Assembly (NCBI GenBank): GCA_023253625.1
Contig: JALRFY010000211.1
Coordinates: forward strand, 1-32,195
DNA from: Akkermansiaceae bacterium
GTDB lineage: Bacteria; Verrucomicrobiota; Verrucomicrobiia; Verrucomicrobiales; Akkermansiaceae
DNA: 32,195 nt
Reading direction: 5' to 3'
The position numbers and the translations under genes were made by a program. The notes under the pieces are model-generated. The model had not been told where the DNA came from and did not search any database. It was given only the letters and a program-made list of their open reading frames with translations. Shown in pieces: positions 1 to 32,195 of this stretch (position 1 is the stretch's first letter; the number at the start of each line of letters is the position of its first letter).

Positions 1-482
1 CGATCCCCTCCTCATTGGTTCGGCCCTTCACTGGGTTGAATGCCCTGGCCGCGCCAGCGGCTCCGCAAAACGCGCAGCCTAACAGCATGGCCGGAGCGCA
101 GAGCAGGCAATCCTCCGGCGTCTTTGCTGTGCTCATCCGCACTCCGGCTCGTTTCCCCCGCTACTATGGCATCTGCTGACTTCCCGCCCCCTGACAGCAG
201 CGGGATCTCCCCAGGTAATGACACGTTGCTCCGCTGCACTGCCGCCGGATTTACCTCCACGGGCATACCAGACGCCTTCGGTGTGTTGTGCCACCTTGAC
301 GCACCCTGTCGGCCTTCTATCCGATTCTTGTCCATCAGCTCGCGATTTTTCTCCTAGCCTTCCTTCCCCGGGTCGGTCACCCTTCCCGAGTTGGCTTCAA
401 ATGGTGGTTTCTTCATTTCCATGTTCTGGTATTTCCACAGGGGACTTGAACCCCGTTTACAACGTGCCCATGCTGGGCGCAC
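1..482 (-). mobile_element. Group II intron, 5' ribozyme part (runs off left edge)
   Basis: Read on the minus strand from 482, the sequence starts GTGCGCCCAGCATGGGCACG, which fits the GUGYG start typical of group II introns. It continues into small hairpins (GGGG...CCCC near 438-455) and then a stretch around 158-190 containing GTCAGCAGATGCCATAGTAG, which resembles the conserved tract that I recall preceding reverse-transcriptase ORFs in bacterial group II introns. No full reverse transcriptase is visible. The open frame at 335-12 on this strand stops at 12, so it is probably ribozyme sequence read as protein, and the maturase should lie left of the window. The 5' exon ends CTTGT and carries a strong hairpin (497-592) about 14 nt upstream of the junction. 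A hairpin upstream and a TTGT-type target are what is known for class C introns that insert into attC sites. The class assignment is inferred. Confidence 0.72.
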
Positions 483-606
483 ACAAGACGAGACACAGCA
501 ACCGCCACCAGCCGCCCTGTCAGCAACATCACCCGTGATATGAACCTCCACTCCCGTCTCGACGCTCGCTCCCGCTGGTGACGGTGCGTGCTACTGACGT
601 TTGGAT
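483..606 (+). other. attC-like integron recombination site interrupted by the intron
   Basis: The plus strand resumes after the intron as ACAAGACG, which would be the end of an attC first box (RYYYA/AC) followed by AAG. Inside, ACCGCCACCAGC (501-512) pairs with GCTGGTGACGGT (574-585) with one mismatch. AGCA (497-500) pairs with TGCT (589-592) after a 3-nt bulge on one side, like the unpaired bases of attC hairpins. The site ends in TTGGAT (601-606), the reverse complement of the last six bases of the box at 902-908, so it marks the start of the next cassette. The left flank between box and stem is longer (12 nt) than usual, and the full R'' box is not visible because the intron splits it. No coding region lies between the intron and 616. 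Confidence 0.55.
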
Positions 607-615
607 ATAAAATCC

Positions 616-894
616 ATGCAAGACAAATACACTGCGGAAGACGTGATTCGACGTATTGAAAGCGAGCTGGATGCGGGCAAGACGGTCCGTGCGCGGACGA
701 TCATTCGGCTTACTACAAATATTGGAATAAAGGGAGCCAGAGAGATTGTCAAAGGACGGCGAAAGATTGAGCTTCACGAGGTTACCAACACGGATTTGGA
801 TAATCTGAATCGAGCTGGCTGCAGCGTAGGCTCTGCCGTGTTTATTATCTGCCTGACCCTTGCATCCTTTCTTGCATGCCATTTACTCGCCTAA
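616..894 (+). CDS. Small membrane protein with L7/L12 C-terminal-domain-like fold (cassette ORF)
   Basis: This 92-aa ORF begins at ATG 616; an in-frame TTG at 601 is part of the cassette boundary and less likely to be used. Residues about 8-55 (VIRRIESELDAG, IRLTTNIGIKGAREIVKG) resemble the ribosomal L7/L12 C-terminal domain, where a helix and the pattern G(L/I)K.A(K/R) are typical. Such domains are known outside the ribosome in small bacterial proteins. Residues about 73-91 form a single hydrophobic helix (GSAVFIICLTLASFLACHLL), so the protein is probably anchored by its C-terminus with the small domain in the cytoplasm. The stop is eight bases before an attC-like site. Base composition is visibly lower in GC than the housekeeping genes to the right. 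Function is unknown; the L7/L12 likeness is my pattern reading. Confidence 0.7.
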   Translation: MQDKYTAEDVIRRIESELDAGKTVRARTIIRLTTNIGIKGAREIVKGRRKIELHEVTNTDLDNLNRAGCSVGSAVFIICLTLASFLACHLLA

Positions 895-901
895 CTTCGG
901 C

Positions 902-988
902 ATCCAACAAGCAGTGGGTGGCAACACCGATCCGGCTATCAGATGAATTCGAGCCTCATACAGGCGTGCCACCACTCTATCGTTCGCC
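902..988 (+). other. attC-like integron recombination site
   Basis: The layout matches an attC site. The R'' box ATCCAAC (902-908, fits RYYYAAC) is followed by spacer AAGC and L'' AGTGGGTGGCA (913-923). After a 43-nt middle comes L' TGCCACCACT (967-976), spacer CTATC, and R' GTTCGCC (982-988). L'' and L' pair perfectly except for one extra G on the left arm, which is the kind of extrahelical base that directs strand choice by the integrase. R' GTTCGCC is the exact reverse complement of GGCGAAC right after the next ORF (1294-1300), as expected if bases 983 onward belong to the downstream cassette. Total length is 87 bp, within the usual attC range. Confidence 0.7.
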
Positions 989-999
989 CCAAAAATAAC

Positions 1000-1293
1000 A
1001 TGAAGATCAGAAACACCTATTTGACAATCAAATCAGCAAGCATGGCAGCTCTTCTGTCAGCAGTTGTCCTCTCATTGACAGGATGCGAACGCTCCAAAGA
1101 ACAAGGCGTCAAAGGAGCACTTACGGTCTCGTATGAAATCCAGATCTCGGCAGACACGAGGAAGTCTGAGTCAGGGGAATACGGCGAGATCCAGATTCTC
1201 GATCACTATGTCATACTCAATAGCGAAGACGGCAAAGGTGGCGTGATCATTCCAAGCTCCAAGCTTAATCAGCTGGTTTGGAGAAGGAAGTAA
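1000..1293 (+). CDS. Small predicted lipoprotein (cassette ORF)
   Basis: This ORF encodes 97 aa from ATG 1000. The longer reading from 943 is unlikely because it starts inside the attC-like site. The N-terminus has positive residues, a hydrophobic stretch and a lipobox LTGC, so the mature protein should start at Cys about residue 29 and be attached to a membrane by lipid. The mature part (about 68 aa) is polar, with a likely beta-rich segment (VSYEIQISADT, EIQILDHYVILNSEDGKGG) and ends in a basic WRRK. I do not recognise a family. It lies between two attC-like sites, shares the lower GC of its left neighbour, and has no operon partner. No good Shine-Dalgarno sequence precedes the start (CCAAAAATAAC). 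Confidence 0.75.
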   Translation: MKIRNTYLTIKSASMAALLSAVVLSLTGCERSKEQGVKGALTVSYEIQISADTRKSESGEYGEIQILDHYVILNSEDGKGGVIIPSSKLNQLVWRRK

Positions 1294-1419
1294 GGCGAAC
1301 AAAGCGTGGATCCTAACGCCCGACCCGCCGCGAGTTCAATCCGTCATGACCATCCCACCCTCAACCCGCAGTCGAAGCCACGCCCCCGGTCAAGAGTCCT
1401 GTGTCCTTTGACGTTCGCT
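1294..1419 (+). other. Weak attC-like site after the lipoprotein ORF
   Basis: GGCGAAC (1294-1300) directly follows the stop codon, and GTTCGCT (1413-1419) lies just upstream of the next ORF. The two pair over six bases. After the first box the sequence AAAGCGTGG aligns with AAGCAGTGG of the clearer site at 902-988, and AACGCCCGACCC aligns with AACACCGATCC. I could not find a convincing complementary L' arm next to the right-hand box; CCACGC at 1378-1383 could pair with GCGTGG but sits far from it. The site may be degenerate, or the right boundary may be wrong. Confidence 0.4.
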
Positions 1420-1426
1420 CCAAAGA

Positions 1427-1654
1427 ATGCGTCTCTACCTTCATGTCCTCTCGCGAGATCCGGTGCTTGAGCAGTCGCCAGATTTCGAGGCTGCAGTCCG
1501 GGCGTGCGTTGCTGATGCGCCGGGCATTCTTTCCGTGACGAGCGTCGAGCCTCACACTCGGGGTGGATTCTCAGTGGTCGCAGATCGCGTAGAGGATCTT
1601 CCCGATAATTTCGACGACTATTTCGAACGGTCGAAGCTGATGTTGGTGATTTGA
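1427..1654 (+). CDS. Hypothetical small protein (possible third cassette ORF)
   Basis: This 75-aa ORF starts at ATG 1427, seven bases after a possible cassette-start box (GTTCGCT). It has no signal peptide or membrane helix. It is acidic in its second half (DRVEDLPDNFDDYFERS) and has an N-terminal part suggestive of an alpha/beta protein. I do not recognise the family. Several opposite-strand frames overlap it, so it is supported mainly by its position behind a cassette-like boundary and by sensible amino-acid composition. No attC-like box follows its stop, so it is either the last, damaged cassette or native sequence. Confidence 0.45.
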   Translation: MRLYLHVLSRDPVLEQSPDFEAAVRACVADAPGILSVTSVEPHTRGGFSVVADRVEDLPDNFDDYFERSKLMLVI

Positions 1655-1691
1655 GGCATACCACAATGAACATTTCTGAGCATGAATGGGA

Positions 1692-2164
1692 TCAGAGTAT
1701 ACCAATTCACATTTTTCTTACCGGGGGACAGAGGCTCAAGGCAGCATATTCCCATGGCGAAGCAACCAGGTTTCCAATATCGCGGAGCGGTCATGTGTTC
1801 CAAGGTCGTGACAAGGCCGTTCCGGTAAACGCCACGGATTCGGATCCGCACCATTTCAAGGCTCTCGCCGATTACATCCACCTCAATCCCGCGCGTGCCG
1901 GGCTGGCTGGAGGCAAGCGTGGTGCGCTCCTGGCTTGCCCATGGAGCAGCCTCCCGTCGCATCACAAGGGAAACCGACCCGCGCAAGGTCCAACTCGCGA
2001 TCCTGCTGCGCAGCCGCACCAGCGTGGGCCATGCCTGGATCGCGGAACAGCTTGCCATGGGCCACCCGGGGTCGGTCAGCAGGAGTGCTTCCGCAGGACG
2101 CACCAACAAAGAAACGCTCAAGAATGCTGATAAACCTGGGAATCTGTTAAAATATGTACTCTGA
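1692..2164 (+). mobile_element. Remnant of a Y1-transposase (IS200/REP-associated type) element
   Basis: TCAGAGTA (1692-1699) and its reverse complement TACTCTGA (2157-2164) bracket the broken transposase described separately. The match extends loosely outward (GGG before the left copy, CCC after the right). Such end sequences fit the palindromic ends that Y1 transposases act on, although eight bases alone could arise by chance. The element abuts an hrpA-type remnant on the right, whose missing 5' part is not found on the left, so the locus has been rearranged rather than simply interrupted. Confidence 0.45.
1754..2164 (+). pseudogene. Decayed REP-associated Y1 (HUH) transposase
   Basis: Three pieces of one transposase are visible in shifted frames. 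ATG 1754 opens MAKQPGFQYRGAV, the usual N-terminus of this family (MAR.PR..YPGA.YHV). After the VM at about 1792 the reading jumps to another frame with SGHVFQGRDKAVPV and then ADYIHLNPARAGL...PWSSLPSH, the late part of the catalytic domain. From about 1965 a return to the first frame gives RETDPRKVQLAILLRSRTS and WIAEQLAMGHPGSVSR, the C-terminal helical tail seen in verrucomicrobial members. The stretch that should carry the HUH histidine pair is deleted, so the product cannot be active. The family is assigned from these motifs. Confidence 0.75.
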
Positions 2165-2418
2165 CCCGAAGCCTGCGTGGGCTCTGTTCGCGGCCCGGCC
2201 GGATTTCCACGCTGCCCATCGTCAAGGATCTGGAGAAAATGGAGCGATTGCGCGGCTTGTGGATCCCGTGGCTCCGGAAATGGATGGAGACGCCGGACGA
2301 TGCCGCGTTGTGGCCGGCCGGCTGGGCGTTGGAGGAACTGCGCGTTTCGCTGTTCGCGCCCGATGTGCCGTGTGTGGCGAAGGTGTCCGGAAAACGCATC
2401 GTGGCGTTGCTTTCCTGA
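2165..2418 (+). pseudogene. 3' remnant of an HrpA-type ATP-dependent RNA helicase gene
   Basis: In the frame ending at TGA 2416-2418 the translation reads LPIVKDLEKMERL, then WIPWLRKWMETPDDAALW, then WALEELRVSLFAPDVPCVAKVSGKR. This matches the C-terminal DUF3418 end of HrpA-like DEAH helicases, where W.(L/I)EE.RVSLFAQ......VS.KR is characteristic. Only about 80 residues remain; the helicase core and any start codon are missing. The fragment begins right at the right end of the transposase remnant. It lies upstream of the adaptor gene at 2471 and has probably been left behind by a deletion. The two longer frames drawn across it are shadows. Confidence 0.65.
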
Positions 2419-2470
2419 ACTCTGGCTTGCGCTGCTGGCCCAGATGGTGGTTATTCGCCGCCACACTGCC

Positions 2471-3874
2471 ATGAACCGCACTCTGTTCCCTCTCCTCCCC
2501 TTCATACTGGTATCGGTCAGCTTGGCCGACGAAGCCAAGGAAATCACGGTCAAGACGCAGCCGTTCACCATCCGCCGGGAAATCGCCGCAAGCGCCATAC
2601 CTGCGGATTTCACACCGGTCGCCATCGAAGCCGCAGCATGGACGGAGTTTGAAATCACCCGCATCATTCCGCACGGTGCGCAAGTGGCCAAGGGCGATGT
2701 GCTGATCGCCTTTGATGCAGAGAAAATCGATGAACGGATCGCCGACTCCCATCGTGCCGTCGAAGCCCGCGAACGCGAGATCGCGCAAGCGACGCATGAC
2801 CTCACGCAGCTCAAGCAAACCACCCTGCACAAGCTTGAAGCCGTGCGCCGCGCCGCCGGTGTGGCTGCCGAGGAAAACACCTACTTTACCGCCACCCGCC
2901 GCAAGGCGGAAGAGGAAAGCGCCGATCAACGGCTCAAGCGCGCGGAGAGCTTGCTTGAAAACCAGCGTGAGGAACTCCGCCAGCTCGAGATGATGTATTC
3001 CGCAGATGAGCTCACCGAGGAAACCGAGGAGATCATCCTGCAACGCCAGCGCGACCGCGTGCAGGCCGCCGAGTTCGATCTGGCGATGGAGAAGCTCAGG
3101 CACAAGCGCACGCTCGAGGTTCTGCTCCCGCGCGAGGCATTGCAACTGGCCGACAACGAACGCGACGCGGCGCTCGCGCTGGCGAGATTTGAGGCCGATT
3201 CGCCCCGCGCCCTCGCCACTGCCACGCACGAGCTCGCCTCGCTGAACATCACCCAGGAACGCGCCCGGGCAATGCTCGCCAAGCTCGAGGCCGACCGCAA
3301 GATGTTCGAAATCACCGCCCCGGCCGATGGCTGGTTCTATTACGGCACCATCGAAAACGGCGGCTGGTCCGTAAGCGAAATCACCAGGATCCTGGCACCC
3401 TACGGCAAGCCGCCGGTGCGTCGCCCGCTCGCCGTATTCGTTCCCGGCACTGCGAAAATGAACCTGATCGCCCATCTCGATGATGCCACGGCGCGGCGCA
3501 TCAATGGCACAATCCAGGCGATGGCTTGGCTCGAGGGCCGCGAGGATGCCTCCTTCACCTTGAATCTCGCCGCTCTCTCCTCCACGCCCGATGCCAGTGG
3601 CAAACATCAGGCGCTTTTCCATGCCGAGTGGCCGGACGACCTCGCAGTCGTGCCCGCGGCGAAGGCATCACTCCAGCTCATCGCTTACCACTCTGCCGAT
3701 TCAATCGTGCTGCCCGCCGAGGCGCTGCGCTTCGACCCCGAAGGTTGGACCGTCGCCGTCAAGCTTGCCGATGGCAAAAGCGAGCGCCGCGTCGTGAAGC
3801 GTGGACAAGTGTCCGGTGGAAAATGCCAAATCGTTTCCGGACTTGAAGTCGGCCAGGTCGTCCTCCTGCCATGA
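2471..3874 (+). CDS. Periplasmic adaptor (HlyD/membrane-fusion) family protein
   Basis: The 467-aa product starts at ATG 2471, which gives a clean signal peptide (MNRTLFPLLPFILVSVSLADE); upstream in-frame codons belong to the hrpA remnant. Residues about 63-85 (IIPHGAQVAKGDVLIAFDA) form the first half of a lipoyl-type domain. A long coiled-coil of alternating charged and Leu/Ala residues spans about 88-275, the second lipoyl half lies at about 279-300 (FEITAPADGWFYYG), and the rest is a beta-barrel-like C-terminus ending in GLEVGQVVLLP. Such proteins usually bridge inner-membrane pumps and an outer-membrane channel. No pump or channel gene is adjacent; the next gene overlaps by ATGA, so the adaptor is probably co-translated with the toroid protein. 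The coiled coil is unusually long. Confidence 0.8.
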   Translation: MNRTLFPLLPFILVSVSLADEAKEITVKTQPFTIRREIAASAIPADFTPVAIEAAAWTEFEITRIIPHGAQVAKGDVLIAFDAEKIDERIADSHRAVEAREREIAQATHDLTQLKQTTLHKLEAVRRAAGVAAEENTYFTATRRKAEEESADQRLKRAESLLENQREELRQLEMMYSADELTEETEEIILQRQRDRVQAAEFDLAMEKLRHKRTLEVLLPREALQLADNERDAALALARFEADSPRALATATHELASLNITQERARAMLAKLEADRKMFEITAPADGWFYYGTIENGGWSVSEITRILAPYGKPPVRRPLAVFVPGTAKMNLIAHLDDATARRINGTIQAMAWLEGREDASFTLNLAALSSTPDASGKHQALFHAEWPDDLAVVPAAKASLQLIAYHSADSIVLPAEALRFDPEGWTVAVKLADGKSERRVVKRGQVSGGKCQIVSGLEVGQVVLLP

Positions 3875-5034
3875 AAGCCGCCCACGCATGCTTTTGGCTT
3901 CTTGCCGCCGCCACCACCCTGGCCGGCGAAATCCCTGCATTGCGCGGTGAAATCGACACCGCAATGTCTCGCGGCATCGATTTTCTCACCGCCACGCAAA
4001 GACCCAACGGCGCATGGGGCGGTCCTACCAAGACCAAGGCGCTCAATATCTACGCTCCATTGCCCGGCGCACACCATGCATTCCGCGCCGGCTCCACCAC
4101 CCTCGCGCTCTGCGGCGTGCTTGATTCCGGCGATACACGCCCCGAAACACAGGTTGCCATCAGCCGCTGCGCGGATTGGATCGAGCGCGAGCTGCCAAAA
4201 CTCCGCCGCGCCGACACCACCACCACCTACAACGTCTGGGGCCACGCCTACGGACTGCGCGCACTTGCACGATTGCACATGCGGGCGACCACGGACGCGG
4301 AAAAGGAAAAATGGATCGCCATCGCCCGCCAGCAGATGGATCTCGCCAGCCGCTACGAAGACCTCAACGGCGGCTGGGGATACCTCGATGTCTTCGACGA
4401 GGTGGCCACCCGCCAGCCGTCCGGCATCACCACCTCGTTCACCAGCGCCAGCATGCTCCTCGGCATGGCCGAGGCACGTGACAAGATGGAGTTGACGCTC
4501 GATGGCAAAACCGTCCGCTCGTCGATCGATTCGATCCGGCGCCAGCGCACGCCGGATTTTTCCTACGCCTATTCACACGGCCACCGCTACAGCCCGCGTG
4601 GCGACATCAACCGCCCGGCCGGATCGCTCGCCCGCTCGCAGGCCTGCAACGCCGCGCTGCGAGTCTTCGGCGACAAGACGGTCACCGACGAGGTCATCAT
4701 CACATGGGCCGACCGCTTCCTCGCCCGCGAAGGCTGGCTCGACATCGGCCGCAAGCGCCCGGTGCCGCACGAGACGCACTTCAAGATCTCGGGTTATTTC
4801 TATTATTACGGAATCTATTACTTCACCGATTCGGTCAGACTCCTGCCGCGTGAAAAACAAGTGCAATACGCCGAGAGGCTCGCGGAGCTGATCGTCCGCC
4901 GCCAGGAGAAAGACGGCTCGTGGTGGGATTACCCGCTTTACGACTATCACCAAGCCTACGGCACCGGCTACGCGCTCATGGCCCTCGCCTGGTGCCGGGA
5001 TGTGATCGATGCGGACCTTGCGGCGGCCCGGTGA
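3871..5034 (+). CDS. Secreted alpha/alpha-toroid (prenyltransferase/squalene-cyclase repeat) protein
   Basis: The 387-aa protein overlaps the adaptor gene by four bases. It has a signal peptide (MKAAHACFWLLAAATTLAGE). Repeats of the toroid type follow: QRPNGAWGGP near residue 43, a histidine/tyrosine-rich helix (YNVWGHAYGLRAL), NGGWGYLDV near 167, and KDGSWWDYP...YGTGYALMAL near 350-375. These (Q..(D/N)G.W) motifs are typical of terpenoid cyclase and protein-prenyltransferase repeats. The DxDD motif of squalene-hopene cyclases is not seen, so a cyclase role is unlikely; binding or structural work in the periplasm is an inference. Related secreted toroid proteins are common in Planctomycetes and Verrucomicrobia, mostly without known function. 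The tight coupling to an adaptor suggests a shared envelope complex. Confidence 0.75.
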   Translation: MKAAHACFWLLAAATTLAGEIPALRGEIDTAMSRGIDFLTATQRPNGAWGGPTKTKALNIYAPLPGAHHAFRAGSTTLALCGVLDSGDTRPETQVAISRCADWIERELPKLRRADTTTTYNVWGHAYGLRALARLHMRATTDAEKEKWIAIARQQMDLASRYEDLNGGWGYLDVFDEVATRQPSGITTSFTSASMLLGMAEARDKMELTLDGKTVRSSIDSIRRQRTPDFSYAYSHGHRYSPRGDINRPAGSLARSQACNAALRVFGDKTVTDEVIITWADRFLAREGWLDIGRKRPVPHETHFKISGYFYYYGIYYFTDSVRLLPREKQVQYAERLAELIVRRQEKDGSWWDYPLYDYHQAYGTGYALMALAWCRDVIDADLAAAR

Positions 5035-5067
5035 CGGCCGATGGCTGCCGCCAATCATGGCTCAAGC

Positions 5068-5718
5068 ATGAAACCGTTTCTCATCTTTGATCTCGACGGC
5101 ACGCTCGTCGATTCCCTGCGCGGCATTGCGGACACGCTCAACCGCACGCTCGACGCCCATGGGCTGCCCGGCCACTCGGATGCCAGCGTCCGCTCGTTCA
5201 TCGGCAATGGCCTGCGCAACCTGATCGCCCGCGCCGTGCCGCAGGGGACTGATCCCGCACTCATCGATTCCCTGCTCGCGCTTTACCGCAAGGACTACGA
5301 TCTTACCTGGAAACAAGGCACCACACCGTATCCCGGCATTCCCCGCATGCTTGATGAACTGTGGCGCGAAGGCTTCACCATGGCCGTGTGTTCCAACAAG
5401 CTCCATGATTTCACCGTCACGATGGTCCACGGTATGTTTCCAAACATTCACTTCGCGCAAATCCTCGGCCAGCGGGACGGGATGCCCCACAAACCCGACC
5501 CGGCCGGCGCGCTTCAACTCGCCGCCGCCATGGGTGGCACGCCGGAAAACTGCGTTGTCATCGGTGATTCCACCATGGACATCGAAACCGCCGCCAATGC
5601 CGGGATGCGCTCGATCGCGGTGAGCTGGGGCTATCACGATGGCGACCGCCTCCGGGCCGCCGGACCCGGGCACCTCATCAATACGCCCGCGGAGCTTCGC
5701 CCGCTGCTTGGCCCATAG
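5068..5718 (+). CDS. gph: HAD-family phosphatase, phosphoglycolate-phosphatase-like
   Basis: The 216-aa product starts best at ATG 5068 (MKPFLIFDLDGTLVDS); the ATG at 5041 adds nine residues without conserved sequence. HAD motif I is FDLDGTLVDS at residues 7-16, with nucleophile D8 and general acid D10. Motif II is CSNK, motif III is the lysine of HKPDP, and motif IV is GDSTMDIETAANAG. A helical cap (about 20-85) sits after motif I, as in type I cap members. Length and motifs match phosphoglycolate phosphatases, which hydrolyse 2-phosphoglycolate formed during DNA repair or oxygenation, but close homologues act on other phosphates (pyrophosphate, beta-phosphoglucomutase-type substrates). The gene follows the toroid gene by 33 bases, on the same strand, perhaps by read-through. 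Confidence 0.75.
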   Translation: MKPFLIFDLDGTLVDSLRGIADTLNRTLDAHGLPGHSDASVRSFIGNGLRNLIARAVPQGTDPALIDSLLALYRKDYDLTWKQGTTPYPGIPRMLDELWREGFTMAVCSNKLHDFTVTMVHGMFPNIHFAQILGQRDGMPHKPDPAGALQLAAAMGGTPENCVVIGDSTMDIETAANAGMRSIAVSWGYHDGDRLRAAGPGHLINTPAELRPLLGP

Positions 5719-5737
5719 CAGGCAGCCCATTTTCCGA

Positions 5738-5990
5738 CTATGATATCCGCATGGGATAGATCTCGTGCGCCGGCAGGTCCAGGAAGGCCTCGGCGCGTTT
5801 TTCGTCGAGCGGGCCAGGCTTGACAATCGGCGTGCAGGTGTGGGCGAGGGCTTCCAGGGAAACCCATTCGCCAGCGCCACGTCCGCCTCGCCGGTCTGGA
5901 TCCCGCATTCGCCGTCCTAGCCACAGGCCGGGGCCACGTTGAAGCAATCACGCCGATGCCGAGGCCCGGCGGAGTTGCTGTGTGGCGGCC
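5738..5990 (-). pseudogene. Possible decayed 3' end of an unidentified gene
   Basis: This 272-nt gap between convergent genes has no intact gene, but the minus strand carries a protein-like run ending in a stop at 5738. It reads SLEALAHTCTPIVKPGPLD then EKRAEAFLDLPAHEIYPMRIS. Just upstream, a second frame reads DGECGIQTGEADVALANGF, and the two join only with a frameshift. The composition looks like the C-terminus of a real enzyme, but I cannot name it. No start codon or upstream domain exists, because the symporter gene ends directly next to it. It could also be a chance open frame. Confidence 0.3.
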
Positions 5991-7673
5991 TTACATCACG
6001 CGGTATAGAAAGACCATCAGGATCAGGAGAATGAGCGCCATGATCCGTGGATCGCTGAGGCTGGTGATTTTCCCTTCCTTGAGAAAGGCGAGCGGGTGAT
6101 CCCAGACAAGATTCTTGATATTCGCTTCCGCCGGTGCGGGTGTTGCGAGGCTGACGCCGATGTAGGTGAGCATGCACAGCACGAAGAAGATGCCACCCAC
6201 CAGCATGAACGGGATGGCCACGAAATCTGTCACGAGTTTGTTTTCTGTGAAGACCGGATGATCGACGAGGACCGCCAGCATGTAGAGAACGCCGACGGCC
6301 ATGTTGAAGATCAGGGTGGCGATCGCGGCCTGTTTGGTGCCGCGCTTCCAGAACACCCCGCCGAGGAAGATGGTGGTGATGGCCGGGGCGAACATCATGG
6401 GGATCTGGTTGATGGCATCGAAGATACTGTCGAACTTCTTGCCTTGGGTGGACCAGGCCATGGCCAGGAGGGTGACGACGATGGAGGCGATGCGGCCGAA
6501 CCAGACCAGGGTTTTCTCAGGCGTATCGGGCCGGAGGCGCTTTAGCACATCACTGGAGGCAAGTGTGGCGATGCTGTTGAGGGCAGCCGCCACTGTGCTG
6601 ATCAGGGCAGCCAGCAGGCCGGCGGCGAACAGGCCCAGCAGGCCGGGCTGCAGCAGGTTTTTCATCAGGACCGGGAGGGTCTTGTTCCAATTGGGATTTG
6701 CGGGATCCTCGCTGGCCTGGATGATCTGCTCTTTATATAAAATATAGGCCATCATGCCCGGCAGGACCATGCAGAACACCGGCAGGATCTTGAGGAAGCC
6801 GCCGAAAATCGCGCCGGCGCGGCCGTCCTTCTCGGTTTTGGCGGCGAGCACGTTCTGGACGATGGTCTGATCGGTGCACCAATACCAAATGCCGAGAATG
6901 GGGTAGCCGACCAGGACGCAGAGCCATGAATATTTGTTGAGTCCGCCCTCGGGGTTCCTGATGCCCTGCAGCACGGTGGGAGAGATGTTGTCGCCATCGG
7001 CGGCCGAGGCGGTGGCCACCGCGTCCTTGAGTTGGGCGTAGGTGGTGATGCCCTTTTCCACGCCCAGCGCCTGCCAGGCGAGGTAGGTGAGGGTGACGGC
7101 ACCGGCCAACAGGATGACCACCTGGACCAGGTTGGTGATCATCACCGCGCGCAAGCCGCCCAAGACTGTGTAAATTGCGGCCACACTGGCCATCAGGACG
7201 ATGGCGGTAATGACATCGATGCCGAAAAACTGTTCCATCAATTCCGCCCCGGCAAAAAGACTCATGCCGATGTGGACCAGCAGCGCCGAGAGAATGAAGA
7301 TGATGCCCAGGATCGTGCGGGTGGCGGAGCAGTAGCGTTTCTCGACGTATTCGGGCAGGGTGCTGAGTTTGCTGCGGAAATAGAAAGGGGCGAAGACCAT
7401 GCCCAGGATGATCAGGCAGAATGAAGCGCCCCATTCGAAGTTGCCCACCGGCATGCCGTCCTTGACGCCGCCTGCGGCGAGTCCGACCAGGTGAATGGAG
7501 GAGATGTTGGCGCAGAATAGCGAGATGCCGATGACCGGCCATCCCAAGGATCTGCCGGCAAGGAACAACTGGCTGCTGGTGGTGTTTTTGCGATAGCCGA
7601 CGGCGATGCCAATGGCGGTGATGCCAACGAGATAGGCAAGGATGATGACGAGATCGATGGTGGAGATGTTCAT
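5991..7673 (-). CDS. Sodium:solute symporter (SSS family)
   Basis: The protein is 560 aa from ATG 7673 (MNISTIDLVIILAYLVG). An upstream ATG at 7793 would add 40 non-hydrophobic residues and is rejected. About 13-14 hydrophobic helices are visible, together with the early sequence FLAGRSLGWPVIGISLFCANISS, which matches the start of the conserved core in sodium/glucose-type symporters, and a GLAAGG segment typical of the first inverted repeat. Such carriers take up sugars, amino acids, inositol or similar solutes with Na+. The sequence resembles the sugar-type (SGLT/YidK-like) branch, but substrate cannot be told. The gene ends in a short C-terminal helix (LILLILMVFLYRVM). Its start lies 163 bases from the end of the PEP carboxykinase gene, with a terminator between. 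Confidence 0.85.
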   Translation of the reverse strand: MNISTIDLVIILAYLVGITAIGIAVGYRKNTTSSQLFLAGRSLGWPVIGISLFCANISSIHLVGLAAGGVKDGMPVGNFEWGASFCLIILGMVFAPFYFRSKLSTLPEYVEKRYCSATRTILGIIFILSALLVHIGMSLFAGAELMEQFFGIDVITAIVLMASVAAIYTVLGGLRAVMITNLVQVVILLAGAVTLTYLAWQALGVEKGITTYAQLKDAVATASAADGDNISPTVLQGIRNPEGGLNKYSWLCVLVGYPILGIWYWCTDQTIVQNVLAAKTEKDGRAGAIFGGFLKILPVFCMVLPGMMAYILYKEQIIQASEDPANPNWNKTLPVLMKNLLQPGLLGLFAAGLLAALISTVAAALNSIATLASSDVLKRLRPDTPEKTLVWFGRIASIVVTLLAMAWSTQGKKFDSIFDAINQIPMMFAPAITTIFLGGVFWKRGTKQAAIATLIFNMAVGVLYMLAVLVDHPVFTENKLVTDFVAIPFMLVGGIFFVLCMLTYIGVSLATPAPAEANIKNLVWDHPLAFLKEGKITSLSDPRIMALILLILMVFLYRVM

Positions 7674-7782
7674 TGGGTTTCGGGCATGGGTTGTTGACCG
7701 GCCAGGAAATGGCTGCCGCGCAGCATGGGGAGACGTCGGGCTTCGCGCAACGGCGGATTTTCCAGCCCGCGGGCAAGGAAAA

Positions 7783-7810
7783 GCCCCGCGCATGGGTGCA
7801 TGCGCGGGGC
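7783..7810 (-). terminator. Rho-independent terminator for the PEP carboxykinase gene
   Basis: GCCCCGCGCAT and ATGCGCGGGGC form a perfect 11-bp stem around a 6-nt loop. Read on the minus strand it is followed by TTTTCC. It lies about 26 bases after the stop codon of the PEP carboxykinase gene and before the symporter gene on the same strand, so it separates the two transcripts. Confidence 0.8.
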
Positions 7811-7836
7811 TGGTGGAGCCATGGAATAGGGCCGCC

Positions 7837-9675
7837 TCAGACGAGGCGGGCGGCCAGCAGCTCGCGCTGGAAGATGAGTTCCTTGGGCAGGTGGTCGTAG
7901 AGATCGATGAAGAACTCGCCTTGGCTGGCCAGCTCGGCCTTCCATTCGGTGCGGTTGAAGGCCATCACCTTGTTGAATTCCTCCTCGGTGAAGCCATCCA
8001 GGCCCGCGATGTTGAAGTCCTCGAATGCGGGTATCCAGCCGATCTGCGTTTCATGGCCGGCGGCGGAACCGTGGCAGCGTTTGGTGATCCAATCGAGGAC
8101 GCGCATGTTTTCGCCGAACCCGGGCCACAGCCATTTGCCGTCCTCGTCCTTGCGGAACCAGTTCACATGGAAGAAGCGCGGCAGGTGTTTCACATAGCGG
8201 CGTATTTCCAGCCAGTGGGCGAAGTATTCGCCCATGTTGTAGCCGCAGAACGGCAGCATGGCCATCGGGTCGCGGCGCACCTTGCCGATCTGGCCGAAGG
8301 CGGCGGCCGTCATTTCCGAACCCATCGTGGCGCCGAGATAGACGCCGTGGCTCCAGTTGAAGGCCTGGAACACCAACGGCATGGTCGTCGCGCGGCGGCC
8401 GCCGAACACGATGCCGTCGATGGGCACGCCGTCGGGGTCCTGCCACTTCGGATCGATCGACGGGCACTGCGAGGCCGGCGCGGTGAAGCGGGCGTTGGCG
8501 TGGGCGCAGACGCGGCCGCAACCGGGCGTCCAATCCTGGCCGGTCCAGTCGATGGCATGGGCGGGCGGTTCGCCGTCCATGCCTTCCCACCACACGTCGC
8601 CGTCGTCGGTGAGGCCGACGTTGGTGAAGATGCAGTTTTCCTTGATGGATTCCATGGCCCGCGGGTTGGTGGTCATGGCGGTGCCGGGAGCGACGCCGAA
8701 GTAGCCGGTTTCCGGGTTGATGGCGTGCAGCCTGCCGTCCTCGTGCGGCCAGATCCACGCGATGTCGTCGCCGACGATGGTGGTTTTCCAGCCGGCGTCC
8801 TGATAGGACTTGGGCGGGATGAGCATGGCGAGGTTGGTTTTGCCGCAGGCGGACGGGAAGGCGCAGGAGAGGTAGGTTTTCTCACCCTGTGGGTTTTCAA
8901 TGCCGACGATGAGCATGTGCTCGGCCATCCATTGGTGCTCGCGGGCAATGTTCGAGGCGATGCGCAGTGCGAGGCATTTTTTTCCCAACAGGGCATTGCC
9001 GCCGTATCCCGAGCCATAGGACATGATCTCGCGGGTCTCGGGGAAATGGACGATGTATTTGTCCTCGTTGCAAGGCCACGGCACGTCCTGTTGGCCGGGT
9101 TCGAGCGGTGCGCCCACCGAGTGGAGGCAGGGGATGAAATTGCCGAATCCATCGCGTTTTCTGGTGATTTTCCCGGCGGCCTCGTCCTCGAGGCGCTGGA
9201 GCACGTGGGCGCCCATGTGGGTCATGATGCGCATGTTGCAGACGACGTATGCGCTGTCGGTCAGCTCGATGCCGATTTTGGCCAGTGGTGAGTCGGGAGG
9301 CCCCATGCAGAAGGGGATCACATACATGGTGCGGCCTTTCATGCAGCCTTTGAACTTCTCCATGAGGGTGGCGCGCATCTCGACGGGGTCCGCCCAGTGG
9401 TTGGTGGGGCCGGCCTGGTCGCGCCGCTTGGTGCAAATGAAAGTGCGGTCCTCGACGCGTGCCACGTCAGATGGCGTCGAGCGGGCGAGGAACGAGTTCG
9501 GGCGTTTTTCCGGGTTGAGGCGGGTAAATGTGCCTTTATCAACAGCCATGGCAGTGAGGCGGTTCCATTCGGCTTGTGACCCGTCGCACCACTCGACCGA
9601 ATCGGGAGTGCATAGCGCAGTCATTTCATCTACCCATGATTGCAGGGAGGAGTGGGAGGTTTTTGTTTTAGTCAT
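7837..9675 (-). CDS. pckG: Phosphoenolpyruvate carboxykinase (GTP)
   Basis: This 612-aa enzyme converts oxaloacetate plus GTP to phosphoenolpyruvate, CO2 and GDP, the first committed step of gluconeogenesis, in the cytoplasm. GTP-type motifs are clear: the P-loop FPSACGKTN at residues 273-281 with the reactive Cys277, the [15 protein letters not shown] region at 220-234, and the early PFCMGP at 121-126. Metal and substrate ligands sit in the [10 protein letters not shown] segment. Length fits the GTP family (about 600-620), unlike the shorter ATP form. ATG 9675 is chosen because [10 protein letters not shown] begins a normal family N-terminus, and the 88 in-frame codons before it look like noncoding sequence. 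There is no clear Shine-Dalgarno sequence. A strong terminator follows, so the gene is probably a single transcription unit. Confidence 0.95.
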
Positions 9676-9832
9676 AACAATGCCAATGGAACGGCCGTGC
9701 TGCATATTGGCAATGCGAAGCGGAAAACCGCCTGTTATTTGGCGGGATATGCGCAGCAGGCGGGGGGTGCCCGGTATCTGCGAGTGGGCGAGGCGATAGG
9801 GCCATCGGCATCCACCCGTTCTGGTGGGTTTT

Positions 9833-10840
9833 TCACCGGGTGGTGGCCGGCAGCCAGACGCGGGCACCCACGCTGCGGCTGGCGGGATTCCGGAAAAACC
9901 CGTGGAGTCCCTGGCGCGGGGCGAGGTCTGCCACGGCATCGGCGATGCCCGGGAAGCGCCAGCGGAAGCCGGTATCTCGCAGGCGCAGCGGCAAGACCCA
10001 GCGGCTCTTGGTGACCAGCTCGATTTCGGTGCGCATCAGGCGTGCGCCAAGACGCAGCATCCAGCGGCTGGCAGGAAGCCCCAGCGGCATGCCCGCGGTA
10101 TCGCGAAAGACGCACATCCACTCGCGGTTGGTCGGGCATGCGGGCGAGGTCACGTTCACTGGTCCATCGAGGAACGGATCTCCGATCATGAACTCGGCCG
10201 CGCGCAGGAAGTCCTCCATGTGAATCCAGCTCACCCGTTGGCGGCCGCCGGCCATCGGTCCGCCGAGGCCGCAGTTTGCGAGTTGCCAGAGTTTTTCGAA
10301 CACCGTGCCCGGCTCATTGGCCAGCACCATGCCGATGCGCATCGCCACCTTGCGGGTTTCCGCAGGGACATCCGCTCCAAAAAACGCCTCTTCCCATGCC
10401 CGCGCGACATCGCAGGAGAATCCCTCGCCCGGCTCGCCCAGCCAATCGTCCTGCGGGCGGTCTTCCGCATGGCGATACCAAGTGGCGGTCGCGGCGTTGA
10501 GCCATACCTTCGGTGGCACGCGGCATGCGGCGATCGCTTGGCCGACGGCCCATGTGGAATCCACCCGGCTTTCCAGAATGGCGCGGCGGTTTTCCCTGTT
10601 GTAGCGGCAGTTCACGCTGTGGCCCGCAAGATTGATCACCGCCTCGGCACCCTCCAGCGCCAGCGCCCACGGGCCCTGAGTCTTGCCGTCCCATTGGAGG
10701 AACATGCCGTCGCCGCTCCAGCCCTCACGGTGGCGCGCCACCGCCACCACCTCACGGCCCTGCCGGGTGAAATGGCGGCAAAGGTAGCGGCCAAGAAAGC
10801 CGTTGGCACCGAAAATGACGATGATCGGGTTCATGGGCAT
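9833..10840 (-). CDS. TIGR01777-family NAD(P)-dependent epimerase/reductase (YfcH-like)
   Basis: The 335-aa protein has the N-terminal dinucleotide-binding pattern [11 protein letters not shown] (residues 10-20). Family-typical segments follow: VINLAGHSV, the RV.ST pattern ([10 protein letters not shown]), LNAATATWY, and RIGMVLAN. The C-terminal part (VPVN-like to the end) carries a DUF1731-type tail with ASRWMLRLG. Such proteins are atypical short-chain dehydrogenases related to YfcH; their substrate is mostly unknown. The catalytic region departs slightly from the usual YxxxK. The start is either ATG 10840 or the second ATG two codons later, as neither has a clear ribosome-binding site. It begins three bases after the GbsR-like gene stops, so both are likely one operon under that regulator. 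Confidence 0.85.
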
Positions 10841-10843
10841 GGA

Positions 10844-11365
10844 TTAGCCGAAAATCCTGGCCGCCATTTGCAGCGCGAGTGTGTGTTTCATGCCGGCCAC
10901 GCGGTCGGCCATGCTGGAGGCGAAGGTGACGAATTCCTCAAGCTGCTTCATCTGCTCGTGAAAGGCCTTGCCCTCGGCGCTCCGGATTTCCGCGCTTTCC
11001 TCCGCGCAATGCCGCAGCACCGCCAGCGCGGGGTCGATCTCGCGGCGTTTCCGCTCGCGTGCCACCGTGGTGAAAATCTTCCAAACGTCCTTTTCCGCTT
11101 CGAAGTATTCCCGCCGCTCGCCTTTGCGCAGCACGATCCGCACCAGCCCCCAGGCCACCAGCTCCTTCAGGTTGCCGTGCGCATTGCCGCGGCTGATTTC
11201 CAGCTCCTCCATCACCTCGTCGGTCGTCATCGGATCGGGCACTGTCATCAACAGGGCATGGATTTGTGCCATCGTGCGGTTGATCCCCCACTGCGAGCCC
11301 ATCGCACCCCATTGGGCCACGAATTCGTCGCGCAATTGCTTCAGTCGGTTGTTGGCTTCGCTCAT
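10844..11365 (-). CDS. GbsR/MarR-like transcriptional regulator
   Basis: The 173-aa product starts at ATG 11365 (MSEANNRLKQLRDEFVAQWG). Residues about 45-75 form a winged helix-turn-helix (PMTTDEVMEELEISRGNAHGNLKELVAWGLV) followed by the wing (LRKGERREYFEAEKDVW). This is the layout of GbsR-type regulators, which in Bacillus repress choline uptake and glycine betaine synthesis; here no such genes are near. Residues 90-173 are helical and probably form the dimer. An overlapping pair of palindromes sits two bases upstream of the start. The downstream gene (TIGR01777 epimerase) is three bases away and the SGNH hydrolase gene is divergent, so both are candidate targets. An in-frame extension to 11644 is rejected because it overlaps the divergent gene. 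Confidence 0.82.
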   Translation of the reverse strand: MSEANNRLKQLRDEFVAQWGAMGSQWGINRTMAQIHALLMTVPDPMTTDEVMEELEISRGNAHGNLKELVAWGLVRIVLRKGERREYFEAEKDVWKIFTTVARERKRREIDPALAVLRHCAEESAEIRSAEGKAFHEQMKQLEEFVTFASSMADRVAGMKHTLALQMAARIFG

Positions 11366-11367
11366 TG

Positions 11368-11392
11368 TTTTCAGTAAATACTGAAAATTCAG
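11368..11392. promoter_or_regulatory. Overlapping palindromes, likely regulator operator
   Basis: TTTTCAGTA and TACTGAAAA are perfect inverted repeats separated by AA (11368-11387). A second one, CTGAA-AA-TTCAG (11381-11392), overlaps it, giving three similar half-sites. The block ends two bases before the start codon of the regulator gene and about 75 bases before the divergent SGNH gene. It is a natural site for the winged-helix protein encoded beside it. Because it covers the usual ribosome-binding position, it could act on transcription or form an RNA hairpin. Confidence 0.55.
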
Positions 11393-11468
11393 GAATGGAA
11401 GGAAAAAAATTTCCGGGTCAGGTGCCAGAAACGCAAGAACCGGTGGTGACCGGTCGTTGAAGTCAGCG

Positions 11469-12230
11469 ATGCATGCCATGGTGAAATTCTGGATTTCGAT
11501 CTGCGTGTTCAGCACGCCGTTGTTCGCTGTGGACCCACCCGGGCCGGCGCGGGAGCCGTTCACGCCGCCGGCAGACGCGCGTGGCGCATGGGGGATGGCA
11601 CCGGACCCCGCGCTGCCGGATGTCTTGATCCTTGGGGATTCCATTTCGATCGCCTACACGCGCCCGGTGAGGAAGTTGCTGGAGGGCAAGGCCAACGTGT
11701 TCCGCCCGATGCGTCCGGACGGCCGCGCGCCGGACAACTGCGGTGACACCACCATCGGCCTCGCGAAAATCGACACCTGGCTGGGCAACCGCGAGTGGGA
11801 TGTCATTCATTTCAACTGGGGCCTCTGGGACCTTTGCCACCGCCATCCGGCATCGAAGGAACAAGGCAGGCGAGACAAGGTGAACGGCACGCTCTCCACC
11901 ACGCCGGAGGATTATGAGCGCAATTTGGAAAAACTCGTCACCCGCCTCAAGGCCACCGGTGCCAAGCTCGTCTGGGCCAGCACCACCGTGGTGCCGGAGG
12001 GCGAGGCCGGGCGCTTCGTGGGCGACGATGCGAAATACAATGCCGTCGCCAAGCGCGTGATGGACCGTCACCGGATTCCGATTACCGACCTGTATGCCGT
12101 CAGCAAGGCGTTTCCCGCCGACCATTTCGCGGGCCCGGGGGATGTGCATTTCACCGGCACCGGCAGCGCCAAGCTGGCCGCGCAGGTCGCCACGGCCATC
12201 GCCAAGGCATTGGGAGAAAAAGAAGATTGA
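11469..12230 (+). CDS. Secreted SGNH/GDSL-family hydrolase
   Basis: The 253-aa protein begins at ATG 11469 or 11478 (MVKFWISICVFSTPLFAVD), where a signal peptide follows; a TTG at 11457 is less likely. Block I is VLILGDSIS with nucleophile Ser58, block II is the Gly of a later NWG segment (HFNWGLWDLCHRH), block III holds an Asn-Ala type residue (ASTTVVP), and block V is GDVHFTGTG with the catalytic His. The arrangement is that of SGNH esterases, which remove acetyl or other acyl groups from sugars or lipids outside the cytoplasm. Substrate is unknown. The gene is divergent from the GbsR-like regulator, and the alcohol dehydrogenase gene follows 78 bases later. Confidence 0.78.
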   Translation: MHAMVKFWISICVFSTPLFAVDPPGPAREPFTPPADARGAWGMAPDPALPDVLILGDSISIAYTRPVRKLLEGKANVFRPMRPDGRAPDNCGDTTIGLAKIDTWLGNREWDVIHFNWGLWDLCHRHPASKEQGRRDKVNGTLSTTPEDYERNLEKLVTRLKATGAKLVWASTTVVPEGEAGRFVGDDAKYNAVAKRVMDRHRIPITDLYAVSKAFPADHFAGPGDVHFTGTGSAKLAAQVATAIAKALGEKED

Positions 12231-12308
12231 GGGCACGGGCGGCCGCTATTGCAAATTCAACCAAAGCCGGGGCTTGCTTTCCACCCGGATCGGGTGAACG
12301 AACCAGCC

Positions 12309-13316
12309 ATGTCCGAAACCGTTCACGCATGGGCCGCCATGAAAGCCGGCGGCAAACTGGAATCCTTCGAATACACTCCCGGGCCGCTCGGCCCCGAAGA
12401 AGTCGAGCTGCGCGTCGAGTCCTGCGGCATCTGCCACTCGGACCTTTCGATGATCGACAACGAATGGGGCATGTCCGCCTACCCGCTCGTCGCCGGCCAT
12501 GAAATCGTCGGCATCGTCGAGGCGGCAGGCGAGCACGTGAAGGGCGTGAAGCCCGGCGACCGCGTCGGCCTCGGCTGGTTCGCCGGTTCGTGCATGAGTT
12601 GCCATACCTGCATGAGTGGAAACCACAACCTGTGCGGAAACGGCGAGCAGACCATCGTCGGCCGCCACGGTGGCTTCGCGGACCGCGTCCGCTGCCATTG
12701 GAGCTGGGCCGTGCCGGTTCCCGCCGGCGTCGATCCCGCCAAGGCCGGGCCGCTGTTCTGCGGTGGCATCACGGTATTCGGGCCCATCGCCCATTTCGGC
12801 GTGAAACCGACCGACCGCGTCGGCGTGGTCGGCATCGGCGGTCTCGGCCACCTTGCGTTGCAGTTTCTCGACAAATGGGGCTGCCATGTCACCGCCTTCA
12901 CTTCGTCCGCCACAAAATCCGATGAGGCCCGCCGGCTCGGTGCCGACGCCGTGGTGGACTCGCGCGACTCCAAGGCGATGCAGGCCATCGCCGGCTCGCT
13001 CGATTTCATCCTCGTCACCGTCAATGTTCCGCTCGATTGGGAAGGTTATCTCACCGCGCTGCGGCCGGATGGCCGGCTGCACTTTGTCGGTGCCGTGCTC
13101 GAACCCATTCCGGTGCAGGCGTTTTCCCTGATCGGCGGGCGCAAATCGATTTCGGGCTCGCCGCTCGGCAGCCCGGCCACCGTGCGCGACATGCTCGATT
13201 TCTGCGCCCGCCACGACATCGCGCCGCAGACCGAATCGTTCCGCTTCGATGAAATCAACGACGCCCTCGACCACCTGCGGGCGGGCAAGGCGCGGTATCG
13301 CGTGGTGCTTTCGTGA
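12309..13316 (+). CDS. Zinc-dependent alcohol/aldehyde dehydrogenase (CAD/YahK-like)
   Basis: The 335-aa enzyme is an NADP-type medium-chain dehydrogenase. Catalytic zinc ligands are Cys39 (in CGICHSD), His64 (in AGHEIVG) and Cys151 (in FCGGITVFGP). Structural zinc cysteines are 95, 98, 101 and 109. The coenzyme motif GIGGLG is at residues 175-180. The CGICHSDL and FCGGITV(F/Y) patterns are those of the cinnamyl-alcohol-dehydrogenase/YahK branch, which reduces aldehydes to alcohols. ATG 12309 is chosen because the 20 codons upstream lack conservation and include a basic stretch. It is followed at 17 bases by the convergent phosphodiesterase gene. No obvious pathway partner lies next to it. 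Confidence 0.85.
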   Translation: MSETVHAWAAMKAGGKLESFEYTPGPLGPEEVELRVESCGICHSDLSMIDNEWGMSAYPLVAGHEIVGIVEAAGEHVKGVKPGDRVGLGWFAGSCMSCHTCMSGNHNLCGNGEQTIVGRHGGFADRVRCHWSWAVPVPAGVDPAKAGPLFCGGITVFGPIAHFGVKPTDRVGVVGIGGLGHLALQFLDKWGCHVTAFTSSATKSDEARRLGADAVVDSRDSKAMQAIAGSLDFILVTVNVPLDWEGYLTALRPDGRLHFVGAVLEPIPVQAFSLIGGRKSISGSPLGSPATVRDMLDFCARHDIAPQTESFRFDEINDALDHLRAGKARYRVVLS

Positions 13317-13332
13317 CGCGGCGTGCGGCCGG

Positions 13333-14130
13333 TCATGGTTTGGCAATCAATCCGGCGATTCTCGCCGGGAAGTCGGTGGTGATCGAACGGCTGCCGATGT
13401 CCATGAAGTGTCGGGCCGTTTTGACGTCGTTGACGGTCCAGACGTGATGGGTGGAACCGGCGGCTTCGAGACGTTCCAAATGAGCGGCCTGCAATTCCGG
13501 ATGGGCATTGGAGGCCAGTCCGCTGGCACCGATCCCTTCCAGGGTGCGCAGGACCTCCGCCCAATCCCTGGAAACCGCCGTGGCATTCCTCGTGTCGTAG
13601 CGATACAGCCAGTTGACCGTCCAGTCGGGCCGCGCCGAGCGCACCGCACGCACGACCTCCTTGTCGAACGAGATCACCACGATTTGCTCCTTGCGGAGGG
13701 TGGACGCGGCGATTTCCGCAAGCAGAACCGGAACGATCCCCGGGCCGCACTTGATCTCGATGAAAAACTTGCCGTGGTGCGGCACGGTGGCGCAGACCTC
13801 GGCGAATGTGGGAATCCGGGTCCTGGCGAATTGCGGGCCTTTCCAACTCCCCACATCCAGACGTTTCAACTCAGCCAAAGTGCTGTCTTTCACCACTCGC
13901 TTGATTCCCGCGACTTTTTTGGTGTCGGCATCGTGGATGCAAACGATGTGCTTGTCCTTGGTGAGGTGAAAGTCGCCCTCGATGGCGTCGGCACCCTGTT
14001 TCCACGCCAGCTCGAAGGCCGGCAGGGTGTTTTCCGGCGCCTCTCCGGAAGCGCCGCGATGAGCGACCACCAGCGGGGCCGCGCTCGTGGCCACGGCGAG
14101 TCCAAGGTGCAAGAAGAACATCAGACGCAT
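13333..14130 (-). CDS. Secreted glycerophosphodiester phosphodiesterase
   Basis: The 265-aa product hydrolyses glycerophosphodiesters to glycerol-3-phosphate and an alcohol, releasing phospholipid head groups. It has a short signal peptide (MRLMFFLHLGLAVATSAAP), so it acts in the periplasm or outside. Catalytic and metal residues follow the GDPD pattern: AHRG at 23-26, PENT at 32-35, EGDFHLTKD at 51-59, and HD at 66-67. The TIM-barrel strands continue with FFIEIK near 135 and end in NDVKTARHFMDIGS and ITTDFP. It lies tail-to-tail with the dehydrogenase gene and divergent from the small membrane-protein gene. The start at 14130 is preferred to 14214 because only this one gives the signal peptide. 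Confidence 0.88.
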   Translation of the reverse strand: MRLMFFLHLGLAVATSAAPLVVAHRGASGEAPENTLPAFELAWKQGADAIEGDFHLTKDKHIVCIHDADTKKVAGIKRVVKDSTLAELKRLDVGSWKGPQFARTRIPTFAEVCATVPHHGKFFIEIKCGPGIVPVLLAEIAASTLRKEQIVVISFDKEVVRAVRSARPDWTVNWLYRYDTRNATAVSRDWAEVLRTLEGIGASGLASNAHPELQAAHLERLEAAGSTHHVWTVNDVKTARHFMDIGSRSITTDFPARIAGLIAKP

Positions 14131-14270
14131 GATGGGTGAAGCTGTGTCACGGGCGCGTGCCGGACAAGCGGTATTGCTTGCGCTCTCGATGTCCCTGGAG
14201 GGCAGTCCTGGCATTTTTCCATTGATTTGCCTGCTTGCGCTGGGCGGGTTCCAGTCTAGCTTCGCGGGTC

Positions 14271-14903
14271 ATGTCCCGCCGCAGGATCGTCTTCCAAGCC
14301 CTTATCGTGCTCGCCATCGTGTGGGCGGTTGTGGCGGTGGTCCGCGGCTACGCCGGATCGAAACAAGTCACCGCAGAACGGCTCGAAGCGCGCATCGCCG
14401 CCACCCGCTTCGACGATTGGTCGGAAAGGGAAAACCCGTCCGCGGGCCCTGTGGCCGAGCGCCGGGAAAAGGAAATCCGCCAGATCGCCGGCATGCTGAA
14501 CCGCCTCGATTTCCGCGAGCGCGAGCGCAACCGCCGCAGCCGGGTCAACGAGGAGTTTTTCCAAAAGCTCAGCCCGCAGGAAAAATCGCTGTTCATCGAT
14601 CTCACCGTGATGGAATCGATGAACCGCTTCATGGAAGCGCTCGATGCGATGCCGCCCGAGCAGCGCCGCAACTTCGTCGAGCAGGGGCTGCGCGAGGTTC
14701 AGGAAGGCCGCACCGGGGAGGACATCGCGCGTGCCCGCGAACTGGATCCCGATCTGCTCGACAAGATCAGCCGCGAGGGCATGCGCGCGTATTTCGAGAA
14801 ATCCGGCGCGCAGACCAAGCTCGACCTCGCCCCGTTGATGGAGGCGATCAATGAAAGCATGCAGGGCCTGCGCGGCAACGAATTCGGTCCCCGCAGCCCA
14901 TGA
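14271..14903 (+). CDS. Hypothetical single-pass membrane protein
   Basis: The 210-aa protein starts at ATG 14271 (MSRRRIVFQALIVLAIVWAVVAV is hydrophobic after three Arg); the earlier ATG 14235 adds 12 residues and is less natural. One N-terminal membrane helix (about residues 6-25) is followed by a polar, charge-rich alpha-helical domain with heptad-like spacing of Leu and Arg (EKEIRQIAGMLNRLDF, FFQKLSPQEKSLFIDLTV). I do not recognise the family. Its stop overlaps the start of the prepilin-like gene (ATGA), so the two are co-translated, which suggests a partner role in a pilus- or secretion-type machine. Confidence 0.6.
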   Translation: MSRRRIVFQALIVLAIVWAVVAVVRGYAGSKQVTAERLEARIAATRFDDWSERENPSAGPVAERREKEIRQIAGMLNRLDFRERERNRRSRVNEEFFQKLSPQEKSLFIDLTVMESMNRFMEALDAMPPEQRRNFVEQGLREVQEGRTGEDIARARELDPDLLDKISREGMRAYFEKSGAQTKLDLAPLMEAINESMQGLRGNEFGPRSP

Positions 14904-15415
14904 TGAAAGCACGCGGCTTCACCCTCACCGAGTTGTTGATCACGCTGGCGGTCGTCGCCGCGCTGGCGGGTGTGGCCTATCCGGTGGGCCGCTCGCTGCT
15001 GGCGAAATCCCGCGAGGCCGCCTGCCACGGACAACTCCGCGGGCTCGGCGTGGGACTGCAAGGGTATCTTCAGGATCACCAACAAACGCTGCCCGATCTG
15101 GAAGTGGCCAGAAGCTCGCGCGATCCGGATGTTCAAGTGCTCGAAACCGTGCTGCTGCCCTATGTGGGATCGCCCGAGGCCTTCAAGTGCCCGCAGGACC
15201 GCGGGGAATATCTCAAGTCCGGATCGAGTTATGCCTGGAACTCGACACAAAGCGGGCGCCGCACCGCCCAACTGGAATTTTTCGGCATCGATGAAAGCCG
15301 CTCGCAGCAGATCCCGCTGATTGTCGACAAGGAGGCGTGGCATCCCTCAGGCACCAACATCCTATACGCCGACATGACCTCCGCCAACCAACTGCGCTTC
15401 ACCGCCGGAAACTGA
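14900..15415 (+). CDS. Prepilin-like protein with N-terminal methylation motif
   Basis: This 171-aa protein carries a type IV prepilin-type leader: MMKARG^FTLTELLITLAVVAAL, with cleavage after Gly6 and Glu11 at position +5. The hydrophobic N-terminal helix is followed by a small globular part containing KCPQDRGEYLKSGSSYAWN and a C-terminal DMTSANQLRF. This resembles the short pseudopilin-like proteins abundant in Verrucomicrobia and Planctomycetes, in which a Cys-containing loop around C-P-x-D and a Y(A)WN segment are common. Its substrate or machine is not known; it may be a surface or type II secretion pseudopilin. It overlaps the upstream gene by four bases and precedes the ABC ATPase gene by six. 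Confidence 0.75.
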   Translation: MMKARGFTLTELLITLAVVAALAGVAYPVGRSLLAKSREAACHGQLRGLGVGLQGYLQDHQQTLPDLEVARSSRDPDVQVLETVLLPYVGSPEAFKCPQDRGEYLKSGSSYAWNSTQSGRRTAQLEFFGIDESRSQQIPLIVDKEAWHPSGTNILYADMTSANQLRFTAGN

Positions 15416-15421
15416 CCCGCC

Positions 15422-16330
15422 ATGCTTGAAATCCGCGGCCTCCACAAGTCGTTCGCCGGCAAGCCCGCGCTGCGCGATGTCTCTTTCAATGTCGCGCGCG
15501 GCGAAATCCACGGGTTGTTAGGCCACAACGGCGCGGGCAAAAGCACCACGCTCGGCATCATTCTCGGCATGGTGATGCCGGACCAGGGCGAGGTCACCAT
15601 CGGCGGCGTTTCCGTCCTGACAGACCGCTCGCGTGCGCTGCGCAAGGTGGGCGCGATCTTCGAGTCGCCGGCGTTTTACGAATACCTCAGCGGCTGGGAA
15701 AACCTGCGCCTGCTGATGGGCTACTCCGGCGGCTTCGATGCCGCAGCCGCGCGCGAAACGGTGGAACTCGTGGGCCTCTCCAAGCGCATCCACTCGAAGG
15801 TGCGTACCTACAGCCACGGCATGCGCCAGCGCCTCGCGCTCGCCCAATCGCTGCTGCCCGAGCCGGAACTCCTGCTGCTCGACGAGCCCACCGACGGCCT
15901 CGATCCCGAGGGCATCAAGTGGTTCCGCGATTTCATCCTGCACCTGCGCGACGAGCGCGGGATGACCGTGTTGTTCAACTCGCACCTGCTCGCCGAGGTG
16001 GAGTTGATGTGCGACCGCGTGACGATCCTGCGCGAGGGCCGCCGCGTGTTCGAGGGCGAGTGCGGCGGATTGCACGAGGATGAGCCTCGTTTCGAGGTCG
16101 ATCTCGATCCGTGGGAAACCGCCCTGCCGGTGATCCGCGCGCTGGGCGGCGATGTTCCCGCGCCCGGCCGCATCCACCTGCCACCGGACGGCGATCCCGC
16201 CGCGCTGGTGGAGGCGTTGGTCAAAAACGGCGTCCGCGTCCGCTCGCTGATTCCCATGAGAAGATCGCTCGAGGACCTCTACATGGAAATGCTCGGGGCC
16301 GGCGGAGCACCCGTCAGTGATCCAGCTTGA
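15422..16330 (+). CDS. ABC transporter ATP-binding protein
   Basis: The 302-aa protein has Walker A GHNGAGKST (residues 34-42), a Q-loop region near 80 (FESPAF, lacking the usual Gln), signature YSHGMRQR (130-137) and Walker B LLLLDEPTDGLD (150-161). The H-loop is the His in LFNSHLLAEVE. The C-terminal 80 residues resemble the extension found in export-type ATPases of the CcmA/NatA/DrrA class, which drive multidrug, sodium or lipid export. No permease gene is next to it in the window, although the gene could use a membrane partner elsewhere. It ends convergently, overlapping the last 17 bases of the msrA gene. It follows the prepilin gene by six bases, so it is probably in the same operon. 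Confidence 0.87.
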   Translation: MLEIRGLHKSFAGKPALRDVSFNVARGEIHGLLGHNGAGKSTTLGIILGMVMPDQGEVTIGGVSVLTDRSRALRKVGAIFESPAFYEYLSGWENLRLLMGYSGGFDAAAARETVELVGLSKRIHSKVRTYSHGMRQRLALAQSLLPEPELLLLDEPTDGLDPEGIKWFRDFILHLRDERGMTVLFNSHLLAEVELMCDRVTILREGRRVFEGECGGLHEDEPRFEVDLDPWETALPVIRALGGDVPAPGRIHLPPDGDPAALVEALVKNGVRVRSLIPMRRSLEDLYMEMLGAGGAPVSDPA

Positions 16331-16940
16331 GCTTCCTGAGCTTCGGCTCGATCACGAACTTGCAATACGGGTTCTTCGACTTGTTCTGGAAGTAGTAGTC
16401 CTGATGAAATTCCGGCGCGGGATAGAATTCCGACGCGGCGGTGATCTCGGTGACGATGGGGTCGTCAAACATCGCTGCCGCGGCCTTCTTGGATTCCTCC
16501 GCCGCTTTTTTCTGCTCGGCGGAATGATAGAAGATCGCCGAGCGGTATTGCGTGCCGATGTCGTTGCCCTGGCGGTTGAGCGTGGTGGGATCGTGGAGTT
16601 TCCAGAACCAGTCCAGGACTTTGGCATAACTGATTTTTTCCGGATCGAAGACCACGTGCACGACCTCGGCGTGGCCGCTCTCGCCGGTGGTGACTTGTTC
16701 GTAGGTGGGATTCTTCACCGTGCCGCCCATGAAACCGGAGACGACGGAATGCACGCCGTCGAATTGTTTGTAGGCGGCTTCGATGCACCAGTAGCAGCCT
16801 GCGCCGAGCGTGGCGGTTTCGGCTCCGGCGGGGACTTCGGGAATGGCGGCGGGTTTCGTTTCGGACATGGCGGGCTTGGCGGGTTCGCAGGCCGCAAACA
16901 TCGGCAGCATGACGAGGATGGCAAGGACTGTGTTTTTCAT
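16314..16940 (-). CDS. msrA: Peptide methionine sulfoxide reductase MsrA, lipoprotein form
   Basis: The 208-aa enzyme reduces methionine-S-sulfoxide in proteins. ATG 16940 gives a lipoprotein signal peptide with lipobox FAAC (Cys18), so it is likely tethered in the periplasm. The active site is GAGCYWCIEA, with catalytic Cys49 and a second Cys52. A Tyr stands where most members have Phe (GCFW). Conserved FMGG and the GHAE motif follow, with LDWFWKLHDPT and GTQYRSAIFYH further on. The C-terminal sequence lacks an extra Cys pair, so recycling probably uses Cys52. The gene follows thiH by 46 bases on the same strand and overlaps the ABC ATPase gene at the 3' end. Confidence 0.92.
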   Translation of the reverse strand: MKNTVLAILVMLPMFAACEPAKPAMSETKPAAIPEVPAGAETATLGAGCYWCIEAAYKQFDGVHSVVSGFMGGTVKNPTYEQVTTGESGHAEVVHVVFDPEKISYAKVLDWFWKLHDPTTLNRQGNDIGTQYRSAIFYHSAEQKKAAEESKKAAAAMFDDPIVTEITAASEFYPAPEFHQDYYFQNKSKNPYCKFVIEPKLRKLKLDH

Positions 16941-16986
16941 GGCGGCGGGATGATTTCGACCGCTTCCCATACCACAGGAGCGGCAT

Positions 16987-18123
16987 TCAGCAAGTGGCCA
17001 GCAGCGCTTCGTCCCAATCCTTCCACACCGGATCGAGCCGTTGGCCGCGCAGCATGTCGGCGATTTCCGCGACGCTGCGGGTGTCGTGGATCCTGAATTG
17101 CTCGGTGGCTTTTTCGCAGCCGGATTTCTGCTCCAGCTCGACGCGGCGACCCTTGATCGTGAGATGCAGGTCCTCGCTGCCCGCGCCGGTGTAGCCGCCG
17201 GGTTCGGTGCGCGCGCCGGCCGACATGTGGGTGACCCCAAGCGTGGCCAGCGCGTCGCGCAAGTGCGCGGGCTCGCGTGTGGAAAGCACGATGCCCACCT
17301 GCGGAAACAGCATGCGGAACACCGCGATCAAACGCACCAGCGACCTGTCCGCCAGCAACAACGCGGGATCGGGCGCGTATTCATAGTTGCCCGCATACGG
17401 CCGCATCCGCGGGAAGGCCACGGTGAGCTGCGATTTCCAGCAATGCTTGAGCAGGTATTCAAGGTGCGCGCACAGGGCGAGCGCCTCGTGTTTCCAATCC
17501 GCCAGCCCGAACAAGGCGCCGATGCCGATGCGACGGAATCCACCGGCGTAGGCGCGCTCGGGGCAATCGAGCCGCCAGTCGAAATTCTTCTTCGGCCCCG
17601 CGGTGTGCAGCGTCTGATAGATTTCGCGGTCGTAGGTTTCCTGATAGACGACCAGCCCTTCCGCGCCGTGCGCGACGATCTCGGCGTATTGATCGTCCTC
17701 CATCGGCCCGACCTCGATGGCAAGTGTCGGGATGAGCGACTTCAGGGCATCGATGCAGCTTTGCAGATAGCCATCGGAAACGAACTTCGGATGCTCGCCG
17801 GCGACCAGCAGCAGGTTGCGGAAACCCAGCCCGTGCAGATGCCGCGCCTCGCGTTCCACCTGCCCGACGCTGAGGGTGGTGCGGAGGATTTTCGCATCGC
17901 GCGAGAAACCGCAATACGAGCAGTTGTTCACACACTCGTTGGAAAGATAGAGCGGCGCGAACAAGCGCATCGTCCTGCCGAAATGCCGACGCGTCGCCTG
18001 CTGGCTCTGCCGGGCCAGCGCCTCCAGCGATCCGCCCGTCCGCTCGTCGAGCAAGCGCGCGCAACGCCGCATCAACGGCGTCGGGCGCCTCATCAGCTCG
18101 GGAAAAACTACGGAAAAAGCCAT
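16987..18123 (-). CDS. thiH: 2-iminoacetate synthase (thiamine thiazole biosynthesis)
   Basis: The 378-aa radical-SAM enzyme cleaves tyrosine to dehydroglycine and p-cresol for thiazole formation. The [4Fe-4S] motif CxxxCxxC is Cys64, Cys68, Cys71 (NECVNNCSYCGFSR). The radical-SAM barrel continues with LLLVAGEHP, GLVVYQETYDREIYQ, and the C-terminal BATS-type half with SAGARTEPGGY. The ATG at 18123 is chosen because MAFSVVFPELMRR begins sensibly; the alternative 18141 adds only six residues. The usual ThiG partner is not next to it, so the pathway is split across the genome. The msrA gene follows on the same strand. Upstream lies a 49-bp tandem repeat, then a divergent gene. Confidence 0.92.
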   Translation of the reverse strand: MAFSVVFPELMRRPTPLMRRCARLLDERTGGSLEALARQSQQATRRHFGRTMRLFAPLYLSNECVNNCSYCGFSRDAKILRTTLSVGQVEREARHLHGLGFRNLLLVAGEHPKFVSDGYLQSCIDALKSLIPTLAIEVGPMEDDQYAEIVAHGAEGLVVYQETYDREIYQTLHTAGPKKNFDWRLDCPERAYAGGFRRIGIGALFGLADWKHEALALCAHLEYLLKHCWKSQLTVAFPRMRPYAGNYEYAPDPALLLADRSLVRLIAVFRMLFPQVGIVLSTREPAHLRDALATLGVTHMSAGARTEPGGYTGAGSEDLHLTIKGRRVELEQKSGCEKATEQFRIHDTRSVAEIADMLRGQRLDPVWKDWDEALLATC

Positions 18124-18168
18124 CGCGGGCGCAGGATGCACGGGCGGCGCACGGGCGTCAAAGGCTAC

Positions 18169-18344
18169 GTGGCCGGAGCCTCCGGCTCCGGTTCCAAGTG
18201 GCCAGAGCCTCCGGCTCTGGTTCTTCCAGCGCTTGCGGAAGCTGAAGTAGCCGGAGCCTCCGGTTCCGGTTCCTCAAGCGCTTGCGGAAGCTGAAGTAGC
18301 CGGAGCCTCCGGCTCCGGTTCTTCCAGCGCATGCGGAAGCTGAA
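18169..18344. repeat. Tandem 49-bp repeat with conserved hairpins
   Basis: Three complete 49-bp copies (18198-18246, 18247-18295, 18296-18344) follow a truncated 29-bp copy (18169-18197). Each contains CCGGAGCC-TCC-GGCTCCGG, an 8-bp stem with a 3-nt loop, and full copies also contain CTTCC...GGAAG. In the second copy the first stem changes to CCAGAGCC/GGCTCTGG, a G-to-A matched by C-to-T on the other arm, so pairing is kept. The array lies between the divergent thiH and methyltransferase starts and covers most of that gap. The remaining 64 bases up to 18408 show no clear element. Confidence 0.9.
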
Positions 18345-18408
18345 ATTAATTCCACGATCGCATGGAAATCAGTGGTTTAGCCGTCGCCATCAGGTTTAAG
18401 CAGTCCGC

Positions 18409-19416
18409 ATGCACCCCGCGCTCGACACCCTGTTGCTCGCGTTTTCCGCGGAAGACGGGCCAGCGATACCGGCGCGCGCCTTGTTCCTCGGCGCGCGCCC
18501 GCATCCTTCATTGCGCAGATGGCCGGAAATCACCGGCTGGCAGCCGCTCAAGCCGCTGGCCGACGAGTGGGAGCGCGGGGGATTCCAGCGCGTCGATGCG
18601 CCATCCGGCCGCTGGCCGCTGGTGATGGTGCTGCCGGGGAAATCGCGCGACGAGACACTGGCGTGGTTCGCCATGGCCCGCGACCACCTGCTGCCCGGCG
18701 GGCGGATCGCCTGCGCGATGTCCAACACCGCCGGCGCGGCGCGCTTCGAAAAGGAATTCGCCAAAGCCACCGGAACCGTCACCTCAATCCAGAAGCACAA
18801 ATGCCGCGCCTTCCATGCGGCCGATCACGGCACTTGGAATGAGGCCCTGTTCAATGAATGGCGCGAGCTCGGAACCCCGCGCTTCATTCCTGAAACCGGC
18901 TTCATTACCCAGGCCGGCGTCTTCAGCCACGGCCGCGTCGATCCCGGCTCGCTCCTTTTGGCAAAACACCTGCCCGCCCATCTCCATGGACACGTCGCCG
19001 ATCTCGGCGCGGGCTGGGGCTACCTCACGCACATCGCGCTCGACCGTTGCCCCGGTATCGAACGTATCGATTTGTCCGAAGCCGACTCGCGCGCGCTCGC
19101 CTGCGCGAAACGCAACCTCGCCCGCCACGCGCGCGACATCCGCATCCACTGGCACGACGTCACCACCGGCCTGCCGGAAACCTACGATGCCATCCTCATG
19201 AACCCGCCCTTCCACACCGGACAGGACACGGACGTCGATCTCGGCCGCGCGTTTCTAACCACCGCCGCCGCGGCGTTGAAACGGCACGGAAAACTTTATC
19301 TCGTCGCCAACCGCCAGCTTCCTTACGAAGCCCAGCTCGATTCCCTCCGCCTCCATTGGCGCAGGCTGGCGGAGGACGGCACTTACAAGGTGATTATTGC
19401 GGAGAAAAGAACATGA
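18409..19416 (+). CDS. rsmC: 16S rRNA (guanine-N2) methyltransferase, RsmC-like
   Basis: The 335-aa product resembles RsmC, which methylates G1207 of 16S rRNA using SAM. The C-terminal half holds the SAM-binding motif VADLGAGWGYL (residues 196-206) and the catalytic NPPFHTG (265-271) typical of N2-guanine methyltransferases. The N-terminal half (1-160) is a diverged, probably inactive methyltransferase-like domain (LPGGRIACAMSNTAGA), as in E. coli RsmC, giving a total length near that of the family (about 340). The gene ends in ATGA shared with the pseudouridine synthase gene, so the two are co-translated, and both target the small ribosomal subunit if the second acts like RsuA. Confidence 0.85.
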   Translation: MHPALDTLLLAFSAEDGPAIPARALFLGARPHPSLRRWPEITGWQPLKPLADEWERGGFQRVDAPSGRWPLVMVLPGKSRDETLAWFAMARDHLLPGGRIACAMSNTAGAARFEKEFAKATGTVTSIQKHKCRAFHAADHGTWNEALFNEWRELGTPRFIPETGFITQAGVFSHGRVDPGSLLLAKHLPAHLHGHVADLGAGWGYLTHIALDRCPGIERIDLSEADSRALACAKRNLARHARDIRIHWHDVTTGLPETYDAILMNPPFHTGQDTDVDLGRAFLTTAAAALKRHGKLYLVANRQLPYEAQLDSLRLHWRRLAEDGTYKVIIAEKRT

Positions 19417-20123
19417 AACTCGTCAAACTGCTCGCCAATCTCGGCTACGGCTCACGCAAGGAAGTCCAGCGCCTCATCCGCTCCGGCGCGGTGACGGACG
19501 ACAGCGGCCGCGTGTTGGGCGAAAGCGAACTGCCGCCGCACGAGCGCATCCGTTTCCATGGCGAGCCGCTCGATCCGCCGTTTCCGCTGACTCTCATGCT
19601 CAACAAGCCGGACGGCTATACATGCAGCGCCGACGATCCCGGCGCGGTGATTTACGATCTGCTGCCGGAGCGATTCGCCCACCGCAATCCGGGCCTCAAT
19701 CCGGTCGGCCGGCTCGACAAGGACACCACCGGCCTGCTGCTGATGACCGACGATGGCAAGTTGCTGCACAAGATCATCCACCCGAAGTCGGGCTGCCTGA
19801 AAATCTATCATGCCGTGCTCGACCGCCCGCTTTCCGGCAACGAGGCGGAGATTTTCGGCTCCGGTGAGTTGCTGCTCAACGGTGAGATCAAACCGCTGCT
19901 GCCCGCCGGATTCGAGGCGCTCGGCGACAAGGAGGCACTCGTGAGACTCCACGAAGGCCGCTACCACCAGGTGCGCCGGATGTTCGCCGCCGCGGGAAAC
20001 CACGTCACCGCCCTGAGACGCATCGCCATCGGCGGCCTGACGCTGCCCGCCGACCTCGCCGAAGGCGAATGGCGCATGCTGACCCGTGCCGATCTGGCTC
20101 TGGTATTCGCCTCGCGGATGTGA
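19413..20123 (+). CDS. RsuA-family pseudouridine synthase
   Basis: The 236-aa protein begins at ATG 19413 with an S4 RNA-binding domain (residues 1-60: MKLVKLLANLGYGSRKEVQRLI). The catalytic motif GRLDKDTTGLLL is at 99-110, with nucleophile Asp102. Later KIYHAVLD and EGRYHQVRRMFAAAGNHV match the RsuA/RluE/RluF family. RsuA converts U516 of 16S rRNA to pseudouridine; close relatives modify 23S rRNA, so the target is an inference. A Shine-Dalgarno-like GGAG lies 8 bases before the start, within the preceding gene. The ORF drawn from 19047 is an extension of the same frame through the methyltransferase gene. Confidence 0.88.
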   Translation: MKLVKLLANLGYGSRKEVQRLIRSGAVTDDSGRVLGESELPPHERIRFHGEPLDPPFPLTLMLNKPDGYTCSADDPGAVIYDLLPERFAHRNPGLNPVGRLDKDTTGLLLMTDDGKLLHKIIHPKSGCLKIYHAVLDRPLSGNEAEIFGSGELLLNGEIKPLLPAGFEALGDKEALVRLHEGRYHQVRRMFAAAGNHVTALRRIAIGGLTLPADLAEGEWRMLTRADLALVFASRM

Positions 20124-20160
20124 GCGGTGCCATGTTCTGATTTCATGCCGCCCACCGCGC

Positions 20161-20796
20161 TCACTCGATGGGCGTCAGTTCCACCTTTCGGAAATGGATC
20201 TCCGCGCCCTCGCTTTGCAGGCAGATCGCGCCCTTGCGGGTGGTGATGTCGGCACCTTCGTTCATCAACACCCCATTCACCCAGACTGTGATCCGGTTGC
20301 CCTCGCAGCGGACGCGCATCGTATTCCACTCGCCCACCGGTTTCTCGACGCTGTTCTGGCGTTTCACCCAGCGCCGGTCCTGCGGCGTGGCGTTGGGCAC
20401 GGTGACCTTCTCGCCGATCATCCAGAAATCCCCGGCGTTTTCATGGGCGAGCTGGACTTCGAGCGACTTCGGCCAGATGAAGCGCTCGCGTGGGGTCGAG
20501 CAATGCACGAGCAGTCCGCCATTGCCCGGCTTGCCGCCTGCCGGCCAACGCCACTCGACGACGATCTCGTAGTTCTCAAACTCACCTTGCGAGCGGATCA
20601 CGCCGGGCGGGCGGCCCTTGCAGATCAGAATGCCATCGGCGACTGACCAGATCTGTTCCGGTTCCACCTGCGCGTCGATGATGTCGAAAGTCCAGCCATC
20701 GAGGTTTTTGCCGTTGAAAAGAGCCACGGTTTCCCCGGCGACGGCGAAGGTGGCGATACCGAGCCAGCCAAGCAGCATGCGCGTGATGCGAGTCAT
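20161..20796 (-). CDS. Secreted DUF1080 (3-keto-disaccharide hydrolase-type) protein
   Basis: The 211-aa protein has a signal peptide (MTRITRMLLGWLGIATFAVAGE) followed by ALFNGKNLDGW, the classic start of a DUF1080 (Pfam 06439) domain. The beta-sandwich core continues with FENYEIVVEWRW, GNGGLLVHC, SLEVQLAHENAGDFW and the C-terminal NRITVWVNGVLMNEG...GAICLQSEGAEIHFRKVEL. Such proteins bind or hydrolyse carbohydrates outside the cytoplasm; some hydrolyse 3-keto-disaccharides, others have no known activity. They are expanded in Planctomycetes and Verrucomicrobia. The gene is convergent with the pseudouridine synthase gene (37-base gap) and divergent from secA. Confidence 0.88.
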   Translation of the reverse strand: MTRITRMLLGWLGIATFAVAGETVALFNGKNLDGWTFDIIDAQVEPEQIWSVADGILICKGRPPGVIRSQGEFENYEIVVEWRWPAGGKPGNGGLLVHCSTPRERFIWPKSLEVQLAHENAGDFWMIGEKVTVPNATPQDRRWVKRQNSVEKPVGEWNTMRVRCEGNRITVWVNGVLMNEGADITTRKGAICLQSEGAEIHFRKVELTPIE

Positions 20797-20908
20797 GACG
20801 CACTCTTAGCGACAGGAAGTTCCGGGCGCAAGCCTAGCGCTTGCACCAGACCCCGGCAGCGTGTATTCCCTCCGTCCCGGCGGTTTACCGCCCCACCCCA
20901 TCGCTCTC

Positions 20909-23900
20909 ATGATCAAGTGGATTCTCCAGAAAATCGTCGGCTCGAAAAACCAGCGGGAAATCCGCCGCATCCTGCCGATGGTATCGCGCATCAATGAAAT
21001 CGAGGAAGCCCTCCAGCGTGAGCCGGTGGAGAAGCTCCGTGAGATGACCGGCAACTGGCAGGCCCACCTCGCCCGTTACCACGCCTTGGAAGTTCCGGCA
21101 AAGCCGGTGATCGAGCGCATGAATAGCGACGAACTGGCGGCCACCGCCGCCTCGCTGGAGGCCCGCATCGAACCCCTGCGCGCCGAGTTTCCCGCGCTGC
21201 CTGCGCGCATCCAGCCGACCGCGGAGTCGATCGAGGCCGCCAAAGCCGCATTCCACGAAGCGGAGTCCGAGTTTCCCAAAGCCCGCGCCAAATACCTCGA
21301 GCAAATCCTCCCCGAGGCCTACGCGGTGGTGAAAAACGCCGCCCGCCGCATGTGTGGCTCCACCATCACCGTCAACGAGCACCCGATTCTCTGGGAAATG
21401 GTCCACTTCGACGTCCAGCTCCTCGGCGGCGTCGCCCTCCACCGCGGGATGATTGCGGAAATGCAGACCGGCGAGGGCAAGACGCTCGTCGCCACCCTGC
21501 CGGTCTATCTCAATGCGCTCACCGGCCTCGGCGTCCATATCGTCACCGTCAACGACTATCTCTCCCGCCGCGACGCCGAGTGGATGGGCGCGCTCTACAA
21601 GTTTCTCGGCCTCACCGTCGGCTGCATCCAGAACCAGATGCCACCATGGGAACGCCGCGCCGAATACGCCTGCGACATCACCTACGGCACCAACGCCGAG
21701 TTCGGCTTCGACTACCTCCGCGACAATGGCATGGCCTCCACCAAGGACGAGCAGGTCCAGCGCGGCCACTACCTCGCCATCATCGACGAGGTGGACTCGA
21801 TCCTCATCGATGAAGCCCGCACGCCGCTGATCATTTCCGGCCCGTCGTCTCACTCGAGCCACCAGTTCGACCAATACAAATCGATCGTCGATCAGCTCGT
21901 GAAACGCCAGGTCGCGCTCTGCAACGAAGTGGCTGCGGAGGTGAAGCATCTCTACGACACCGGCGACAAGGAGGCGGCCGGCCGCGCGCTCTTCAAGCTC
22001 AAGCTCGGCCAGCCGCGCAACCGCCAGCTCATGCGCTACATGGAGGAACCCGAAATGCGCCGCCTCATGGAGAAGGCCGAGCTTGCCCTCCACCAGGACG
22101 CGCAAAAACGCGAACTCTTCGCGCTGAAGGAGGAGTTGTACTTTGTCATCGACGAAAAAGGCCATGACTCCGACCTGATGGAAATGGGCCGCGAGTTCCT
22201 CTCTCCCGGCGATCCCGATTCCTTCACGCTGCCGGACATCGGCACCCTCTTCGCCGACATCGACACCAACCGCGAACTCACCGACGAGCAGAAGATCGCC
22301 GCCAAGGAGGAGTGCCAGCGCAAGATGGATTCGCAGGCCGAGAAAATCCACAGCATCTCCCAGCTGCTCAAGGCCTACTGCGTGTTCGAGAAGGACGTCC
22401 AATACGTCGTCAAGGACGGCAAGGTCGTCATCGTCGATGAAAACACCGGCCGCGAAATGCCCGGCCGCCGCTGGTCGGACGGACTGCACCAGGCGGTCGA
22501 GGCCAAGGAGGGTGTCGCCATCGAGAAGGAAACCCAGACCTTCGCCACCATCACCATCCAGAACTACTTCCGCCTCTATCAGAAACTCGCGGGCATGACC
22601 GGCACCGCCGAGACCGAGGCCGCCGAGTTCCATGACATCTACCGGCTCGATGTGCTGCCCATTCCCACCAACCGGCCGAACTGCCGCGTCGATGAAAACG
22701 ACCAGGTCTTCAAGACGCGCCGCGAGAAGTTCAATGCGGTGATCGCGACCATCGAGCAGGCCCACGCCAAGGGCCAGCCCTGCCTCTGCGGCACGGCTTC
22801 CGTCGAGGCCTCGGAAACCCTCTCGCGCCTGCTCAAGCGCGCCAAGATCCCGCACGCGGTGCTCAATGCGAAGTTCCACGCGCAGGAGGCGGAGATCGTC
22901 GCCCGCGCCGGCCAGCGCGGTGCGGTCACCGTTTCCACCAACATGGCCGGCCGCGGCACCGACATCAAACTCGGCGAAGGCGTCCCCGATCTCGGCGGGC
23001 TCTTCGTCATCGGCACCGAGCGCCACGAATCGCGCCGCACCGACCGCCAGCTCCGCGGCCGCTGCGCCCGCCAGGGCGATCCCGGCCGCTCGCAGTTCTT
23101 CATCTCGTTCGAGGACGACCTGATGCGCAACTTCGCCGCCGCCGACCGCATGACCTCCATGATGGAGCGCTTCGGCATGAAGGAGGGCGAGGCGCTCGAG
23201 CACTCGTGGCTCAACAAGTCGGTGGAAACCGCGCAGAAGCGCGTCGAACAACGCAACTACACGTGGCGCAAGCGCGTGCTCGATTTCGACGACGTGATGA
23301 ACATGCAGCGCGAGGTCGTTTACGGCTACCGCAACGAGGTGCTGACCACCGAGGTCCCGCGCAATCTCGTCAACGAGATCATCGAGGAAACGGTCCCCGC
23401 CAAGGTGCGCGAATACCTCACCGAGCGCGACGACGAGCTGCCCGATTACAAGGAGCTGCTCAACTGGGTGAACGCCACCCTGCCGATCCGCGTGTCCGAG
23501 GACGACGCCATTGTGAACCTCAATGAGGAATCGATCTCCGCGATGCTGGTGAAAAAGGTCAAGGAGGCCTATGAAATCCGCACCGGCAAGCTGCCGATGG
23601 AGGTGCTCGATCAGGAGGAGCGCCGGATGGTGCTCGTTGCCGTGGACAAGCAGTGGCAGGAGCACCTTTACAACATGGACGCCCTGCGCGAAGGCGTGCA
23701 TCTGCGCGCGCAGGGGCAGAAGGACCCGCTGGTGGAATACAAGAACGAGGCTTACAACCTGTTCGTCAACCTGATGGATTCCATCAAGCAGGAGGCCCTG
23801 CAGAACCTGTTCCGCTCCGCCACCAATCTGGAAGCCTTCCTCAAGCAGCTGCACAGCGCACCGCAGCAACTTCACGGCGGCGAGGCGGCGCTCACCCAGG

Positions 23901-24082
23901 CGAACGTGGCCACCACCGGCAATATCTCCGGCGCGGCGCTTGAAGCCTCCGGCGAAACCAAACTCAAGCTCAACCTGCCCAAACGCAAGCCGAGCTTCTC
24001 GATCGAATTCGCCGGCCGCAATGCCCCCTGCCCATGCGGCTCAGGGAAGAAATACAAGAATTGCTGCGGACGCGAGGCCTGA
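20909..24082 (+). CDS. secA: Preprotein translocase ATPase SecA
   Basis: This 1057-aa protein is the ATPase that pushes preproteins through SecYEG. The start at ATG 20909 (MIKWILQKIVGSKNQREIRR) matches the SecA N-terminus; the longer frame adds 16 unlike residues. Walker A is MQTGEGKT (185-192), Walker B region is DEVD (293-296), and later motifs include GMTGTA, TNMAGRGTD and RQLRGRCARQGD. The SEC-C zinc tail is CPCGSGKKYKNCC with Cys1041, 1043, 1052 and 1053. It is about 150 aa longer than E. coli SecA: extra sequence precedes Walker A (about 55-140), and a charged, helical insertion sits in the preprotein-cross-linking region between 308 and 490. The gene has its own 112-base divergent promoter region. 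Confidence 0.97.
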   Translation: MIKWILQKIVGSKNQREIRRILPMVSRINEIEEALQREPVEKLREMTGNWQAHLARYHALEVPAKPVIERMNSDELAATAASLEARIEPLRAEFPALPARIQPTAESIEAAKAAFHEAESEFPKARAKYLEQILPEAYAVVKNAARRMCGSTITVNEHPILWEMVHFDVQLLGGVALHRGMIAEMQTGEGKTLVATLPVYLNALTGLGVHIVTVNDYLSRRDAEWMGALYKFLGLTVGCIQNQMPPWERRAEYACDITYGTNAEFGFDYLRDNGMASTKDEQVQRGHYLAIIDEVDSILIDEARTPLIISGPSSHSSHQFDQYKSIVDQLVKRQVALCNEVAAEVKHLYDTGDKEAAGRALFKLKLGQPRNRQLMRYMEEPEMRRLMEKAELALHQDAQKRELFALKEELYFVIDEKGHDSDLMEMGREFLSPGDPDSFTLPDIGTLFADIDTNRELTDEQKIAAKEECQRKMDSQAEKIHSISQLLKAYCVFEKDVQYVVKDGKVVIVDENTGREMPGRRWSDGLHQAVEAKEGVAIEKETQTFATITIQNYFRLYQKLAGMTGTAETEAAEFHDIYRLDVLPIPTNRPNCRVDENDQVFKTRREKFNAVIATIEQAHAKGQPCLCGTASVEASETLSRLLKRAKIPHAVLNAKFHAQEAEIVARAGQRGAVTVSTNMAGRGTDIKLGEGVPDLGGLFVIGTERHESRRTDRQLRGRCARQGDPGRSQFFISFEDDLMRNFAAADRMTSMMERFGMKEGEALEHSWLNKSVETAQKRVEQRNYTWRKRVLDFDDVMNMQREVVYGYRNEVLTTEVPRNLVNEIIEETVPAKVREYLTERDDELPDYKELLNWVNATLPIRVSEDDAIVNLNEESISAMLVKKVKEAYEIRTGKLPMEVLDQEERRMVLVAVDKQWQEHLYNMDALREGVHLRAQGQKDPLVEYKNEAYNLFVNLMDSIKQEALQNLFRSATNLEAFLKQLHSAPQQLHGGEAALTQANVATTGNISGAALEASGETKLKLNLPKRKPSFSIEFAGRNAPCPCGSGKKYKNCCGREA

Positions 24083-24144
24083 GGATTACGGCCATGCCGG
24101 TGCTGGACTCGCTGCGGATATCGCTCGAATAAGCCCCGGCCCGG

Positions 24145-25644
24145 TCACCACTTTTCAAACGGCGGCGTGGCATTCGGATTCGGGATCGGCATCAGCGCCT
24201 TGGTGTCGGTGTGGAAACCGGCCAGAATTTGCTTCAGTTTCCCGACCACCTCAGGGTGATCCTCGGCCACATTGCGGCGCTCGCCGGGATCCTTGCCGAG
24301 GTGGAACAACTCCGCCGGTTTCCGCCAGGCCCATTCGATGTATTTCCAATCGCCCAGGCGCACCGCCGAGCCGGGCATGCCACCTTGATTGCCCCAGTGC
24401 GGGAAATGCCAGTAAAGCGGCCGCTCGTCGTTGCTGGCGGCAGGGTTTTTCAGCGCGGGAACAAACGACACACCGTCCTTGTGCTGCTCCGGCATGGCCG
24501 GCTGGCCCGCCGCTTCAAGAATGGTCGGGAACAGATCCGTGGAAATCACCGGCCAGGCAGAGCTGGAGCCTCCGGTGGCCACGCCGGGCCAGCGGACGAT
24601 GACCGGCTCGCGCACGCCGCCCTCGTAGAGCCAGCCCTTGCCGGCACGCAACGGCAGGTTGCTGGTGGGGGAACCCTCGGAAGTCGAGAGTCCGCCGTTG
24701 TCGGACGTGAAAATGACCAGCGTGCGGTCCGCCACCCCTGCGGCATCGAGCGAATCGAGCACCTTGCCGACCGCCTGGTCCATCGCCTCGACCATCGCGC
24801 CATAGACGGCGTGGGACTGGATGCTGCGGTTTTTGCGTGGCGGCTCGTCCTCGAAGCGGTCCTCGAGGCCTCGTTCGCCACGGCGTTTTTCGTATTTCTC
24901 CACCAGGTCCGGCCGGCCAATCAGCGGCGTGTGCACGGAATAAAACGAGAGCATGGCGAAAAACGGGCGGTTCTTGTGTTCCGTGATGAATTTGGCGGTC
25001 TCGGTGGCCAGGCGGTCGGGCAGGTGCTCGCCTTTGGGGCCATCGGGAAGGTTGGGGTTTCCGTAGGGGGAGAAATAGCGGTCGCCACTGTAGGGGCCGC
25101 CTTTCTCGGTGCCGCCGAGGTTGCGGTCGAAGCCGTGGTCGGTGGGCCAGGAACCCTTGCGGCCGAGGTGCCACTTGCCGGCGAAGAAGGTGGCATAACC
25201 CCGCTGTTTGAGGGCTTCCGCGAGCGTGGTGTGTGATTTGGCGAGCTGGGCGAAATATGGCGCGGGCAGCACCGGGTGGTTTTGGCGGTTTGGGAATTTC
25301 CCGTCGCGCAGCGGGTCGTAGCCAGCAGGCAGGGCATCACCGAAGAACGCGTTGGGTCCGCCGAAGAAATTGGTGTTGCGTGTCCGCGCCGGCCACTGGC
25401 CGGTGAGGATGGCGGAGCGGGTGGGCGAACAGACGGGACTGGCGGCATAGCCAGCGGTGAAGCACACCCCCGTGTCCGCCAGCCGCTTCAAGGCCGGTGT
25501 GTCATAAAATGTGTCCGGATTGTAGGGCGACACATCCATCACTCCGAGGTCGTCGGCGAGAAACAACAGGACATTCAACGGTTTTTCATCCGCGCCGGCG
25601 GCAGCCACTCCGGCCGCGAGAAAAAGGCTGGGCAATCTTTTCAT
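24145..25644 (-). CDS. Secreted arylsulfatase-type sulfatase
   Basis: The 499-aa enzyme has a signal peptide (MKRLPSLFLAAGVAAAGADE) and the formylglycine motif CSPTR at 72-76, where Cys72 is converted by a maturation enzyme. Metal-binding Asp31 and Asp32 lie in FLADDLGVMD. Further conserved segments are TGQWPARTRN, FFAGKWHLG, DHGFDRNLGG, FTSDNGG (near 300) and LRAGKGWLYEGGVREP. This is the standard arrangement of the type I sulfatase family, which removes sulfate from polysaccharides or small molecules. Such genes are abundant in Verrucomicrobia that degrade sulfated polymers. ATG 25644 gives the signal peptide; the longer reading from 25821 has no hydrophobic start. It lies 50 bases after the 1132-aa secreted protein gene on the same strand. 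Confidence 0.92.
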   Translation of the reverse strand: MKRLPSLFLAAGVAAAGADEKPLNVLLFLADDLGVMDVSPYNPDTFYDTPALKRLADTGVCFTAGYAASPVCSPTRSAILTGQWPARTRNTNFFGGPNAFFGDALPAGYDPLRDGKFPNRQNHPVLPAPYFAQLAKSHTTLAEALKQRGYATFFAGKWHLGRKGSWPTDHGFDRNLGGTEKGGPYSGDRYFSPYGNPNLPDGPKGEHLPDRLATETAKFITEHKNRPFFAMLSFYSVHTPLIGRPDLVEKYEKRRGERGLEDRFEDEPPRKNRSIQSHAVYGAMVEAMDQAVGKVLDSLDAAGVADRTLVIFTSDNGGLSTSEGSPTSNLPLRAGKGWLYEGGVREPVIVRWPGVATGGSSSAWPVISTDLFPTILEAAGQPAMPEQHKDGVSFVPALKNPAASNDERPLYWHFPHWGNQGGMPGSAVRLGDWKYIEWAWRKPAELFHLGKDPGERRNVAEDHPEVVGKLKQILAGFHTDTKALMPIPNPNATPPFEKW

Positions 25645-25694
25645 CGGCGCCGAAACTAGCCGCGGGGGGAGAACCGGCAAGGTCAATGCGCGCA

Positions 25695-28600
25695 TCATGG
25701 AGCGAGGCTGAGGCCGACGCGGTAGAATGCCTTGCCCGGCGGGGCCGCGGCGGGCGGGATGGTGATGCGGAGTGCATCGCCACCGAGCGGGGTGATGTGC
25801 ACGCCCGGCACTGCGCTCCATGACCCCGGTGCGAGCGTGGTGGAGCGCTCAAGCACGAAACCCACCTGATCCCGGTAATCGGCGGGAAACAGGAAATCGA
25901 GCGTGTAGCCGCCGGCGCTTGCCGCTGCGAATACCGGCAGCTGCGGCCTCAGCTCGGCCGGCGGCCCGGAGGGCAGCTCGCCGCCGCGGGGGTCGATGCC
26001 GTCGAGGAAATACTGCAGCAGCGAGTAGCCGCCGCCATGCGGCTCGGCGTAGGGGTCCTGGCCGGTTGCGCCGAAGAAGAATTTCTCCCATTCGTCGTCG
26101 AGCAGGTTGGCATCCGGATCGTTGTCGGAGGCCAGCGGGCGGAAGGCGAGCGCGGCGGCGGTGATTTCCATCGTCGGATAGCCGCTGGCCGGCGGGGTGT
26201 CGGTGAAACCGGTGACGCTGAAACGCGTGCCCGCTTGCAGGCCGAGACCGCGTTCCAACAGGAAGCGGCTGCCGTCGCGATTGAGCAGGACGACTTGCGT
26301 GGCGTCGTCGCTGCGGAGGTAAACGCCCGCGGCCGGCGGGGTGGCGGGAATTTCCACGGTCCAGGTGGCGAGCGGGCGGAAGCTGCCGCCGAGTTGGGAA
26401 ATCGCGGCGGCGTAGGCGGTTTGTGCGGTGGTGAGATTTCCCGCGCTGACGGCTCCGGTGTAGCCGGTTGGCAACGCGCCGCCGCGCAGCACGGTGCGCA
26501 GCGCATCGATGGGCAGGACGATGCCGGGAGTGGACGATGAACCGGTGACGTGGCGCTGATAGATGCCTTGTGCGGTGGCGGTCATGGCGGCACGCGCGCT
26601 GCGCGCGAGGACGAGCGCGGCGCGGAAATCAAAGCCGGCCGCGGCCAGCAACGCGCGATCGTCCGCAGTGGGAAACGCGCGGCTCAGGTCGCGCGCGCGG
26701 CCCGGAAGAAAGCTGAAGTTTTCCAGCGCGGCGGGCGGGTCATCACCGGGGCGCACGCTGGTCAGGGCGGCGTGGACGATTTCCTCCAGCAAGACGGAAA
26801 CAGCGGCATCGGCCGGAGCCGCTGTGCTGCGGGTCAGCGCGGGCGGACGGTTGGCGGCCGCAGCCATGGCGGCTCCGAGCCAGCCGGCGGCATTCACCGA
26901 GAGGTTGGTCCCGCTGGGTGTGAAGGCCGGCTCGAACGGCGGCGGCGGAGTGGCGGGGAAGAAGGCGATCAATTCCCTGCCGTTGCGCAATCCGCCGATG
27001 AGGTCGAAATAAAGCGGCGAGTGCACGGCGATGAGCCCGTCGAGCGGCTGCGGGGAAGTGGATGCGAGGATCGCTCCGCGGGTGCCGCCGTCGGGCAGTG
27101 GATAGGCCAGGGGGGCGACTGCTGCGCGGGCGACCAGCGAGCCGTCGAGTCCGTAGGCGACGAGATCCTCGCCGAGCGCGATTTCGGTGCTGGACGTCGC
27201 ATTGGTGGCGGTGGCGACCAGCGAGATGCCGCCCTCGGGTGATACGCCGGCGCTTTTATTCGGCGTGGGCGTGCTCGCATCGTCGCCGGGATCGGTGCCT
27301 TGGAGGATTTCATCGAGATCGGAAACGCCGTCGCCATCGGAATCCGCGCCGGCGAATGGATCGAGGCCATAGGCCAGCTCGACGTAGTCCGGCACGCCGT
27401 CGTCATCGGAATCGATGTTGGCCAGCGCGGCGGCGGGCAAGGTGTAGCGGCGCGTGACGATGGGGCCGAGCGAGCTGTCGAGGCTGGATTTCACGGTGAA
27501 TTCGAGCGTCGTGGACCATGCGACTGGCAGGTTGGCGGGGGCGGATAGCCAGTTGCCGCCGTTTTGCCGGTAAAGGAGCGAGAAGCGGGTTTCGTCGTAT
27601 TCCGCGGTGACCTGGAACGTTTCCTCGTAAGTACCGGAGGGTGGCTCGATGCGCAGGGTGGGGCCCATGAGTCCGCCGGGATCACCGGCGGCGACGATGC
27701 TGATCCCGGGCTCGAACTGGCTGGTGAGCACGTAGCTGGTGCCGGCAGGAGCGAGCACCGGTTGATTGCCGGCGGCGGTGAGTCCGCCGGAGGAGCCGGC
27801 GAAAGTTTCGGCCAGCACGTTGGCGGGCACGGCGTCGGGCGAAACGCGGCGTGTCCACGACCCGAGATGGCGCACGGCGAGCAAGCGCGCGGATTCGTCG
27901 GCCAGCGGGTCCTTGTTGTAAAACAGGAGGGTAGCCGGGATTTCCCCGGCGGCCGGCAAGGCGGGCAGCGGGCCGGTGTCGGCCAGCGTCCACGCCGCGC
28001 CGTCCCATTGGTAGGAATGAAAGACATCGGACGGGCCACCAAGGGTGGACGAGCCGAGTTTCACCAATCCGATGCCGGGCACCGGAATGATTCCGCTGAG
28101 AAAAGTGCCGGGCCCGGCATTGAAGGTCCGCACTGGCGGATCGATGCCATTGCCTGCGCCATTGATGCGGATGTGGGCGGCCTGCGAACCATCGGCGGCA
28201 ATCGCCAGGAAGCCGTCCTTGATGTCGCCACCGACACCGCCGCCATGCACCGGGACGATGGAGATGACGGGAAATGGCAGGCTGATCAGATTGCTGGTGA
28301 GCGTGCTGGCCGTGCTGAGCGGCACCGAAAACTCGACCAACTGGGCGAAGTTATTGCCGCTGCGATAGCCAATGGTGAACAGGCGGGCCGGATGGTTGTT
28401 GCTGCGAACATTGGTGGCAAACTCGACGTTGTTGCTGAATGTGGCCTTGAAGGCGGATGTGTGACTGCCGGCGTTGCGCATGGCGAGTTCGACGCGGGTG
28501 TTCACTCCGCTGTCGGCGGTGACCAATGCGAGGGTGGCACCGCCGCCGGGAGCGTTGAGCGGCTGCAAGCGGCGGAATATCGTGGTGTGCGCACTGGTGG

Positions 28601-29093
28601 CGAGCACGGCCGCGGTGGCGGAGAGGTCGTGGTGCGTTGCGAGGCGGCCGGCGGTGCTGCCGTTGGCGCGCGTGGCGACGAGCAGCTCATGGTTCGGCGC
28701 GCTGCCGATGGGAGCCACGCCCGATGGCCCGATGCCTGTCAGGCCGGGCATCACGCGGGGAAACGGCGCGGCACCCAGCGCATCGATGAGGATGACGCGG
28801 TTCGCGGAGCTGGAGGTGAGCGCGAGAATTTCACCGCTGCCACCTGGCAGGCCGGCGCAGGCGTCGGAAACCTCCGCGAGACCCGTGGGGAGCGGGGCGC
28901 TCCACTTCACGCGGCCATTGGCATTCATGCTGGCCAGGCGCACAGTGCCGCTGGCGGCATCGATGAGCGCGAATTTCTCCGGCGCGTCGCGGAACGGGAC
29001 ATACCACTCGGCGGCAAGCCGCGAGGCCGATTGCGCATGGGCGGCGGTGGCGGCGAGCGCTGCGGCGGCTAACAGATGAAGCGGATGTTTCAT
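25695..29093 (-). CDS. Large secreted protein with calcium-type DSDGDG repeats
   Basis: The 1132-aa protein has a signal peptide (MKHPLHLLAAAALAATAAHAQSA). The N-terminal half (about 25-450) is rich in Gly, Ala, Ser and short beta-like runs, including repeats reading as a VRLASMNANGRVKW type, with no clear enzyme motif. Around residues 555-610 stand two thrombospondin-type calcium repeats (DSDDDGVPDYVELAYGLDP and GADSDGDGVSDLDEILQGTDP), as in cell-surface proteins. The C-terminal part is again beta-like (DFLFPADYRDQVGFVLERST...). It is probably exported to the surface or medium. Function is not recognised; it may be a surface or adhesion component. It begins 11 bases after the gene to its right stops, so both belong to one transcript with the sulfatase. 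Confidence 0.8.
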   Translation of the reverse strand: MKHPLHLLAAAALAATAAHAQSASRLAAEWYVPFRDAPEKFALIDAASGTVRLASMNANGRVKWSAPLPTGLAEVSDACAGLPGGSGEILALTSSSANRVILIDALGAAPFPRVMPGLTGIGPSGVAPIGSAPNHELLVATRANGSTAGRLATHHDLSATAAVLATSAHTTIFRRLQPLNAPGGGATLALVTADSGVNTRVELAMRNAGSHTSAFKATFSNNVEFATNVRSNNHPARLFTIGYRSGNNFAQLVEFSVPLSTASTLTSNLISLPFPVISIVPVHGGGVGGDIKDGFLAIAADGSQAAHIRINGAGNGIDPPVRTFNAGPGTFLSGIIPVPGIGLVKLGSSTLGGPSDVFHSYQWDGAAWTLADTGPLPALPAAGEIPATLLFYNKDPLADESARLLAVRHLGSWTRRVSPDAVPANVLAETFAGSSGGLTAAGNQPVLAPAGTSYVLTSQFEPGISIVAAGDPGGLMGPTLRIEPPSGTYEETFQVTAEYDETRFSLLYRQNGGNWLSAPANLPVAWSTTLEFTVKSSLDSSLGPIVTRRYTLPAAALANIDSDDDGVPDYVELAYGLDPFAGADSDGDGVSDLDEILQGTDPGDDASTPTPNKSAGVSPEGGISLVATATNATSSTEIALGEDLVAYGLDGSLVARAAVAPLAYPLPDGGTRGAILASTSPQPLDGLIAVHSPLYFDLIGGLRNGRELIAFFPATPPPPFEPAFTPSGTNLSVNAAGWLGAAMAAAANRPPALTRSTAAPADAAVSVLLEEIVHAALTSVRPGDDPPAALENFSFLPGRARDLSRAFPTADDRALLAAAGFDFRAALVLARSARAAMTATAQGIYQRHVTGSSSTPGIVLPIDALRTVLRGGALPTGYTGAVSAGNLTTAQTAYAAAISQLGGSFRPLATWTVEIPATPPAAGVYLRSDDATQVVLLNRDGSRFLLERGLGLQAGTRFSVTGFTDTPPASGYPTMEITAAALAFRPLASDNDPDANLLDDEWEKFFFGATGQDPYAEPHGGGYSLLQYFLDGIDPRGGELPSGPPAELRPQLPVFAAASAGGYTLDFLFPADYRDQVGFVLERSTTLAPGSWSAVPGVHITPLGGDALRITIPPAAAPPGKAFYRVGLSLAP

Positions 29094-29104
29094 GGCGCGG
29101 AAAA

Positions 29105-32100
29105 TCAGTGTTGGACCGGCTGGAGCGGGATCACACGGTGGATTTCACCGCGGGCGTCGAACTGGACGAGGAGATGGCGGTAGCGTGCCCCGATGGTGGC
29201 GGGCAGCGGATCGACGAGGAAAATCAGACCGGTATGGTTTTCAAGGTATGGTGGCGGGGCGATGAGGTTCGCCGGGTCCGCCAGCGTCGGCCCCTTGATG
29301 TCGTCCCAGTCGCCGGCCACCGGAATCGGTGCGCCTATCGAGCGCCCGCCAAAGAAACGGAACCACGGGTCGCGGATTTCGTAGTTGGTGCTGTTATTCT
29401 TGCCGATGACGCGCCGCCACGAGATGCGGTCGATGAGCGGCGTGCACTGGACCACGTTCGCCTTGGCGGCCGGGAATCGCGCGGATGGAAGCTGATAGCG
29501 GAACAGCATGAGCGGCATCATCCCGGTGAGAGGATCGGCGCTGCCACGGGTCTCGCGGATGCGGAAGAGATAATGCTCGGGCGGCTCCGGGGAGGCGAGG
29601 TTGGCGAAGGTGCCGGCCGAGCTGCTATCGATCGGATGGCGCGTGACGCCCATCAGGAACATCGTGGGCACGCCGTATTCGACGCTTGGAATGACCGGCC
29701 AGACCGGCCCCTCGGTGGCGGTGTATTGCTCGATGGGCAGGCGGTGATCGAAACGCCCCGGCAGCGGGCGCGCCGGCCACGGAATGACCGGCTGGGCGAC
29801 ATCGGGCGGCACCACCCAGCGGGCGCTGGCCACATTGCTGGCCGAGCCGACTGCACGGGCATCCGGCTCGCCCGGCCCGCAGGCACGCACGGCGAAGAAA
29901 TGCGTGGCGTCCGCCGGCAGATCGATCTGCATCCCGAAGGCGGGACCCTCGCCCAGCAGCGCACCCACCCGCGGCGTCTGGAAACGGTAAAACTCCAGAT
30001 CCGGGAAATCGGCGGAAACGGAAGCCAGCGCGCCTTCCGAAAGCAATGCGGAGAGCCCCTCGGCTTGCGGCGCTCCCCCACCCTCGCGGGCGATCAGGAT
30101 TTCAAAACGATCCACGCCCACTGGATCGCAGAACCACTCCAGGCCCACGGTCATTTTGCCGCCGTTTTCGCCAACGATCCCGGCAGGCGCGAGCATCGGC
30201 GTCGGCAGGTCGGGATTGAGCAGGGTGACGCAGCCGATGGGAAACAACGGGCTCGGGTTGGCATTTTGATCGAGCACCTGCACGAAGTAGCAAACACGGC
30301 TGCCATTGGCAGCGGGCAGCGCATCGTCCTCCCATGGTGCCGGGCTGGCCAGCGAGTCGCCTTCGTTTTTCGAAATCAGGCTGAGTTCGCCATCGCTGCC
30401 GACACGGCGGTAAACGCGCCACTCGCGGACATTCTGGGTGAGATCGAACGAAATGCTGCCGACGATCGAGGTGAGATTGCCCTCCCCATCATAGGCCTCA
30501 TGGACCGGGAAAGGATCAGGCACCGTGGAAATCGGGCGGCAATCCTTGCGGGCTTCGAGTTTGAACGACTGGACGACGTAGGGATCCTTTTTCGAATTGA
30601 TCGTCGAGGAAACGGCGGGATCGGAACGCTGGCCATGAGCCGTGACGCCGCGGACGCGGATGACCATCACGCCGTTCTCGGTGGACGGCTCGCGATACGG
30701 CAGATGCACCAACAACTGGGCGCCCGCGCGGTAGGGGTGACGCTTGTGGTGAAGGACGACCGATTCCTGCCCCGATGCGTTGAGCGAAACCTCGATCTCC
30801 GCCGCGATGATCACCGGGGTCGTACGCTCGGCGCGGATGGTGACGCCGGCATAGTCGCCTGGCAGCCCGAACTGCTCCGGCTTGCCGACTTGCCGGCCAA
30901 GATAGCTGGCAGTCGGCAATTGGCGGCAGATCACGAAATCGCCGGAGGCGGTGTCCGGCGCCTTGAGGTCGCGCAGGAATCCCGGCAGCGGCGCGCTGTG
31001 GCCGCTGAGGATTTCATCCGGACAGGCGGTGGTGCCCGCGGCGCGGACGGTGTACCAGACCGAGCGGTCGCGGTGGGTGGCCAGTGTGGGCGCGCCGGCC
31101 CCATTGTCGTCGAAGGTGGCGAATGGCTCGCCGGGCTCGTGCGGCACATAGCCGATGCGGCCGATGAGCGGGTTGCCGACGTTGTCGAGGTATTCCTGCG
31201 AGCGTGACCAACGATAGATGTAGTAGCCGGTGGCGGATTCGTGCGCGGGGTCTTCGCGAAGCTGGCGGAATTTCACCTGCAGGTGCTGGTCGCCGCCCTG
31301 GTCCCGCCATTCGGCAGCGGTGGCCGGCGCGGTGAATTGGCTGGTGACCGACTCGATGGCCGGCGGCTTGGGCGGCAGCGTGTCGCACATCACCACCAGC
31401 GCGCCGGGGGAAATTTCACCCGGAATGCCGACGATGTTGCGGGCGGCGGCGAAGAAATAGAACGCCTCGCCATCCTGATAGGGGCGGCGGATGGATTCGC
31501 CGTTTTCACCGAGATGCCAGACGCCGTCGTCGGAGAAATCGATGCGCTCGGTGTCCGATGCATCGGCCGCCTCGGCGGGTGTGAGGATGTCGCCGATGAG
31601 CACCGGCAGGGTGTTGGCACGGGCGGCGTCGGGGTTGGGAGCGCTTGGCGCGGAGGCGGCCACGGCGGCGAGCAGGATCTCGCGCGGCGGCGGGGAAACG
31701 TGCCAACCGAGTGCTTCGGCGACGGTTTTCTTCACCCGGAACATGTCGAAGCCGAAGGTGTGCGGCATCTGCGCGCGCAGCGGCGGCGGGATGCCCCAGC
31801 GCAGGCGGACATTGAGGTGGTCCTTCGGGCTGACCGTGTGGTAATCGGCCGGCTTGGCTGGATGCGGCACGCGGAATGGTGCGGCCGGGGCGGCGGGGAC
31901 CACCGGATTCGCGGTGTCCAGCGTGACACGGCCTAACACACGCAGGTCGTTGTCGGCCGGGTCGACCTCGCGGACTTCGAAGGTGTGGACGCCGGCGGCG
32001 ACCGGGATCGAGAAGCCGTGGCCCAGCGCCATCATCACGCCGGGATGTGCGCGGCCGAGGAAGAACAGGCGGGAAAGCGTCTCGCTGTCGGTGGCGGCGG

Positions 32101-32195
32101 ACTGCATGATGAAGAGCAGCTTGCCGGCGGCATCGAGCGTGGGGTCGGCGGCCGGCGCGGGGGCGTCGGGATCGAAAACGAGCTGGCGGTAAAGC
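29105..32195 (-). CDS. Very large secreted or surface protein with fibronectin-like character (5' end off window)
   Basis: The reading frame stays open to the right edge, so the start lies beyond 32195; the ATG at 32107 is only internal. About 1030 codons are visible. The sequence is beta-rich with repeated segments such as SATGYYIYRWSRS, VWYTVRAAGT and EWRVYRRVGSDGELS, which look like fibronectin-type III or related Ig-like modules in which a Y.(V/I)YR pattern recurs. No transmembrane helix or catalytic motif was noticed. The C-terminus ends in HRVIPLQPVQH with no sorting signal. It stops 11 bases before the DSDGDG-repeat protein gene. The family assignment is pattern-based and uncertain; a role in the cell surface or polysaccharide binding is an inference from the neighbours. 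Confidence 0.65.
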   Translation of the reverse strand, partial: LYRQLVFDPDAPAPAADPTLDAAGKLLFIMQSAATDSETLSRLFFLGRAHPGVMMALGHGFSIPVAAGVHTFEVREVDPADNDLRVLGRVTLDTANPVVPAAPAAPFRVPHPAKPADYHTVSPKDHLNVRLRWGIPPPLRAQMPHTFGFDMFRVKKTVAEALGWHVSPPPREILLAAVAASAPSAPNPDAARANTLPVLIGDILTPAEAADASDTERIDFSDDGVWHLGENGESIRRPYQDGEAFYFFAAARNIVGIPGEISPGALVVMCDTLPPKPPAIESVTSQFTAPATAAEWRDQGGDQHLQVKFRQLREDPAHESATGYYIYRWSRSQEYLDNVGNPLIGRIGYVPHEPGEPFATFDDNGAGAPTLATHRDRSVWYTVRAAGTTACPDEILSGHSAPLPGFLRDLKAPDTASGDFVICRQLPTASYLGRQVGKPEQFGLPGDYAGVTIRAERTTPVIIAAEIEVSLNASGQESVVLHHKRHPYRAGAQLLVHLPYREPSTENGVMVIRVRGVTAHGQRSDPAVSSTINSKKDPYVVQSFKLEARKDCRPISTVPDPFPVHEAYDGEGNLTSIVGSISFDLTQNVREWRVYRRVGSDGELSLISKNEGDSLASPAPWEDDALPAANGSRVCYFVQVLDQNANPSPLFPIGCVTLLNPDLPTPMLAPAGIVGENGGKMTVGLEWFCDPVGVDRFEILIAREGGGAPQAEGLSALLSEGALASVSADFPDLEFYRFQTPRVGALLGEGPAFGMQIDLPADATHFFAVRACGPGEPDARAVGSASNVASARWVVPPDVAQPVIPWPARPLPGRFDHRLPIEQYTATEGPVWPVIPSVEYGVPTMFLMGVTRHPIDSSSAGTFANLASPEPPEHYLFRIRETRGSADPLTGMMPLMLFRYQLPSARFPAAKANVVQCTPLIDRISWRRVIGKNNSTNYEIRDPWFRFFGGRSIGAPIPVAGDWDDIKGPTLADPANLIAPPPYLENHTGLIFLVDPLPATIGARYRHLLVQFDARGEIHRVIPLQPVQH

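Follow-up and report, generated by a model that had tools for sequence, protein, structure and literature searches.

Sedentary chromosomal integrons, of which those of Vibrio are an example, consist of an integrase gene that is divergent from the first cassette and of unidirectional cassettes with one small ORF each, separated by attC sites with RYYYAAC- and GTTRRRY-type boxes and extrahelical bases. The recombination substrate of the integrase is the bottom strand of attC in its folded form. Integrons and attC-specific introns have been studied mostly in proteobacterial resistance integrons. Verrucomicrobiota are already among the listed hosts of sedentary chromosomal integrons (PMC8618304). 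The literature found on Akkermansiaceae with integrons was confined to gut resistome papers. Group IIC-attC introns, such as ltrA in class 1 integrons of enterobacterial plasmids and UHB.F1, begin with GTGYG, encode a group II reverse transcriptase with a maturase domain and insert at TTGT/T within R'' on the bottom strand of attC, in the orientation opposite to the cassettes (PMC7923331). The best match of the intron reverse transcriptase reported in that paper was itself a protein from Verrucomicrobia (PMC7923331).

Here we describe a stretch of 32,195 nucleotides (the window) at the start of contig C232 in the genome of an Akkermansiaceae bacterium (3.44 Mb, 291 contigs). Positions 483-1419 represent, in all likelihood, the distal end of the cassette array in a chromosomal integron; one attC site of this array (attC A) has been invaded by a group IIC-attC intron. 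The array and the intron are both known kinds of element and do not represent a new mechanism. The locus shares with sedentary chromosomal integrons the features listed above, including the divergent integrase gene, which is found on another contig of the same genome (C173) and in relatives.

Features of the locus

The features are listed from left to right.

1-482, minus strand: 5' part of a predicted group IIC-attC intron; the RNA reads from 482 to 1, begins GTGCGCCCAGCATGGGC and is cut by the contig end
2-31, minus strand: start of the putative intron reverse transcriptase/maturase; GTG start, ten codons (VKGRTNEEGI), then contig end
483-606, plus strand: attC A, with the intron inserted in its R'' box, of whose AAC just AC remains (483-484); R' box GTTTGGA(T) at 599-606, with one extra T
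616-894, plus strand: ORF of cassette 1, 92 aa, no family match
902-988, plus strand: attC B, intact; R'' box ATCCAAC (902-908), R' box GTTCGCC (982-988), paired arms, extrahelical bases
1000-1293, plus strand: ORF of cassette 2, 97 aa, no family above cut-off
1294-1419, plus strand: attC C, last in the array, 126 bp; R'' box GGCGAAC, R' box GTTCGCT, arms no longer complementary
1651-2130, plus strand: remnant of a REP-associated (Y1/IS200-like) transposase; weak match to NF047646 (E 0.029), stretches 75-90% identical to relatives
From about 2.6 kb onward: genes conserved across the genus

The cassette ORFs have GC contents of 49.1% and 47.3%, compared with 63.6% for the window, and are thus AT-richer, as had been claimed. 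The beginning of the second ORF reads as lipoprotein-like (LTGC); its matches to NF052322 and NF000517 were far under the cut-off and were set aside. A search of 72 further genomes of the genus found neither ORF; taken together with the conservation of the genes from about 2.6 kb, this absence fits a recombination boundary. In these properties both are typical orphan cassettes. No sigma-70-like promoter was found in positions 1-2500. A copy of 2171-2418 with 89% identity is present in contig C19; we take this segment to be the probable 3' terminus of an hrpA-like helicase gene, and the flank of the array therefore looks rearranged.

attC sites

The original prediction had described a cassette-like array with attC-type sites, a view upheld by the attC model match, the R''/R' mates and the integrase gene elsewhere in the genome; all strings it quoted are present in the sequence. 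The segment 902-988 is a genuine attC. Its four boxes stand in attC order, and the pairing of its arms (AGTGG[G]TGGCA and TGCCACCACT) was equalled in none of 500 shuffles. A covariance model built from 30 sites beside integrase genes of relatives, with none from this genome, scored it at 39.9 bits (E 8.5e-8 in the 32-kb window with filters off). This is the highest attC-model match in the genome, followed by C64:900-987 and C173:105-228, and the only significant one in the window with filters off. Its R' box (GTTCGCC, 982-988) is, exactly as claimed, the reverse complement of GGCGAAC at 1294-1300, the R'' box of attC C. R' boxes such as GTTCGCC and GTTCTGC are looser than the GTTRRRY of sedentary chromosomal integrons, and an earlier script that required consensus boxes missed every site in the window for this reason; the sites were recovered by the model and by homology. 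Whole-site fold energies of the three sites lay within the shuffle range (z 0.34, -0.64 and 0.45), so that the evidence for attC is one of pattern, arm pairing and homology and not of stability.

Regarding 483-606, for which a model match had also been expected, none is reported because the R'' box is cut by the intron. The arms of this segment pair to a degree reached by none of 500 shuffles, and it aligns with the uninterrupted 131-bp attC of the nearest integrase-bearing relative (L040:3049-3179). The proposed mirror of TTGGAT (601-606) and ATCCAA (902-907) is real as a six-base match, but TTGGAT is preceded by a T and not by the G of GTTRRRY; the R' region reads ACGTTTGGAT, with one extra T. 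These properties identify 483-606 as a further attC, split by a group II intron.

The last site, 1294-1419, is homologous to attC sites of 124-126 bp in relatives, to which it is about as similar as those sites are among themselves. Its arms fail to pair (p 0.06; in a second test 288 of 300 shuffles paired as well), and it is therefore not callable by structure alone; the attC model found in it only two weak halves of 7.5 and 7.6 bits. Its right end is nearly letter-for-letter that of L045:5879-6004, whereas its left arm is nearer to L044:5844-5967, which suggests a hybrid or decayed terminal attC. The degenerate state of this site and the nature of the left border of the array within the window, a group IIC-attC intron, had both escaped the earlier reader.

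Intron in attC A

A match to the group II ribozyme core (RF02001, 82.3 bits) lies at 386-220, and the intron boundary at 482 is common to related copies. The ten codons VKGRTNEEGI have their counterpart in MKDRTNEEGI of L092, the start of a protein with RVT_1 and GIIM domains. The 5' splice site falls inside the R'' box of attC A at TTGT|T (482/483), on the bottom strand and opposite to the cassettes: the bottom strand of the relative L040 reads CGTCTTGT-TGTGC, whereas that of the window reads CGTCTTGT followed by the intron start GTGCGCCCAGCATGGGC. Segment 1-482 is thus the 5' part of an intron inserted in an attC R'' box, the place that group IIC-attC introns are known to target; it resembles them in insertion site, orientation, GTGYG start and a predicted group II reverse transcriptase with maturase domain. 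It differs from the plasmid-borne introns in its verrucomicrobial lineage: in a relative's copy, the reverse transcriptase shares 48% identity with an ltrA that lies among the cassettes of class 1 integrons. A relative's intron protein matches TIGR04416, and its nearest plasmid counterpart is the ltrA of integrons.

Among 33 distinct homologous copies from relatives and from this genome, 30 have 5' exons ending in TTGT, and a significant attC hairpin (p <= 0.02) directly precedes the junction in about 19 of 32. The intron 3' ends read ...GGGACCCGAT|TNNNN, and the joined exons (GT+TNNNN) rebuild the R'' box GTTNNNN. In contig C165 the rebuilt box, GTTCGCT, equals the R' box at the opposite end of the same cassette, which provides an independent check of both intron junctions.

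From established integron biology, small promoterless genes would have been captured and reshuffled by way of the folded bottom strand of attC. The intron RNA and its reverse transcriptase would recognise the attC hairpin and TTGT|T and reverse-splice there, and the intron would thus target the same folded strand as the integrase. Since the intron splits the R'' box, attC A would be out of use, and it would stay inert for the integrase until the intron is spliced or lost.

Integron integrase

The intI search that had been proposed did yield an integrase gene beside a cassette with attC in the same genome, but the gene is truncated and lies on another contig (C173), since the window begins where its own contig does. 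A complete integron would have a functional intI with the additional domain, linked to the array; here intI is truncated and on a different contig. The ORF on C173 matches TIGR02249 over its first half only (86.8 bits) and is about 90-91.5% identical to its homologue in L040, the nearest relative, up to residue 256. The remainder past about residue 256 was found neither on C173 nor in four other stretches of this genome that were compared, and a genome-wide search for a separate second half of the integrase found none except in Xer-like genes. The adjoining divergent cassette with attC (C173:105-228) runs off the contig. The integrase gene itself stops short of a segment bounded by inverted repeats (ACTAGTGT...GAACACTAG; L008 1716-2140), possibly a small insertion element.

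The full-length homologue in L040 scores 303.6 bits (family cut-off 265) and aligns over the whole catalytic part with the structure of the Vibrio cholerae integron integrase (2a3v, E 4e-60). The full-length integrases of relatives score above or close to the family cut-off and, by alignment with 2a3v, keep the additional integron-integrase domain. They differ from those of sedentary chromosomal integrons elsewhere by having about 100 extra residues at the N-terminus, and this genome differs further by the truncation of its gene. Compared by integrase, the genome stands closest among named organisms to Akkermansiaceae and other Verrucomicrobiales. Integrase matches at E 1e-15 occur in 54 of 99 relatives, a count that includes Xer-like proteins at its weak end, so that the share with a true integron integrase is lower, roughly a third. 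Within this genome, the recombinases on C74 and C139, which gave weak integrase matches, are XerC/XerD-like by sequence.

Because the integrase gene is truncated and the arms of attC C are unpaired, the array in this strain is probably a relic, without activity at present.

Alternative explanations

Several points were counted against the whole reading: attC A and attC C have no model score of their own, the R' box of attC A has an extra T, whole-site fold energies do not exceed those of shuffles, the 3' half of the intron lies off the contig, and the integrase gene is truncated and on another contig. The last point bears on the question whether the cassettes of the window belong to the C173 integron at all, or form a separate integrase-less attC cluster (CALIN) seeded elsewhere in the chromosome. 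Like a CALIN, the locus has cassettes and attC sites and no integrase on its contig; moreover, the genome has at least three separate array ends (C232, C64 and C165), which cannot all terminate one array on C173. However, the contig breaks off within the intron, which puts the sequence to the left of the window beyond its reach, and the genome does carry, on C173, an integrase gene of the right family, a point of difference from a CALIN. We regard a separate cluster as possible, at somewhat less than an even chance.

Two other readings concern the hairpins. They could be REP-like palindromes of the REP-associated transposase, with boxes that match by chance, a thought prompted by the adjacent remnant (1651-2130) and by another REP-associated transposase gene beside the array end on C64. 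Positions 480-1420 are single-copy in the genome, however, the segment matches a model of foreign attC sites (E 8.5e-8), R''/R' mates flank the ORFs, and relatives carry long arrays beside integrase genes; this array context and the single copy led us to reject the palindrome reading as extremely improbable. Alternatively, the intron might be an ordinary group IIC intron behind a terminator hairpin, its link with attC being incidental. Group IIC introns generally use hairpins, and a few copies in relatives do sit elsewhere (L098 and L115). Nevertheless, the TTGT at nearly all junctions, the attC hairpins and R' boxes before most of them, 3' exons that start with TNNNN, and a junction without a T-run in the window make this very unlikely. 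In L098 the introns stand in tandem, the 3' end of one abutting the 5' end of the next.

Other arrays and intron copies

The intron-invaded distal array end of the window is accompanied in the same genome by two other array ends:

C165 (L089), 1-930: 5' part of an intron (1-201) in an attC (202-323), cassette ORF (332-844) and the truncated 3' end of an intron, which supplies the rest of the cassette's R'' box and joins directly onto a chromosomal gene
C64 (L147), 330-2190: array end with two attC sites and, next to it, the gene of a REP-associated Y1 transposase, comparable to the neighbourhood of the window's array

Among relatives, the complete genome L045 carries no fewer than 28 attC sites within 20 kb, many of them near-identical (the GGCGCAGCCAACCGCG family), and its array resembles a Vibrio-type superintegron; arrays with the same attC families are also present in L043, L044 and L047. 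Integrons and attC-specific introns are thus a recurrent feature of Akkermansiaceae and related Verrucomicrobiales, and, since many copies show where the two junctions lie, they offer a comparative set for the choice of attC sites by the intron and for its role in the making of cassettes.

Many truncated and some tandem intron copies occur within one clade. That attC-specific introns of Akkermansiaceae are numerous enough to remodel arrays through homology between copies in several attC sites is an unlikely, speculative extension. If it were true, intron-mediated exchange between arrays would scatter array ends over the genome, leave truncated introns joined to the chromosome (as on C165) and produce hybrid attC sites (as at 1294-1419), and the clade could serve as a natural experiment on whether attC-specific introns help to build new cassettes. 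On a further contig of this genome, C282 (L231, 230-1700), the 3' part of an intron is followed by a cassette encoding an Mrr-type restriction endonuclease (Mrr_N, Mrr_cat), and this intron-cassette junction recurs in the relative L096.
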